From Microcystis wesenbergii NRERC-220 (lineage in GTDB: Bacteria; Cyanobacteriota; Cyanobacteriia; Cyanobacteriales; Microcystaceae), in assembly GCF_032027425.1 (NCBI RefSeq), contig NZ_JAVSJA010000001.1:558001-622000 (forward strand): 64,000 bases of DNA, read 5' to 3'. Positions within the stretch are counted from its first letter, which is position 1; each line of letters starts with the position of its first letter. This document shows positions 1 to 64,000 of the stretch, one piece after another. The translations under genes were made by a program, and so were the position numbers. The notes beneath the pieces are model-generated. The model was not told the DNA's origin and did not search any database. It saw only the letters and a list, made by a program, of their open reading frames with translations.

Positions 1-1
1 A

Positions 2-750
2 GAGTGGGTCAGAGAACAACCCCAAGTCCACGTAGAGGAATCACCGTGGTTAGTTAAGGGCATCAAAGAATGGTTGTGGAATATTAGTGGTGTGGGCTTT
101 TCCCTCTTCCAGGCGGGGGACACCCGCTCGCGACAAGAATTAGAGCATCTGCTGGGAAAAAGTTTTGCTGGGGTATTAATCTCCGATGATTTCAGTGTCT
201 ACAATGGCTATGGGGCGGCCGCCCAGCAGAAATGTCTGGCCCATTTACTGCGGCATTTTAAGCAGGTAGAAAAACTGAAAACTCCTCATCACTCACGGAA
301 GCCTTTAGGCAACATCTGCAATATCGAGAAACCGGCGCTCGGTCTATCTATAACCACTGGGTCAGGGATTTTCGACTGCGGTTAGAGCAAGCTTTAGCAG
401 TGTGGCGACCCCAGGCGGGTTATGCTGCGGGTTTATTGCTGAAATCCTTGCTGGACAAGTCCCATCAGTGCTGGTATTTTCTTGACGTACCAGAAGTTCC
501 TCCCGACAATAACCGAGCGGAGCGTTCCCTACGCCTAGGAGTAACCAAGCGCAAGATAGCTGGTGGTTCTCGCTCCTTCAGTGGCTTTGTCGATACTGCT
601 CGTTTGTTGACCGTGATTCAGTCTTGTCGCGCTCAAGGCCGTTCGGTTTTAACTTTCTTCCGTCAGGCTTTGGCCTCTGTCCATCACCCCTTGAATACGG
701 TTGTCTCTCTTATCCCCACTGCTGATTTTTCTCTCTTTGTCAACCCCTAG
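2..750 (+). pseudogene. IS66-family transposase remnant (5' partial, frameshifted)
   Basis: The reading frame is open from the window edge. It encodes the IS66 catalytic core, including ISDDFSVYNGY and CLAHLLRHF, up to about base 290. The frame then shifts, and the rest (RETGARSIYNHW, then VPPDNNRAERSLRLGVTKRK, then the SCRAQGRSVLTFF tail) continues in another frame to the stop at 748-750. PDNNRAERSLR is the conserved C-terminal IS66 block with the last acidic residue. A single frameshift in an otherwise continuous protein shows a dead transposase. The N-terminal part lies outside the window. No accessory tnpA/tnpB genes are visible. Family assignment is by motif; the exact IS name is not known. 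Confidence 0.88.
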
Positions 751-802
751 ACCTGAATATTTACATTTTGTTAGCCCTTGTTTTTCCTTTATTTTGTACA
801 GA

Positions 803-973
803 ATGTCTCAAAAAAACAAAATTGCTTTAGTTTTTATCTCAACGGGTTTAATTAGTGCTATTACATTAAGTTTAGTTCTCCCAGAGGAAAAGTTAATTCT
901 GGCTTTGTCTTCTCCTAGCGCTTTAATTGGTGCGGGTTTAGCGCAATGGTCATCAAACAAAGAGGAAGAATAA
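803..973 (+). CDS. Small hydrophobic protein, possibly holin-like
   Basis: A 56-residue product beginning MSQKNKIALVF. It has two hydrophobic stretches, about residues 6-22 and 28-45, joined by a short charged turn (PEEK), and a charged tail SSNKEEE. I chose the ATG at 803 because upstream in-frame sequence belongs to the IS66 remnant. Only 3 bases separate its stop from the next start, so the two genes were probably co-transcribed. The next gene looks like the start of an M15-type peptidase, so a holin-endolysin style pair is possible. That is inference from order and topology only; I do not recognise the family. Confidence 0.5.
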   Translation: MSQKNKIALVFISTGLISAITLSLVLPEEKLILALSSPSALIGAGLAQWSSNKEEE

Positions 974-976
974 CCA

Positions 977-1123
977 ATGGCTTCTACTAAAATTAATTGG
1001 AATGATCCTCAGTCTAAGATCAGCAGATATTTTAGCGTGAGCGAAGTAACCAAAAACGACCCGCGCCGGATTCCCCCTACTGGTAGCGATATAGAGCGCG
1101 AGATTTTAGGCGTTGTCAGATGA
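977..1123 (+). pseudogene. Truncated M15-type peptidase (N-terminal fragment)
   Basis: Starts ATG AAS-style as MASTKINWNDPQSKIS and continues through YFSVSEVTKNDPRRIPPTGSD. This resembles the N-terminus of cyanobacterial peptidase M15A (D-Ala-D-Ala carboxypeptidase-like) proteins, which bind peptidoglycan stem peptides. The natural sequence stops at about base 1108, where the inverted repeat of an IS1-family element begins. The last codons and the TGA at 1121-1123 come from the element. No catalytic His/Asp residues remain, so the fragment should be inactive. The rest of the gene is not on the far side of the element. Confidence 0.6.
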
Positions 1124-1172
1124 AGAGATGAGAAGGCAAAATAGATAGAAACTCAATGAAGGAAAAAAAACG

Positions 1173-2192
1173 ATGAAATGTCCAGAATGTCAAAGTGACC
1201 ACATCAATAAAAATGGTCATCGTGGTCAAAAACAAAACTATATAGGGTTGGCTGAATAAATCTAAAAACCTTGTTGGATAAGACTTTTAGACTTTTTTGA
1301 CCTCAAAAAGTGCCAGCCGAGAGTGATCAGGGCGAAAATTCAGGGACTTTTTCCCTGAAAATTAGGTAATTGACCGTCTGAAAATGGGTAAAACCCTACA
1401 CCCCACACCCCACCCCCCCGATGTCGGGGGGGTTGGGGGGGCCACACCCTGCCCCCACGAAAAACTTTTTCAGCAGACCCTATATATGTGTAAACTGTGG
1501 TCGTCAGTTCATCCACAGCTAGGAAACAAAGGGCTATAGGGATGATGTTAAGGGTAGCTGTCTGAAAATGTAGGTAAATGGCATGGGATTTCGAGGCATT
1601 GAGAGAGTGACAGGATTCTCACGAACAACCATTATGGATTGGGTCAAACAAGTGGGAAAACTGCTGCCTGATTCCTATAATTCAGAAACGATTCCAGAAG
1701 TGGGAGAACTAGATGAATTAGAAACTTTTGTTGGTAAAAAAAAGAACAAAATCTGGCTCTGGACGGCTGTTGACCACTTTCGATCTGGAATTCTTGGATG
1801 GGTAATTGGTGGTCTCGCAAGGCGAGTGCCTTCGGCAACATAGTGCGGACACATTTCAACGTTTATGGCAAGCTATCTCATTTTGGCAATGTTATTTTTG
1901 GGTAAGTGATGGAAATCCAGTGTATCCAATATTTATCCCTAAGGTCGCTCAGATTGTTAGCAAAACTTATAGGACAAGGGTAGAGGGAGAAAATACAAGA
2001 TTACGTCATTACTTAGCGCGTCTTCATCGTCAGACTCTCTGCTATTCAAAATGTGTCAAAATGTTAGAAAATTCCCTACTGGGACTTAGACAAAAAACAA
2101 ATCGAGAAAAGCCTCAACTCCAATCCCCGCTTGGGATTTACTTCGAGAAGCCCAAAATCGCTGAAACCCAGATATATCAAGGAAAATCATAA
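1173..2192 (+). pseudogene. IS1-family transposase, broken by MITE, stops and frameshift
   Basis: The start MKCPECQSDHINKNGHRG plus, after the MITE, YICVNCGRQF forms the InsA zinc-finger (CxxC...CxxC). The next blocks are MGFRGIERVTG (helix-turn-helix) and ELDELETFVG...WLWTAVD (DDE catalytic region). The C-terminal RVEGENTRLRHYLARLHRQT block is typical of InsB. Damage is visible: the MITE at 1244-1481, a stop after FIHS near 1521, a TAG near 1573, and a frameshift near 1820. Removing the MITE and one copy of its ATAT duplication restores the reading frame exactly. The element was therefore intact at that site when the MITE arrived. The true C-terminal end is uncertain. Confidence 0.82.
1244..1481. 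mobile_element. MITE family A, copy 1 (238 bp, TSD ATAT)
   Basis: Begins AGGGTTGGCTGAATAAAT and ends TTTTTCAGCAGACCCT, which are imperfect terminal inverted repeats (AGGGT..GCTGAA.AA). It is flanked on both sides by ATAT (1240-1243 and 1482-1485). The inside holds the sequence AAGTGCCAGCC, a run of ACCCCAC-type heptamers and a CCCCCGATGTCGGGGG palindrome. It has no coding capacity. It sits inside the IS1 transposase gene. Two more copies lie at 32122-32259 and 45317-45532. Confidence 0.88.
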
Positions 2193-2347
2193 ATCGAGGT
2201 TAACCCTTTGTCCCGTAATGGTTTGAGCCTTTTTTGCTGACCGAAAACGCCTAAGTCCCACTACCGCTTCTAATTCATTACCTTAAGTTTAAGGATGTTC
2301 CAGTTCCCTACACTTTTGCTTGATTCATCTTTACATCTGACAACGCC

Positions 2348-2826
2348 GAAAAAAACCCTTTGGCCAAAACAGTCCGTACTTGTCGGCAACTGCTGAAAGT
2401 GGAGCCAGCCCTGTGGTTGTTTGTCACAGGGTCAGGGTTAGAGCCGACCAACAATGCGGCTGAAAGAGCAATTCGTCCGGCGGTGCTGTGGCGGCGCCCT
2501 AGCTTTGGCTCTCAAAGCGAGGCAGGTAAGCTAAGACGCATTTAAAGCGCTTATTCTTAAGATTAGCCGAATCTCCCCCAATCCCTTTACTGTTGCCTCT
2601 TGCAAGAGTGCCTCTTGCCTCGTCTCAACAAGCAATTTAAATGCGCGGGCAGCTTACTGTGTTTGTGGAGCGGATGCTGACAGTAGTGACGAGTCTGCGT
2701 TCTCAAAACCGCAATGTCTTGGAATTCATGACTGAGGCGATTCGCGCCTCTAGGAGGGGCAGTGCTTCTCCCTCTGTGCTGCCCCAGGAGAGTTCTTCCA
2801 CTGAGTCAATGACACTGGCTGCTTGA
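2348..2826 (+). pseudogene. IS66-family transposase C-terminal remnant
   Basis: Encodes KTVRTCRQLLKVEPALW, then LEPTNNAAERAIRPAVLWRR and SFGSQSEAG. After a 125-bp insertion it continues with TVFVERMLTVVTSLRSQNR and NVLEFMTEAIRAS. EPTNNAAERAIRP is the conserved IS66 C-terminal block. Only the last 130 or so codons remain. It belongs to a different IS66 subgroup from the remnant at 2-750 (TNNAAERAIR versus DNNRAERSLR). Its 5' edge is fused directly to the right end of the IS1 element. Its 3' end runs 21 bases into the convergent gene at 2806-4383. Confidence 0.82.
2530..2654. mobile_element. 125-bp MITE with TA duplication
   Basis: Begins AGCTAAGACGCATTTAAA and ends TTTAAATGCGCGGGCAGCT, terminal inverted repeats with a short internal mismatch. 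It is flanked by TA at 2528-2529 and 2655-2656. Taking out the element and one TA gives GAG GCA GGT ACT GTG TTT GTG, which joins the two transposase halves in frame (EAGTVFV). A TA duplication is characteristic of elements mobilised by IS630/Tc1-type transposases. No gene is inside. Confidence 0.78.
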
Positions 2827-4383
2827 CATCCCCCCCTGAACGGTTACGAGAAATCTCTCCTCATCTTCCAATTTCTCACTGATTTCTGGCAGTTTTAGCA
2901 ATAGTCCGGCGAATAACCAATAGTAAACAGAAACAGGCTCGACAGAGAGAGGATAATAGTAGGGGTTATAGCTAATAAAAAGTAGGAAAATCCAGATACA
3001 AAGACCCCAATGCTTTAAAGCAGGATTTTTTACTTTTAAATAGGCTTTAAAGGTTAGAATACAGAGAATTGTCACCAGTGCCATAAAAGCGATAAAACCG
3101 ACGATACCGCCTTCGTAGAGGAGTTTAGCATAGTAGGTTTCAATTAGTCTTATCCCTTCTTCTCCCGCTACATGACGAGCGCCACTGGTGGCTTTGCCTA
3201 AACCAAAACCAAAAAGCTGTACATATTTGAATATCCACTGCATTTGATTGACTACAAAGTCAATTGGAGACGAATATAGCCAGCGAACGATAAAATTTAG
3301 CCCTCTTTCCCGAATAAAGGGAATTAACGTCACCGCAAGCAGGGAAAGCAGCCCCAAGATTCCCAATTTTAATGGTAACTTTCGTTTCTTTTTGCTAGTA
3401 GCAATAAAAAGAACCAAGTAAAACAAAGGTACTAGCAAGAAAGGTACTCTTTGTCCAGAAACCAGAGTCGCAAGGAAGACTAAAACCATTGCTACCCAAC
3501 CAGCGATGCGCCATCTTTTTTGCGGATCACTAAAACTGGCTGCGTAACTGATGGTGCTACTAGATACTAAAAACCAAGCCCATTGCCAAGGATCAGAAAG
3601 TGTGCCGGGGAGACGAATTAAGCCTCGCTCGGGATTATACAATACCGAACCCCCGACAAAACATTGAGCTCTCAGGCTGGCTTTTTCGCTAATATTCGGA
3701 TAAGATTGGGTGTCTGATTTCGGGGCAATAACTTCCAGTTGATTGAGGGATTCACTATCGGGACAGATACCTTGTAGGAGTAAGAAGTATTGAATTAGAG
3801 CTAAAACGCAACAGATTAAGATCATCACGATTAAAAGCCGATTAACCTCGAACAAATCCCTTTTTTGCTCGATTAGATAGTAGCCACAGAGAACTAGGGG
3901 AATATAACTGAGGAGGGTTTTTAATCCCACAATTCCCACAGCAATTTCTCCTTGGGGCAGATTGACAAAAAGAAAAGTTATCAAGCTGCTGGCAAGTAAA
4001 ATCAAAGCGGCGATGAGAAAAGGTTTGATTTGGGGGTATAATTGCTTAAAAGTTTTGGTTTTAATTAAAATTGCCGCTAAAGCACCGTAATAAAAGGCAT
4101 CTTTGGCGATTTTGTAGAGAGCATAGGATGTATCTGCGTCAATTAGGTTGCCCTTTAGCTGAAAAACTCTCGCCACGGCCAAAGCGAAGGTACTATTCAG
4201 GGGAAGATAGATGATCAGGGCTAATAATCCCATACGGGGATAGATAAAAGAAGCGACCATGGCGGGAACTGCAAAAATCCCTAACAAGGCCGCTTTTTTG
4301 TCAAATACAATTCCTAAAACTAGACTAATTAGTATAGTGGCGATCGCTAATATAGTTAGTAACAGAAAGTTCCTCTCCTTCAT
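2806..4383 (-). CDS. O-antigen ligase/polymerase-like membrane protein
   Basis: About 525 residues and strongly hydrophobic, with roughly eleven membrane segments and one long extracytoplasmic loop (about residues 205-275). The C-terminal half carries the O-antigen ligase type layout (FGFGLGKATSGARHV, then the loop with ETYYAKLLYEGGIVG). Such proteins join or polymerise lipid-linked surface glycans at the inner membrane. It could be an HpsL-like exopolysaccharide protein; I cannot decide. The longer frame to 4422 would need a TTG, so I prefer the ATG at 4383 (MKERNFLLL). The last residues (GGMSSSQCH) are read from the IS66 remnant border, so the native C-terminus may be altered. Confidence 0.78.
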   Translation of the reverse strand: MKERNFLLLTILAIATILISLVLGIVFDKKAALLGIFAVPAMVASFIYPRMGLLALIIYLPLNSTFALAVARVFQLKGNLIDADTSYALYKIAKDAFYYGALAAILIKTKTFKQLYPQIKPFLIAALILLASSLITFLFVNLPQGEIAVGIVGLKTLLSYIPLVLCGYYLIEQKRDLFEVNRLLIVMILICCVLALIQYFLLLQGICPDSESLNQLEVIAPKSDTQSYPNISEKASLRAQCFVGGSVLYNPERGLIRLPGTLSDPWQWAWFLVSSSTISYAASFSDPQKRWRIAGWVAMVLVFLATLVSGQRVPFLLVPLFYLVLFIATSKKKRKLPLKLGILGLLSLLAVTLIPFIRERGLNFIVRWLYSSPIDFVVNQMQWIFKYVQLFGFGLGKATSGARHVAGEEGIRLIETYYAKLLYEGGIVGFIAFMALVTILCILTFKAYLKVKNPALKHWGLCIWIFLLFISYNPYYYPLSVEPVSVYYWLFAGLLLKLPEISEKLEDEERFLVTVQGGMSSSQCH

Positions 4384-4751
4384 ATCGTGCAGCTTGAACA
4401 GGTTTAGCAGAAAGTGTAGCAAATTTTGTCCGAGATTCTCATTCTCAATGGCGGAGGCTGGGAGCTTTTCAGTGATCAGTAAACAGTAATCAGTATCAGT
4501 GAGGTTCTTCGGTTTGTGTTAGGTAATAGACGGGGTTATAAGAGATGAAACCCTTATTTTGTCAATTGTTTTCGCTCTAGAGCGAACTAATCAATTAAGT
4601 CTCTTGCCAGATAAGGATTTAATCGATTTATGCCCCCCAATCGAACCGGACCTAGTAACGAAGAACCCATCTGATACTGATCAGAGTTTCCTTTTGCTTC
4701 TTAGCTCTTGCTATACTTATGTAAAATTTTATTGATCTCAATCTTGACCCC
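4384..4751. other. Intergenic region, divergent promoters
   Basis: No gene is supported. It must hold the promoters of the two divergent genes on either side. It contains a TCGCTCTAGAGCGA palindrome near 4570-4583 and short GTGATCAGTAAACAGTAATCAGT-type repeat words near 4471-4500. I see no tRNA fold here. Confidence 0.5.
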
Positions 4752-5243
4752 GTGGCCGAAAATCCTTCTTTTCAAGACCTTTATCAAGCTGGAATCAGTG
4801 CTTTTGAGCGTGGACAATATCGTCTTAGTATCCAGCAATTAAATGCGGCTTTAGCCTTAATTTCCTTAGGCTCCCGAGCAGGGGGTGAGATCCAAATTTG
4901 GTTAATTTCTGCCCATCAGGGGTTAGGAGAGGGGGAGAAAGCGAGTGAAATCTGTAGGCAACTGATTACCCATCCTATCTATCAAATTCGCGAACAGGCC
5001 AAGCGTTTACTTTATATTATCGAAGCTCCCCGTCTCAAACGCCCGGATGAGTGGATGACGAAGATTCCCGATTTAGATCAACTTCCCGATAGTACAGCAC
5101 AATTTAAAAAGGGAACAAATAAACAGAAAAAAGAAGAATCCCCCCCACCCATGCAGTTAGAGCAGCATAAAAATACTGTTTTTAGCGGACTGGCGATCGC
5201 CGTTGTTCTATTGATGCTCTGGTTTTTTGCTAAAAATAGCTAA
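4752..5243 (+). CDS. TPR-like protein with C-terminal membrane anchor
   Basis: A 163-residue product starting at GTG (MAENPSFQDLY). Residues 5-45 (YQAGISAFERGQYRLSIQQL) have the spacing of a tetratricopeptide helix pair, a protein-interaction fold. A second helix pair follows to about residue 95. A charged linker rich in lysine and proline leads to one hydrophobic helix at about 143-160, suggesting a tail-anchored protein facing the cytoplasm. Its stop overlaps the stop of the convergent M42 peptidase gene by three bases. The specific role is not recognisable. Confidence 0.75.
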   Translation: MAENPSFQDLYQAGISAFERGQYRLSIQQLNAALALISLGSRAGGEIQIWLISAHQGLGEGEKASEICRQLITHPIYQIREQAKRLLYIIEAPRLKRPDEWMTKIPDLDQLPDSTAQFKKGTNKQKKEESPPPMQLEQHKNTVFSGLAIAVVLLMLWFFAKNS

Positions 5244-6274
5244 ATTACTTGACAATAAGCTTCTAATATGCTAAGGCAGTTAGCTATCGCTCCTAAATGG
5301 GCAATTTCATAACCGTGGGTGTTTTGGGTGGGAAAACCTAGGCAAGCGGCCTTAGCTATATGACCGAATTTCATGGCGATGGAGGCATCGCTACCAAAAC
5401 CACTAATAATAGCTAATTGCAGGGGTATTCCCGCCTTTTCGGCTGCAATTCGTAATTCTTGATTTAATTCCTCATCATAGATACCGTAACCATCCTGAGA
5501 CAATAACACAGGACTGCTGCCATCCTTAATCGGATATTCAGGAGCGAGGGGACAGATTTCTAGGGCAATTAAAGCATCTAAGCGGTTATTTGCCGTAAAA
5601 AATAAGGCCCCTAAGGCTCCTACCTCCTCCTTAGCCGAGGCAACGAGATATATATCCACTGCGGGGTTAATTACTCTGGCCGCTAATTCTAAAAGAATCG
5701 CCACGGAAGCTTTATTATCGAGGGTATAACTGGCAATGTAGTCTTTTAGTCGAAAGGGTTGTTTTCGGTGTTTTCCCACCACGACTCGACTACCGACGCG
5801 CACCCCGCAAGCTTCTAATTCTTCCGGAGTCAATTTCGTCTCTATCCATGCGGATTCCCAGGTGACGGGAGTGTTTTCCTGCTGCACTTTTTGCGGGGAT
5901 TCATGGGAAATATGACGGGAACCAAAGGAGAGAATCCCCGATCTGGTTTCCCTATCACCGATAATATCCACCACTCCCTCTCCGTAAATCCAAGGAAAAG
6001 CTCCCCCGAGTCGGCGAATTTGCAGAGTACCATCGGGATTAATTGCCTTGATAATAGCACCAATTTCGTCTTTATGACCAGTAATAGCAATTTTTTTAGT
6101 CGAATCCCGTCCTTTAATCTTTCCGATGACATTTCCCGCTTGATCTTGCCATGTTTCTAATCCTAACTCTTGAAAGCGTTCTAGTAAAAAGCGATCGATT
6201 TCCGTTTCCATTCCACTAGGAGAATGATGGAGGACAAGAGTGGCAATGGTGTCAAAGAGGTGATCAAAATCCAT
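5240..6274 (-). CDS. M42-family metallo-aminopeptidase
   Basis: 344 residues, the usual size for M42 (deblocking/glutamyl aminopeptidase or endoglucanase-M like) enzymes. These are cytoplasmic, two-metal, oligomeric peptidases that trim peptides. Likely metal and catalytic residues are visible in order: His67 and Asp69 (GHKDEIG), Asp186 (TLDNKAS), Glu216-Glu217 (AKEEVGALGA), Glu239 (ALEICP) and His320 (QNTHGYE). The block GFGSDAS at 293-299 is also conserved. HMDE is more common than HKDE at the first site, a mild variation. The ATG at 6274 is the natural start. No operon partner: both neighbours converge or are spaced. Confidence 0.88.
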   Translation of the reverse strand: MDFDHLFDTIATLVLHHSPSGMETEIDRFLLERFQELGLETWQDQAGNVIGKIKGRDSTKKIAITGHKDEIGAIIKAINPDGTLQIRRLGGAFPWIYGEGVVDIIGDRETRSGILSFGSRHISHESPQKVQQENTPVTWESAWIETKLTPEELEACGVRVGSRVVVGKHRKQPFRLKDYIASYTLDNKASVAILLELAARVINPAVDIYLVASAKEEVGALGALFFTANNRLDALIALEICPLAPEYPIKDGSSPVLLSQDGYGIYDEELNQELRIAAEKAGIPLQLAIISGFGSDASIAMKFGHIAKAACLGFPTQNTHGYEIAHLGAIANCLSILEAYCQVI

Positions 6275-6388
6275 ATTTGTCTTGATTTGTGGGTCGAAAG
6301 AGAATTATTATCGAAACAGGAAATCGAGAAGGTTTTAGAGGAACAATATTGGCGCAGCCATGACTCTTGGGTGATTGCCAGTTAGCAT

Positions 6389-7726
6389 TTAATGATTAAT
6401 CAGAGGTGCAGAATTAGCCAGAAAACCCGCAACTTTCAGAGACTCTAGCACTGAATTGTCATCCTCTACCCAATAGTTTTGTCCTAAACGCACAAATTGA
6501 CGCTGAGTTCCCGCACCGATGGTGGCAATAACGGGAACTTTTGCCTTTTGTTTGTCTCCCGATTGCAGAATACTTTTAAGAAGATTTTGACGATTTTGGT
6601 TGACGACATCTTGCAGGGATAAATTAACCATCACCATTTTAATGGTTTCGATCGGTTCCGCATCTTCGATAATTAATTGTACCCGATCATCTCGGCGATC
6701 AACTTTTCCCCACACCATTAAAGTTGCTTCTTCTACTAATAATTTTTGCAGACGTTCGTAGGTATCGGAAAAAACCACCGCTTCCGACTGTCCCGAGGCA
6801 TCTTCTAGGGTTAAAAAGGCCATAGGATTCCCTTTTTTGGTCATAATTTTCTTAACGGCATTTAATAGGACAATCGCACTGACTTTTTTTCTGGTTTTGT
6901 GTTCTTCTAAGTCAGCTAAATTGATAGGAGATAGGACTTGAGCGGCTCTTTGTAAAGCTTTTAAAGGATGTTCGGAAACATAAAAACCCAAATGTTCTTT
7001 TTCCAGTTTTAACTTTTCCTGTAGGGAAAAATCTGCTACTGCCGTTGCACTGGGAGACTGTTCAAACTCGGACTCTTGTTTATTTTCTGTGCTACCCCCT
7101 AGCATATCAAAAATATTCATTTGACCACTTTCTTTCTCTTTGGTGCGTTTTTGCGCCCAAGCAACTACTAATTCTAAATCTTCAATTAATTGATGGCGAT
7201 TCGGTTGAATTTTATCAAAAGCACCGCAATAAATTAGCGTTTCTAAAGCTCTTTTGTTGACTACTCGTAAATCAACACGCTCACAAAAATCACCTAAAGA
7301 AGTAAACTTTCCTCCCGCTGCTTCCCGCGCTTTTAAAATAGCCTCGATCGCATTTTCGCCCAGATTTCTAACTGCGGACAAACCGAAGAGAATTTTGCGT
7401 CCAATCGGGGTAAAATGTTTTTGCGATCGATTGATGTCGGGAGGTTCGACATCGATATTCATTTTCTGACAGTTTTCTCGGTACTTTTCCACCTTATCCT
7501 GATTATCGCTACTAGCAGTTAGTAACGCTGTCATATATTCCACAGGATAATTAGCTTTTAAATAAGCGGTTTGATAGGTGACGTAAGCATAAGCGGTAGA
7601 GTGAGATTTATTAAAACAATTGGAGGCAATTAACCCGTTGCCCAGCAAAAAATTATGATCTTTCTCCACACCAATATCGTAAACGGGTTGCCTTCCCAAG
7701 AATTGACGACCGATAATTTTAACCAT
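6389..7726 (-). CDS. dnaE: DNA polymerase III alpha, C-terminal half with split-intein IntC
   Basis: Residues 1-36 ([11 protein letters not shown]...LIASN) are the C-terminal piece of the cyanobacterial split DnaE intein. The terminal Asn36 is followed by Cys+1 (CFNKSHS), the conserved splice junction. The remaining 409 residues are the C-extein: the end of the polymerase region ([20 protein letters not shown]), helix-hairpin-helix sequence, and an OB-fold (about [16 protein letters not shown] to FSDTYERL). It must be joined in trans to the N-terminal half, encoded elsewhere, to give the replicative polymerase. The upstream 11 codons in frame come from IS-derived DNA; the ATG at 7726 matches the known IntC start. 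Confidence 0.96.
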
Positions 7727-7769
7727 ATTATTAACCCAACTCTCCAGAGATTTTTGCAACGGTAGCCAT

Positions 7770-8011
7770 AGGAAGATAAAGCATAGCCATCAGATGAGCA
7801 TGAGGAAGAATTTTAATCACTTCAAAGTAATTGAGAATGCCTTCAGTCATTGACAGTTTTGCCCCTTTGAGAGCCAGTTTCAGATTGTCGATAATATAAT
7901 ATCATCGGGTAATTTTGAGAGTTTGGCAAGGGTTCTTTTTTTGACTTGATTTCCTTCTCGGTAGCAATCTAGTCGAAGAACGGCGGTGGGGGGAACTTTT
8001 TCTATATACAT
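7770..8011 (-). pseudogene. IS1634-family transposase N-terminal remnant
   Basis: On the minus strand from 8011: MYIEKVPPTAVLRLDCYREG then KKRTLAKLSKLPDD, followed after a small frame-shifting insertion by DNLKLALKGAKLSMTEGI and YFEVIKILPHAH. This matches the N-terminal part of IS1634-type transposases, which begin with a short beta-rich segment and SYREG...KRTLANLSKLP. The rest of the transposase is gone. The fragment ends within about 45 bases of the dnaE start, so it may sit in or replace the native dnaE promoter. The exact lower boundary cannot be fixed by eye. Confidence 0.65.
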
Positions 8012-8167
8012 GACTACCATTTTAGCCAATAGAGAGAATTCTTGTCTATTAATAAATATTACAATCAACATGGTTACATTCTGAAAAATCAATGGCTGTA
8101 TCCATTGATGAATAAAGGTTTTAGCTTATTGTAGTATATATATACGAAAAAAGTTCAGGTATATTTT

Positions 8168-9127
8168 TTAGAAATTCCACAGCACAGGATTATCATCCAA
8201 GCAATCAGTCACCTGTTGACCAATATTATCAATTAATTTTAGGTCTTCTGGGGTTAAATTAATTGTCATTGCTTGAGCATTATTAACTGCTTGAGCGGCA
8301 TTTCTTACCCCAGCAATTGCATTAGTTTGAGGTTGCTTAATTAACCAAGCAAGAGATAATTGAGCTAGGGAACAATTATAGCGGTTAGCAATCGGTTCTA
8401 ATTGAGTTAAAGCCGCTTGTACCCTCTGAAAGTTTTCGCCATGAAAGAGTTTATTTTTAATTCTATGATCCTCCGATGCTAACTGATAACCGTTTCTAAA
8501 TTTTCCTGTTAATAAACCTTGGGCAAGGGGAGAATAGGCCAAAATAGAAATATTATTCTCTAGACAATAGGGCATAATTTCCTTTTCTACCGAGCGCCAA
8601 AACAGAGAATAGGGAGGTTGAATACTCTCAATTCTGCCGTATTGACTGGCTTCTTCCAGTTGAGAGCGGGAGAAATTGGAAACCCCTATAGTGCGAATTT
8701 TTCCCTGGGCTTTCAGATAATTAAGAGCGGCCATAGTTTCAGAAATAGGCACTATTTCCGTGTTCCATGAGCCACTGGGCCAATGAATTTGATAAAGATC
8801 TATATAATCGGTTTGGAGGTTTTTTAAAGAGCGATGACAAGCGGCGATAACTTCCTCGTATTTGAGGTGATTAGCAAAAACTTTGGTGGCATAAACTACC
8901 TGTTCTCGCACATCGGCCAAAGCTTGAGCGACAATGGATTCCGAGTGACCTTCCCCGTAGATTTCGGCTGTATCTACAGTGGTAATTCCTGCCTCAAAAG
9001 CGGCACGAATGGCTTTAATACTTTCTCCATCTTCAATACCTGCCCACATCTTTTTTCCTGCTTGCCAAGTACCCACGAGAAGGGGAGTAATTTCTATATT
9101 AGTCTGACCGAGATAGCGTTTTTGCAT
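8168..9127 (-). CDS. Aldo/keto reductase
   Basis: 319 residues, a full-length NAD(P)H-dependent (beta/alpha)8-barrel reductase. The catalytic tetrad can be read in order: Asp52 and Tyr57 (VDTAEIYGEG), Lys82 (YATKVF) and His115 (LYQIHWP). The cofactor-binding end is represented by ILAYSPLAQGLLTGKF and the later IAGVRNAAQAVNN block. The substrate cannot be told from sequence; such enzymes reduce aldehydes or ketones, or belong to the oxidoreductases annotated as general stress proteins. The gene stands alone; a small hydrophobic ORF lies upstream on the same strand. Confidence 0.92.
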   Translation of the reverse strand: MQKRYLGQTNIEITPLLVGTWQAGKKMWAGIEDGESIKAIRAAFEAGITTVDTAEIYGEGHSESIVAQALADVREQVVYATKVFANHLKYEEVIAACHRSLKNLQTDYIDLYQIHWPSGSWNTEIVPISETMAALNYLKAQGKIRTIGVSNFSRSQLEEASQYGRIESIQPPYSLFWRSVEKEIMPYCLENNISILAYSPLAQGLLTGKFRNGYQLASEDHRIKNKLFHGENFQRVQAALTQLEPIANRYNCSLAQLSLAWLIKQPQTNAIAGVRNAAQAVNNAQAMTINLTPEDLKLIDNIGQQVTDCLDDNPVLWNF

Positions 9128-9173
9128 AACAGTTTTTTTGATGGGTGAGGTATGATCGGGGTTTCAGTCGGGT

Positions 9174-9365
9174 TTAGGGCGGAAAATCCCAGTAGAAGAG
9201 GACTAAGGTGACAAGAATAAAAACTTTTACCAGTAGAGGTGTAAAGAACAAACTTAATAAGCCACAAAAAATACCTAATAAGCGGGTACTGAGGCTAATT
9301 ATTTCGCCGTGAACATCATAGCTAATCGAGAGGGAGATTAGGGCTAAAGTAAGGAGAAAAATCAT
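9174..9365 (-). CDS. Small hydrophobic protein, hypothetical
   Basis: A 63-residue product starting MIFLLTLALISLSIS, with two or three hydrophobic segments (about 1-16, 28-45 and 44-58). It ends 46 bases upstream of the aldo/keto reductase on the same strand, so they could share a transcript. No family is recognised. The ATG at 9365 follows a purine-rich stretch on the minus strand (AGGAAAG), giving modest support for translation. Confidence 0.5.
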   Translation of the reverse strand: MIFLLTLALISLSISYDVHGEIISLSTRLLGIFCGLLSLFFTPLLVKVFILVTLVLFYWDFPP

Positions 9366-9485
9366 AGTTTTCTTTCCTGAGTCTATCGAGCAGAAAAGCC
9401 GTGACCGCTCACGACTTTTTGCCGTTTCTATATCTATTATTAGCTCGATTACTTAGCTCATGACATCGGGTTAAAGTGAACTTTT

Positions 9486-10979
9486 TTAACGGAAAAGATT
9501 AAAAAATCCGTTGAAAAAGCCTGTCAAACCAGTAAAGGGACTTAAAACCGTGCCGAGGGTGTCGGTAGCAGAGGCCAGACCACTGCGATGAACCACAACC
9601 ACATCATTATTGCGGAGAATCGGGTTAGTTTTCTCGTTGATACCCTGGGAAAAATCGATGTTAATTGAGGTTTTGGTGACAGTCCCGTTAGGATTGAGAC
9701 GAATTAATTCCACTGTGGACTGATTGGCGCGACGCTTATCAAAGTCTCCTGCGGTTAAAATTGCCTGATTGAGAGGGGTATTGGGAGGAACTTCAATTAT
9801 CCCCGGTTTTTTCACCTCACCGACCACTTTCACGTTAATAGTTTTAGGGGCAAAACTAGCCGATGCTAGGGTTTCCGATTCTTTGGCCGAGATTTCAGTC
9901 GCGGTGGGGATAATCACCGTATCACCTTCTTGAAGAAAGATATCGCCGGTCATATCACCTTTATCGAGCAAACTCCAGAGATCTACCGGGATTTTCTGCT
10001 GGGAACCGTCACGGGTGTAACGCAGCACTTGCACCTGTCGGATATCGGCCAGAGGTTTGATGCCTCCCGCTTGTTGGATAGCTTGGGTTAGTCGGGCCGG
10101 TTGTCGTCGAATTCCGCGATTATTCTCTGTGGTGACGGTGTTAACTTGATTGGGGACAATACGATGGGAGCCAGGACGATAAACTTCTCCCACCACAGTA
10201 ACATTAATTTCTCGATCGCTATCTAGTCCAAAATTGGCATCGGCTAATTGATTGACTTCGCCGACGCTAAGGGTCGTTTTAGTGGGAATAACGATGCTAT
10301 CGCCATCTCTGAGGCTAATATCCTGGGTTGTATCGCCTTTTTGGATTAATTGCCAGAGATTGGCTTGAATTAGCTGTTCTTGTCCCTTGAGGTTGCGTCG
10401 GATTTGAACTTGACCGATATCGGCCACCGTAGTCACTCCCCCCGCTTGCCGGATTATTTCGGTCAATAGGGGCGTTTTTTGGCTTTGTTCGGGGTTAATT
10501 GTATAGGTACCCGGGCGATTGACTTCCCCCGCGATGGCGATTTGCAGAGGCCGGGGGGTGAGAATGCTAACAGTAACCACGGGACGCTTGAGATAGGTGG
10601 TGTAACGTTTAGCCAGGGTTTGGCCGGCTTCGGTGACGGTCATTCCCTCCACTTTGACGCTACCAATCAGAGGTAAAGTTAGGGTTCCATCGGCTAAAAC
10701 AAGGAAATCGCCGCTTAAATCCGCCACTTGGTAAACGGTGACGCGCACTTTATCCCCTTCTCCCAAGGTGTACTCTTTGCTTTCTGCGGGGATAGGGGCA
10801 ATCGCTTCTTTAGGGGGTGCGGGACTACTAGGAGGAGTGGCTTGGACTGGGCGGGCTTCTAAGGAAGTTAGGGGGGCAATAGTGCCGATAATTAACAGAT
10901 AACGTAGTGATTGGCTGATTAAATCCTGTAATTGGCTGCTATTTAACATTATTAATAGGATTAATTTTATCGTTGACAT
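9486..10979 (-). CDS. Polysaccharide export protein (Wza-like, SLBB repeats)
   Basis: 497 residues. An N-terminal hydrophobic segment (about 10-45) acts as a signal peptide. The polysaccharide export domain follows (YTLGEGDKVRVTVYQV, then LADGTLTLPLIGSVKVEG, about 70-145). Three SLBB blocks come next: AGEVNRPGTYTI, then VGEVYRPGSHRI, then VGEVKKPGIIEV, at about 150, 260 and 380. Each repeat has the companion LRDGDSIVIPT or LQEGDTVIIPT tail. Such proteins form the periplasmic or outer-membrane channel for capsule or exopolysaccharide. The frame starts at 10979, but an ATG at 10949 (MLNSSQL) is an equally good start. Confidence 0.9.
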   Translation of the reverse strand: MSTIKLILLIMLNSSQLQDLISQSLRYLLIIGTIAPLTSLEARPVQATPPSSPAPPKEAIAPIPAESKEYTLGEGDKVRVTVYQVADLSGDFLVLADGTLTLPLIGSVKVEGMTVTEAGQTLAKRYTTYLKRPVVTVSILTPRPLQIAIAGEVNRPGTYTINPEQSQKTPLLTEIIRQAGGVTTVADIGQVQIRRNLKGQEQLIQANLWQLIQKGDTTQDISLRDGDSIVIPTKTTLSVGEVNQLADANFGLDSDREINVTVVGEVYRPGSHRIVPNQVNTVTTENNRGIRRQPARLTQAIQQAGGIKPLADIRQVQVLRYTRDGSQQKIPVDLWSLLDKGDMTGDIFLQEGDTVIIPTATEISAKESETLASASFAPKTINVKVVGEVKKPGIIEVPPNTPLNQAILTAGDFDKRRANQSTVELIRLNPNGTVTKTSINIDFSQGINEKTNPILRNNDVVVVHRSGLASATDTLGTVLSPFTGLTGFFNGFFNLFR

Positions 10980-11109
10980 TGGCGATCAGTGTAGCACAAA
11001 TAGTCGATCGCCTATGGAAACCCCCTGTAGCATCGCATCTATCGAGAGTTACCGCTAACTGTAAGATAGTTTTAACGATTGCCTGTATGTAAAGGGGTAT
11101 ATTAATTTT

Positions 11110-13308
11110 ATGACAGCTACTAGCACAATTCCCGATTTTTGTCAAGGGATAAAATATTTTGGGGCTTCCTTACCGGAATTTGATAAATATGCAGGAAAAG
11201 CCGCTATCGCTGAGGGAAAAACCGCTATTATTGCCGCTAATGACCCGAATGCTATCTATCAAACCCTCCTAGCCGCCGATGCTTTGCGTTACCTCACCCT
11301 ACAAATCACCGCTACCAAAGAATCGGGACACCCCGGCGGTTTTGCCAGCGCCGCCGACGTGATTGCCTCTTTGATGATGTTAGGCCAGAAAAATATTTTC
11401 ACCGAAGTGGGCCATCATGCCCCCGGTTTTTATAGTAACGTCTTTCTCGATCGCTCTCTGGAAGCCATGGGCATCAGCAACGTCAGCGAATTGGGAGAAC
11501 GTTTTCGGGAAAAACACGGACTTTTAGGGCATCTTTCTGGACAAATCCCCGGACTGCTCGGGCCGGCCGGTCCTTTGGGCCAAGGCCAACATTTTGCCAT
11601 GGCGGCGGCCAAATTACACCCTAATACTCTTTTCCCTGTGACTATCGGGGATGGTGGTTTAGGAGAACCCTACATTATGAGTAGTTTTGGTCATTTTCAC
11701 ACTGCTTATCCAGAAATTACCAATTTTCTGCCGATTTTAGTTTGGAATGGCTATTCCCAAGAACACCATAGCATGGTGTCCCTGAAAACTAACGCCGAAA
11801 TGGAAGCCTATTGGCGCGGTAATGGTTTCGAGGAAGTGATTCTCATTAATGCCAAAGACTTCGATGATGCTAATCAAAATGGGGAATATGTAGATAGCAC
11901 CAAATTCTCTTTTAACCAGCGTCTGGAGTTCATGAAAGCGGTGTTAATGGCCACGGATAAAGCCGCCCAATTAGCCCTAGGTGGTAAACTAACGGTGATC
12001 ATTATTAAACAACTTAAAGGGGCGGGAGTTCACAAACGGGGAGCGGCTTCCCATAATCTTTACCCCGGGGATTCTTTAGAAAAAGATTATATCGTTAGTG
12101 CCTTGCAGGAACGCGCTTTACCCCCTGAAGCTTGGGCAATTGTTCGTACTAATTTCGAGCGCTCTGGAGGCGGTCCGGCAGTGGAAACAGTGGTAACGGA
12201 AAAAGTCTTCCCTCTGCCGGATTTAGGAACCTTACCGATGACCGAATATACTGTGGGTGGCGATAAAAAAGTGGCCACCACTGCCATGGGGGAATTAGTG
12301 GTAGCTGTGGGTAAAGCTGACCCCAATTTTGTCGTCACAAATGCTGATGGTAATGCCGCTTCGGGAATTAATAATATTAACGTCGGGTTAAAGATTATTC
12401 ACCCCACCACCGATGAGACCTATTTCCAAGCACCTAACGGTCAAGTTTATGAGCCTTTAAGCGAGGATGCCTGTGCTGGATTAGCCGTCGGTTTATCTCT
12501 CTTGGGAGGGCGGACTTTATGGTGTTCCTACGAGTCTTTTGCTATCAATGGTTTACCGATTTGGCAGACTGTAACCCAAGCGATGGCGGAGTTACGTCGT
12601 CCCACCCCTTCTACTATTACTTTATTCACCGCCGGAGCCTTAGAGCAAGGGCGTAATGGTTGGACACACCAACGCCCAGAGATTGAAAATTATTTCGCCG
12701 CTATGATGCGAAATGGTAATATTTTTCCTCTCTTTCCCTGCGATGCTAACAGCATTCAAGTCTGTTATCAATGGGCTTTAGGAACCAGCAATAAAGGCAT
12801 TACAATCACTGCTAGTAAATCGCCTTTACCGGTGCGAACCACCTTTGAGCAAACCCGTCAAGCTTTGGAAAAAGGCGGCGTAATTCTCCAGGAATCGGAA
12901 GGCAGCAAAAAAGTCGTTTTTGCCGTCATTGGTGATATGACTTTATTACCCGTCTTTGAGTCTGCCCAACAGTTAGAAGCGGCGGGAATCGGGGTAAAAA
13001 TTGTCTCGGTAATTAATCCCCGTCGTCTCTACCGTCCTAGCGATGTGATGAGTGAAACTAGCTCAGAAGCTGATAATAATTTCCTTGATGATGCTGGTTT
13101 TGACAGTCTCTTTGCTGGTGATGCTTTAATCGGAGTAACTGGTGGTACAAGCGCCATGTTAGAACCGATTATGTTACGCAGTAATACCCGTCGGGATGTC
13201 TTCGCTTGGAAACGGGGAGAAACCACCGCCAGTGCCGGGGAAATTATGGCCTATAATGGCTTAACTGCCAATGCTTTAACTACCCGTGCTACCCAGTTAT
13301 TAGGCTAA
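11110..13308 (+). CDS. Transketolase/phosphoketolase-like TPP enzyme
   Basis: 732 residues. The N-terminal half reads like transketolase: SGHPGG (72-77), GPLGQGQ (154-160), then the thiamine-diphosphate/Mg site GDGG (180-183) with VWNGY (211-215). The C-terminal half reads more like phosphoketolase: NGWTHQRPE, PCDANSIQVC, and TASKSPLPV. It probably acts on sugar phosphates in central carbon metabolism. I believe the Synechocystis counterpart is the protein sometimes called the second phosphoketolase, but that is from memory. It is monocistronic, with its own terminator at 13334-13370. The actual reaction (transketolase or phosphate-dependent cleavage) cannot be settled here. Confidence 0.78.
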   Translation: MTATSTIPDFCQGIKYFGASLPEFDKYAGKAAIAEGKTAIIAANDPNAIYQTLLAADALRYLTLQITATKESGHPGGFASAADVIASLMMLGQKNIFTEVGHHAPGFYSNVFLDRSLEAMGISNVSELGERFREKHGLLGHLSGQIPGLLGPAGPLGQGQHFAMAAAKLHPNTLFPVTIGDGGLGEPYIMSSFGHFHTAYPEITNFLPILVWNGYSQEHHSMVSLKTNAEMEAYWRGNGFEEVILINAKDFDDANQNGEYVDSTKFSFNQRLEFMKAVLMATDKAAQLALGGKLTVIIIKQLKGAGVHKRGAASHNLYPGDSLEKDYIVSALQERALPPEAWAIVRTNFERSGGGPAVETVVTEKVFPLPDLGTLPMTEYTVGGDKKVATTAMGELVVAVGKADPNFVVTNADGNAASGINNINVGLKIIHPTTDETYFQAPNGQVYEPLSEDACAGLAVGLSLLGGRTLWCSYESFAINGLPIWQTVTQAMAELRRPTPSTITLFTAGALEQGRNGWTHQRPEIENYFAAMMRNGNIFPLFPCDANSIQVCYQWALGTSNKGITITASKSPLPVRTTFEQTRQALEKGGVILQESEGSKKVVFAVIGDMTLLPVFESAQQLEAAGIGVKIVSVINPRRLYRPSDVMSETSSEADNNFLDDAGFDSLFAGDALIGVTGGTSAMLEPIMLRSNTRRDVFAWKRGETTASAGEIMAYNGLTANALTTRATQLLG

Positions 13309-13333
13309 GTTCCCAGTTAGTTTTTTTGATTAT

Positions 13334-13370
13334 TCCCTACTTTCTTTGATTGGAAAGTAGGGATTTTTTT
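13334..13370 (+). terminator. Rho-independent terminator after the TPP enzyme gene
   Basis: A perfect 11-bp stem, TCCCTACTTTC (13334-13344) and GAAAGTAGGGA (13353-13363), with an 8-base loop, followed by seven T residues (13364-13370). It lies 25 bases after the stop. Confidence 0.92.
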
Positions 13371-13382
13371 CTCAGGTCACTT

Positions 13383-14312
13383 TTACCAACGAGGTAAACT
13401 TTTAATAATTTTCCATAGGCGAGGATATTGGAGAGATAGATAGCGCTTAATATGGGATTTTAAACTAACTAAATCCTGCGATTCTTTCAGTTCTCTATCT
13501 TGATAAAAACGAATTAAATCATCCCGTCTTTTCAGTAAAATTTTAATTTGTTGGTAATCTTCCGAGCTTAAAACTTGATGGGGTTGAATATTTTCTGGCA
13601 GCGGGCGCGGGATGTAAAAAGTTGTATGAGATGGTGATAATTCTTCGATAGGACGTTCTTTGGTATAGAGATAGATAGAAAGAGATTTCCGGGATAAATG
13701 CCGTTGATTTTCTGGTAAATTAATCTGAGAAAATCCATGCCATGAATGTTCATTGGTTTCAAAAATAAGACAACGATTAAAGATAGGTACAAAAGATTTA
13801 ATCCTATTTTCTTCCAGTTGACGAGGATTGGAATGTAACTCGAGATTCCCTCCCCAATCTGCTTGCCATTGGGGATTTAAATAGATTAATAAATTCAAGC
13901 GGCGATGATACCAGTGACGCTCATCGAGGTTAAAATCAATGTGAGGGTCTAATTCTTGACCATGTAAATTTTCGTGGGTTCCACCCCCATAAAAACTAGG
14001 GTCTGTAATTAAATTATCGATACCGGTTAATTGGGAAATTAACTCTAAAAACTCTTGAGATTGAACGTAGCGGCCAAACTGTTGGTAAACACCCCCTAAA
14101 CCGATTAAATCCTCATTAACTGCCTTGCCGCCAACTTTTCCTAACTCACTAATGGCTTTTTGCGGATTAAAACTGGGAAAATTTTCCAGCAAAATTTGCG
14201 CTTGCTCCCCAACTAAAAAATTATCGATGACCAAATGCTTAAACGGTTGCGCTGTCTCAAAATCTTGACGATAGACAGAAGATTTCTCATAAACAAGGGG
14301 ATTAATAAACAT
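13383..14312 (-). CDS. 2OG-Fe(II) oxygenase-like protein
   Basis: 309 residues. The iron-binding facial triad can be read as His124 and Asp126 (DPHIDFN) and His192 (HSWHGF), and Arg208 in LSRKSLSIYLY is a good 2-oxoglutarate contact. The spacing fits prolyl-hydroxylase-like dioxygenases of the 2OG-Fe(II) superfamily (about 65 residues between HxD and the distal His). Substrate unknown: related proteins hydroxylate amino-acid side chains or act in glycan loci. A basic C-terminal region (about 230-309) follows the fold. The gene is divergent from the permease gene at 14397. Confidence 0.8.
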   Translation of the reverse strand: MFINPLVYEKSSVYRQDFETAQPFKHLVIDNFLVGEQAQILLENFPSFNPQKAISELGKVGGKAVNEDLIGLGGVYQQFGRYVQSQEFLELISQLTGIDNLITDPSFYGGGTHENLHGQELDPHIDFNLDERHWYHRRLNLLIYLNPQWQADWGGNLELHSNPRQLEENRIKSFVPIFNRCLIFETNEHSWHGFSQINLPENQRHLSRKSLSIYLYTKERPIEELSPSHTTFYIPRPLPENIQPHQVLSSEDYQQIKILLKRRDDLIRFYQDRELKESQDLVSLKSHIKRYLSLQYPRLWKIIKSLPRW

Positions 14313-14396
14313 TAGACAGCTTTTTTGTTGGTATGATAAATTGTAGCAATCAAACTAGCAAAATAAAGATTAACTCTCCTATTGACCTCATCGCCT

Positions 14397-15524
14397 ATGG
14401 ACTGGTGGCACAAACTCAAAGATAATCCTCTCGCCCGTTGGGGAGCAGTTTTACTGTTAATCTTCTATTTAAGCGTAATGGCGGCGGATTTTGTCGCTCC
14501 CTACTCTCCCTACTCCTCCCAACCCGGTCAGTCTCTCCTACCCCCCACCCAAATCTTTTGGCGCTCGCAGTCGGGAAGTAACAAGGGTGAGTGGATTGGC
14601 CCCCACGTCTATCCCACCACTCAAAGTGCTATTAATATAGAAACTGGTGAGCGGAAGCTAATGAGAGATTTTAACAACCCCTTGCCGCTACGTCTCTTGG
14701 TTAAGGGTGAAACCTATAATTTCGGTCAAATTCGCCTACCTTTACCGCCAAAATGGGAGGAAGTAACTTTATTCCCCGGTATCCCTTTTGATCTCCATCT
14801 GTTCGGGGTCATCGGCGATGGTAGAATCAATATATTGGGAACCGACGAATCGGGACGCGATAGTTTTAGTCGCTTGATTTTCGGGGGCAGAATTAGTTTA
14901 TTTATCGGTTTGGTCGGGATTTTAATTTCTTTCCCTATCGGTTTATTTGTCGGTGGCGTTTCTGGCTATTTTGGTGGTTGGTTAGATGGGATTTTAATGC
15001 GTTTTGTGGAAGTTTTAATGACTATCCCCGGCATATATTTACTCGTGGCCCTAGCGGCCGTTTTACCCGCAGGATTAACCAGTACCCAGCGCTTTTTATT
15101 AATCGTCCTGATTACTTCTTTTATCAGTTGGTCGGGATTAGCGCGGGTAATTCGCGGTCAAGTTTTATCCCTGAAAGAACAGGAATTTATTCAGGCCGCC
15201 AAAGCTATGGGAGCAAAACCCCTTTATATTATTCTGCGTCATGTGCTGCCCCAAACTGCCAGTTATATCATTATTTCTGCTACGTTAGCGGTGCCGGGGT
15301 TTATCGTGGCCGAATCGGTTTTAAGTTTAATTGGTTTGGGAATTCAACAGCCGGATCCTAGTTGGGGAAATATGCTTTCTCTGGCTACCAATGCCTCAAT
15401 TATTGTTCTACAACCCTGGTTAATTTGGCCGCCTGCTTTGTTAATTATTCTCACCGTTTTAGCTTTTAATTTACTCGGTGATGGTTTACGCGATGCTCTA
15501 GATCCTCGCAATTTAGAGAGATAA
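14397..15524 (+). CDS. OppC/DppC-type ABC transporter permease
   Basis: 375 residues if started at the ATG at 14397 (MDWWHKLKDNPLARW). A TTG at 14382 would add five residues. The first membrane helix is at about 17-36, and four or five more follow after residue 155. NILGTDESGRDSFSRL is the OppC signature, and EQEFIQAAKAMGAKP is the EAA loop that contacts the ATPase. A segment of about 90 residues between helix 1 and the signature is much longer than in standard OppC. No binding protein, second permease or ATPase gene is next to it, as is common in cyanobacteria. Confidence 0.88.
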   Translation: MDWWHKLKDNPLARWGAVLLLIFYLSVMAADFVAPYSPYSSQPGQSLLPPTQIFWRSQSGSNKGEWIGPHVYPTTQSAINIETGERKLMRDFNNPLPLRLLVKGETYNFGQIRLPLPPKWEEVTLFPGIPFDLHLFGVIGDGRINILGTDESGRDSFSRLIFGGRISLFIGLVGILISFPIGLFVGGVSGYFGGWLDGILMRFVEVLMTIPGIYLLVALAAVLPAGLTSTQRFLLIVLITSFISWSGLARVIRGQVLSLKEQEFIQAAKAMGAKPLYIILRHVLPQTASYIIISATLAVPGFIVAESVLSLIGLGIQQPDPSWGNMLSLATNASIIVLQPWLIWPPALLIILTVLAFNLLGDGLRDALDPRNLER

Positions 15525-15612
15525 TTTAGTTATTTTAGCCATTATCAGTTATCAGTTATCAGTAAACAGTTATCAGTGAACTGATAACTGAAAAGTCTCC
15601 CCACTTCCCATT

Positions 15613-16839
15613 ATGAATAGAATCAGTAAAACTTTTAATAATTTCGCCGATAGTTTGGTGATTTATAGTCAAAGATACGGAAAAATAAGCTGGGTAATAT
15701 TTTTAATTATCTTTGCTTGTATCATGACGATAACCTTTAATTATCCGGCACAATCCACCAATCAACCCCAAGAAAAACCCGAAATTCGTGGAGTTTGGTT
15801 AACTAATATCGATAGTGAGGTATTATTTAAACCGCAAACCCTAAAAGATGCCCTTGATAGGTTGGCTGATTTAAACTTTAACACTATTTATCCCACGGTC
15901 TGGAATTGGGGTTATACACTCTATCCTTCTAAGGTAGCAGCAAAAGTCACAGGACGAGCGATCGATCCCCATAAGTCTTTAAAAAATCGCGACTTTTTAG
16001 AGGAAATAATTAGCCAAGGTCATCGGAAAAAATTAAGAATTATTCCCTGGTTTGAATTTGGTTTTATGGCTCCTGCGGATTCAGAATTAGCCAAACGACA
16101 TCCCGATTGGTTAACCCAAAGACAGGATAAAAGTGTGATTTGGTGGGAAGGAAAAGTGCATCAACGTGTGTGGTTAAATCCCTTACATCCGCAAGTACAA
16201 AACTTTATTACCGATTTAGTCAGCGAGATTATTACTAACTACGATATAGAAGGAATTCAGTTTGATGACCATTTTGGTTATCCCGCCGATTTTGGCTATG
16301 ATGAAACCACGATTAAGCTCTATCAAAGGGAACATTCTGGACAATTACCACCGCAAGATTACCAAGATAAAGCATGGATTCAATGGCGGGCCGATAAAAT
16401 TACTGACTATATGAATAGTTTAGCCCAGACGATTAAAAAGCAGCAACCTAGAGCGATTATTTCCCTATCTCCTAATCCCTACACTTTCTCCCTAGAATCC
16501 TATCTTTTAGATTGGCAAAAATGGCAAGAAAAAAACTTGATTGATGAATTAGTAGTGCAAGTGTATCGAACTGATATGAACGCCTTTGACTGGGAATTAT
16601 CGCAACCAGAATTACAGCAAGCTAGAGAATCTATTCCCGTGGCTATTGGGATTTTATCTGGTTTAAAAGGTCGTCCGATTCCGATGGTTAATATTACTCA
16701 ACAAGTGGAAAAATCGAGACAAGAAAATTTTGGCGTTTCTTTCTTTTTCTACGAAACTTTATGGAATATGAGTAATGAATCTCCTTCCTATCGACGCAGG
16801 ATTTTTCGGGAAATACTCCAGTCTGCTAATCCTAGCTAA
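15613..16839 (+). CDS. GHL10-family glycoside hydrolase-like protein
   Basis: 408 residues. One hydrophobic helix (about 22-42) acts as a signal or membrane anchor, so the rest is probably periplasmic or external. The GHL10 (DUF187-type) barrel begins at EIRGVWLTNIDSEVLF and includes FNTIYPTVWNWGYTLYPS, IIPWFEFGFMAP, WLNPLHPQV and GIQFDDHFGYP. The acidic residues in WFEFG and QFDDHF are the likely catalytic pair by comparison with the family. Related proteins cut or bind polysaccharides at the cell surface. It follows the permease by 88 bases, which contain CAGTTAT-type repeat words. Confidence 0.88.
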   Translation: MNRISKTFNNFADSLVIYSQRYGKISWVIFLIIFACIMTITFNYPAQSTNQPQEKPEIRGVWLTNIDSEVLFKPQTLKDALDRLADLNFNTIYPTVWNWGYTLYPSKVAAKVTGRAIDPHKSLKNRDFLEEIISQGHRKKLRIIPWFEFGFMAPADSELAKRHPDWLTQRQDKSVIWWEGKVHQRVWLNPLHPQVQNFITDLVSEIITNYDIEGIQFDDHFGYPADFGYDETTIKLYQREHSGQLPPQDYQDKAWIQWRADKITDYMNSLAQTIKKQQPRAIISLSPNPYTFSLESYLLDWQKWQEKNLIDELVVQVYRTDMNAFDWELSQPELQQARESIPVAIGILSGLKGRPIPMVNITQQVEKSRQENFGVSFFFYETLWNMSNESPSYRRRIFREILQSANPS

Positions 16840-17271
16840 AATTAGGTAAAATTGCTGATTTTAAGCGAAATTATTGCCCTAACCTAGCTATAGTTTCTTA
16901 AGTTTATCTTTAAATTAAGAAAAAGCAGCAGGGAGAGACGAGAAGGCTGCATCTCATTTTTGTCAATCTACTGAGTTGGAATTTTTAAAGGGAAACTCTC
17001 TGCTAAAATTAGTCATTACTTCTGATTTTATCACTCAATCCAAGCCTTTGGGGGGTTCTACCCCCCAAACCCCCCGTTGGGGACGCAAGCGCCGTCCCCA
17101 AACCCCTCGCGCATTAGTTTTTCGGTGGGATGCTTACACGCAGCTGCTGATATATTTGTAATAATTTAAGAGTCACTGACTAATTGCTGATTTTCCGGAT
17201 TTCTGTAAATGTGAGATGCACCCGACGAGAATCGCTAGAATAAAAAAAGACTCTCCCTTATCACTTTATTT
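16840..17271. other. Intergenic region with GC-rich palindromic element
   Basis: No convincing gene. Positions 17048-17108 hold a C/G-rich inverted repeat cluster (GGGGGGTTCTACCCCCC, then GGGGACGCAAGCGCCGTCCCC). These can fold into strong hairpins, and such elements are dispersed in Microcystis-type genomes. A 61-codon frame over it has no family likeness. Confidence 0.5.
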
Positions 17272-20151
17272 ATGCTGATCAGACATAACCGAAGCTCGAT
17301 CGCTAAACCTATTCTACTGTTTCTTGGCTGCCTTGTGATCGGGCAGTTGGGGATATTAGTGGTAGCCAATAGCCTCTGGTTTACCGAGATGGGTTATTTA
17401 AACACTTTCCTGAAACAATTATCTTGGCAACTAGGATTAGGTTGGGGAAGTGCGATTCTTTCTCTACTCTTTATTTTTACTAATTTACGTTTAGCCCAGC
17501 GTTTTCGTTGGCAAAAACCCAAAGAAGATAGTTATCCTCTTAGTCCTCAATCTCCTAGTATTAATTTACTCAGTCTTTTGATTATCGCAACGGGAATTGG
17601 AGCTTGGATCGGGTCAATGTTATTGTATTACAGTAAACTAGCCCTCAGTCTCTGGACACCAGATTTTAATCTTCCTAACCTTAGTTCTTCCATAAGTTCT
17701 CCTCTGGAAATAGTTTGGATTAGGCAAGTATTAACCGATATTTCCAGTAATCTTTGGCAAGGGTTAATTATCGCTTTTTTAGTTCTGGGATTATTAATTA
17801 AAACCGATTATTTTTTGCGAATAATATCCCTAGTGTTCACCCTACTGCTATCTTTTATTATTGCTGGGCAGTGGGCGAATTTTTTAAAATATTTTTATGG
17901 TGTTCCTTTCAATATTAACGATCCTCAATACGGGAATGATTTAGGTTTTTACATCTTTCAATTACCCCTGTGGCAGTTACTAGAATTATGGCTTAGTGGT
18001 GTGGGAATATATACTCTTTTCGCCGTCAGTTTAACCTATCTTTTTTCGGCCGATAGTCTTTCTCTGGGAACATTTCCGGGGTTTTCCCGTCCGCAACTGC
18101 GTCATTTGTACGCCCTGTGGAGTGGGTTAATGGGGCTGCTAGTATTACACCATATTATTCAGCGTTACCTGCTACTTTATTCTCCCGAAGGAGTAGTTTA
18201 TGGTGCGGGTTATATCGATGTTCATGTTGGTCAATTTATTGAAATTATTCTGGGAATTATTGCAGCAATAACCTCTATATGGTTAGGAGAAAAATCATTA
18301 TTTGGTAAAAAAGACCGTCGCAAGTTATACAAAACCGCCAAGAAAAAGTTGGTATTTTCCCCCTACTTAGTTCCTGTATTTCTCTATTTAATTGTTTGGA
18401 TAAGTGGCACAATTATCAGTGGAGTATTACAAAGAATAATCGTACAACCGAATGAATTAGTGAGAGAAAGACCCTATATTGAAAGAAGTATTCAATCCAC
18501 AAGAGCGGCTTTTTCCTTAGATAGAATTGATGCCCAAATTTTCGATCCACAGGCCGAATTAAATGCCGAAGTTTTAGAGAGAAATCATCTAACTATCGAT
18601 AATATTCGTCTTTGGGATACCAAACCACTGCTAGAAACTAACCGACAGTTACAGCAAATTCGCTTATATTATAAATTCCCCGATGCTGATATTGATCGCT
18701 ATCGGGTACGAGTGGGAGTGCCTGAAAAAATCGAGGAACGTCAAATATCTGAAAAACAACAGACCATTATTGCCGCTAGAGAATTAGATTATAGTGCGGT
18801 TCCCACTTCTGCTAACACTTGGGTGAATAAACATCTCGTTTATACCCACGGTTATGGGTTCACTCTTTCCCCGGTTAATTTAGTGGCTGCCGGGGGTTTA
18901 CCCTACTATTTTGTCAAAGATATCGGCACAAATAAAGACGAAGGGGCCCTACAAACCTCTAGCGAATTAATTGATTATAGTATTCCCATTGGTAAACCCC
19001 GCATTTACTACGGGGAATTAACTAATAATTATGTGATGACTCCCACCACCGTAGAAGAATTGGATTTTCCCAGCGGGGATGGAAATGTCTATAATACCTA
19101 CGATGGAAAGGGAGGAATCCTAGTGGGTACGGGGTGGAGACGTTGGCTATTTGCCCTTTATCTGCGGGATTGGCAAATGTTATTTAGCCAAGATTTTACT
19201 CCCGAAACTCGCTTATTAATGCGTCGTGATATCCAAAATCGCGTGCAAACTATCGCCCCTTTTTTAAATTATGATCGCAACCCCTATTTAGTAGCGGCAG
19301 ATGTGGGCGATAGTAGTAGTAAATTACATTGGATTATTGATGCTTATACTATTAGTGATCGCTATCCCTATTCTGACCCAGGAAAAGATAAATTTAACTA
19401 TATTCGCAATTCGGTCAAAGTGGTAGTGGATGCCTATCATGGAACGGTGAATTTCTATGTTGCCGATGAAAATGATCCAATTATTCAGACGTGGCGTAAA
19501 ATCTTTCCTCATCTCTTTAAATCTTTAGCAGAAATGCCGAAAACTCTCCGCAGTCATATACGTTATCCCGAAGATTTATTTAGTACCCAAGCGGAAAGAT
19601 TATTAACCTATCACATGACCGATCCACAAGTATTTTATAATCGGGAGGATCAATGGGAAATTCCCCTAGAAATTTACGGCACGGAACCCCAGGCTGTATC
19701 ACCCTATTATTTAATCATGAAACTGCCCGATGCCGACAAAGAAGAATTTATTCTCCTCCATCCCTATACTCCCTCTAGTCGGCAAAATTTAATCGCTTGG
19801 TTAGCGGCGCGTTCAGACGATAGAGAGTATGGTAAGTTATTACTCTATCAATTTCCTAAACAAAGGTTAGTGTACGGACCGAATCAAATTGAGGCTTTAA
19901 TTAACCAAGATCCAGATATTTCTCAACAGATTTCCCTTTGGAATCGGGACGGTTCTAAAGTTTTGCAAGGACACCTATTAATTATTCCCATTGAACAATC
20001 TCTGCTTTATGTAGAACCTTTGTATCTAGTGGCAGACCAAAATAGTGTCCCGACAATCGCTAGAGTAACAGTTGCTTATCAAAATAAAATTGTCATGGAA
20101 CCAACCTTGAAGGAAGCTTTAGAAAAGCTATTCTCAGGTCATCAGAGCTAA
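17272..20151 (+). CDS. UPF0182 family membrane protein
   Basis: 959 residues. The N-terminal third has seven or so membrane helices (about 13-35, 40-60, 95-115, 155-180, 190-210, 235-255, 280-310 and near 370-390). A large soluble domain follows, probably periplasmic. Conserved UPF0182 features are visible: YGVPFNINDPQYGNDLGFYI, ERPYIERSIQSTRAAF, YTHGYGFTLSPVN and LYLRDWQMLFS. The function of this family is unknown. The length matches the cyanobacterial members. It stands alone with long spacers on both sides. Confidence 0.93.
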   Translation: MLIRHNRSSIAKPILLFLGCLVIGQLGILVVANSLWFTEMGYLNTFLKQLSWQLGLGWGSAILSLLFIFTNLRLAQRFRWQKPKEDSYPLSPQSPSINLLSLLIIATGIGAWIGSMLLYYSKLALSLWTPDFNLPNLSSSISSPLEIVWIRQVLTDISSNLWQGLIIAFLVLGLLIKTDYFLRIISLVFTLLLSFIIAGQWANFLKYFYGVPFNINDPQYGNDLGFYIFQLPLWQLLELWLSGVGIYTLFAVSLTYLFSADSLSLGTFPGFSRPQLRHLYALWSGLMGLLVLHHIIQRYLLLYSPEGVVYGAGYIDVHVGQFIEIILGIIAAITSIWLGEKSLFGKKDRRKLYKTAKKKLVFSPYLVPVFLYLIVWISGTIISGVLQRIIVQPNELVRERPYIERSIQSTRAAFSLDRIDAQIFDPQAELNAEVLERNHLTIDNIRLWDTKPLLETNRQLQQIRLYYKFPDADIDRYRVRVGVPEKIEERQISEKQQTIIAARELDYSAVPTSANTWVNKHLVYTHGYGFTLSPVNLVAAGGLPYYFVKDIGTNKDEGALQTSSELIDYSIPIGKPRIYYGELTNNYVMTPTTVEELDFPSGDGNVYNTYDGKGGILVGTGWRRWLFALYLRDWQMLFSQDFTPETRLLMRRDIQNRVQTIAPFLNYDRNPYLVAADVGDSSSKLHWIIDAYTISDRYPYSDPGKDKFNYIRNSVKVVVDAYHGTVNFYVADENDPIIQTWRKIFPHLFKSLAEMPKTLRSHIRYPEDLFSTQAERLLTYHMTDPQVFYNREDQWEIPLEIYGTEPQAVSPYYLIMKLPDADKEEFILLHPYTPSSRQNLIAWLAARSDDREYGKLLLYQFPKQRLVYGPNQIEALINQDPDISQQISLWNRDGSKVLQGHLLIIPIEQSLLYVEPLYLVADQNSVPTIARVTVAYQNKIVMEPTLKEALEKLFSGHQS

Positions 20152-20336
20152 ATTGCCGCTAATTGGCCACAAATTAGCAAAAAAGCTGATCCTGGTTCCA
20201 GAACGATCCTCAATATCCCCGAATTTGCCCGGAAAATTGCCTGGCAAATTCTCGTAGATTGAGAAAGATAATAAGAGGACGCTGGTTAATCAGCCAATTT
20301 TAAAATCCAGTATCATCAAAGGATTGAGTTATGCTT

Positions 20337-21380
20337 TTAATTGGAAAAGTGGGCAATTAATTCTGTGCGAGATGAATTAATTATTAAAGGGGTAAACTCC
20401 TCCACTGGTAATAATAAAATGCGATCAATGATTACGGACAAATCTGGGTCTAAACTACCAAAACGAGCTTTCAATAAATTTTCTATCACCAGACGTTCTC
20501 CCTGTTGAAGACCTTGTTGAAGACCCTGTTGAAGACCCTGTTGAAGACCCTGTTGAAGACCCTGTTGAAGACCCTGTTGAAGACCCTGTTGAAGACCCTG
20601 TTGAAGACCCTGTTGAAGACCCTGTTGAAGACCCTGTTGAAGACCCTGTTGAAGACCTTGTTGACGGCCAGCATCCAGTTCTTCCTGAAGACGGGAAGTG
20701 TATAAAGGTGATAATCTCATAATTAACTCTCTGTCCTCCTCTTCAAGCTCTTGATCGTTAGTTAAAGAAGTTCTCAAGTTTAATAATAATTCTAGAGCAT
20801 TTACCCGAAAAGGATGATCCTCTGGTAACGATTCTAGCTCATCGATCGCCCTTGCTTGTACTTTTCCCCGGCCTAAAATTCTTAACCAGAGAGTTGCTTC
20901 TGTTGGGGGTAATTGATGGATAACGGTGATTGCCGTGCGTAAAGAGGGAGCTAAAAAATAGATACCTTCCCCCCAATTCTCCTCATCTAATTTAGCTCCG
21001 AATCCTCCTAACAGTTGCGAGGAAGCGGTGGGAGTCAAAATCCAGAGACGGGGGATTTCCCCATCGTTAACATTCGTTTTCTGACGATTTGCTTGACGAT
21101 TAATTTCTCCTTCCACTTGCAACAATTTTAACAGACAAGTTCTAATTTCTGTAGCGGTGACAGGATTGCGAAAGGGTTCAAATAAACAGGGATTAATCGC
21201 CATTTTTCCCAGTAATCCCAGCAGTTCTCTCGGATTATTATCGAGAATATTGGGTGAAAACCAGACATCGATTTCTCGTACTTCTCCGCGTACAACCCGT
21301 GCCGATTTTACCTCTCCCAGAGAAGATAATAATTCTTCGAGATAATCTTTGGCAAACTGGTCATGAATAAATCTAGTCAT
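20337..21380 (-). CDS. Rpn/DUF4351-type PD-(D/E)XK-like protein with QQGL repeats
   Basis: 347 residues. The N-terminal part ([15 protein letters not shown], then [15 protein letters not shown]) fits the Rpn/transposase-like nuclease group, common in cyanobacteria. The C-terminal helix ([19 protein letters not shown], then LLLPVEEF) resembles DUF4351. Between them are about 14 tandem copies of Gln-Gln-Gly-Leu, encoded by a 12-bp DNA repeat at about 20501-20661. Twelve-base units keep the frame, so repeat number can change without killing the gene. It begins 4 bases after the uvrB stop on the same strand, so it is probably the distal gene of a uvrB transcript. Function unknown. Confidence 0.8.
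20501..20661 (-). repeat. 12-bp tandem repeat, about 14 copies, inside a gene
   Basis: The unit AGACCCTGTTGA (plus strand) is repeated almost without change. The first and last units carry CCTTG instead of CCCTG. It encodes (QQGL)n in the gene on the minus strand. Near-identity of the central units suggests recent expansion by slippage or unequal recombination. Confidence 0.95.
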
Positions 21381-21384
21381 AGGT

Positions 21385-23388
21385 TTATCTAAGATGATTT
21401 AATAACTTATCTCGCAATTGCTTAATCCGATCGCGATATTTAGCCGCTGCCTCGAATTCTAGATTTTTCGCCGCTTCTTTCATTTGCGCTTCTAGTTGTT
21501 GAATTAACTCGGGAATTTGTTCTAAAGAAAGTTCTTCTATATTCTCACAAACCTGCTCTAATTGTTGGGAATTTAGACGACGGGAAATATCCAGAAAAGC
21601 CAAAATTGAATTACTCGACCTTTTAACAATCGGTTGCGGAATAATCCCATGTTTCTGGTTATATTCCTCTTGAATAGCTCGCCGTCTCTTGGTTTCTTCG
21701 ATCGCATTAATCATACTATCAGTGAGATTATCTCCGTAAAGAATTGCCTGACCGCGAATATGACGAGCAGCCCGGCCAATAGTTTGAATTAAAGAGCGGG
21801 TAGCCCTTAAAAATCCTTCCTTATCTGCGTCTAAAATCGCCACTAGAGACACTTCCGGCAGGTCTAACCCCTCGCGAAGCAAATTCACCCCGATCAGCAC
21901 GTCAAAGACCCCTTCTCGCAGGTCTTGAATAATTTCAATCCGTTGAATTGATTGAATTTCCGAATGTAGATATCTAACTTTAATTCCCCTTTCTTGCAAG
22001 TATTCGGTTAAATCTTCGGCCATGCGTTTGGTTAAAGTGGTAATCAAAACCCGTTCATTTAACCGCACTCGCTCCTTAATTTCCCCTAATAAATCATCCA
22101 CTTGTCCCTCGGTTGGTCGCACAAAAATCTCTGGATCTAAAACTCCCGTCGGTCGGATAATTTGTTCAACAATGCGATTTTCTGACTGTTCTAATTCCCA
22201 ATCTCCCGGAGTGGCCGAAACAAAAATACATTGATTAACTTTCTGCCAAAATTCTTCTGACTTCAAAGGACGATTATCCGCAGCACTGGGTAAACGAAAA
22301 CCGTGATCGATCAAAACTTTTTTTCGTGATTGATCGCCATTATACATCCCGCGAATCTGCGGCACACTGACATGGGATTCATCCACAACTAATAACCAAT
22401 CTTGAGGAAAATAATCCACCAAACATTCCGGGGGTTCCCCCGCTAATCTACCCGCTAAATGCCGCGAATAATTTTCCACGCCATTACAATAACCCACTTC
22501 CTGCAACATTTCTAAATCATAACGAGTCCGCTGATCCAACCGTTGCGCTTCCAGTAATTTGCCCGCTTTTTCCAACTCCAATAAACGGTTATCTAACTCG
22601 GTTTTAATATCCCGACAGGCCACCTCTAAACGTTCCTCTGGGGTAACAAAGTGACGGGCCGGATAAATACTAATTCGCTCTAATTTTTGCAAAACTTCCC
22701 CCGTCAGGGGATCGAGATAACGAATACTTTCAATCTCATCGCCAAAAAAATCAATTTTAATAACCCGATCCTCGTAAGCGGGAACAATTTCCAAAATATC
22801 GCCCTTCAGACGAAAACGGCCGCGAGTTAACTCTAAATCATTGCGATTGTACTGCACTGACACCAAGGCCCGTAATAATTGCCTTTGGTCGAACTCTTGA
22901 CCAACTGTTAAGGAAATCGCCGCTTTTAGGTATTCCGCCGGCATTCCCAAACCATAAATACAACTAATGGAAGCGACGACGATCACATCCCTGCGTTCAA
23001 ACAGCGATCGCGTGGCCGAATGGCGCAGCATATCGATCTCATCATTAATCGAAGAACTCTTTTCGATGTAGGTATCGCTGACAGGAATATAAGCCTCCGG
23101 CTGATAGTAGTCGTAATAGCTGATAAAGTATTCCACGGCGTTATTGGGGAAAAATTGCCGCAATTCGTTGCATAATTGGGCGGCCAGGGTCTTATTATGG
23201 GCCAGGACGAGGGTAGGCCTGCCAATTTTCTCGATGACGGCGGCAATGGTGAAGGTTTTGCCGGTGCCTGTTGCCCCTAAGAGGGTTTGGAAACGATGCT
23301 GGTTTTGCAGGGAATCTACCAATTTATTGATCGCTGCCGGTTGATCCCCAGTGGGTTGAAAGGGTGCTTGTAGTTGAAAAGCGGTCAT
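21385..23388 (-). CDS. uvrB: Excinuclease ABC subunit B
   Basis: 667 residues, full length. UvrB is the damage-verifying helicase-like subunit of bacterial nucleotide excision repair; it is loaded by UvrA and recruits UvrC. Visible motifs: Walker A GATGTGKT (38-45), the beta-hairpin region [20 protein letters not shown], helicase box DESH, the motif [12 protein letters not shown], motif [11 protein letters not shown], and the C-terminal UVR coiled coil ([20 protein letters not shown]). All key parts are present. The ATG at 23388 gives the standard N-terminus. The downstream gene starts only 4 bases after its stop. Confidence 0.98.
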
Positions 23389-23579
23389 TAGCGGCTAGGT
23401 GTAGAGAACAGGCAAAATAAATTATCAATCAAATTACCAACACTTATAGGGTTTTGGGAAAGAAAGATGTATCTTAATATTAGAGAGGATTTTAAAAAAA
23501 GATTAAAAGTCTTCGAGAATACCCTAAACTTAAATCTTATCGTTTCCCCGAAGCTATTAACGGAAAGGAGTATCAGGTT

Positions 23580-24071
23580 ATGACGGTGGAAAATCTAGAA
23601 ACGAACGGGACCCAAACCCCAGCAACCACAGAAGAAAAGACCAGCAGCTCACGCGGTAAAGCTACTACGGCTAAAACCGCCAAAGATAAAGAAGTGGTCG
23701 CCCTTTCGGTGAAAAACAACGCTCAATCGGCTTCCAAAGCCTTAAAATTCTATCAACCTGAACATCGCTTACCCGAAAATCGTCCTGTTGGTACTAGCCA
23801 TCTTCACTTCACGGAAGATGAAATGTTACCCGGGAGCCGTCCCGTGGAAGTTAGCCATCTGAAAATTGTTAGTACCTATTCTTCCGTCGGTGGATTGCGT
23901 CCTGTCGGCTCTAGCGGTATGGAAGTCAGTAGCACTCTAGCGATTTCTGGCAATCGTCCGATCGCTCTTAGTCATCTGCACATTAGCGAAACCTATACAG
24001 TCATGGGTAATCGTCCCGTTGCTTCCAATGAAATCGATGATCCCGAAACTTTAATGGGATTTTTGGATTAA
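23580..24071 (+). CDS. Repeat protein with five RPV-type repeats, unrecognised
   Basis: 163 residues, preceded by a strong Shine-Dalgarno (AAAGGAGT). Residues 1-60 are low-complexity, rich in Thr, Lys and Ala (TTEEKTSSSRGKATTAKTAK), and probably disordered. From residue 68 a 19-20 residue unit repeats, with Arg at 68, 87, 107, 126 and 145. The consensus is RP(V/I)xxSHLxI, a short linker, then a G(N/S) turn before the next RP. The last copy is partial. No signal peptide or membrane helix. Proteins of this sort seem confined to cyanobacteria as far as I can recall, but I cannot name a family. Codon use looks like the neighbouring core genes. Confidence 0.75.
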   Translation: MTVENLETNGTQTPATTEEKTSSSRGKATTAKTAKDKEVVALSVKNNAQSASKALKFYQPEHRLPENRPVGTSHLHFTEDEMLPGSRPVEVSHLKIVSTYSSVGGLRPVGSSGMEVSSTLAISGNRPIALSHLHISETYTVMGNRPVASNEIDDPETLMGFLD

Positions 24072-24690
24072 TTGTTTTGTTGATCAAGACAGATTTTTTC
24101 CCTGTCCCGGACGGGGAATTTATTTTTTTCCCTTTAGTTAAGCACGATATTGAGCAATTAGTTGGTATTTTCCCGGTTTTAATTGCAGAGTAAATAAGCC
24201 GTCCTGAGAGATTCCCTGACTGCTAATCATTCCCTTGGGATTAGTTTCAAAGTGCCAGCGACTAAAATAAGTGATTCCCAGATCAACCTGAGTATCTGAG
24301 ACGATTTGGCAATCCCAAATACGATTATATGAAGAAGCTTTGACCATAGCTAATTGACCGTTACCATTGCGAACATAATGGTCTTGATAACCTTGAGCAG
24401 GAGAAACGGTATTACCTTGAAATTTCCAGAAAGGGGTTTTCTCACTCAGGGCAGCCGGAAGATAATCTACTACATCTGGGACAATTAAGAGACCGGCCGC
24501 TAGATTAAATCCTTTACCTCCGACTTTAATTGGTTCTACTGGTAAAAAATTAGCCGCTGCTGTTCTTTGGGATTGATAAGATGGCTGTTTAATCCTGGCG
24601 GTAATCAAGTTATTGAGTTGTTCTTTGGCCAGGGAATCTTGGTAAACAGGAGTTAGGACACTTGATAATAAAAAGTAATGGGGAATAGAC

Positions 24691-25965
24691 CTGAGAGGGG
24701 GACAAGCGAGCTAGAAGGTAGATAGGGCAAGCGATATCGCTCTTTGTCCTTTGATGTAATCCTTCAACCGATAGCGGCTAATTTGCATTAGCTCTTCTAT
24801 ATTTTTTGGGAACATTTGATGTAGCTGGAGCCAATGATAGAGATGTTGACCCACATAAAAACTGCTGTGTCTGCGTTGACCTTTATATCTTTTTTCAGGT
24901 CTTGTGACATATTTTTGGATTCCCATATCCTTAATTTTTTTACCTCGCAGTGTGGCACTTGTATAGGCGATAGCTATAACAATTATCAGCTTTGATAGGT
25001 ATTTCGGTGCTAATTGAGAACCTTCTAAGCTATAGCCTCCCGACTTAAAATCTCGGAACATCTCCTCAATATCAAATCTTTTTTGATAGGCCATTATTGC
25101 CGTCTCTAAATCCCCAAAATTTGTCAGAATATACCAAGGTTCTTTTGTTGGAAAACCCCGACAGGTTTTTTTCCACTTACCAGCTAAGTTAAACTGTCCA
25201 AATCCCTGCTCTTTTGTAATATTGACATCATTCAAAAATAGTTGAGTTCCTGGACTTAAACCTAACTCTCTCATTTCTTGATAAATTCCTTCTTTTGTCT
25301 TGACATTTGTACTTTTTTTTTGTCTTAAACAAAAGTATAAACTCTGCTTCTGAAGCCACTTTCCAAGACTGACCGAGCAAAATTCTCTATCTCCTAACAC
25401 CACGATTTTATGACCTGATAGCACCGTCAATATTTTCCCCAATACTCGCTGCTGTTCTTCGAGATTACTACTTCCTTTTTTATCCAATATCTCCCCATAG
25501 ATTGGGATGGCTCTCTTGTCATAAATTAGACTCACCATCAAGATATTAATTGCTCCCCAACTCGTTCGGTCTATGGCAATATATACTAATCCTTTTATTG
25601 TGAATCTCTCCTGCTGTTTTAACATCTCTTTTAAGCAGAGAAACCAGATTTTTTCAATATTCAGAATTTCCAGCTTTAAAAATCTTTTTAGTTTTTTTCT
25701 CCGACTCTCAAACAGGATCGGTATTGGCAGTGCTTCTGCTAATATCTCTAACTTAGCTTGCTTTAGTATTTGCCAGGTTCCAACTATCATTAACAACAGT
25801 AGATATCTGGCTCGTCCCAGTTCATTTTCTAACACTTTCTGGTATAGTTCACTTATCATTTTTGTTCTCTAGGTCATATTTACTATATATGACTTATCTT
25901 TTTTGGAAGTCTGTGTCTGTATTCCATGCTACATAAGCTTTTCAGCTGGCTTGTCCCCCTGTCAG
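24691..25965 (-). mobile_element. IS4-family insertion sequence, complete (1275 bp)
   Basis: The terminal inverted repeats are CTGAGAGGGGGACAAGC (left) and, as complement of the right end, CTGACAGGGGGACAAGC, extending to about 27 bp with few mismatches. The 9-bp direct repeats GGAATAGAC lie immediately outside at 24682-24690 and 25966-25974. It contains one intact transposase gene. Intact ends, an exact duplication and an uninterrupted gene indicate a recent and possibly active insertion. Confidence 0.93.
24711..25859 (-). CDS. IS4-family DDE transposase
   Basis: 382 residues, full length. Cuts and joins the ends of its own element. The DDE triad can be placed at Asp in IAIDRTSWGA, Asp in VVLGDREFCS, and Glu in the YREK signature FDIEEMFRDFKSGG. 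The latter defines the IS4 group (Y-x2-R-x3-E-x6-K). The C-terminus ends SLALSTF only 20 bases inside the left end of the element. There is no frameshift, so the enzyme should be functional. Confidence 0.93.
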   Translation of the reverse strand: MISELYQKVLENELGRARYLLLLMIVGTWQILKQAKLEILAEALPIPILFESRRKKLKRFLKLEILNIEKIWFLCLKEMLKQQERFTIKGLVYIAIDRTSWGAINILMVSLIYDKRAIPIYGEILDKKGSSNLEEQQRVLGKILTVLSGHKIVVLGDREFCSVSLGKWLQKQSLYFCLRQKKSTNVKTKEGIYQEMRELGLSPGTQLFLNDVNITKEQGFGQFNLAGKWKKTCRGFPTKEPWYILTNFGDLETAIMAYQKRFDIEEMFRDFKSGGYSLEGSQLAPKYLSKLIIVIAIAYTSATLRGKKIKDMGIQKYVTRPEKRYKGQRRHSSFYVGQHLYHWLQLHQMFPKNIEELMQISRYRLKDYIKGQRAISLALSTF

Positions 25966-27237
25966 GGAATAGACACACTAGCAATGACTAACAGGCTGAC
26001 TAAAAGGCGTTTTTTGAACTGGTTAAATTTCCCGGAAATGCAGAGAATCGCCAAAGTAGAAACTAGGCCAGCTGCCACGGCAATAAAGCGAAAGGGAAAC
26101 TGGATTTTTTGCAGGGGAAAAATGATTTTGTAGAGTGGTAAAGAAAGAGGTGAAATCATCAATAAACTCAGACCCGATAAAACGATTAGAGAAAACAAAT
26201 TAAATTTTTCTAATTGGTTTCGTCTCTGCCAAACTGCTCGAATACTTAAGAGATAGATAATTAGATAGATGCTGAAAATGAGACTAATTATAAAAGTCTG
26301 TCTATTTTGATGAAAGTTATTACCAAAAGCCACCCAATCACCTAGGGAAGTTCCGATCGGTTGACGAATTTCCTTTAAATTAAAAACCGCAGGAATTAGG
26401 TAAGGAAAAGAAAAAATTAGGCCGATGATAAAAAAGAGAATCCGCCAGCCAAAATCTCGAAAATTTCTAGTTTTTAACAGGATAATTACCGAATAAATAC
26501 CAAACAGAAAAAATATAATAATCAGACTAGGTAGGTGAGCTAGTGCTATCAAAGAAGTTGTGATTGTTAGTGCTAAACCATTGGCGAAAGTAATTACATT
26601 GGATACTTTTAAGAGAGCGACAATAAAAAAAGGCATTAAAGCAATGGCTAAACATTCTGCTAATGCTCCGCGCCAAAATAAACAGTAAAATAGGTAAGGA
26701 TTAATTGCTAAAATAATAATTAGTTGATAGTAAAGTATGCCCCTTCTTTTGAATAAATATGCTGCTAAAGTTGAGGCACTAATTATATTGATGAGCAAAA
26801 TGGTTAGCACCGTAAGTCTTAGAGCAACAACTGGAGAAAATCCGAGCAAATGATAGGGAAAAGCTACATATCTTAAAAGAGGAGGATAGAATAAAAATGC
26901 AGCATTTCCGAAGCCTCCATAGCCTTGAGCATACCATTTTGGGAATAAATCTCCAGACTTAACTTGCTCTGCCCAAAAACTATTTCAAAATAAATGAACA
27001 AGACCATCATTTGTTCTTTCTGGAGCAAATAAGAAAGCTAACCAAGTGCTACCTATAATCAAAAACACCAGAAGAGCGAAACTAAGTTGTTTTCTATGTA
27101 ATCGAGCAAGACTAACAAGTATATTCATGATCAGGTAAGCGGAAGATTTTAATCTTTTCCTCGTTATCTAATCCTAGATTGTAGCAATATCAAGCTACAG
27201 AATTAAATAATTATTATCTATCAAATAGATATCTTAC

Positions 27238-28860
27238 TTATTTATTTATTCTAGGAAAGTTCTTAGGATAAATTTTAGCATAAACTAGACTAGCTTTTTC
27301 AGCTAATACTTGAATTTCATATTCGGAAGATAAATTATCAAAATCTTCTTTACTCATAATAATTTCATGATTTTTATCGCTATTGACGGCAGTTTTAAGT
27401 TCTTCAGCACTCCTCACCCACCAAACCGGTCTATTACTATAAAATAAGGCACTGGGATGATTAAGACTAGCAGATAACTTAGCAATTATTAAGGGATTTT
27501 TCTTATTCTTACTAAAATCCCCTTGCCCTGCCACTTGTGCTAAAGCAGCTAGGGGAGTTACTCTTGCAGTATAAAGTCCTCTAACTTCTCTGATTCCAGA
27601 AAAGACAAAAACCGCAAATAGTAAAATAGTCGCCGATTTAGGAGTAAGCCTTTTCAGTAAAATGAGAACAAGTAGAGTTGCCGCAATCACAAAACAGAAA
27701 ACTGCTACTATCTGTTTAACTGAAGGACTGATAATGCCAACAATTTTGAGAGGCGTTAAAGGAAAAATAACTAAAGCTACAGTTGCGATACTAATCAATA
27801 TCCACGAACGAGCAGTAGAAGAAGCTTGTGCCTTTTGAAATAAATAACCGATAAAAATTGCCAAAATCGGATAAAGGGGAAGAATATACCAGCTTAATTT
27901 GGTTGATACCAAACTATATAGACCAAAAACCACCAGAAAGAAAACGATTAGAATTCTTGACGAGCTATGGGGCTTTAAAGTATCTTTAACACTGACGATA
28001 AAGGCAAAAGGAATTAGATAAACCCAAGGAAAAAAGAATTTAATAACTGTTCGGAAATATGAGAGAAAGTCTCCACTGTTTCCCTCTAGGGGACGGGTTG
28101 CCCGTTCAATCACATGATAACCTAAGTATTTCCCCAAAAAAGCCTGTCCATGCTGTAGTAGCACTGTTAAATGCCAGGGAAGAATTATCAAAGTAGCCAA
28201 GACAATACTTTGCCAAAAATGCCTTGATTTAAAAGTAGTTAATAACTGTCTTTCAATCAACAGCGTTATCATAATGGCAGCTGGTGCAACAATGGCAGCA
28301 AAACCTTTAACCATAAAAGCCAAGGCACAAGCAGTACCAATAAAATACCACCATTTTTGATTGCCTTGGCGAAGATGAAGATAACCGTAAAGTGATAGAA
28401 ACAGAAAGAATGTCAACATCATATCGGTGGTACCAAACCGAGCAGAATGGACAAATTGATAACTTGCCAACAAAATCAACGAGGCAAAAACTCCTGCCCA
28501 ATATCCATAAACTTTTTTACCAATTAAATAGATAATAGCAATTAAGGCGACTCCCGATAAAGCCGAAGCGGCTCTTGCCCAAAATTCGTCAACCCCAAAT
28601 AATTGAAAAAAAGCAGCGGTTGACCACATAAATAGGGGGGGTTTATGAAACCAAGGCACATATCCGTAATGTAGAGTTATCCAGTCACCATTTTGTCCAA
28701 TCTCTTTGGAAATTTGTGCATATATAGCTTCATCCCAATCTTCTAAACTCCTCTGTCCTAATTTCCACAGCAAGATGATTGCCGATAGAGAAAATAGTAA
28801 CCAGAGAGTGGCATCTTTAAATTTCGATATAATGACTTGGATTTGCTCAGTTTTTACCAT
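27238..28860 (-). CDS. GT39/ArnT-like membrane glycosyltransferase
   Basis: 540 residues from the ATG at 28860 (MVKTEQIQVI); a TTG 13 codons upstream is less likely. About 11-12 membrane helices. The acidic catalytic motif near the first extracytoplasmic loop is DWDEAIYAQIS, followed by YVPWFHKPPLFMW and SARFGTTDMMLTF, the usual pattern of PMT/ArnT GT-C enzymes. These move a sugar from a polyprenyl phosphate onto lipid or protein outside the membrane. The C-terminal 80 residues form a soluble domain. It lies directly upstream of the broken membrane protein gene on the same strand, and the two may have worked in one surface-glycan pathway. Confidence 0.88.
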   Translation of the reverse strand: MVKTEQIQVIISKFKDATLWLLFSLSAIILLWKLGQRSLEDWDEAIYAQISKEIGQNGDWITLHYGYVPWFHKPPLFMWSTAAFFQLFGVDEFWARAASALSGVALIAIIYLIGKKVYGYWAGVFASLILLASYQFVHSARFGTTDMMLTFFLFLSLYGYLHLRQGNQKWWYFIGTACALAFMVKGFAAIVAPAAIMITLLIERQLLTTFKSRHFWQSIVLATLIILPWHLTVLLQHGQAFLGKYLGYHVIERATRPLEGNSGDFLSYFRTVIKFFFPWVYLIPFAFIVSVKDTLKPHSSSRILIVFFLVVFGLYSLVSTKLSWYILPLYPILAIFIGYLFQKAQASSTARSWILISIATVALVIFPLTPLKIVGIISPSVKQIVAVFCFVIAATLLVLILLKRLTPKSATILLFAVFVFSGIREVRGLYTARVTPLAALAQVAGQGDFSKNKKNPLIIAKLSASLNHPSALFYSNRPVWWVRSAEELKTAVNSDKNHEIIMSKEDFDNLSSEYEIQVLAEKASLVYAKIYPKNFPRINK

Positions 28861-29652
28861 GGAATTAAACAGACTAATTATTGTATTGAAGGAGCGCAAA
28901 TGGTAACAGTTTTTTCCAGTTCACAGCTTTTCTTCTTGATTCATGGCGGTTATTTATTTGATTATTTTCTTTCTGGTTTTAGGATAGTAGATCAAAATGA
29001 CATCCTCATGACAAAAGATTTTTGTGAGGTTAAAATGTCAAAAAAAATACCAAATCACTTTCCCTCAAGATTGCTCATCTAAGATGCCCATAAATTTCAG
29101 GTTAATCGGCCATGTTTTCTGGAAAGCCGAGAAGATTGCTTACACTAGGATAATCCTTGATATAAACCATCTCCTGGCTGGCAGAAAACCAGAGACATTC
29201 TACCAAGATGTTATCAAAAACTACCAGAATTGTAAAGTAAATTGACAAGCAGTGGCTACAACAAGCAAAAACCCTCCCCCCGATGACAGCGTTTCTCATC
29301 AAGATGAAGTATAACCTGATAGGGCATCGTCATCTCTTGCTGAATCGGGTGACGAAGACCTTTAATCGATATGCGTATCCGATTTATTATAGATTAAACC
29401 TCTTGCCTAATGAATTTTTGAGGGTTCAAAAACGGCAAAAATAAGGATTAAATGGCATAAAATCTGTAAATAGACCATTTAATTGATTATTATTCATTCT
29501 TGATTCTACTGACGACCGACGACCGACTCCTAATCCTAATCCTAACAACAATTTTTGATTTTTACCAGAGGTTTATTGATTAGGTGTTTCTGTTAAGATG
29601 TCTTTGGACAATGGTCTGCAGCTAATTTCAACGATACCCCACTGGGTTGCCA
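28861..29652. other. Gene-poor region with degenerate DNA and repeat B
   Basis: Several short frames occur here but none resembles a known protein. 29401-29575 is a copy of dispersed repeat B. The part 28990-29340 shows no clear coding pattern on either strand; it may be decayed gene or IS sequence that I cannot identify. The promoter for the methyltransferase fragment should lie near 29590-29650. Confidence 0.5.
29401..29575. repeat. Dispersed repeat B, copy 1
   Basis: Core words TCTTGCCTAATGAATTTTTG, AGGGTTCAAAAACG, CTGTAAATAGACCA and TAATTGATTATTATTCATTC, ending near ACAATTTTTGATTTTTA. The same order of words recurs at 32938-33105 and, in part, at 45238-45316 with continuation after 45536. 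A GACGACC heptamer run interrupts this copy at 29510-29526; copy 2 has CTGACTA in the same place. Confidence 0.8.
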
Positions 29653-30093
29653 ATGATGATCAAACGAATTCTTCTTATCGTCACCTGCCTAATGCTGCTT
29701 TGCTGTAGTTTCGGATTATTAAATTTTACCTACGATGCTTCAGTTTTAGCACAGCAGCAATATTATCAGATTCGCTCCCTTCATAGTCGCAATGGTATCG
29801 GTAAATTTTATCTAGGACGGGAAATCGCTAAATTTATGGGACACAAAGAAATGTTATGGTTAGAACGTCCTAGTCGCAGTTTCACAGAAAAAGCCGATGA
29901 TCTGATCACCGCACTACATTTAAAACCCACAGCCCCTGTGACAGATATCGGTGCGGGGACAGGTTATTTTAGTTTTCCTATCACGAATTTAGTAGAACAA
30001 GTCTTCGCTGTCCATGTGCAACCCGAAATCAGGGTTAGCGCATCTCAAACGCTATTGACAATTGCCCAATTTTGTGATCCGCTTGTTGTGTAG
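29653..30093 (+). pseudogene. SAM-dependent methyltransferase, C-terminally truncated
   Basis: Starts MMIKRILLIV with a signal peptide or lipoprotein-type leader, then YDASVLAQQQYYQIRSLHSR. The methyltransferase motif I (VTDIGAGTGYFSF) follows at about 98-110 and the strand-2 region FAVHVQPE at about 121-128. Homologous sequence ends near base 30028. The remaining codons are read from an inserted 200-bp element, and the downstream part of the Rossmann fold is missing. The product would be about 146 residues instead of the usual 250 or so, and should be inactive. Secreted methyltransferases of this type are of unknown substrate. Confidence 0.75.
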
Positions 30094-30235
30094 GCATTTC
30101 AAGTGATACCAGTCAATCAGAATAGTTACGAACTCGACCGGAGATGGCAAATTCTCCTCAAATATGCCTGAATCGCCCTCTGGGTAGGCAACCCAGATAA
30201 AGTTCATTTTGTCAAGGATTATTGAGATGCGTTTG
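30035..30235. mobile_element. About 200-bp inverted-repeat element (putative MITE)
   Basis: The two ends share CGCATCTCAA, a 5-base spacer, then (A/C)TTGACAA in opposite orientation: 30039-30062 on the left, complement of about 30208-30231 on the right. The interior has no convincing protein. The left end joins the truncated methyltransferase and the right end abuts the next gene, so insertion was accompanied by a deletion. No clear target duplication; the exact ends are uncertain by a few bases. Confidence 0.6.
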
Positions 30236-30249
30236 CTTTGCTTCTGAGT

Positions 30250-30933
30250 ATGAATTTTATCTGCAATCACCCCTCGATCGAGCATTGCTTAAAACAACAA
30301 TTAATTAATATTTTTCCAGAAAACAACCATAAATTAACTTTATATCGTTGCTCAAAAACTGATAGTATTCTCTATCGTTCACCTCTGTTTTATTATTTTA
30401 CGCCCGCTCAATGTCAAACCATATTTAACCATTTAATCGCCCTTTTTCCGCAAATTCAGCTTAAAGAAGGATGGCTAGAATTATTATTAGATCAACAATT
30501 TTTGTCCTTTTGGTTACTGAAACTAAACGATTTAATCGATAAGTTTTTCTCTGATCAGCTTCCTCTCCATCCCGAAGGAGAATTTTTCTTTTTATTTCAA
30601 TATACCCACGCTCGCTATTCTAGTTTGTTCCAACTGCTCAATAGGGAAAAAATTAGATTAACCGAGCCAGAACTATTATCCTGGCATCATCCCGCCGAAA
30701 TAGCCTTAATCCTGCAAATTTTAACCGTTTGTGATTGTTGGGAAGGCCAGAAACTCTATCCCTTAACCGCAAATTTTTGCGAAGCGATGCTCAATTTTGA
30801 GCGTAACTGTCGCATTATCGGAGAATCGTCCCCAATTCAGCGATCGAGATTAATCCTGATTAGCGTCAGTCAAAAACTACTTAACCGTCTTCTCCGTCAA
30901 AAATGGCAACTGCTACCGTTGACGGAACTATAA
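30250..30933 (+). CDS. Stand-alone DALR anticodon-binding domain protein
   Basis: About 227 residues, starting MNFICNHPSIEHCL. The C-terminal 110 residues match the DALR domain of arginyl-tRNA synthetase: FLFQYTHARYSSLFQLL (for the usual VQYAHARICSILR), HHPAEIALILQIL, and NFERNCRIIG...SRLILISVSQKLLNRLL. There is no catalytic domain (no HIGH or KMSKS motif). It might bind tRNA or be a regulator; cyanobacteria carry such proteins apart from argS. The start lies 14 bases from the end of the inserted element, so the 5' end may be shortened and its promoter replaced. Confidence 0.72.
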   Translation: MNFICNHPSIEHCLKQQLINIFPENNHKLTLYRCSKTDSILYRSPLFYYFTPAQCQTIFNHLIALFPQIQLKEGWLELLLDQQFLSFWLLKLNDLIDKFFSDQLPLHPEGEFFFLFQYTHARYSSLFQLLNREKIRLTEPELLSWHHPAEIALILQILTVCDCWEGQKLYPLTANFCEAMLNFERNCRIIGESSPIQRSRLILISVSQKLLNRLLRQKWQLLPLTEL

Positions 30934-31014
30934 AAATATTAACTTTTGTGAATTGAGTGGACAAAATCACTAGCTTATGATAGATTTTAATTAGTGTGAG
31001 GAGCGAGCCAGAAT

Positions 31015-31053
31015 AGAGAGCCGAGACGAAACATGGACAGTCGCCGGCTCTCT
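31015..31053. terminator. Hairpin terminator between converging genes
   Basis: A perfect 9-bp stem AGAGAGCCG (31015-31023) and CGGCTCTCT (31045-31053), followed by TTCTG on the plus strand. It lies between the stops of two convergent genes and could end transcription from either side. Confidence 0.65.
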
Positions 31054-31062
31054 TTCTGTTGT

Positions 31063-31893
31063 TCAGGAATTATCTTTTTCTTGGCGATATTTAATAAAAG
31101 TGGGCAAATCGACCCGAAAAGAGGAATATTTCGGGGAAGGAGAGATGACAGGTGCGGGCCAATCCCTGTCTTTCTTATTTAAGGATTCTACTGGCTCAAT
31201 TGTCTCTAATTCCGCTAAAAACTCATCGATGGGAGCCACTTCATCGCTTTCTTGATTCTCTGTCTGAGACCAAGGCTCGATCGCGGCTGCCTTGGCGACA
31301 ATGGCTAAATCCGGGGCAGAATTGCGATCGCTACCGCCCTGGAAATACTGGGCCAAGGCCGCTTTATACTGGAGGGTGTAGCGTTGCTGACGTTGGAGAC
31401 GGGTGCGTAATTCCTGCAATTGCTGGTCATAGTTGCACAGTTTTTGGCTTTTTTCCTGATAACTTTCCTGAATTAAGGCACATTCTCGCTCTAAACGGGC
31501 TAATTGTTGGCGCGTGCGGGTCAATTCTGCGGTCAAATTGGCAATAATCATCGGTTGCCGTTGTTCTGCTTGACGATACTGTTCGATTTCTCCTAAAGCT
31601 CGCTGTAATTGTTGCTTTTCGTATTGCAGTTCCTCGTTTTGCTGCTGGATTAGGGTATCACAACTTTGCAAGCGACGATGTTGCTCGGCTAACCGCGATC
31701 GCAGTTCCGCGAGAGCTTGCTCCCGTCGCCAGATCTCCGCTTGTAATTCTTGATTTTGTTGACGTAAATGAGAGGATAGAGCCGGCCAATCTGTCTCATC
31801 TGTTGATTGACTCTCATGCTCGACAATTTCAGCAGTGATGACAGTATCCGCATGGGTGAGATGATCGAGGTACAGGTCGGAATTATCGTTCAT
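31063..31893 (-). CDS. Coiled-coil protein, hypothetical
   Basis: 276 residues from the ATG at 31893 (MNDNSDLYLDHL); upstream in-frame codons would need TTG. Residues about 40-180 form one long coiled coil rich in Gln, Glu, Arg and Leu (LRSRLAEQHRRLQSC, QLQRALGEIEQYRQAE, QLARLERECALIQ). The C-terminal 90 residues are less ordered, with acidic patches and the conserved-looking end KYSSFRVDLPTFIKYR. No signal peptide. I recognise this as a conserved type of cyanobacterial hypothetical, without known function. It may be structural or scaffolding. Confidence 0.75.
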   Translation of the reverse strand: MNDNSDLYLDHLTHADTVITAEIVEHESQSTDETDWPALSSHLRQQNQELQAEIWRREQALAELRSRLAEQHRRLQSCDTLIQQQNEELQYEKQQLQRALGEIEQYRQAEQRQPMIIANLTAELTRTRQQLARLERECALIQESYQEKSQKLCNYDQQLQELRTRLQRQQRYTLQYKAALAQYFQGGSDRNSAPDLAIVAKAAAIEPWSQTENQESDEVAPIDEFLAELETIEPVESLNKKDRDWPAPVISPSPKYSSFRVDLPTFIKYRQEKDNS

Positions 31894-32348
31894 AAAAGCC
31901 AAAGGATGAGGAAACCTAGAAGTTTAGAGACGTTAAAAGCCTTCTATCGTTCCAAAAAAAAATGGGAACCGCATTGTTAGAGACTGCCGCGCGGTTCCAC
32001 TGCCGATCCTTAAGAGGAGAACACTATAAATAACCATAAGCTTATTAGGAATTTTTGTCAATACTTAATGAAAATTTTTTTCAATAAGTTGGGGGAGAGG
32101 GGAATCGACTAATTCCTAGATAGGGTTGGCTGAATAAATCTAAAAACCTTGTTGAGTAAAACTTTTAGACTTTTTTACCATCAAAAAGTGCCAGCCATAA
32201 AACCCCACACCCCACACCCCACACCCCACCCCCACGAAAAACTTTTTGCCGCAAACCCTAGATATCTATTGATACAAGCACCGGTCGAGCGGGTTAGCGG
32301 CTTGATGTGCTTCAATAATCCTATAGTTTTTATTTTCCTTGTCCTACT
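31894..32348. other. Intergenic region containing MITE copy 2
   Basis: No gene. A hairpin AACCGC...GCGGTTCC is at about 31967-31999. MITE family A copy 2 is at 32122-32259. The final 90 bases must hold the promoter of the 32349 gene. Confidence 0.6.
32122..32259. mobile_element. MITE family A, copy 2 (138 bp, TSD AGAT)
   Basis: Begins AGGGTTGGCTGAATAAATC and ends TTTTTGCCGCAAACCCT. The direct repeats AGAT flank it at 32118-32121 and 32260-32263. Inside are the same AAAAAGTGCCAGCC word as copy 1 and four CCCCACA heptamers. It is 100 bp shorter than copy 1 because the middle part is missing. Confidence 0.9.
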
Positions 32349-32843
32349 ATGCCACGTCCCCCAAAGAAAACCCCTAGCACCCCTGAACCCCCCGAAGAGC
32401 CAATTAAAGCCACTCCTCCCCTACAACCTCTACAAATTATTAAAAAGGGTTCTAGGGCTGCAGTACCCCCGAAACCCCCGGAAACCCCTCCAGAAATAAT
32501 TGAGGAAAAACCAGCCGCGGAAACGGTAAAATCAGTCAGTAGCGAGATAAAATCTCCCCTCCGTCCCCGTTCCGATTCGGCTCCTCTATTCCGAAAACCG
32601 ATTCCCAAAGCAGAAATTCCCGTCATCGAAAAAGCGACGGGAGCCAATGGCGAAGTATTTAATCTGACCGATTCTGTCTTCATTACCGAACCTTTTGGTA
32701 CTCGTATTCCTGCTATTATTGATAGTTTTTATGCTGATGATCAAGGCGAAATCTGGGCGCGACTCAAACCGGTGGAAGTTAATCCCGATTGTCGCTGGGA
32801 ACAGGCCTGCATTCGCTCTCAGGGTTTGGTAAAGGCCGAGTAA
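32349..32843 (+). CDS. Proline-rich hypothetical protein
   Basis: 164 residues. The first 85 are dominated by Pro, Lys, Glu and Ser (PPKKTPSTPEPPEEP, then VPPKPPETPPEIIEE), and probably disordered. The last 75 form a compact domain: GEVFNLTDSVFITEPFGTRIPAIIDSFY, DDQGEIWARLKP, then DCRWEQACIRSQGLV. No signal or membrane segment. A conserved cyanobacterial hypothetical of unknown role in my reading. The ATG at 32349 lies 89 bases after the MITE. Confidence 0.7.
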   Translation: MPRPPKKTPSTPEPPEEPIKATPPLQPLQIIKKGSRAAVPPKPPETPPEIIEEKPAAETVKSVSSEIKSPLRPRSDSAPLFRKPIPKAEIPVIEKATGANGEVFNLTDSVFITEPFGTRIPAIIDSFYADDQGEIWARLKPVEVNPDCRWEQACIRSQGLVKAE

Positions 32844-32845
32844 GA

Positions 32846-32890
32846 CAGTTATCAGTTATCAGTTATCAGTTATCAGTTATCAGTTATCAG
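32846..32890. repeat. Heptamer array (CAGTTAT)6
   Basis: Six perfect tandem copies of CAGTTAT plus CAG, starting right after the stop codon of the preceding gene. This belongs to the short tandemly repeated heptanucleotide class (STRR) known from cyanobacteria. Confidence 0.93.
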
Positions 32891-32937
32891 ATTTGAGTTT
32901 TAAGTGTGCAGTATTAACAAGTAATTTAGATAATATC

Positions 32938-33105
32938 TCTTGCCTAGTTAATTTTTGAGGGTTCAAAAACGTCAAAAATAACGATTAAATTGCCTAATAT
33001 CTGTAAATAGACCACTTAATTGATTATTATTCATTCTTAATTCTCCTGACTACTGACTACTGCCTCCTAACCAACCAAGACAATTTTTGATTTTTAGAAG
33101 AGGTC
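32938..33105. repeat. Dispersed repeat B, copy 2
   Basis: TCTTGCCTAGTTAATTTTTG, AGGGTTCAAAAACG, CTGTAAATAGACCA and TTGATTATTATTCATTCTTA occur in the same order as in copy 1. The internal heptamer words differ: CTGACTACTGACTACTG instead of GACGACCGACGACC. No coding capacity. Confidence 0.82.
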
Positions 33106-33253
33106 TGATGATTTGGCCTTCTCAAAAGGTTTATTGATCAAGGCTATGGTATGATTAAAGGTAGTTTGTCAGACTATGATATTTTTCATGATAATCTGTT
33201 TTTATCTGATATCATGTTGAGAAAAATTCACTCTCTAAATTTGGGTTTAAATT

Positions 33254-33844
33254 ATGATAACTACATTCATTGAACGGGAAGCAGAACCAATTTTAATTAA
33301 TGACTTAACCTGGAGAGAATTTAAAGCTGTTGAACAGCTAATCGAGCGCCCAGGGTTAAGGTTATCTTTTTTAGATGGAGTTTTGGAGATTAGAAAAATG
33401 CCAGGGAAAAAACACGAAACTATCAAAGAACGTATTGGTGCTTTACTAGAAATTTATTTAGAATTTTTGGGATTAGATTTTACTCCTACTGGTTCTGTCA
33501 CCTTAGAAAATGAATTTGAAAAGGTTAAAAGAGAAGGTGATAAATCCTATGAATTGGGAGCCAATAGAAAACATCCTGATTTAGTGATTGAGGTGGTTGT
33601 TAGTAGTGGAGGAATTAATAAACTGGAAGCATACAAACGGTTACAAATTCCCGAAGTTTGGTTTTGGATGAATGATGAGTTATTGTTTTATAGTTTAGGA
33701 AATGAGGGATATAAAGCTGTTAGTAAATCGCAACTTTTACCGAGTTTAGATGTAGGTTTATTGATGCGTTGTATTAATACAGAAAATCATGCTCAAGCCC
33801 TGCGGGAATTTAGAGCAGGGATAAAAATTATTGAATCAACATAA
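33254..33844 (+). CDS. Uma2-family PD-(D/E)XK nuclease-like protein
   Basis: 196 residues. The Uma2 (DUF820) fold is recognisable: LTWREFKAVEQLIE, FLDGVLEIRKMPGKKHE, then the PD-(D/E)XK-type core HPDLVIEVVVSSGGINKLEAY and the following IPEVWFW. The Asp of HPDL and Glu of IEV are the usual acidic pair, with Lys in NKLEAY nearby. These proteins occur in dozens of copies in cyanobacteria; their substrate is unknown and many are thought to be linked to mobile DNA. The gene is AT-rich and lies among repeats. Confidence 0.9.
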   Translation: MITTFIEREAEPILINDLTWREFKAVEQLIERPGLRLSFLDGVLEIRKMPGKKHETIKERIGALLEIYLEFLGLDFTPTGSVTLENEFEKVKREGDKSYELGANRKHPDLVIEVVVSSGGINKLEAYKRLQIPEVWFWMNDELLFYSLGNEGYKAVSKSQLLPSLDVGLLMRCINTENHAQALREFRAGIKIIEST

Positions 33845-33884
33845 CCATATAAAATGCTGATTTTTTCCGCCTATCTAAAGATTA

Positions 33885-34048
33885 TGGGTTAACTTAACAG
33901 TTGCAGAATGCCAAGAATTAAATTCTCAATATTCTATCAAAAGGGAACAAGTTTTTAACCGTTTCATCGCCTCCGTATTATTAGAAGAAAGACGAGCAGG
34001 TAATATTCCTGCTTGGGAAGGAATTAGGATTATAAGAGAAAGGATTTA
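33885..34048 (+). pseudogene. Short orphan reading frame, probable gene remnant
   Basis: Without a start codon, the frame reads NLTVAECQELNSQYSIKREQ, then FNRFIASVLLEERRAGNIP and AWEGIRIIRERI before the stop. Amino-acid composition and pattern look like real protein, but there is no ATG/GTG and an in-frame stop just upstream. It may be the tail of a lost gene. I do not recognise the family. Confidence 0.35.
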
Positions 34049-34104
34049 ATAGCGATATTAATCCTTTAAAAGACAGTATTTTTTTTGAAAATGCTCTCAT
34101 TTCA

Positions 34105-35307
34105 TCAACTCAATAACCAGTCTAGATGATACTGTAAACATTGCTTGAGGTCGTAGCGTTGCTTGATAGTTTCCCTGGCATTTAAACGCAGATTTTGCCA
34201 ACCCTGGGGATAATCTAACACTTCATCCACGCGATCGGCTATTTGTTGGGGAGAAAAGAAATCCACTAATAAACCATTTTCCCCATCAGTAATTAATTCT
34301 CGCACGGGGGGAGTATCGGAACCAATCACGACGCAACCCATGGCCATAGCCTCTAACATTGACCAGGACAGCACAAAAGGACGAGTAAGATAGATATGGG
34401 CGGCCGATGCCTGTAAAACCTGTTTATATTGACCGTAGGGCAGAGAACCGGTAAAATGCACCCGGGATAAATCCAAAGAAAGGCTTTCTAACATCAATTG
34501 TTTATAGGTTTTGCCGTCCGGTAGAGTTTTCCCATAAGCAACCCGATCCTCCCCGACAATCACCACATGACAGTTAGGCCGACGGGCTAAAATTAGGGAA
34601 ACAGCCGTCATAAATTGGGGAAAACCGCGATAGGGTTCCATTCCCCGGGTTGCATAGGTGACAATCTCCTTAACACCGGATAAATCTAAACCTATCTCTG
34701 GAATCACTAACTGCACATCGGGACGGGGACAGAAATAGTCCGTATCGATGCCATCGTGTAAAACCGTCAGTTTCGAGTGAAATTCGGGGGGAAATTGTTG
34801 TTTTTGCCAGATAGTCGGCGATAAACCTCGATCGCAACTGACCAGATCGATCAGGATTGGCGCATTTTTAATTCTAATCCGGGCCTCGGCATCAGCATTA
34901 AGGGGATCCTCTGGATCAAAATCAGCATCGGAACCATGGGCATGATAAAACCATTCAAAATAGGCTAAAAACTTAGTTTTCGGGAAAATATCCTTGATAA
35001 ATAGACCCGGCCCCCAGCCAGAATGTGCATAGACAATATCGGGATAAAATCCTTGATTTTTCAGTTGTTGGCAAACAGCATAAACCGCTTGACCTTGTAA
35101 AACCGCACTTTCAAGGGGACGGACATAATGATGGGTTTGGGGAGAAACAGCGCGACTTTCCTTGTAAATAAATTTTTTTACCCCCGCTATCTCTCCCTCT
35201 TGCCTGGTAGTGCCGAAAATAACTTGATTTCGGGGTTCTTGAGCTAAAACCGTGCTTAAATGGCGAAATTGGGCGGGAAAATTGGCATGAAGGAATAAAA
35301 ATTTCAT
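34105..35307 (-). CDS. GT4-type glycosyltransferase
   Basis: 400 residues, two Rossmann-like domains (GT-B). The N-terminal acceptor domain starts MKFLFLHANFPAQFRHL. The C-terminal donor-binding domain has the GT4 glycogen-synthase-like order: YATRGMEPYRGFPQFM, VVIVGED, VHFTGSLPYGQYKQVL, and the EX7E region RPFVLSWSMLEAMAMGC with DTPPVRELI. It transfers a sugar from a nucleotide donor, probably to a cell-surface glycan. Specificity is not visible. The stop of this gene faces a repeat-bearing spacer; aroC lies 13 bases upstream on the same strand. Confidence 0.92.
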   Translation of the reverse strand: MKFLFLHANFPAQFRHLSTVLAQEPRNQVIFGTTRQEGEIAGVKKFIYKESRAVSPQTHHYVRPLESAVLQGQAVYAVCQQLKNQGFYPDIVYAHSGWGPGLFIKDIFPKTKFLAYFEWFYHAHGSDADFDPEDPLNADAEARIRIKNAPILIDLVSCDRGLSPTIWQKQQFPPEFHSKLTVLHDGIDTDYFCPRPDVQLVIPEIGLDLSGVKEIVTYATRGMEPYRGFPQFMTAVSLILARRPNCHVVIVGEDRVAYGKTLPDGKTYKQLMLESLSLDLSRVHFTGSLPYGQYKQVLQASAAHIYLTRPFVLSWSMLEAMAMGCVVIGSDTPPVRELITDGENGLLVDFFSPQQIADRVDEVLDYPQGWQNLRLNARETIKQRYDLKQCLQYHLDWLLS

Positions 35308-35320
35308 CGCGGGTAAAGGT

Positions 35321-36421
35321 TTAGAAAAAGCGATCGCTAATCGTACATTGTCCCTGAAAACGGAGCAGATGATCGCATAATACCAAAGCCATCATCGCTT
35401 CCACCATGGGGACCGCTCGGGGTAAAACACAAGGATCGTGTCTTCCTTTGGCTGCCAGGGTGGTTTCTTCCCCGGTGCGCGTCACGGTTTTTTGTTCTTT
35501 ACCGATAGTCGCAGTGGGTTTAAAAGCGGTGCGGATAATAATATTTTCGCCGTTACTGATTCCTCCTTGGATGCCTCCCGAACGATTGCTAGTGGTGCGA
35601 ATTTCCCCGTTATCATCGATAAAATACTCGTCATTGTGTTCGCTGCCGGTTAAGAAGGTTCCCGCGAATCCCGATCCGATTTCAAATCCCTTACTCGCGG
35701 GTAAGGACATCATCCCCTTAGCTAAATCGGCTTCTAGCTTATCAAAAACGGGTTCTCCTAGACCTTTCGGCACATTTCTGGCTACACATTCCACCACACC
35801 GCCGATCGAGTCTTTATTCAGGCGAATTTGGTCGATCAGGGCGATCATTTGGGCGGCCGTTTCCTCGTTGGGACAACGCACTATATTACTTTCCACCTCG
35901 TCGAGGGTGACGGTGTTGGGGTCGATGATTGCCTCAATATCTTTAATTCGCTTCACATAACCGATAATCTCGACATTATAGACAGATTTAAGGATTTTTT
36001 TAGCGATCGCTGCTGCGGCCACCCGGCCGATGGTTTCTCGGGCCGAAGATCTGCCTCCTCCTTTCCAGTTGCGAATGCCGTATTTTGCTTCGTAGGTGGC
36101 ATCCCCATGGGAAGGTCGGAATTTCTCGGCCATTTCGTTGTAATCTTGCGAGCGAGCATCCTGATTCCGCACTAAAATAGCGATCGGTGTACCGAGGGTT
36201 TTGCCTTCAAAAACGCCCGAAATTATCTCACAAATGTCATTTTCCCGACGCGGGGTCACGATTCTGCTTTGTCCCGGTTTGCGACGGTCTAAATCGATTT
36301 GAATCTCCTCTTCGGAAATTTCTAAGCGCGGAGGACAACCATCGATAACCACTCCTACCCCACCCCCGTGAGATTCTCCAAAAGTGGAAACCCGAAATAG
36401 TCGTCCGAAAGTGTTACCCAT
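35321..36421 (-). CDS. aroC: Chorismate synthase
   Basis: 366 residues, full length. Catalyses the last shikimate step, removing phosphate from 5-enolpyruvylshikimate 3-phosphate to form chorismate, using reduced flavin as a catalytic cofactor. Signatures: [18 protein letters not shown] at the N-terminus, [10 protein letters not shown]-like block ([13 protein letters not shown]), [19 protein letters not shown], and the C-terminal [18 protein letters not shown]. It feeds the aromatic amino acids, quinones and folate. The GT4 gene begins 13 bases after its stop, so the two are probably co-transcribed. Confidence 0.98.
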
Positions 36422-36945
36422 AATCTCAATGTCTATTAAGCCTCAAGCTTTTATTGTACCTGAACGGTTATCAGTGATCAGTGATCAGTGATCGGATGTG
36501 AGTTTTTAGTGGACAGTCTTAAGTAGAAAATTGCCGTTTTCTTGTCACTAATACCATTTTTCAAAAGTAATCGCAGGGATGGTTAATTTCCCTTACCCCC
36601 AACCCCCCCAACCCCCCCGACATCGGGGAGGCAAGGGGGGAGAGGGGAGTAAAATGCCGGCTCTCTTATTCTTTGTGTGATAAGTTTAACTTATATAATA
36701 CCGATCGATCTTTGTGTCCCTTGTGTCTTTGTGGTTCGTTCCATTTGCTCGCCAGCAGGAATGTATTTTAGAATACATTTTACCCACCAAACCCAAGAGA
36801 GTAAAATGGCTGCTACGAATAAAGGAAAATAGTATGATTACTGTTTACTGATCACTGTTCCCTGATAACTGAAAGGTCTTCTGTCTTCAGGTTAAGATGC
36901 CAAAAAAAGGCTATTCTTTACCTGATATAACCCGGCGAAAATTTG
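36422..36945. other. Intergenic region with repeat arrays and inverted repeat C
   Basis: No gene. It contains GATCAGT heptamers (about 36469-36494), a C-rich stretch with the palindrome CCCCGACATCGGGG near 36615-36628, and repeat C copy 1 (36659-36801). A few CAGT-type words lie at 36838-36872. It separates the divergent aroC and sfsA. Confidence 0.6.
36659..36801 (+). repeat. Repeat C copy 1 (143 bp, inverted partner at 44988-45130)
   Basis: GGCTCTCTTATTCTTTGTGTGA through TTTGTGTCTTTGTGGTTCGTTCC to CCACCAAACCCAAGAGAG. The reverse complement of 44988-45130 has the same length and about nine bases in ten identical. Both end in GAGAG, and the ends GGCTCTCTT and AAGAGAG are themselves inverted, which suggests a mobile palindrome-ended element. 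Confidence 0.85.
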
Positions 36946-37665
36946 ATGACTTCCTTGTTGGTTCACACTTACCCTTCTCTTGTCAAGGGTATTTTAATTA
37001 AACGTTACAAACGCTTTTTTGCCGATATACAATTGGACAACGGAGAATTAATTACGGCCCATTGCGCTAATACCGGACCGATGACAGATGTATGTGTAGA
37101 GGGTCAACCGGTTTATCTTTCTCGCAGTGATAACCCGAAGCGAAAATTAGCTTATACCTGGGAGATGATTCAACTGGGGGAGACTTGGGTGGGAGTTAAT
37201 ACCAATCTTCCTAATCAGGTGGTGAAAAATGCCCTGTTGCAGGGAGTTTTTCCCGATTTGGTCAAAAATGACACCGAGGTGCGATCGGAAGTGACCTACG
37301 GTCAAAATAACGGCAGTAGAATTGATTTTCTTTTGACCCATGCTGATAATTCCCTCACCTATATCGAGGTGAAAAATACCACTTGGAATCGGGGAGAAAC
37401 GGCACTTTTTCCCGATACTGTCACCACGCGAGGACAGAAGCATTTAAACGAATTAATGGCTTTATTGCCGGCAGCGGAAGCGATTATGCTCTACTTTATT
37501 AATCGGGGTGATTGTTACCGATTTGCTCCGGGGGATAGTAAAGATGCTAAATACGGGCAGTTATTGCGTCAAGCAGTGGCTAAAGGAGTCAAGGTTTTAC
37601 CCTGTCGCTTCCAAGTGACACCCACGGGAATTAATTATTTAGGTTTAGCAGAATTGCAACTGTGA
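36946..37665 (+). CDS. sfsA: SfsA family protein (sugar fermentation stimulation)
   Basis: 239 residues from the ATG at 36946; a TTG one codon upstream is also possible. Family features: KGILIKRYKRFFADIQLDNG, TAHCANTGPM, SRSDNPKRKLAYTWEM, then the nuclease-like half GSRIDFLLTH...YIEVKNTTW and the PDTVTTRGQKHLNEL block. The IDF...IEVKN segment has a PD-(D/E)XK arrangement. SfsA was named for maltose gene stimulation in E. coli and may bind or cut DNA; its biological role remains unclear. A single gene, divergent from aroC. Confidence 0.96.
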   Translation: MTSLLVHTYPSLVKGILIKRYKRFFADIQLDNGELITAHCANTGPMTDVCVEGQPVYLSRSDNPKRKLAYTWEMIQLGETWVGVNTNLPNQVVKNALLQGVFPDLVKNDTEVRSEVTYGQNNGSRIDFLLTHADNSLTYIEVKNTTWNRGETALFPDTVTTRGQKHLNELMALLPAAEAIMLYFINRGDCYRFAPGDSKDAKYGQLLRQAVAKGVKVLPCRFQVTPTGINYLGLAELQL

Positions 37666-37809
37666 AACCAGTGGTTTAGAGGGGCCAGCTTTTGACAAAA
37701 TCCCCCAGACCGCAACTGACCTTGAAAAGCTTAGAGACACAGTTACCTGTGTCTCTACTGGGGATTTTGTCGATACATATTTGAGGTAATTTGTCAAGGT
37801 TTTTGATAA

Positions 37810-38355
37810 CTAAATTCCGTGGCGCATTTTCTCTAATTTCTGTTGCACCTTAGCATCGAGAGAATGGAACAAAAAACGCCCTTTGGGACTTTGAGAAGAA
37901 CTCTGGGATTTTCTCAGACGACGACCGGTTAAATCCACCTCGATTTCCAGACGTTGAGCGGAAATCCACTGGGCCCCATAACCCATAACGGTCATTTTTT
38001 GGGCATTATCAGAGGTAGCGACGATAATCCGTCCGATAGCTGGGGCGCGATCGTGCCAAAAATCGGCACAGGTTTTCTCGATATAGGTGTCGGCGGTTTG
38101 AGCGTGAGCGGTAAAATAAACCGATAAATGGTTAGTGTAGCGTTCCTGGCTGCTGGGGGTGTCTTGAAAGTAGGAATCGAAGACGATTTGGGTTTGATAA
38201 CCCTGATGGTGCGTGTAACCGATTAAGGTTTCAATTAACTTGTCTCGCGCCGGTTCGAGACCGTGGCGATCGCTAATTTTTTTCAGGGACGGCCAAGCGC
38301 CGATGACGTTGTAGCCGTCAACCAGCAGAAGGGAACGATCAGAAGAATTAAGCAT
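37810..38355 (-). CDS. NYN-domain RNase (YacP/Rae1-like)
   Basis: 181 residues from the ATG at 38355 (MLNSSDRSLLLVDGYNVIGAW); upstream frame is not supported. The N-terminal LLVDGYNVIGAWPSL carries the acidic nuclease residue of the NYN fold (PIN-like RNases), and SQERYTNHLSVYFTAHAQTADTYIE and IIVATSDNAQKMTVMGYGA fit the rest. In Bacillus the relative Rae1 (YacP) cleaves mRNA on the ribosome. The C-terminus is basic (TGRRLRKSQSSSQSPKGR). The ABC ATPase gene lies upstream on the same strand, 73 bases away. Confidence 0.88.
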   Translation of the reverse strand: MLNSSDRSLLLVDGYNVIGAWPSLKKISDRHGLEPARDKLIETLIGYTHHQGYQTQIVFDSYFQDTPSSQERYTNHLSVYFTAHAQTADTYIEKTCADFWHDRAPAIGRIIVATSDNAQKMTVMGYGAQWISAQRLEIEVDLTGRRLRKSQSSSQSPKGRFLFHSLDAKVQQKLEKMRHGI

Positions 38356-38428
38356 GGCTTTGAGAGTAATTCGTGTGGCATTAAGGGCAGTTCTAAAAAA
38401 CAGCGTCCTAATGATATTAACAAAAAAT

Positions 38429-39097
38429 CTAGGATTCTCCCGCCGCACTTGCCAATAATCTCGCTTTTAATTCTAGGGCATTTCCCTGATCCGTTACCTT
38501 GCCACCCTCCAACAAAAATGCTCCATCGCTGTAATCCAATTCATCAAGGCGATGCGTCACCCAAAGGGCCGTAATCCCCCGGTTTTTGACCAATTTCTGC
38601 ACTTGAGAGACTAATTCTATTTGGGTATCCCCATCCAAAAGGGCGGTGGGTTCATCAAAGAGCAAAACCTCGCAATGACGAGCTAAGGCCCCCGCAATGG
38701 CGATTCTTTGCTTTTGTCCGCCACTGAGAGCATAGATCGGTCGTTTTTCCATTTCTAATAAATTCACCGCCCCTAGGGATTCCCGCACCCGGGCCCGAAT
38801 TGCCGGCGTGGATAAACCCTCGGATACCAACCCAAAGGCCACATCTGCCCCCACTGTTGGCATAACTAACTGATGGTCGGGATTTTGAAAAACAAAACCG
38901 AGGGGGTTAGGTATCTCTATTTCCCCGCGACTGGGTTTTAATAATCCCGCTAAGAGCCGCAGCAGGGTTGATTTACCGCTGCCATTTGTCCCCAACAACA
39001 TCCAAAATTCTCCTCTGGGAACTTGCAAAGAGCAGCCATTTAATACTGATTTCCCATTCGGCCAGCTAAAGCAGAGGTCTGTTACTTTTATAGTCAT
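38429..39097 (-). CDS. ECF/CbiO-type ABC transporter ATPase
   Basis: 222 residues, a single nucleotide-binding domain. Walker A GTNGSGKST (36-44), Q-loop VFQNPDHQL, signature LSGGQKQR, Walker B VLLFDEP, and switch His in WVTHRLDEL. FQNPDHQLVMPTVGADVAFG is characteristic of energy-coupling-factor type ATPases (cobalt, nickel or vitamin uptake). The partner membrane proteins are not adjacent. The substrate cannot be assigned. Its spacing from the NYN gene suggests shared transcription, which is probably incidental. Confidence 0.9.
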   Translation of the reverse strand: MTIKVTDLCFSWPNGKSVLNGCSLQVPRGEFWMLLGTNGSGKSTLLRLLAGLLKPSRGEIEIPNPLGFVFQNPDHQLVMPTVGADVAFGLVSEGLSTPAIRARVRESLGAVNLLEMEKRPIYALSGGQKQRIAIAGALARHCEVLLFDEPTALLDGDTQIELVSQVQKLVKNRGITALWVTHRLDELDYSDGAFLLEGGKVTDQGNALELKARLLASAAGES

Positions 39098-39113
39098 GAA
39101 TTATTAGCCTTTT

Positions 39114-39214
39114 CAGTTATCAGTTATCAGTTATCAGTTATCAGTTATCAGTTATCAGTTATCAGTTATCAGTGATCAGTTATCAGTGATCAGTTATCAG
39201 TTATCAGTTATCAG
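39114..39214. repeat. Heptamer array, 14 copies of CAGTTAT/CAGTGAT
   Basis: Fourteen tandem 7-bp units, mostly CAGTTAT with two CAGTGAT variants, plus CAG. It lies just upstream of the ABC ATPase gene (start at 39097). The same unit makes the array at 32846-32890. Both arrays are followed by ATTTGAGTTT, so the array and some flank may move together. Confidence 0.93.
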
Positions 39215-39325
39215 ATTTGAGTTTTGAGTTTTCAGTGGAAAGTGTTATGTAGGCGGTTGCCGTTTTTTTGTCACTGATTACTGATTACTGCTCACTGATA
39301 ACTGATTAAAGAACTATTCTGTGGC

Positions 39326-39583
39326 TCAAGCGACAAACCCCGGCGCTTTACCAGTGGAGGCAGCCCCGGATTTTTGTGACACAATCACCGCACTGATCTG
39401 ATCGCTCAAAACCGCCACCTTTTTATCGGTTTGTTTTTCGCAGGTTAATTCTAATAATTCCGGATTCGGCGATCGCATAGCGTTAATAATTGTTTGATAC
39501 AAAGCGTCTGCTGCTGCTTCTTCCTTGCGCTGCACGGAAATGGGGATGGGCGAGAGTTTCAGGGTAATATCGATCGAATACAT
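39326..39583 (-). CDS. Small conserved hypothetical protein
   Basis: 85 residues, starting [20 protein letters not shown]. Predicted to be a small alpha/beta protein: one strand ([10 protein letters not shown]), a helix ([18 protein letters not shown]), a strand region with [16 protein letters not shown], then a loose Gly/Ala tail. No membrane segment or known motif. The initial [15 protein letters not shown] resembles small cyanobacterial proteins of unknown role. The stop is close to a CTGATTA heptamer run. Moderately sure it is real from its composition. Confidence 0.65.
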
Positions 39584-39798
39584 AGTTTAGCGTTCCCTTC
39601 CAAAAAACAAGTCAAAAACCATTGTATAGCAGGGGTTGGGAAGTCAGTGATCAGTTATCAGTGATCAGATGTGAGTTTTCAGTTCACTGATTGCTGTTCA
39701 CTGTGGGGATAACCTTAGCGTCATCAGCGATTAACTCTCGGCAGTCGGTGTGCAGAGGCGTTGTTAGCTGGCAATCACTTGCTTCAATGAATGAGCAT

Positions 39799-39856
39799 GG
39801 TGCGTTCCCCAAAAATCTATCGGTGCAGCAGTAGGAGTTGCATCAGGGAACGCACC
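39799..39856. repeat. Palindromic hairpin GGTGCGTTCCC ... GGGAACGCACC
   Basis: Perfect 11-bp inverted repeat (39799-39809 and 39846-39856) with a 36-base loop. The stop codon and last codons of the methyltransferase gene lie in its right arm. GGTGCGTT-type palindromes are typical dispersed elements in Microcystis-like genomes. Confidence 0.7.
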
Positions 39857-41465
39857 CTACAAGATCGGTGATCGCACTATGGAGCGCAGCGGAATTGCCG
39901 TCCGGTGCAGCGCATTGTTGGGAGTCCATAAGTCTTTTGATCAGAGCATTACTCATGAGAATTGCTTTTTGGTGATCATTTTGTGCAATACTAATTACTT
40001 CTTCAGCATCTTCATCACTGATCATTTCAAATTGTTTCTGGCTTGGACATAAGCTATCATTCAAATCCCTTGGTTCAAACTTGTCTAATTCATCACCATA
40101 ACTTCGTTTATTGATTTTTATTATTTCCTGTCCAATATCACTGAGCAAATACACAAACAATTTATTAATAAATTGTTGTCCTAATTTATTTGGATAAAAG
40201 GAATGAAAGCAGGTAAAATTTATTGCTGTTGTGAAATTGCGTATTACTTTTAACCTGCCCCTGCTAAAGACTCCGAATAAAATTGGAGCTGGTTTTCTCT
40301 TTTCAATTTTGTACCAGGTGTTCCTTGTTTTTGTAAGATACCTCCCATGGTATCCCAATTTTTCGCCTTCTTTTATGTAATTTCGTATTTCAGAGTTGTC
40401 GTGATCTTTTACATCTAAACAATAGACTGGCTTATCCTCATTGTATAGTACATTAAAATCATGCTCAGTAAATACTGCTTTGCGGATTTGAGAGCTTTTT
40501 GTAATACACTTACAAATATTGTTATCACTCAACTTCCGTTGCTCAATTTTTGATTTTTTTAACGCAAAAAATTCATTTGCGCCAGTAGCAATACCTCTCG
40601 TAAACGTACCGTATATGGACAACTTACAGAAGCCATTTGGAGATACTTGTTCAGTGAACAATGATGAAATAATAGGTGTCCACTTTTTGTTGTATGGTAA
40701 ATTCGATGGTTCGATTTCCCACTGATAGAATTTACTAATATCAGATATTTTATCTATTTCATCACTTTTTTTAATCTGTAAAATTTTAATGGTTTCTTTT
40801 TTTCCGTCATTTTTACAAAGAAGCACACAAACGGTTGTCGTTGCCTCTGGGAAAATTTCTTTTTCATTGGCAAAGATTATTATTTGCTTCAATAAATGAT
40901 TTTCAAGGAGACTTTTTTTGATTTCTTTTCCGTAGCCAGTATTAAAAAACTCAAAAGGCATAATATACGCCAAGTTACCATTGATTTTAAGTTCTCTTAA
41001 AGACTTGACAAGGAATACGGAAGAGATATTAGAGTAACCGATAAGTTTCTTACCTATTTTTTCTTCAATTTTTGGTAATATATCATGACGCTTAAGAAAT
41101 TTCTGAAATCGCATATATGGTGGATTACAAATGATACCGTCAAAATTTTCAGTTTCAGCTTCGAGGTAATCACTATTGATAACTCTCAAATAAGGACTGT
41201 CACCATTACGATTGAGAAACTCAAATATATTTCTATCAATCTCATATCCCATGAAATGTACTTGATTACCTGAAGGTGTTTTTATTGCTTCATCATAAAA
41301 AACGCCTAAGCCAAACGCTGGGTCTAATACTGTTTCTGGATTATCTTTTAAAACCCACTGTACCATGAGGCGAGCAACGCACATAGGTGTAAAAAACTGA
41401 CCGTAATCCTTCCTATGATTAAGTGGAGTTTCAGCTATATATTTTAACTCACGCATTAATAACAT
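39843..41465 (-). CDS. N6-adenine DNA methyltransferase of a type II R-M system
   Basis: 540 residues. Motif X/I region GQFFTPMCVARLMV and LDPAFGLGVFYDEA, motif IV NPPYMRF (N6-adenine class, the catalytic NPPY), and IMPFEFFNTGYGKEI follow in the gamma-class order. The C-terminal half is a target recognition domain. It methylates adenine in the recognition site and so protects the host DNA. It overlaps the stop of the upstream restriction gene by 17 bases, so the pair is translationally coupled. The gene is markedly AT-rich compared with neighbours, indicating horizontal gain. The last residues (TDLVGCVP) are read from a palindromic repeat. Confidence 0.85.
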   Translation of the reverse strand: MLLMRELKYIAETPLNHRKDYGQFFTPMCVARLMVQWVLKDNPETVLDPAFGLGVFYDEAIKTPSGNQVHFMGYEIDRNIFEFLNRNGDSPYLRVINSDYLEAETENFDGIICNPPYMRFQKFLKRHDILPKIEEKIGKKLIGYSNISSVFLVKSLRELKINGNLAYIMPFEFFNTGYGKEIKKSLLENHLLKQIIIFANEKEIFPEATTTVCVLLCKNDGKKETIKILQIKKSDEIDKISDISKFYQWEIEPSNLPYNKKWTPIISSLFTEQVSPNGFCKLSIYGTFTRGIATGANEFFALKKSKIEQRKLSDNNICKCITKSSQIRKAVFTEHDFNVLYNEDKPVYCLDVKDHDNSEIRNYIKEGEKLGYHGRYLTKTRNTWYKIEKRKPAPILFGVFSRGRLKVIRNFTTAINFTCFHSFYPNKLGQQFINKLFVYLLSDIGQEIIKINKRSYGDELDKFEPRDLNDSLCPSQKQFEMISDEDAEEVISIAQNDHQKAILMSNALIKRLMDSQQCAAPDGNSAALHSAITDLVGCVP

Positions 41466-42507
41466 CCCTTAGAAATATTTTATTATCAAGGTATCCCTTG
41501 CCGCCTGCAAAAGTCACATAAAAAAGCAGACGACCCCTATCTAATTCTTTCAGAGCCGATTTATGTTCAGGCATATCAATTTTTCCAAGGACTTCTTTTC
41601 CAATTTGCACATTGATCTTGATCGTAGTTTTGCCTTGATTTTTTACATCTCTTTCTATTGAAAAATTATTTCCATCATTGTTATCGTTTGAAACCAGTGC
41701 CAAAATATCTTTAAATGATATTATATATGCCTTGTCAAAAAATACTTGTAGATAAAAATGCTTGACATTATATTTCTGAATCCACCTGTTGACCAAGGCA
41801 ACATCTTCAATTTTTGGGGTAATGCCCAAATAATCGCGTTTGTGCAGTATTTTTATATTTTCTTTGAGATTCTTCAGTAATTCAGTTAGATTTCTTAACT
41901 CTTTTGTTGATGACCATGACGGACAACGAAAGTCTAATTCTCTAAAGGTGTCATCTGTAGCATTTGACATTAGATTGTAAATTGTCTGGTTTTTTCGCCT
42001 TAATAGATCACCAAGGGCGGTATTGATTATGTCTTGTCTAATTTCTTCGCATTTTTTAATGGCCCGATCTTGTCTGTCCCGCATGAATGCCGCATATTTG
42101 TCTGCTAAAAAAGAACTTGATCTTACTTCAATCGCAGCCACAGCCTGCCTTATGTGCTGATCATTTTTAATGTCAATACTTCCATCTGGAAAGTCTCTGA
42201 CCTTAAATATCAGGATATCTGGCCTCTTACCTATCGCATTAAGTTCACTCTGATATTCCATATAGAAATCAGCAAATCCATCATCACCTGCGGCTATGGA
42301 TTCGGAACGCCCATATTTAACAGCAAAATAATCACCAGAATATTCATTGACTGCCTTAAAGACGATTGTTTCAGCCCAATCACCCTGTTCCTTGTTCGTG
42401 AGAAATTCGGAGTTAGCCATTGTTGGGGGCTTTCCAGTCATTTGTATTTCAGTATCAATCTCAAGTGGTGATTGCTTGATCAGGTTCAGAATATCATCTT
42501 TGTACAT
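41449..42507 (-). CDS. AccI-family-like type II restriction endonuclease
   Basis: 352 residues, starting MYKDDILNLIKQS after a strong AAGGAG ribosome site. I think it belongs to the AccI family (PF09545), whose members cut GTMKAC, based on the LTNKEQGDWAE and SIAAGDDGFADFYMEY regions; this is from memory. A PD-(D/E)XK-type core is plausible at RPDILIF plus AAIEVRSSSF. The partner adenine methylase follows directly, as expected for a restriction pair. The order R then M with overlap is compact. If the methylase were lost, this gene would be toxic, so its intactness suggests both work. Confidence 0.65.
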   Translation of the reverse strand: MYKDDILNLIKQSPLEIDTEIQMTGKPPTMANSEFLTNKEQGDWAETIVFKAVNEYSGDYFAVKYGRSESIAAGDDGFADFYMEYQSELNAIGKRPDILIFKVRDFPDGSIDIKNDQHIRQAVAAIEVRSSSFLADKYAAFMRDRQDRAIKKCEEIRQDIINTALGDLLRRKNQTIYNLMSNATDDTFRELDFRCPSWSSTKELRNLTELLKNLKENIKILHKRDYLGITPKIEDVALVNRWIQKYNVKHFYLQVFFDKAYIISFKDILALVSNDNNDGNNFSIERDVKNQGKTTIKINVQIGKEVLGKIDMPEHKSALKELDRGRLLFYVTFAGGKGYLDNKIFLRDVINA

Positions 42508-43001
42508 GAATTCTCCTTCTTGTTCAGCCCAGCCATCAATTATACCGCTCCCTGCGGTCGAGCAACCCTCTCCATCCTACTATCCCACTTCCATCGGTCT
42601 AACACCCCTTAATAGGACTTAATAGCGCACCGTGCGGTTTAATCACCTCAATTTGGGGATAATTACCGCACAGAGGGGTCTAGCATTCCACTCAAGACGT
42701 GAAGACGACAATACCAAGCAATTGAGGCGGCATATCTCCCCATCTCCCCAAATCCCCATCTCCTCCCGCAACGGCTCGACTGAGCTTCGCCGAATGTCGC
42801 CCAGCAAGTGGTCTCCCCGAAAAATTTTAGATTTTTTTAAGATCGACCTAAAAAATATTGGTCATTTTTTCCAATATAGTGTAAGTTAAGAAAAGTAAAG
42901 ATTTCTCACAATTCTTCTACACATCTGCTGGCCTGCTCGGATAGATGGAGAAGAGAGCGCGGAATCTTAGCAATAATATACATTTTTCGGAGAAAACCCC
43001 C
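42508..43001. promoter_or_regulatory. psbD upstream region
   Basis: 494 bases with no gene I can support. It must contain the promoter of psbD and of the divergent restriction operon. 42600-42680 has short repeated words (TTAATAGGACTTAATAG), and AT-rich DNA with GTGTAAGTTAAG lies at 42880-42895. A GGAG motif 8-11 bases before the psbD ATG (TTTTTCGGAGAAAACCCCC) serves as ribosome-binding site and fixes the start at 43002. Confidence 0.55.
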
Positions 43002-44057
43002 ATGACCATTGCTGTCGGACGCGCCCCAGAAAGAGGGCTGTTTGATGCTCTCGATGACTGGCTCAAAAGAGACCGTTTCGTCTTCATCGGTTGGTCTGGT
43101 TTACTACTCTTCCCCTGCGCCTTCATGGCCCTAGGTGGATGGTTAACCGGCACCACCTTCGTCACCTCCTGGTACACCCACGGGTTAGCCAGTTCCTACC
43201 TGGAAGGCGGCAACTTCCTGACTGTAGCCGTCTCCACCCCCGCCGATGCCTTCGGTCACTCCATCCTCTTTCTCTGGGGACCGGAAGCCCAAGGTAACTT
43301 TACCCGTTGGTGTCAAATCGGCGGTTTATGGCCCTTTGTCGCCCTGCACGGTGCTTTCGGCTTGATTGGCTTCATGCTGCGTCAGTTTGAAATCGCCCGT
43401 TTAGTCGGCATTCGTCCCTACAACGCCCTCGCCTTCTCCGGTCCGATTGCGGTGTTCGTCAGTGTCTTCCTGATGTACCCCCTCGGTCAGTCTAGCTGGT
43501 TCTTTGCCCCTAGCTTCGGCGTGGCTGGTATCTTCCGTTTTATTCTTTTCTTCCAAGGCTTCCACAACTGGACCCTTAACCCCTTCCACATGATGGGTGT
43601 AGCCGGTATCCTCGGTGGTGCGCTTCTCTGTGCTATTCACGGAGCGACCGTAGAAAATACCCTGTTTGAAGACGGTGAAGGTTCCAACACTTTCCGAGCT
43701 TTTGAACCCACCCAAGCGGAAGAAACCTACTCCATGGTGACTGCGAACCGTTTCTGGTCGCAAATCTTCGGCATCGCTTTCTCCAACAAACGTTGGTTAC
43801 ACTTCTTCATGCTCTTTGTCCCCGTAACTGGTTTATGGATGAGTGCTGTGGGTGTGGTGGGATTAGCCCTTAACCTACGGGCCTATGACTTCGTTTCTCA
43901 GGAATTGAGAGCGGCGGAAGACCCGGAATTTGAAACCTTCTACACTAAAAATATTCTGCTTAACGAAGGTCTGAGAGCTTGGATGGCTCCCCAAGACCAA
44001 CCCCACGAAAACTTTATCTTCCCTGAAGAAGTATTACCTCGCGGTAACGCTCTCTAA
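43002..44057 (+). CDS. psbD: Photosystem II D2 protein
   Basis: 351 residues, five membrane helices. D2 forms the reaction-centre heterodimer with D1 and binds P680 chlorophyll, pheophytin, plastoquinone QA and the non-haem iron. Visible ligands: His116 (ChlZ), Tyr159 (TyrD, in FLMYPLG), His196 (FHMMGV), His213 and His267. Each is one below standard numbering, because the usual RAPAERG is RAPERG. I chose ATG 43002 (MTIAVGRAP) over an upstream frame because it is the universal N-terminus. No psbC overlaps or follows it, unlike the psbDC operon, so this is likely the separate second psbD copy. Confidence 0.98.
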
Positions 44058-44086
44058 GGATGGCAAGAAAATTTACCGAATAGGGG

Positions 44087-44117
44087 GAAGGGTGAGGTTA
44101 AATCACCCTTCTTTTTT
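44087..44117 (+). terminator. psbD rho-independent terminator
   Basis: Perfect 9-bp stem GAAGGGTGA (44087-44095) and TCACCCTTC (44103-44111) with a 7-base loop, followed by six T residues. It ends a monocistronic psbD message. Confidence 0.95.
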
Positions 44118-44306
44118 GTTGATTAAGGCACTTCAAGCAACTAAGTAGTCGTGCAAAATAAATTTCCTAGTGAAGATAGGCAAAAGGCAGAAGGCAATAG
44201 GCAAAAGGGGGAATAAATAATCAGTTTTTAATAACCAGATTTAGTATTACTCATTTTCTGGATACCCCTGTAAGATAAACTAGAGAATTTCTTGGAGATA
44301 AAGAGA

Positions 44307-44834
44307 ATGTTTCGCCAAATTTTATTATCTAGTCTCGGTTTGTTGCTAATTTATCCCCTGGGGAGCGAGCCAGCAGCGGCCAGAACCATGAGAATTAATT
44401 GTGAAAGTCAAAGCGGTCGCACTACTCGCTGTCCCGTCAACGCTCGATGGGCCCAAGTAAGATTAACCCGCACTCGCTCCGCTGCTCCCTGTGAGGGTAA
44501 TTGGGATTTCGAAAACGGCAATATTGTGGTGAGAAATGGTTGTCGGGGCGAGTTTGAGGTACGCACCGACGACCATCACGGTAATTCTGGTGGCGGTTGG
44601 GAAGGTAATGTTTACGAAGAATTTCGCCTCCCCAATATCGGTCGTTTTGTCGTTGATCGCCGCAGTTATTATGATAGTGGCAGAATTAGAGAATTTGATG
44701 CGATCGTTAATGGCAGTCGCGAGCGTTGGTGGGCCAATTGTCGTGGCGGCGAACTCGGCAGCGGTAGTCGTCGCATCCGCTCATCCCGGGAAATCGATCG
44801 AGTAGTGGACTTTGTTTGTGAGGATCGGGGGTGA
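44307..44834 (+). CDS. Secreted DUF3011-type protein
   Basis: 175 residues from the ATG at 44307 (MFRQILLSSLGLLLIYPLG), with a clear signal peptide ending near AAA-R at about 30. The mature part begins with INCESQSGRTTRCPVNARWAQVRL and includes SAAPCEGNWDFENGNIVVRNGC plus RGEFEV. This is the DUF3011 pattern, with conserved Cys pairs that could form disulfides outside the cytoplasm. A second Cys-containing stretch (WWANCRGGELGSG) follows. Role unknown; probably periplasmic. It follows psbD after a terminator and is transcribed separately. Confidence 0.82.
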   Translation: MFRQILLSSLGLLLIYPLGSEPAAARTMRINCESQSGRTTRCPVNARWAQVRLTRTRSAAPCEGNWDFENGNIVVRNGCRGEFEVRTDDHHGNSGGGWEGNVYEEFRLPNIGRFVVDRRSYYDSGRIREFDAIVNGSRERWWANCRGGELGSGSRRIRSSREIDRVVDFVCEDRG

Positions 44835-44987
44835 ACTACCCTCAAGGTCGTTGAGAGCTTCCTATTTCACGGGGGATTGCCTCAAGACGGACTTATGCCA
44901 GGCTTTTGGTCTTACATCCCCTCTATGGGCAGTATCGCGCTTTTCCTAACGATAATACCCTTCGACGTAGCTCAGGGCAAGCTGCGG

Positions 44988-45130
44988 CTCTCTTGGGTTT
45001 GGTGGGTAAAATGTCTTCTAAGATACAGTCCTGCTGGCGAGGGAGTGGAACGAACCACAAAGACACAAAGGACACAAAGATTGATCGCTCTTATATAAGT
45101 TAAAATTATCACATAAAGAATAAGAGAGCC
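44988..45130 (-). repeat. Repeat C copy 2 (143 bp, inverted relative to 36659-36801)
   Basis: CTCTCTTGGGTTTGGTGGGTAAAATG through GGAACGAACCACAAAGACA to AAGAATAAGAGAGCC. Its reverse complement matches 36659-36801 along the full length. No coding potential. Confidence 0.85.
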
Positions 45131-45237
45131 ATACTGCTTCTTATTTGTTAGCAAAGTGTCCAACTTCGACTTGGGCAACTGCTTTCTTAATTTTCTCGCC
45201 AGCAGCCAGAATAATCACCCGCTCTGGACGATTACTA

Positions 45238-45560
45238 GACTTCTGGCATAATTAACTTTTGAGAGTTCAAAAATGGGAAAAATAGGGATGAAGTTGCCTA
45301 AAATCTCTTTATACTTAGGGTTTGCTGAATAAATCTAGAAACCTTGTTGGATAAGACTTTTGGACTTTTTTCCCCTCAAAAAGTGCCAGCCATTGGAGGG
45401 ATCGGGGGTAAAATTCAGGTACTTTTTCCCTGAAAATTAGGTAACTGACTACCTCAAAATCGGTAAAACCCCACACCCCACACCCCACACCCCACACCCT
45501 GCCCCCACCAACAAACTTTTTCAGCAGACCCTACTTAGTTCTCCTGACTACCAGATCCTT
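45238..45560. repeat. Dispersed repeat B, copy 3 (interrupted by a MITE)
   Basis: TCTGGCATAATTAACTTTTGAGAGTTCAAAAATGGG and CCTAAAATCTCTTTATACTT lie left of the MITE. CTTAGTTCTCCTGACTACCAG follows it, matching AATTCTCCTGACTACTG in copy 2. The ACTT duplication bounds the MITE, so repeat B was there first. Confidence 0.72.
45317..45532. mobile_element. MITE family A, copy 3 (216 bp, TSD ACTT)
   Basis: Begins AGGGTTTGCTGAATAAATC and ends TTTTTCAGCAGACCCT. Direct repeats ACTT lie at 45313-45316 and 45533-45536. The interior carries AAAAAGTGCCAGCC and about four ACCCCAC heptamers. The sequence is closest to copy 1 in its middle section (TTCAGG.ACTTTTTCCCTGAAAATTAGG). Confidence 0.92.
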
Positions 45561-45612
45561 ACTCCTCTCTCTGAGGATTACCGGTCACTGATTACTGATT
45601 ACTGATCCCTGA

Positions 45613-45879
45613 TTAGAGAATACCCGCGTTAGAAAGACCGAGAACCAGTCCCGCACCGAGAATATGGCCAAAACTCATGGTAGCTAATAATTCCGGCAGA
45701 CCGAAGCTTTTTTTCGAGGCTAACTGCGGCAAGGGTAAAGCAGGACCTGCTCCGGTATTTTGGATAGCAAAATAACCGATAACGAACGCTACTAGGTTAG
45801 CTAACGTCATGGTAATCCCGACGGATAAATTCCAGGGAATGGTTTGAGCAGTGGCTAAAAGTAAGGCGGAAGGGATCAT
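45613..45879 (-). CDS. psaK: Photosystem I subunit PsaK
   Basis: 88 residues, two membrane helices (about 15-38 and 63-85) separated by a stromal loop with Pro and Lys. PsaK is a peripheral PSI subunit, often present as two isoforms, one induced by high light for state transitions. PWNLSVGITMTLANLVAFVIG and SFGLPELLATMSFGHILGAG fit the family. The ATG at 45879 is the standard start. It is divergent from trpF, leaving 120 bases for both promoters, which contain a candidate HLR1-like site. Confidence 0.93.
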   Translation of the reverse strand: MIPSALLLATAQTIPWNLSVGITMTLANLVAFVIGYFAIQNTGAGPALPLPQLASKKSFGLPELLATMSFGHILGAGLVLGLSNAGIL

Positions 45880-45962
45880 TTGCGCTCCAGTCTTGATAAG
45901 ATTTTGTTAATCACAGGGCATTATAAAAAGCTCTTGACCCGAAACTGCTTTTTGTTTGAATA

Positions 45963-45981
45963 CTTAACAGTTTTTGTAACG
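45963..45981 (-). promoter_or_regulatory. Weak HLR1-like motif upstream of psaK
   Basis: On the minus strand this reads CGTTACAAAAACTGTTAAGT, an imperfect match to the paired (G/T)TTACA direct repeat bound by RpaB, the regulator paired with NblS. The second half is GTTAAG rather than GTTACA and the spacing is one or two bases off. It lies about 85 bases upstream of the psaK start. Confidence 0.3.
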
Positions 45982-45999
45982 TTTTGTGAATAAGATTAA

Positions 46000-46638
46000 A
46001 TGCGAATTAAAATTTGCGGCATTACCCAACCGGACCAAGGACGAGCGATCGCCAATTTAGGAGCTACGGCCTTAGGTTTTATCCTCGTACCGAGTTCGCC
46101 TCGTTACGTCAACATCGAGCAAATTAACGCCATTACCGTCGCAATACCCGACCAAATCGATTTGATCGGGGTTTTTGCCGACGAGCAACCGGAAATTATT
46201 CAGCAAATAATTGTTAAAACCCCCTTGACAAGTGTGCAGTTACATGGTAAAGAATCTCCCGAATATTGCCAAAGGTTGCGGCAATTATTACCCGACCGGG
46301 AAATTATCAAAGCTTTGCGGATCAAAGACAGAGAAAGTTGGGAAAAGTCGGCAATTTACTTCAATAGCGTCGATACTTTACTGTTAGATGCCTACCATCC
46401 CCAATTGCTCGGCGGTACGGGACATACCTTAGACTGGCAAGCCTTAGCCAGTTTTTCGCCCCCCTTGCCCTGGTTTCTGGCCGGAGGACTCAACCCCGAT
46501 AATATTAGTGAAGCTTTAACTCGGCTGCACCCCCAGGGTATTGATGTCTCTAGCGGCGTTGAGCGATCCCCAGGGGATAAAGACCTCAAAAAAGTCGCCC
46601 TCTTGCTAGAGCGACTGCAAAAATTCAGGGATCAGTGA
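46000..46638 (+). CDS. trpF: Phosphoribosylanthranilate isomerase
   Basis: 212 residues, a small (beta/alpha)8 barrel. Catalyses the Amadori rearrangement of N-(5-phosphoribosyl)anthranilate in tryptophan synthesis. [19 protein letters not shown] carries the catalytic Cys, [11 protein letters not shown] and VFADEQPE follow, [15 protein letters not shown] has the catalytic Asp, and [11 protein letters not shown] and [16 protein letters not shown] close the barrel and bind the phosphate. The gene is alone, not in a trp operon, as is normal in cyanobacteria. Confidence 0.97.
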
Positions 46639-46866
46639 TCAGCTTCTGAAGGCAAGAGGCAACAGGCACTCGTGCAAAAGACAGAATCTGACAATTCTCC
46701 TACCTAAAAACAAGGTTAGAAACTAAGCACATCAAAGCTTTTAGCTTAACCAATTAGGTCTTAGATTCGGTCGAGTTAGAAGGTTTTGGTTGTTGGGGTT
46801 TTAGGGTTGTAGGGTTTTAGGGTTTTAGTTGAATTCCCCCATTTCCCCATTTCCCCATCTCCCTGA

Positions 46867-47565
46867 CTAGAAGAAATTAGGTTTATGACGGATCAGGTTA
46901 AGATACTCCTCGCGGGTTTTCTGCTCGTCTTGGAAGACTCCTAACATGGCACTGGTGACAGTCCAAGATCCCGGTTTCTGCACCCCGCGCATCACCATGC
47001 ACATATGGGTTGCTTCCATGACTACCGCAACCCCTTGGGGGTCGAGAATTTCTTGAATCGCTTCGGCAATCTGACGGGTGAGGCGCTCTTGCACCTGTAA
47101 ACGACGGGAATACATTTCCACAATGCGGGCCAATTTACTTAATCCGACCACCTTTTGGTTAGGAATATAGGCAACGTGGGCCCGCCCCATGAAGGGTAAC
47201 ATATGATGTTCACAGAGACTAAAAAAGTCAATATCGCGCACTAATACCATCTCATTATGACCTTCATCGAAGATCGCACCATTAACGAGGGTTTCTAGGG
47301 ATTGTTGATAGCCTTGGGTGAGAAACTGCATCGCTTCGGCCACCCGTTTGGGGGTTTTTAATAAACCTTCTCTGTCGGGATCTTCCCCCACCGAGATCAG
47401 GATATTTCTGACCGCATCCATCATCTGTTCTTTGTTTTCGTCGGAAGTTGGATGAATTTGAGCGGTTTTGCCATTGTGGGTGTTGCGATCGGGGCTAGTG
47501 GTTACGCGTGCTTGAATAGCGTCGGTTAAATTACCGTTTAAACCGTTAGAAGAAGCTATGGTCAT
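46867..47565 (-). CDS. folE: GTP cyclohydrolase I
   Basis: 232 residues from the ATG at 47565 ([12 protein letters not shown]); the longer frame is not needed. Converts GTP to dihydroneopterin triphosphate, the first step to folate and pterins, as a homodecamer. Zinc and catalytic parts: [33 protein letters not shown], and [17 protein letters not shown], giving the Cys, His, Cys zinc set. The first 55 residues are a poorly conserved extension. An SDR gene ends 49 bases upstream on the same strand, so they are probably co-transcribed. Confidence 0.97.
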
Positions 47566-47614
47566 AATGAAGAGGCCTGTAGGCGAATTGATTGATAAAT
47601 AGAAGTATTTCGGG

Positions 47615-48343
47615 TTATAATGCCCCCGCACTGGGCATAATGGTCATCGTTTCCACTACGGCCTGTTTGGGTAGTAACACCGCTTGCAGAATGGCCTGAG
47701 CGATGATATCTGGGGTTAACATGGCCGAGCGATCGAAATCTGCTTTGACGCTATCGCTGTCCCAGATGGGAGTATTGACAGCCCCGGGGGTGATAATCGT
47801 GACGCGAATGGCGTTGGCCCGCTCCTCGATCGCTAAAATGCGAGAAAATGCCACTAATCCCGCTTTGCTGACACTATAGGCCCCCCAATCAGGAAAAAAA
47901 TTATCGGCGGCGATCGAGGAAACGTTAATGATCGTGCCTCCTCCCTGTTGACGCATGGCAGGTAAAATTCCTTGCACACACTGATAAACACTGGTTAAAT
48001 TCAGGTCGATCACCCGCTGCCAGTCTGACAAAGGTGTGTCAGCTAAGGGATTTGTGTAACCCATGCCAGCATTATTGATCAGGATATCGATCGGTCCGGA
48101 TTCTTGGGCGATTTTAGCGATCCTAGGAGCTACTTCCAGGATATCTGCCAAATCTAAGGGGTAAGCTTGGGCTGATACGCCTAAATCTGCCGCCATTGCC
48201 GCCACGGTTGCCAATTTTTGCTGATTGCGACCGATTAAAACCAGATTAATTCCCGCCTTGGCGAAAGCGAGGGCGGTTTCTTTGCCGATGCCGCTACTGG
48301 CTCCGGTGATCAGCGCTCGCTGTTGACGAATAACAGAGTTCAT
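47615..48343 (-). CDS. Short-chain dehydrogenase/reductase
   Basis: 242 residues, classical SDR. Cofactor motif [11 protein letters not shown] (13-23), NNAGMG (89-94), and the catalytic set Ser (NVSSIA), Tyr and Lys (YSVSKAG). The Arg in IGRNQQKL suggests NADP(H). It lies just upstream of folE on the same strand, which hints at pterin metabolism (a sepiapterin-reductase-like role is possible), though general SDRs of unknown substrate are common. The prediction is from context only. Confidence 0.93.
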
Positions 48344-48684
48344 GGTATAATCTGAAATCTCTTAATTCTGGGTAGTTAGGGCAAAATTTTGGCGGTTAGG
48401 GGAACCCTAGAAAAGTTTAAGGGAGTTGGCTTGGATCGGAGCAATTTTTCTCGCACCAAAATTGCTGCGTCCACTCGGGGCGGGGGGAAGCATTGACTAT
48501 CAGGTAGGTTCAAGATTAAAAATCGTTACAAAATTTTACCTAGCCAATTATAGCACTGTTAAGTCAGGGATCACTAATCTTTGTGTATATTTAGATATCT
48601 AACCAGCGAGGGAAAAAAGTGGCCTGGTGGGGGAGAATTATTGAGGCTGTCTTGGTCGAAAACTCCCTCTCCCCGCGCTCAAAA
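48344..48684. other. Intergenic spacer
   Basis: No gene or repeat recognised. It lies between the SDR start and the stop of a gene on the same strand. It contains only AT-rich DNA and a GGCGGGGGGAAG patch at about 48479-48489. Confidence 0.5.
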
Positions 48685-49590
48685 CTACTCACCGGAGGAG
48701 ATGCCAGCGCTGGGTTGACTGCGATTGACAATCACCACTCGATCGCCGATAACGGGACTTCTAGCGAGGAGAATTCCCTGGTTATCCTTCATTTCCAAGC
48801 GCCGAAAATCGAGACTTTGGCAACGTTGAAAAACCGAATTAGCCAATTTATCCTGTTGTGATGCCTCCAGACTATACCAATTATCGCCCAAAATAACTAC
48901 TAGACGACTAGCCCAAAAATCTGCCTCTACGGTAGAAATAATCCCGGTGGGATAACGAGTAGTTAAATCGGTAATTTCTTCTTGAATAGCTGCGACTAAA
49001 CTTTGTTCGGGAGTTAATCGTGGTTTTGCTTTAGTAATCGGGACGGGAATCGGTGCCTCTGGTGCGGTTAATTCTGGGGGGGTTTCGATAATTTCCCCGG
49101 CTGCCGGTGGGGGACTAGAGACAACTTCGGGCATATTTTCGGCAATTTCCGCCGGATTTTTCGGTAAACTGATCACGGCTACTAAGAGGATAGTGACTAA
49201 ACTTCCTGTTAACAAGCCGGTAATTAACCAATCGGGAATTTTTTCGCTAATTCCCCCTGGTAAAAGTCGGCGAATTTTGCTCAAAATCGTCGTCCACCAC
49301 CCTTCCACCTGCTCGAAATCCGGTAAAATATCGTCAATTCCCTCGGCGGCTGCGATGGGAGAATCTGGGGTTAAACTTTGCTCAACTTCTGCGAATTCGT
49401 CTGGTTTTAAAGCAGCGGCTAACTGTTGCGTTGAGTTAAGAAGATTATCAACAGCAACTTTTGGGGGTAACACTGTCCCCGTTCCCGTGTTAAGTTGGGA
49501 AACGATCGAATTTAACTGCTCGATCGCCTCTTGTAGTCGGATCACCGTTTCTGCTTGGCTGAAATTCTCTCGCTCATTTTGTTGAGTCAT
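48685..49590 (-). CDS. Single-pass membrane protein, hypothetical
   Basis: 301 residues from the ATG at 49590 (MTQQNERENFSQAETV); an upstream ATG would add 11 residues. The first 130 residues are helical and acidic. A membrane helix sits at about 125-148 (WLITGLLTGSLVTILLVAV), followed by a Pro-rich linker (PPPAAGEIIETPPELTAPEAP) and a conserved C-terminal domain of about 110 residues (LTPEQSLVAAIQEEITDLT to IGDRVVIVNRS). The C-terminal half is probably periplasmic. I recognise no known domain. Divergent from a lipoprotein gene at 49635. Confidence 0.75.
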   Translation of the reverse strand: MTQQNERENFSQAETVIRLQEAIEQLNSIVSQLNTGTGTVLPPKVAVDNLLNSTQQLAAALKPDEFAEVEQSLTPDSPIAAAEGIDDILPDFEQVEGWWTTILSKIRRLLPGGISEKIPDWLITGLLTGSLVTILLVAVISLPKNPAEIAENMPEVVSSPPPAAGEIIETPPELTAPEAPIPVPITKAKPRLTPEQSLVAAIQEEITDLTTRYPTGIISTVEADFWASRLVVILGDNWYSLEASQQDKLANSVFQRCQSLDFRRLEMKDNQGILLARSPVIGDRVVIVNRSQPSAGISSGE

Positions 49591-49634
49591 AATCTTTCTT
49601 AACTCGCTGCCATTCTTTTTCAAAATATCATTCT

Positions 49635-50042
49635 ATGCGCCGTTTTCTCGGTTTTTTAACCAGTATTTTCCTTGTCTTCTTGACTGCTTGTGGTAGTGTC
49701 ACTCCCCCGAAAGAATTTGCCCCTGACGGAGAAATCGTCGCCAAAGCCCTTTTATTACAATTTCGTCACACATCTAATCGCCTTAGTCAATCTTTACAGA
49801 TCGATGATCCGCAGGTAAAAATTGCTAAAATTAATGTCACCAGTCTGGAACCGATTTATGTGGGCAATTTGCCCGCTTATCACTTGCAGGGAGATTACGA
49901 TCTAACTCTGCAATTGCCCCATCAAAAAGATACCAAACAACACAACAATTTTGATCTTTATTTACAAAGACAGATCGAGGGGAAAACTTGGCGTTTACTG
50001 GAAGAAGTTGCCTCGCAATGGCGCAGCTATTTAGTAAAATAA
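49635..50042 (+). CDS. Putative lipoprotein
   Basis: 135 residues. The N-terminus MRRFLGFLTSIFLVFLTACGS is a lipoprotein signal with lipobox LTAC, so the mature Cys19 would be lipid-modified and anchored in a membrane facing the periplasm. The body has beta-rich segments (QVKIAKINVTSLEPIYVG, AYHLQGDYDLTLQLP, FDLYLQRQIEGKTWRLLEEV). Similar small cyanobacterial lipoproteins have no known function. Divergent from the gene at 48685-49590 with 44 bases between start codons. Confidence 0.75.
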   Translation: MRRFLGFLTSIFLVFLTACGSVTPPKEFAPDGEIVAKALLLQFRHTSNRLSQSLQIDDPQVKIAKINVTSLEPIYVGNLPAYHLQGDYDLTLQLPHQKDTKQHNNFDLYLQRQIEGKTWRLLEEVASQWRSYLVK

Positions 50043-50259
50043 CCAGAAAAAACCCGGGGATTTTGCTAAGTAGCTGGTTATAATTAAATTGAAGATAGAT
50101 TTTGGGTTCGATCCTCCCTGCCCCCCTTGATAAGGGGGGTGCCGATAGGCGGGGGGATCTACCCTTAATAAGGGGGGAGTCTGATAGTTTTTAACACCCA
50201 ACTACTTATAGTCTATGATCATCAGCAATGATAATCCTCAAAGGGAAAATTTAGCGATC

Positions 50260-50619
50260 ATGATTACCTGTCCTCGTTGTCAACACAAGGTCGATAGTCA
50301 AGCCTTACAATGTCCCTACTGTTCTAATATTTTAAAGGCCTATGGTCATCCCGGCATGACCCTGCATCAAGCTGTCACGGGCGAGTTTTTATGTGAAACT
50401 TGTCTCTACCATAGCGATGATAGCTGTAATTTTCCCCAACGTCCCTACGCTACCAGTTGCACTTTATACAAAAATAGCCAAATAATAGCCGAAAAAATTC
50501 CTCCTCTCCCTCTCTCTAGGGTTTTTAAAAATTGGTGTCTCAGAAATAAGGGATTATTGCTATTATTAACCCTGATTTTGGGCAGTATTGCCCTGGCTTT
50601 TATAAACTCACGTCGTTAA
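50260..50619 (+). CDS. Zinc-ribbon protein with C-terminal membrane anchor
   Basis: 119 residues from the ATG at 50260 (MITCPRCQHKVDS), preceded by AAAGGGA; an ATG at 50215 would add 15 residues with less support. CPRC...CPYC forms a four-Cys zinc ribbon (residues 4-23). A second group, CETCLYHSDDSCNFP and SCTLY, adds more Cys. A hydrophobic helix at about 95-112 (KGLLLLLTLILGSIALAF) makes it a tail-anchored membrane protein. The stop overlaps the end of nblS by 20 bases (converging). Role unknown. Confidence 0.78.
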   Translation: MITCPRCQHKVDSQALQCPYCSNILKAYGHPGMTLHQAVTGEFLCETCLYHSDDSCNFPQRPYATSCTLYKNSQIIAEKIPPLPLSRVFKNWCLRNKGLLLLLTLILGSIALAFINSRR

Positions 50620-52591
50620 TTTTCTTGCTGGCGATCGAGCCTTGATATAAATCTAGATCGAACCAGAAAGTTGTGCCAATGCCCACTTCACTAATCAGAT
50701 TAATTTGACTATAGTGTTTTTCGATAATATTTTTAACGATCGATAATCCTAATCCCGTCCCTTCTAGGGTATGAACGCGATTTTCTACCCGATAGAAGCG
50801 ATCGAATATGGCACTTTGATCCTCGGCATCGATGCCAATACCAGTATCGGATACTTCCACGCGAATTTTGGGAGTTTCTTGGGGATTATCTCTGCTTATT
50901 TTATAGGCACGAATCACCACTTTACCGCCGGCAGGAGTAAATTTTAGGGAGTTACCGACTAGATTAGTTAATACCTGTAAAAGTAGATCATAATGACCTA
51001 AAATTGGTAGTAAATTGGCTTCAATTTCCGAGCTTAATTCTAGTCCTTTATCCCTAGCATTGAGTTGATAGGTCCTTAGGGTTTGTTCGATTAATTGTCC
51101 GATATCGATCGCATCTAAGTTATAGTTACGCGAGGATTCTAACCGAGAAAGATCGAGAACATCATTAACTAAACGAGTTAAGCGATCGGTTTCATGATTG
51201 GCGGTTTCTAAAAACTCTCTTTTTTCTGTATCGCTCAGATCCTCACCAAATTCTGTCAGGGTTTCAATAAAAGATTTGATATTAAATAAAGGGGTTCTTA
51301 ACTCATGGGAAACATTGCTGATAAATTGACTTTTTGCCTCATTTAATTCTGTTTCTCTAGTGATATCCTGTAGCGTCATGGCAATCCCCCGAACATTCTC
51401 CCGATACTGATCGAATACCTGAGTTAACAAAATGCGAATTGTGCAGGGTTTCGGGTTAGTTAAAGATAATCTAAATTCCGACGGGGAATAGTTATTATTT
51501 TCCTGATCAATAACAGCATTTTTCTGATTTTGATTAGCGTATTCTTCCTGCTGGAGGGTTTCTCCCGCCGCAATTTGATAGAGAGGTTTAGTTAGTTTAA
51601 CCGTTAGTTCCGAGGGAAAAAGATGTAGAACATTTTGACCGATAATTTCCTGATCTTCCCAGCCAAATATTTCCCGAGCTGCGGGATTAATTAATAATAA
51701 TTGAAAATTAGTATCTAAGAGAATCGCCCCATCAGCAATAGTGGACATTAACGTATCTAATTTGGCTTTTTCGGCGGTCATTTCTTCGATATTTTGTTCT
51801 TCGTATCGTTCTAACTTTTCCGCCATTTCATTAAAACTGAGAATTAATTCCCCTAACTCTCCTCCCAAGGGTAAATCAACGCGCTGCTTAAAATTTCCTG
51901 CTGCAATATTTTTGACGCCGACTAATAACTCCTTGATCGGTTTGGTGATAGTTAAAGCATTAAAAACCGCCCCCAGAATCACCATGGCCCAAATCGAGAC
52001 AAAAACGGCAATAGTAACATCACGGGTTAGATTAGAAGAAGCCACCACAATAGCGTTAGGATTGATCCCGATCGCCAATACTCCCAAATATTTGCCTTCA
52101 TGATTCAAGGGAACAAAGACATCGGTTACTTCACCGTCGGGGGTTTTATGCTGACGGACGAGGGGAGTTTCCCCATTTTCGCCATAATTTTCTGGTAATT
52201 GAATGCGACGCTCGATCGTCAGGGAATTCTTAACTTCGGCGGTAGAATAGGGAATGCCGAAAAATATTTGACCCTCCTCGTTAGCGTAGATCAAATAACG
52301 CACACTGGAGGTACTACTATAAAAACGGGCTGAAAAACGGGCTAAATCGGTTAAATTGTCCTCAGCAATGAGGGGGGAGACATTAGCGGCTAATAACAGC
52401 CCTAAATCCCGGCCAAAACGGGTATCATTGAGACGGACATCCTGCTGGATCGTGTTAACCGCCCAAAAGGTTAAACCACTCATCAACAAAGAAACGGCTA
52501 AAGTAGCCGCAGCCATCAATTTAGTTTGGAGAGTGAATTCGGACCACCAATGGGCGATCGCTTCTCGGAGACTAGGCAGAAAATTAGACAC
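50600..52591 (-). CDS. nblS: Sensor histidine kinase NblS/Hik33
   Basis: 663 residues. Two membrane helices (about 25-46 and 190-212) frame a periplasmic sensor region. HAMP follows (ITKPIKELLVGVKNIAAGNFKQR, about 213-265), then PAS (LDTLMSTIADGAILLDTNFQ, about 280-400), HisKA with phosphorylated His in SHELRTPLFNIKS, and HATPase (LTNLVGNSLKF, DTGIGI, FYRVENRVHT, GTGLGLSIV). Order and length match the essential cyanobacterial kinase (NblS, DspA, Hik33), which works with RpaB to control high-light, phycobilisome (nblA, cpc) and photosystem genes. Confidence 0.96.
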   Translation of the reverse strand: MSNFLPSLREAIAHWWSEFTLQTKLMAAATLAVSLLMSGLTFWAVNTIQQDVRLNDTRFGRDLGLLLAANVSPLIAEDNLTDLARFSARFYSSTSSVRYLIYANEEGQIFFGIPYSTAEVKNSLTIERRIQLPENYGENGETPLVRQHKTPDGEVTDVFVPLNHEGKYLGVLAIGINPNAIVVASSNLTRDVTIAVFVSIWAMVILGAVFNALTITKPIKELLVGVKNIAAGNFKQRVDLPLGGELGELILSFNEMAEKLERYEEQNIEEMTAEKAKLDTLMSTIADGAILLDTNFQLLLINPAAREIFGWEDQEIIGQNVLHLFPSELTVKLTKPLYQIAAGETLQQEEYANQNQKNAVIDQENNNYSPSEFRLSLTNPKPCTIRILLTQVFDQYRENVRGIAMTLQDITRETELNEAKSQFISNVSHELRTPLFNIKSFIETLTEFGEDLSDTEKREFLETANHETDRLTRLVNDVLDLSRLESSRNYNLDAIDIGQLIEQTLRTYQLNARDKGLELSSEIEANLLPILGHYDLLLQVLTNLVGNSLKFTPAGGKVVIRAYKISRDNPQETPKIRVEVSDTGIGIDAEDQSAIFDRFYRVENRVHTLEGTGLGLSIVKNIIEKHYSQINLISEVGIGTTFWFDLDLYQGSIASKKINDVSL

Positions 52592-52705
52592 GGTTAGGCA
52601 GCATTAATCTGTATTCTTGACTACTCTATCGCTCAAATCGCGGGTTAATATGATCATCTTAACTCATTATTAGGCTGGTAGCGGTTAAGCTGGCACTGAT
52701 CTCAC

Positions 52706-53053
52706 CTAAGTCTCCGAGAAAGTCAAGAAATGCCCAAAAGCGCCAAGAGTTCTAATTTTAGCTACCCCCGGTACTTCTGTGGTGTAGATACTGAACACAC
52801 CTAAATTTTGCCGTTGACTAGAGGTTTCGATCGCTGGTTTTAAGATTTGATTTTTGATGATATTTCTGGCTGCCACTGGCAAAGAATCGATCGAGTCACA
52901 GAGACTGATTTTCTCGCAAGCGATTTTGTCGGCATGAGCGAGAAGTTTTTCCGAGGCGTATTCGCTGTAAAGTTCTTGGGGGGGATTGGTAAATCCCATC
53001 ATCCCCGCTAATACCCCCAAGGCGATCGCTCCCTTGAAGAAATTACCTCCCAT
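52706..53053 (-). CDS. DUF4359-type secreted protein
   Basis: 115 residues, with an N-terminal hydrophobic helix (GGNFFKGAIALGVLAGMMGF) acting as signal or anchor. The body contains TNPPQELYSEYASEKLL, two Cys (ACEKISLCDS) that could pair, and ILKPAIETSSQRQNLGVFSI then TTEVPGVAKIRTLGAFGHFL. This fits the DUF4359 proteins of cyanobacteria, whose role is unknown. The C-terminal beta strands end on the plus-strand side close to nblS. The gene is separate from both neighbours. Confidence 0.82.
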   Translation of the reverse strand: MGGNFFKGAIALGVLAGMMGFTNPPQELYSEYASEKLLAHADKIACEKISLCDSIDSLPVAARNIIKNQILKPAIETSSQRQNLGVFSIYTTEVPGVAKIRTLGAFGHFLTFSET

Positions 53054-53346
53054 AGCTATTTAGCTCCTTGATTTTGTCTTCTCCACTCTATTTTGACAAG
53101 ACATTTTCGATCTGGCTAGGGGGACAAGAGAATCACCGATCACCTGTCCCTAAGCTTATTTAGAAACTGTCCGTAAATGGATATTCAGGGGGAATTGCTT
53201 GGGTTTGTGTAAGGCTAGAGTCAGATTGTTTTCAGCAAGCTGTTGCTGTAATCAGAGTCTCAATCATTTGGCACTATGGTCAACCCCGCCCATAGTATGA
53301 TAGTTGAACTCTAATTTAGGATCTAGCTGGCTCTAGAGGGGATAAC
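53054..53346. other. Spacer between DUF4359 gene and ddl
   Basis: 293 bases without a gene. It must carry the promoters of the divergent neighbours. A GAGGGGATAAC ribosome site lies just before the ddl ATG. Confidence 0.5.
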
Positions 53347-54405
53347 ATGGACAAGATCAAGGTGGGATTATTGTTTGGTGGTCGATCGGGAGAACACGAG
53401 GTATCTATCAATTCGGCTCGATCGATCCTGCAAGCTTTTAATTCCCCCGAAAATCTTCACAAATACGCAGTTATACCCTTCTATATCGATAAAAATGGCT
53501 GTTGGCATTCAGCAGAAACTGCTAGACAAATTTTAACCTCTGGGCAACCCCTAGCTATTGAGAGTGATATAAAAGTCAATATTTGGCAATTTCCCCCAGA
53601 AGTGAGCGAAATTGAGGTTTGGTTTCCAATTCTCCACGGACCGAATGGGGAAGATGGCACTTTACAAGGATTACTCACTCTCATGCGGGTTGCTTTTGTG
53701 GGTAGTGGGGTCCTGGGTTCATGCTTGGGAATGGATAAAATTGCCATGAAAACTGCTTTTGCAGCCGCTGGATTACCCCAAGTTAAGTATAAGGCCATAA
53801 CCCGCTCGCAAGTGTGGTCAAATCCCTGTATTTTTCCGCAGTTGTGCGATCAAATCGCCGAGGAAATAGGTTATCCTTGTTTTATTAAACCGGCTAATTT
53901 AGGTTCTTCGGTGGGTATTAGTAAAGCTCGCAACCGGCAAGAATTAGAGGCTGCTTTAGATAGTGCCGCTAGTTATGATCGACGGATTATTGTTGAAGCA
54001 GGAGTAACCGCAAGAGAGATCGAATGTGCGGTTTTAGGTAATGATAATCCCCAAGCTTCTTTGGTGGGAGAAATTACTTTTGATAGTGATTTTTATGACT
54101 ATGAAACTAAATATACTGATGGGCGATCGAGTATGGTGATTCCCGCTAATATTCCTGATAAAATTGCTGATCAAGTGCGAGAAATGGCTGTAGAAGCATT
54201 TAAAGCTGTGGATGCTGCGGGATTGTCGCGGGTGGATTTTTTCTATGTGGAGAAGACTGGGGAAGTGTTGATCAATGAAATTAATACTCTGCCGGGGTTC
54301 ACTAATTTTAGTATGTATCCCCAACTCTGGAAAGCCACTGGTTTAGAGTTTGATAAATTGGTCGATAAGTTAGTACAATTAGCCTTAGAAAGACAGGAAA
54401 AATAA
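53347..54405 (+). CDS. ddl: D-alanine--D-alanine ligase
   Basis: 352 residues, ATP-grasp fold. Joins two D-alanines for peptidoglycan in the cytoplasm. Motifs: [17 protein letters not shown] (Gly-rich N-terminus with the catalytic Glu/Ser pair), [34 protein letters not shown] (the ATP-binding flap), and [23 protein letters not shown] with the metal-binding Glu and Asn. All are present. The insertion at 230-245 is within family variation. Strong ribosome site (GAGGGG) before ATG 53347. Single gene. Confidence 0.97.
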
Positions 54406-54500
54406 GGTTAAATTACTACCATTTATAGGATAGGAATTACCTATTAAATAGAAGATAAATTTTGTCTTTGATCCCCCCTTAGTCCCCCCTTGATAAGGGG

Positions 54501-54573
54501 AGAAAACGGGTTTCTCCGAGAGAAAACGGGTTTCTCCGAGAGAAAACGGGTTTCTCGGAGAAACCCGTTTTCT
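54501..54573. terminator. Triple 20-bp repeat ending in perfect 16-bp hairpin
   Basis: AGAAAACGGGTTTCTCCGAG occurs three times in tandem (54501-54560, the last copy with CGG). The end pairs exactly: AGAAAACGGGTTTCTC (54541-54556) and GAGAAACCCGTTTTCT (54558-54573), with one base between. It sits between the converging ddl and Uma2 genes, so it can serve as a two-way terminator. Confidence 0.85.
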
Positions 54574-54576
54574 GTA

Positions 54577-55320
54577 TTAGATAGTTTCAGGATCAATGCC
54601 CAATTCTCGTAATTTTTGGGCTAATTTTTCCTTTTCTAAGATAGCTTGTTCTTTTTCGAGGATAGCCTGTTCCTTCGCTTGTCGTTCCTGTTCCCTTTCT
54701 AAAAGAATCTGTTCCTTTGCTTGTCTTTGCTCTAATTCAGCTTCTTGGGGAGTGGGAACCAATTGACCATCAACGGTAAAATAACGCAGTTTACGGTCAA
54801 ATATGCCTAAATATAATCCTAATTGTTCACTCCATAGATAACCCTGGTCATTAGCAGCAATAGCCTGATATTGTCCCTCAATTAGTCTAAATCCTTGCAA
54901 TTCTAAGGTATTAGGATCAAACCAAAAATAATTAGGAGTGCGAAAAGTATTTTGATAGAGAATTTTCTTTTTAGTGCAGTCAATATTAGCCGTAGAATCG
55001 GAAAGAATCTCGACGATTACATTGGGATATTTTCCCTGTTCTCCCCAAACCACCCAACTTTTGCGGGGACGTTTTTCTGTATCTAAAACCACAAAAAAAT
55101 CAGGACCACAGAAATCGCGCTTTTTCAGTTGTTCTTCGTTATAGTAGATAGTCAGATTACCGGAAGCATAGTAATCGTTTTTCTCTTGCCATAATAATTC
55201 TAGACAACTGAGAAGAATTATGATCTGTTGCAGGTGTAAATCACTTTCCAAGGGTGGTTCATCACTCCATAAATCGGTGGGGGGACAGGTAACTTCCGGT
55301 AAAATGTCGAGAGTTGTCAT
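54577..55320 (-). CDS. Uma2-family PD-(D/E)XK nuclease-like protein with coiled-coil tail
   Basis: 247 residues. The Uma2 core includes NLTIYYNEEQLKKRDFCGPDFFVVLD, then PRKSWVVWGEQGKYPNVIVEILSDSTANID and KKILYQNTFRTPNYFWFD. GPDFFVV and VIVEILS carry the acidic residues of the fold. After about residue 190 comes a Glu/Gln/Lys-rich coiled coil with KEQ and ILEKE repeats (QAKEQILLEREQERQAKEQAI), ending ELGIDPETI. The tail is longer than in the gene at 33254. Function unknown. The stop lies 3 bases from the hairpin terminator. Confidence 0.88.
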   Translation of the reverse strand: MTTLDILPEVTCPPTDLWSDEPPLESDLHLQQIIILLSCLELLWQEKNDYYASGNLTIYYNEEQLKKRDFCGPDFFVVLDTEKRPRKSWVVWGEQGKYPNVIVEILSDSTANIDCTKKKILYQNTFRTPNYFWFDPNTLELQGFRLIEGQYQAIAANDQGYLWSEQLGLYLGIFDRKLRYFTVDGQLVPTPQEAELEQRQAKEQILLEREQERQAKEQAILEKEQAILEKEKLAQKLRELGIDPETI

Positions 55321-55386
55321 AGTTTTTCCCCGTTATACTAGCTTTGTTTAATTATAACTGTTACGATCTTTTCTGGTCATAAAAAA

Positions 55387-57063
55387 CTAATTTTTGGCTG
55401 ACTCACGAGTAAAACTGTAGATAATTTGGGTAGCTAATTGTGGTAATTGTGAGAAATCTTCATCGGACATTTTTTGACGATCGAGTTTCATTTGTAATCC
55501 CGTCATCGAATCGTCTCCGTCGGAAATTAAAAATTCTAAGCGTTCAATTTCCGACCAATCTTTAACGTCATTTAATATCTTGTCAATAACCAAAAGGTAA
55601 GGATGGGAAGGATTTTTATACCAATTACTGCTGACACCCTGACGAATATCTAAACCTAAATGTACGATCAAAGGGGCGCGATCAAAAAGAGCATTGGCTA
55701 CTGGTCGGGTTTCTTCTTGGAGAGATAATTGATTAGCGCGACTTAACTGCCGTAATTTCTCTAATTGATGATATCTCTGGGAAATTGACGGCGGATTTTC
55801 CCCCCAACTGAGAGCGATGGTGACTAGATAGGTTTGTAGGAATAGATGTCCTAACTTTTCCGCTTTTGTGGCCAGATAATTGGAATTATAATCATTAGCC
55901 TCGATCAGCAAAGGTACTCGCTCGACTATTTCCAAACCATAGCCCTTTAATCCGGCAATTTTACGCGGATTATTGGTAATTAAACGAATATTTCTCACTC
56001 CCAAATCGTTGAGCATTTGCGCTCCCATGCCGTAATCGCGCAAATCGGCGGGAAATCCTAACCTTTCGTTGGCTTCCACCGTATCTAGTCCCATATCCTG
56101 TAAAGAATAGGCTTTTAGCTTATTAATTAAGCCAATTCCCCGTCCTTCCTGTCGCAGGTAAACCACCACCCCCAAACCGTTGTTTTCGATCATTTTTAGG
56201 GCAGCTTGTAACTGTTGCCGACAATCGCAACGCAAGGATCCCAAAGCATCCCCGGTCAGACATTCTGAGTGCATTCGTACCATTACAGGTTGATCGCCAA
56301 AGAGAGCGGGATACCCTTTCACAATAGCGATGTGTTCGGTTTGATCTAATAAATTTCGGTAAGCATAAAGCTGAAAAGTGCCGAATTGACTGGGAAAATC
56401 ACAGACCGTTTCCCGATGGACAAAGCGATCATATTTTAAGCGATAACTGATCAGATCGGCAATGCTGATTAACTTTAAATTATGTTGACGAGCGTATTCA
56501 AATAGTTGCGGTAAACGGGCCATGGAACCATCGGGATTTTGGATCTCACAGATAACTCCCGCCGGATACAACCCGGCTAATCGAGCCAGATCCACGGCTG
56601 CCTCCGTATGACCGGCGCGTTTTAAGACTCCACCGGCTTTAGCACGAATCGGGAAGACATGACCGGGACGGGTGAGATCGTCGGGACGAGTGACCGGATT
56701 AATGGCAACTTGCACGGTTTTCGCCCGATCTTCTGCCGAAATGCCAGTTTTAACCCCTAAATGGGGAGCGGCATCGATGCTAACGGTAAAAGCGGTTTGA
56801 TTGCTATCGGTGTTTTTTGTCACCATCAAAGGCAATTCGAGAGCATCAAGACGCTCTCCCGTCATTGCCAGACAGATTAAACCGCGAGCTTGCACTGCCA
56901 TGAAGTTAATCATATCGGGGGTGGCAAATTGGGCCGCACAGATTAGATCTCCTTCATTTTCGCGATTCTCATCATCAACTACGACAATGGCACGTCCGGC
57001 TTTGATTTCCGCTAAGGCAGTATCGATAGAGTCAAAAGCGATCGAAGTGAGAGTCACAGGCAT
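55387..57063 (-). CDS. ribBA: Bifunctional DHBP synthase / GTP cyclohydrolase II
   Basis: 558 residues. The N-terminal half makes 3,4-dihydroxy-2-butanone 4-phosphate (AIVVVDDENRENEGDLICAAQ, with acidic metal-binding residues, and RPGHVFPIRAKAGGVLKRAGHTEAAVD). The central part is GTP cyclohydrolase II (HSECLTGDALGSLRCDCRQQL, zinc Cys; YLRQEGRGIGLINKLKAY; LGFPADLRDYGMGAQML). Both start riboflavin synthesis. The last 160 residues are an extra domain, usual in cyanobacterial RibBA but of unknown function. It lies downstream of the cpc operon on the same strand, after a terminator. Confidence 0.97.
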   Translation of the reverse strand: MPVTLTSIAFDSIDTALAEIKAGRAIVVVDDENRENEGDLICAAQFATPDMINFMAVQARGLICLAMTGERLDALELPLMVTKNTDSNQTAFTVSIDAAPHLGVKTGISAEDRAKTVQVAINPVTRPDDLTRPGHVFPIRAKAGGVLKRAGHTEAAVDLARLAGLYPAGVICEIQNPDGSMARLPQLFEYARQHNLKLISIADLISYRLKYDRFVHRETVCDFPSQFGTFQLYAYRNLLDQTEHIAIVKGYPALFGDQPVMVRMHSECLTGDALGSLRCDCRQQLQAALKMIENNGLGVVVYLRQEGRGIGLINKLKAYSLQDMGLDTVEANERLGFPADLRDYGMGAQMLNDLGVRNIRLITNNPRKIAGLKGYGLEIVERVPLLIEANDYNSNYLATKAEKLGHLFLQTYLVTIALSWGENPPSISQRYHQLEKLRQLSRANQLSLQEETRPVANALFDRAPLIVHLGLDIRQGVSSNWYKNPSHPYLLVIDKILNDVKDWSEIERLEFLISDGDDSMTGLQMKLDRQKMSDEDFSQLPQLATQIIYSFTRESAKN

Positions 57064-57140
57064 TAAAACGAGGGAATTACTTTTATTCTACAGGTTTGCT
57101 CGATCTGCTGAGGGTCAATTTCTGCCAGTTCCCTAGAAAG

Positions 57141-57178
57141 AAGTCTCCCGGTGAACCTGACGGCTGCCCGGGAGACTT
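57141..57178 (-). terminator. cpc operon terminator
   Basis: Perfect 11-bp stem AAGTCTCCCGG (57141-57151) and CCGGGAGACTT (57168-57178), with a 16-base loop. On the minus strand it is followed by TTCTTTC just after cpcC1. It separates the operon from ribBA. Confidence 0.85.
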
Positions 57179-57200
57179 TTAGTTATCTTAAGCTAGAAAA

Positions 57201-58079
57201 TTAGTTCAAACTAGCGGGGGTGATGCTGGCAACTTTGCCACCGAGACGGTTGATCTGTTGCAGGGTGTTATTTAACTGTTCAAAGGGGACAATAACCGCT
57301 TTGCTACTGCGACGGACACTGGGATAACCCGGTTTGCTAATAGCGGCAATTTCCACGCGATAGAGCTTACCCACATCACCATAGGCCACACTACCACCAA
57401 GAGCTTTACTGGGGGTGTTGCGTTGACCAGAGGGACGATAGGCCCAACCATCGCTGCCACCGGAGGGACCGACTACTGCCGAAGCGCCGTTTTGGGCTAA
57501 TTCCACCGCTAAACGGGAGGTTTTGCCGGCAATCTGAGAGCGATCGCTGTTGGCATAACCGCGATAGAGTTGGAACATCCGGGTAAATCCCACGGTTTTT
57601 TGACCGGGTTGGCTGGCAAAACCACGATAGTAGGGAACGATGCTATCGCCGAAGTTTTCGGTATATTCGGCGGAATCGATGTAGGAGTCGATATCGGCCT
57701 CGAATCCTTTGTTTTCGTAGAGATCGAGGTGATAGACCACTTCCGACTCATCGTAGGGAGCGCGACCTAAAAGATGTTTGATATTAAGTTCGATGACGCG
57801 GGTTTGGAAGTTACCGTAGAAGAATTTGTTCTTATACAGTTCCGATTTGGCCACGGCGCGGACGAATTCCCGCACGGTGATCGAACCATTGCAGAGTAAG
57901 GATTCGGCACTGGTAAGGCGCTCGGAACGCATGATATAGTCATTGCCTAGCACCTGACGATAGACAGCGCGAATAACCGCCTGTGCGTCGTCACGGGACC
58001 AATCGGGACGTAATTCCACGGGAGCAACCTCGCTAAAAGCGGTTGTCCCTAAACGGGAAGCTGAGGTAGTAATTGCCAC
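57201..58079 (-). CDS. cpcC1: Phycobilisome rod linker, phycocyanin-associated (33-kDa type)
   Basis: 292 residues. The N-terminal linker domain (about 20-160) has the PBS_linker_poly pattern: [74 protein letters not shown], and [15 protein letters not shown]. The C-terminal part (about 235-290) is a CpcD-like domain ([22 protein letters not shown]). It sits inside the phycocyanin hexamers and fixes their order in the rod. The last gene of the cpc operon, 45 bases after cpcC2. The C1/C2 naming follows the Synechocystis order. Confidence 0.95.
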
Positions 58080-58124
58080 TAAAGTTCTCCTACAAAAAAA
58101 TGATCATTTTCTGACCGCTCAAAA

Positions 58125-58940
58125 CTAGGCGAGAATAAGTTCGATTACCTGGCCGCCTTGACGGTTTATTTCTTGCAATTTGTTCGATAGTTGCTCGTAG
58201 GCAACGAGATACTCGCTCACACTGCGACGCACACGGGTTTGTCGTCCCGCTTTTGCGCCACTAACCACGCGCAAGCGATAGAATTTGCCCCGATCGCCCC
58301 CAGCTAATCCGGTTAAGGATTGACCGGTTCCGTTAATATAAACGGGGGAAGCACTGTTATAGGCTAGTTCCCTGGTCAGTTTTCCCTCTTTTAACGGCGC
58401 GCGATCGCTGGTCGCATAACCGCGATAGACTTGGAACAGCCGACTAAAACCGACGGTTTTCTGACCGGTTTGGGTAGCGAAACCGCGATAGTAGGGGACA
58501 ATGTTCTCACCGAAATGTTGGTTGTATTCGGGGGAATCGAAATAGGAATTAATTTCTGCTTCGTAACCCTGTTGATTGTAGAGATCGGTGTGGAAAGCGA
58601 TCTCAGCTTGATCGTAGGGAGCGCGACCGAGCAGGTGTTTATAATTCAACTCGATAAAGCGATTTTGGGGATTGCTGTGGAAAAATTTCTGCCGATATAG
58701 TTCTGATTGAGCGATCGCCCGAACAAAATCCTTGACGCTAATCGAACGATTGCGTAAGAGGGATTCTAGGCTGATTAGGCGCTCGCTGGACATCAGATGC
58801 TCGTTGCCCAAGATCTGTCGATAGGCCCCGCGGATCACCACTTCTACCTGTTCATCACTGTCGGTGGAGCGTAATTCCAAGCGGGGGGAACCGTTGTAGG
58901 GTTCAAATCCCAGTCTTTGGGCCGCTATCAAGCTAGTCAT
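58125..58940 (-). CDS. cpcC2: Phycobilisome rod linker, phycocyanin-associated (30-kDa type)
   Basis: 271 residues, paralogue of the next gene, with the same linker domain ([69 protein letters not shown]) and the CpcD-like tail ([21 protein letters not shown], then [13 protein letters not shown]). It lacks the Gly-rich 25-residue insert of cpcC1. It caps or joins phycocyanin hexamers in the outer rod. 119 bases lie between its start and the end of cpcA, within one transcript. Confidence 0.95.
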
Positions 58941-59059
58941 CGTCGATCCTCCTGAAACTAACCTTTAATGGATATAACAAGGTCTGGAAGAACAGGTGAT
59001 TGCTAACCCTTTTGCTAACAACCTCCTGTCTTTCCAGACCAGCAGTTTTTTTGATCGGA

Positions 59060-59548
59060 CTAGCTGAGAGCGTTGATAGCGTAGTCGATATAGGAGTTGG
59101 CTTCTACCGCAGGGTCGCCACTTAAACCATGGTTGGCTTTGATATATTTGAGAGCTTCGATGTACCAGCTAGGAGACAGGTCGAAGGTGCGGTTGATTTC
59201 GTCGATACCAGCGATGAGGTACTCGTCCATCGGACCGGTTCCACCAGCAACTAAGCAGTAGGTCACCATGCGGAGGTAGTAACCGATGTCACGAGCGCAT
59301 TTGTCTTTACCGCGTTGGTCCGCCGCAAAGTTAGCCCCTTGCATTTGGGTGGTGTAGGGGTATTTGTTGTACACCGCTTGAGCTGCGCCCTGGGTTAATT
59401 GGGAAGCCTTTTCGGTTAACGCTTTAGCGGCGCTGAGGCTGGCAGCAGCTTGACGAAAACGACCGAAAGCAACTTGGATTTCGGTGCTGCTTAAGAAACG
59501 GCCTTGAGAATCAGCGGCTGCTACGGCTTCGGTAAGGGGGGTTTTCAT
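59060..59548 (-). CDS. cpcA: C-phycocyanin alpha subunit
   Basis: 162 residues. Cys84 (in [14 protein letters not shown]) is the thioether site for phycocyanobilin. Globin-like fold: [20 protein letters not shown] forms the N-terminal hairpin that pairs with beta. [13 protein letters not shown] and [17 protein letters not shown] are family blocks. With CpcB it makes the alpha-beta monomer of phycobilisome rods. The start follows GGGAGA. The 66-base spacer to cpcB is the PC-IGS marker region used for typing. Confidence 0.99.
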
Positions 59549-59614
59549 TGTTTGGTATCTCCCAATAATCTTGCAATAAGTTTCCTACGGTTTAATTGAG
59601 ACTAGCCCCAGGGA
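59549..59614 (-). other. cpcB-cpcA intergenic spacer (PC-IGS)
   Basis: 66 bases between cpcB and cpcA with the ribosome site of cpcA (GGGAGA). This is the phycocyanin spacer commonly used to distinguish Microcystis strains. Confidence 0.9.
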
Positions 59615-60133
59615 CTAGGCGACAGCAGCGGCGGCGCGGTCGAAGTAGCTGGCAATTTCAGACATTAAAGCACTGCAATCGCCGGGGGTGACACCGTTGC
59701 GATCGTTAGCGATGGACAAAGCAGCTTCTTTCATTTTGCTTACGCCAGCAGCTACGGAAGCTCCAGGTACTCCTAAAGCTACATAGGTTTCGCGCAGACC
59801 ATTTAAGCAACGATCATCGAGAACACTGCCGTCGCCAGAGAAGGTAGCGTAGGTAACATAGCGCAAGATGATTTCCATGTCGCGTAAGCAAGCGGCCATA
59901 CGACGGCTGGTGTAGGCATTACCACCGGGGCTGATCAGTTGGGGCTGTTCAGCGAACAGGCTACGAGCGGCGTTAGCAACGATGGTGGAAGCGTTACTGG
60001 TGATCCGGTTAACAGAGTCCATCCGTTTGTTGCTCTCGGCAACCATGGCGCTCAGAGCGTCTAGTTGGGAAGGGCTTAAATATTCGCCACGAGCATCAGC
60101 TTGGGATACTACCCGGGTGAATGCGTCAAACAT
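59615..60133 (-). CDS. cpcB: C-phycocyanin beta subunit
   Basis: 172 residues. Two bilin sites are visible: Cys82 ([17 protein letters not shown]) and Cys153 ([13 protein letters not shown]). Asn in [13 protein letters not shown] is the conserved site of methylation. N-terminus [20 protein letters not shown]. It is the first gene of the operon and sets transcript level for phycocyanin, the main light-harvesting pigment. ATG at 60133 follows TAGGAGATTGTCACA on the minus strand. Confidence 0.99.
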
Positions 60134-60632
60134 TGTGACAATCTCCTAAATTTAAATGGGCTTTGCTTGCAATCAAAATTTTCCCTCTTAAGGGATTTCA
60201 CGGTGAGTCTGGACGAGCCTTGACCGCGATTGTTGCGATTTACTTTAAGAAACCTGAAAAAACTTCATGGCTCTCTCATAAACCACTTAAGGAGGTTAAA
60301 CAAGTATCCAGCTTAACTTTTGTCTGTTATCTTGGCCCCTCAAATTAAATTTATACACTGCTGTCGAAACTTTGTTTGTTACATCTTATTAAGTTTTTTG
60401 CTGTCTTTTTGTAACAGTCACTTAACAATGACTCGATCGAGTTGGTCATCAATTCCTGACATGGCTCAAAGCCTCTCACCGTCGGGAAATCAGAGACAGC
60501 AAGGCTTTAAGGGTATAAAGGGCAGCAAGATAAAATTTTTAAGTTTTTTTTAATATTTCCCCGCTTTCCCTTCCCCTATTAGCCAAGGATTGCCCTTTCC
60601 AGCCCTCAAATACGATGAAGTTTTGTAAAGAA
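60134..60632 (-). promoter_or_regulatory. cpc operon promoter region
   Basis: About 500 bases upstream of cpcB with no gene. On the minus strand, GTTAAGTGACTGTTACAAAAA occurs at 60406-60426, a partial match to the RpaB HLR1 element. The 5' leader is probably long, as in other cyanobacteria. A purine-rich site ends it (TAGGAGA). No terminator is evident here. Confidence 0.6.
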
Positions 60633-60949
60633 GGGAGTGGGGAGTGGGGAGTGGGGAGTGGGGAGTGGGGAGTGGGGAGTGGGGAGTGGGGTGTGGGGTG
60701 TGGGGAGTGGGGTGTGGGGAGTGGGGAGTGGGGAGAAGGGTGTGGGGTGTGGGGTGTGGGGTGTGGGGAGAAGGGTGTGGGGTGTGGGGTGTGGGGAGAA
60801 GGGTGTGGGGTGTGGGGTGTGGGGTGTGGGGTGTGGGGAGAAGGGTGTGGGGTGTGGGGTGTGGGGTGTGGGGAGAAGGGTGTGGGGTGTGGGGTGTGGG
60901 GTGTGGGGTGTGGGGTGTGGGGTGTGGGGTGTGGGGAGAAGGGAGAATA
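60633..60949. repeat. Long G-rich heptamer array (GGGGTGT/GGGGAGT)n
   Basis: About 310 bp made almost entirely of 7-bp units GGGGTGT and GGGGAGT with occasional GGGAGAAGG interruptions on the plus strand. The plus strand could form G-quadruplexes. Overlapping frames here are products of the repeat, not genes. The same heptamer, as ACCCCAC, fills the middle of the MITE A copies. Confidence 0.97.
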
Positions 60950-60973
60950 AATAAAGGCAATCTCCTGAATCCT

Positions 60974-61005
60974 GACGACCGACGACCGACGACCGACGAC
61001 CGACG
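60974..61005. repeat. Heptamer array GACGACC (about 4.5 copies)
   Basis: GACGACCGACGACCGACGAC continues to GACG. A short version is at 29510-29526 inside repeat B. It lies between the G-rich array and the amidohydrolase gene. Confidence 0.9.
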
Positions 61006-61050
61006 TTAAACTAGAAATCGGTGCTCAAAAAATCTAGCCGTCCGAACCTG

Positions 61051-62274
61051 ATGATTTCCTCCTTTCCCGTTCCTAATAGCTTAAATTGCGCTCAAATTCG
61101 CCTTGCCATTCGTTGCCTGCAGCCGCAATTAGTCCACTGGCGCCGACAAATACACCAAAAACCAGAACTAGGCTTTCAAGAACATCTCACCGCCTCCTTA
61201 ATCAGTCAAACCCTGACTAAATACGGAATTGACCATCAAACCGGCATCGCCGGCACTGGAATTGTCGCCACCATCGCAGGCAGTCAACCGGGGCCAGTTT
61301 TAGCCCTGCGGGCTGATATGGATGCACTACCGATCGCCGAAGAAAACCAAGTCCCCTATCGTTCCCAACATCCGGGCCAAATGCACGCCTGTGGTCACGA
61401 TGGTCACACAGCCATCGCCCTCGGCACGGCAGTTTATATAGCACAAAACCGTCACGATGTCAAGGGGACAGTAAAAATTATTTTCCAACCCGCCGAAGAG
61501 GGGCCGGGGGGGGCGAAACCGATGATCGAAGGGGGAGTGCTGAAAAATCCCGACGTGGACGGAATTATCGGGCTGCATCTCTGGAATAATATGCCTTTAG
61601 GGACAGTGGGCGTGAAAAATGGTCCCTTAATGGCGGCGGTGGAATGTTTCGATCTCCAGATTCAAGGCCGGGGCGGCCACGGGGCAATTCCCCATCAAAC
61701 CGTCGATTCACTACTGGTGGCGGCCCAAATCGTCAACGCCTTGCAAACTATCGTCGCCCGCAACCTCAACCCCCTCGATGCCGCCGTAGTGACTGTGGGT
61801 AAATTAGCGGCGGGAACCGCTAGAAACGTGATCGCCGATAGTGCTAATCTCAGTGGGACAGTGCGCTATTTCAATCCCCAGTTAGGGGGCTATTTCCGAC
61901 AACGGATGGAAGAAATTATCGCGGGCATCTGTCAAAGTCAGGGGGCTAGTTATCAATTCGATTACTGGCAATTGTATCCCCCGGTAATCAATCATGATCA
62001 GATGGCGGAATTAGTGCGCTCAATCGCCGCACAAGTGGTGGAAACCCCAGCCGGAATCGTTCCCGAATGTCAAACCATGGGAGGGGAAGATATGTCCTTC
62101 TTTTTACAGGAAGTACCGGGCTGTTATTTCTTCTTGGGGTCCGCCAATCCCGAATTAGGATTAACCTATCCCCACCATCATCCCCGCTTTGATTTTGATG
62201 AATCGGTGTTAGCCATGGGAGTGGAGATTTTTGTCCGTTGCGTGGAAAAATTCTGTAACTCTAAGACTTTCTAG
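61051..62274 (+). CDS. M20-family amidohydrolase (IAA-amino-acid hydrolase-like)
   Basis: 407 residues from the ATG at 61051 (MISSFPVPNSLN); a GTG at 61021 would add ten residues. M20D subfamily: HQKPELGFQE, RADMDALPI (metal Asp region), MHACGHDGHTA (metal His), FQPAEEGPGGAKPMI (catalytic and metal Glu), and GGEDMSFFLQEVPGCYFFLG near the C-terminus, with GRGGHGAIPH in the dimerisation lid. It removes acyl groups from amino acids or related amides in the cytoplasm; auxin conjugates or peptides are possible but unproven. The argB gene follows 79 bases later in the same direction. Confidence 0.93.
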   Translation: MISSFPVPNSLNCAQIRLAIRCLQPQLVHWRRQIHQKPELGFQEHLTASLISQTLTKYGIDHQTGIAGTGIVATIAGSQPGPVLALRADMDALPIAEENQVPYRSQHPGQMHACGHDGHTAIALGTAVYIAQNRHDVKGTVKIIFQPAEEGPGGAKPMIEGGVLKNPDVDGIIGLHLWNNMPLGTVGVKNGPLMAAVECFDLQIQGRGGHGAIPHQTVDSLLVAAQIVNALQTIVARNLNPLDAAVVTVGKLAAGTARNVIADSANLSGTVRYFNPQLGGYFRQRMEEIIAGICQSQGASYQFDYWQLYPPVINHDQMAELVRSIAAQVVETPAGIVPECQTMGGEDMSFFLQEVPGCYFFLGSANPELGLTYPHHHPRFDFDESVLAMGVEIFVRCVEKFCNSKTF

Positions 62275-62332
62275 AAATCCGTTCAAGGTGAACAGTTTTT
62301 GTCAAACCCGAAACCGCTAAACTGGTCACTGA

Positions 62333-63241
<909 letters not shown>

Positions 63242-63409
63242 TAGTAATTACCGTACTTTTGGTTAAAAAGACTTGCCTAAAACCAGAGAGCCGGTGTACA
63301 AGTAAGTTAATAAACGCGCTTCTCGCTCCTTTGTAATGGCAAAAGTTTTAGTCTTGAGTTAGTTTAGTCGGGAAGCGCAGAATCCGAAGTTTTCATAGCA
63401 ATTGAATTT

Positions 63410-63631
63410 ATGACCAAACAAGCTGTAGCTCACCCGATGGTGAAGTTTCAACGCAAGGTTAGCAAGTGGATAGATGCAAAAGTAGTCAAACCTAGCGATA
63501 GTATCTGGAAACTGGCTCTTTTATACGGAGATGAGTGGGTATACTGGAAGCAAGAGTTGCTCGATTTCGGTTTCTCCATGCAAGACCCTCTCAGCGAAGT
63601 GGTAGCGGTAGAAGCTTGGGACGAAGAATAA
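63410..63631 (+). CDS. DUF4327-like small protein
   Basis: 73 residues: MTKQAVAHPMVKFQRKVSKW, then KPSDSIWKLALLYGDEW and KQELLDFGFSMQDPLSEV. The pattern of hydrophobic residues fits small cyanobacterial proteins of the DUF4327 type (KL..L....EW..wk.EL...F...DPL.E). No signal or membrane helix. Function unknown. It is followed by the RND adaptor gene. Confidence 0.65.
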   Translation: MTKQAVAHPMVKFQRKVSKWIDAKVVKPSDSIWKLALLYGDEWVYWKQELLDFGFSMQDPLSEVVAVEAWDEE

Positions 63632-63674
63632 GCGACCATCGACTCAAAAGCGGCTTTCTACTAGGACTATCCCC

Positions 63675-64000
63675 ATGGGATCGACTCCGATTATCCTTTC
63701 CGCTCTGGTTATCTTATCCTTAAGTGCGAGTTGTTCTCCCCAGACAGAAACCCAACCACCGCCACCAGCAGCCCGTACTACTACCGTCAACGTCACCACG
63801 GCTAAACCGGCAACCAGCGGACGCAATCTCGATTACACGGGAACTACCCGACCTTTAAAAGTCGTTTCTCTGCGATCGCAAGCCACGGGTCAGTTACTCA
63901 ATCTCCTCGTCGATGTGGGAGATGAGGTGCAATTAGGGCAAATCCTCGCTCGTGTTGATGATCGTCTCCTTGCCACCGTTGTCCGACAAGAAAAGGCTGC
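63675..64000 (+). CDS. RND efflux periplasmic adaptor, N-terminal part (runs off the window)
   Basis: Starts MGSTPIILSALVILSLSASC, a lipoprotein signal with lipobox LSASC, so Cys20 is probably lipidated and held in the inner membrane. A Pro/Thr linker follows, then the first beta barrel and lipoyl domain of an HlyD/MFP adaptor: LDYTGTTRPLKVVSLRSQAT, GQLLNLLVDVGDEVQLGQ and LARVDDRLL. It connects an RND pump to an outer membrane channel. 108 codons lie in the window; the rest and the pump gene lie beyond. Confidence 0.85.
   Translation, partial: MGSTPIILSALVILSLSASCSPQTETQPPPPAARTTTVNVTTAKPATSGRNLDYTGTTRPLKVVSLRSQATGQLLNLLVDVGDEVQLGQILARVDDRLLATVVRQEKA

Follow-up and report, generated by a model that had tools for sequence, protein, structure and literature searches.

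A split DnaE intein in Microcystis wesenbergii and relatives in which an endonuclease gene lies between its halves

Comparison among related cyanobacteria suggests that the split in the dnaE gene may have begun in place. The reading proposed here, to which we assign a probability of roughly 60%, is that the split started as a dnaE-N gene ending in the N-terminal intein half (IntN), a LAGLIDADG endonuclease gene, and a dnaE-C gene led by the C-terminal intein half (IntC), with the endonuclease tail overlapping the start of IntC and carrying a motif that resembles a ribosome-binding site. This layout would still persist in scattered lineages, with its endonuclease held under purifying selection. 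In other lineages the endonuclease would have been lost or replaced by other cargo, and the pair would have been dispersed many times and re-fused at least once (in the genome G409), with no single ancestral relocation. The stretch of DNA analyzed here, hereafter called the window, would represent one end point of this process. It comprises 64,000 nucleotides of Microcystis wesenbergii NRERC-220 (G000:C1:558001-622000), whose genome of 4.68 Mb is assembled in two contigs.

The window almost certainly holds dnaE-C led by IntC. The remainder of the polymerase, with IntN, is encoded by a distant gene and by analogy with studied systems would be joined to it by splicing. Judged from its sequence, the intein itself is real, intact and ordinary: it is the textbook cyanobacterial split DnaE intein, which is already known.

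Identity of the intein half in the window

A single frame on the minus strand (6389-7726, 445 codons) encodes a 36-residue IntC with Asn at its end, followed by the Cys-Phe-Asn of the DnaE C-extein. IntC spans 7619..7726 (minus strand, 36 codons) and includes block F (VYDIG...DHNF) and the terminal Asn36. The Cys+1 codon at 7616..7618 (minus strand) opens the C-extein, which runs through residues 37-445 and the stop codon at 6389..7618 (minus strand) and contains the HHH_6 and OB-fold domains of DNA polymerase III alpha, both of which were recovered with Pfam. The block F residues D17 and H24 (in DHNF) are present in IntC. A previous sequence-only reading had proposed a 36-codon IntC at this position, ending in Asn and followed by Cys-Phe-Asn; its coordinates, residues and junction were right, and the strand, which it left unstated, is the minus strand.

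Over residues 1-444 the frame reached 794.8 bits with NCBIfam NF005616, whose curated cut-off is 646; for residues 14-37, TIGR01443 intein_Cterm gave 34.5 bits (cut-off 15.6). A chance match was considered and is ruled out by these curated family scores. IntC had also been described as apparently intact, and this description holds: it shares one unbroken frame with the C-extein, and Asn36 and Cys+1, a pair whose loss was specifically looked for, are present. The general Intein_splicing model of Pfam gave 15.6 bits, under its cut-off of 35.8, as might be expected because IntC is a 36-residue half. Solved DnaE intein chains in the PDB match residues 1-36 or nearly so. The penultimate residue of IntC is Ser, not His, as is usual in the split DnaE intein family (PMC5874633).

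The mechanically called frame starts at a TTG at 7759, and an ATG at 7726 opens IntC. Because an ATG is found at the IntC start in all 30 IntC loci compared (the window and 29 relatives), we consider the ATG at 7726 the likely start of dnaE-C. Initiation at the TTG would place 11 extra residues before IntC. The frame is indeed open up to this codon, and in 4 of ten congeners the open frame extends to 458-478 codons, but in the other 6 it comprises only 448 codons and the ATG holds the identical position throughout the 30 loci, which makes the upstream start very improbable.

The window pair resembles the Npu and Ssp DnaE split inteins in host protein, insertion site, IntC length (36 residues), IntN length (about 100 residues) and the Cys1, TxxH, Asn36 and Cys+1 features. 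It differs from them by substitutions only, and the region upstream of the window gene holds a decayed transposase piece. When IntC was aligned to other split inteins, as the earlier reading had advised, identity was 74% to Npu and 69% to Ssp over 42 residues that include 6 of the extein. The two proteins exceed the cut-offs of NF005616 (PRK07373, IntC half) and NF007079 (PRK09532, IntN half) over nearly their full length, and we found no difference from these families.

The region upstream of dnaE-C

A 37-base leader (7727..7763, minus strand) abuts the IntC start codon and is common to 8 of the 10 congeners by blastn; in G009 it forms part of a longer match, and the 7 others match at 89-92%. 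Directly upstream of this leader, and outside the intein, lies a homologue of the start of an IS1634-like transposase gene with a broken frame (7783..8159, minus strand). Its beginning reads MYIEKV...REGNQVKKRTLAKLSKLPDD and then passes out of frame. The piece is 83% homologous to a place in G003, where the frame reads MYIEKVLNRNSPPAVLLRESYREGDQVKKRTLANLSKLPDDIIDNLKLALKG, and another related place in the window's own genome adjoins a 231-residue frame assigned to the IS1634 family by NCBIfam. Among the ten congeners, the region upstream of the window dnaE-C was found only in G009, which is without 121 bases of the piece. Plasmid records yielded no match.

From these comparisons, the region upstream of dnaE-C, promoter region included, has probably been replaced. 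If so, the dnaE-C promoter should therefore lie either in the 37-base leader or in the newcomer. A scan of 7600-8250 with a promoter consensus returned 9 promoter-like sites versus 2.5 (sd 1.5) in shuffled sequences; three are on the strand of the gene, and none was identified as the promoter.

A distant gene for the N-terminal half

The existence of a dnaE-N gene with IntN elsewhere in the genome had been put forward as a check on the assignment. This gene is found at G000:C1:3351439-3354063 as an 874-residue frame, so the two polymerase halves are encoded by separate genes, as proposed, on one contig and approximately 2.8 Mb apart. The frame ends in ...FAEY-CLGGETLILTEEYG...ATKDHKFMT...DFS, which corresponds to a full 100-residue IntN (CLGG...TKDH...DFS) with Cys1 and the block B TxxH motif (ATKDH). 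It scored 1806.6 bits against NF007079 (curated cut-off 1525) and also matches intein_Nterm. Across 96 residues, IntN can be aligned with no gap to the solved DnaE IntN 4lx3_A, which we take to be that of Npu.

At E <= 0.001, the sole match to DNA_pol3_alpha (PF07733) in the genome falls inside dnaE-N (C1:3352342-3353142), the C half has one match, and neither half was found in a second copy. Because each model has this single match in the whole genome, we set aside the idea of a second, unsplit dnaE, none having been found among matches at this threshold. A second intein-like place occurs in the genome at G000:C1:4077150-4077578, where a frame of 598 residues contains both N- and C-terminal motifs, and a further match resembling an intein C terminus lies at G000 C1:476932.

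By analogy with studied members of the family, IntN and IntC would associate. The acyl shifts would fall to Cys1 of IntN and Cys+1 of the C-extein, Asn36 of IntC would cyclise, and the intein pieces would be released, with ...FAEY joined to CFNKSH.... For this strain, IntN-IntC binding, trans-splicing and a need for them in replication are inferred.

Retention and selection of the two halves

We compared 59 near-kin genomes, including that of the window. IntC is present in 49 (matched from query residue 1-2), and the junction is uninterrupted in 10 (matched from query residue 32-34). Of the 49 genomes with IntC, 46 have full-length IntN, and none of the 10 whose junction is uninterrupted has it. 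The IntN/IntC pair is kept together despite the distance between its genes. Three genomes have IntC without a visible full-length IntN. In G008, dnaE-N was matched to residue 271 and is followed by a stretch reading N, in G002 a search of the genome found no dnaE-N, and G011 is a genome that is 78% complete. We did not use G002 or G008 as examples of a lost partner, given that the G008 locus is 39% N and that the G002 case is unexplained.

Natural split inteins had been called few, which overstates their rarity: in addition to the 46 of 59 near-kin genomes with full-length IntN, 176 of 388 genomes across the class gave an IntN match (E <= 1e-15). A 2010 survey records split DnaE for S. elongatus and every “Clade B” cyanobacterium and takes this as a sign of common ancestry (PMC2823733), and a 2022 paper reports it in all Thermosynechococcus genomes compared except one (PMC9403480).

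For the window genome and ten congeners (55 pairs), dN/dS is 0.153 for IntC versus 0.088 for the C-extein. The corresponding value for IntN is 0.101 (28 pairs from 8 of 9 loci, one having been missed by the search pattern) versus 0.039 for the last 300 residues of the N-extein. By these measures, purifying selection acts on both intein halves within the genus, yet they evolve faster than the exteins. Asn36 and Cys+1 are kept in 30 of 30 IntC loci (window included), and Cys1 and the T..H block are kept in the 8 genus IntNs that were read. These observations bear on whether the intein might be a decayed relic, with the polymerase pieces acting as separate, non-covalent subunits without splicing. 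Such a reading could appeal to the faster evolution of both halves relative to their exteins and to the fact that splicing in this strain is argued by analogy. However, both halves are intact and co-occur, their catalytic residues are conserved as described, and their dN/dS values are far under 1, so that we regard decay as extremely improbable.

Relatives with an endonuclease gene between the halves

In two relatives (G054 and G036), IntN and IntC share a contig and strand and are separated by an open frame. The products of these frames (P0003 and P0004) are 76% identical, and each matches LAGLIDADG_3 above the Pfam cut-off in two stretches; the motifs LLGLIAADG and VLGYFDGDG are present. When one genome per species was scanned with an aligned set of five of these proteins, 17 loci were identified, among which L105, L111 and L115 are contigs of G036, G180 and G213. 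IntN is followed by the endonuclease in 17 of 17, and IntC comes next in 15; the contigs of the other 2 end within or just after the endonuclease. Carriers include Microcoleus vaginatus HSN003, Leptolyngbya sp. PCC 7375, Okeania, Trichodesmium (MAG) and Planktothrix (MAG), as well as Chamaesiphon, Laspinema, Microseira and Chlorogloea.

The stop codon of the endonuclease overlaps the start of IntC (ATGGTTAA or GTGGTTAA; GTGGTTAG in L111) at all 14 junctions listed, and at each of these the last endonuclease codons carry a GGAG-like or GAAG motif. The 14 are drawn from 17 distinct loci that show both IntC and the end of the endonuclease; L119 lies outside them, and the usual endonuclease end is lost in L099 and L114. 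Ten pairs from five Microcoleus-like loci gave an endonuclease dN/dS of 0.165, indicative of purifying selection. The gene is damaged in some carriers, being interrupted in L119, frame-shifted in L120 and broken by one internal stop in L113. In four endonuclease-bearing loci (L112, L113, L114 and L120), extra insertions with adjoining intein-like matches split the N-extein near residue 705 or 730.

Dassa et al. (2009) reportedly described “fractured genes” in which an endonuclease is encoded between the halves of a split intein, in other genes and with nucleases of a Vsr-like family. The relatives share with this layout the order of IntN, endonuclease frame and IntC on one strand, but differ in that the host gene is cyanobacterial dnaE and the endonuclease matches LAGLIDADG_3. 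The window differs from both, with its halves far apart and with no match to P0003 in its genome at E <= 0.001. A literature search, mostly without subscription papers, recovered no description of an endonuclease gene between the cyanobacterial dnaE halves. To our knowledge, the side-by-side and endonuclease-bearing arrangements in the relatives are new.

A viral source of the endonuclease was considered and rejected, since the best 80 of 84 viral loci match at only 24-35% identity. Of these 80 loci, 13 have any match to dnaE or intein queries, and L174 and L194 were read in frames. The viral contig L194 (1005-6833) carries a DnaE-like frame with what by eye are two contiguous inteins, one with LAGLIDADG-like motifs. 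By eye, this last intein, which is contiguous and endonuclease-bearing, lies four residues off the cyanobacterial insertion site and therefore represents a different site.

Arrangements across the class

In the class-wide sample of 388 genomes, halves were counted as adjacent when they share a contig and strand and are no more than 10 kb apart, as picked by eye among the matches listed. Adjacent halves occur in at least 29 genomes, and IntN precedes IntC in all 29 pairs examined. One of them, G409, has a single contiguous frame, and four have the endonuclease; G101 holds a remnant of 45 residues, and the remaining 23 have other spacers of 132-8171 bases. The endonuclease query matched in 8 of the 388 genomes: four matches are full-length or nearly so (that in G063 is without the tail), one is fragmented at contig ends, one is a tail remnant, and two are at places without a dnaE match. 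Frames for Uma2-like restriction endonucleases are present, by raw count, in 11 of the 23 spacers, and another conserved frame, without a Pfam match, is present in 3 (spacers with either type of frame are in L203, L205-L215, L217 and L218). Uma2 genes are very common in cyanobacteria.

The contiguous DnaE intein of G409 (L202 2498-2909) reads ...LELKQINSKSH-VKIISRKSLG... in one frame. In G036, a member of the same family, IntN ends in ...KQINSISHL-stop and is followed by the endonuclease and by an IntC that begins MVKIISRKSLG. The G409 intein thus looks like the outcome of endonuclease loss with re-fusion of the split halves.

History of the split

We mapped these arrangements onto a DnaE N-extein tree of 85 loci, namely 30 dispersed, 24 adjacent without an intact endonuclease, 20 with the endonuclease, 10 intein-free and 1 contiguous. 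The duplicates L105, L111 and L115 were dropped beforehand. The tree derives from a quick search, is unrooted and includes one long row (L100), and some of its “dispersed” labels denote halves on different contigs of draft genomes. With intein-free loci left out, dispersed versus adjacent states require 11 changes. Dispersed versus all others likewise requires 11, at least 5 of which are forced by strongly supported branches, and the endonuclease label requires 10, with at least 5 forced. Because the tree has no outgroup, these counts do not distinguish gain from loss.

Endonuclease carriers are spread over several distant regions of the tree, and the sister of G409 is an endonuclease-bearing Planktothrix (SH-aLRT 100). 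Endonuclease and DnaE distances agree (r = 0.876 for 171 pairs from 19 loci; 0 of 2000 permutations as high), and therefore mainly vertical descent of the endonuclease is favored. In at least one conflict with this pattern, the L099 endonuclease groups with those of Okeania and Trichodesmium and the L099 DnaE does not, so that some horizontal spread of the endonuclease is possible.

A test for a relic of the endonuclease tail before dispersed dnaE-C genes (3 of the 11 genus loci and 19 others) gave 1 of 22 loci at <=0.05, which is about chance. Such a relic before the window dnaE-C was rejected with a fraction of 0.306, although the form in the congener locus L003 (0.014) looked suggestive by eye. 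Among adjacent loci without an intact endonuclease, 16 of 24 were scorable and three gave values <=0.01 (L102, L206 and L219); L102 holds an endonuclease remnant, and in the tree L219 and an endonuclease carrier are sisters. Because no relic was found before dispersed dnaE-C genes, including that of the window, the history rests on the relatives. Their arrangements suggest that dnaE-N and dnaE-C would once have been neighbors, in some lineages at least with the endonuclease gene between them, and would have separated later. Dispersal of the halves, as in the window, was probably a repeated event.

A 2003 paper on the distribution of the intein is said to have proposed that a single rearrangement split dnaE. 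Under this scenario, one ancestral event separated dnaE-N from dnaE-C, and the adjacent forms are later re-joinings. The wide occurrence of the split agrees with it, the tree, with its quick search and without an outgroup, does not fix the direction of change, and the conflicting placement of L099 allows for some transfer of the endonuclease. On the other hand, re-joining would have had to restore IntN before IntC in each of the 29 adjacent pairs, and many such in-register events are implausible. That several distant branches of the tree carry the endonuclease at the junction also argues against a single event, as does the interleaving of dispersed and adjacent states described above. We therefore consider one ancestral rearrangement unlikely and favor a split that began in place with the endonuclease gene between the halves.

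Implications

One earlier paper treats the split DnaE intein as built by neutral intermediate steps (PMC3403396), and another speculates that genome arrangements splitting a contiguous intein were its origin (PMC5874633). The adjacent, endonuclease-bearing, remnant-bearing, cargo-bearing and re-fused forms described here are candidate steps from a mobile intein to an obligatory two-gene system. These candidate steps are found in living species, named strains included, and therefore the origin of the split could be tested at the bench. With the window intein, a further natural split DnaE pair joins a family that serves as a main tool of protein ligation. The arrangements in its relatives matter more, as they may indicate how such a split can arise.
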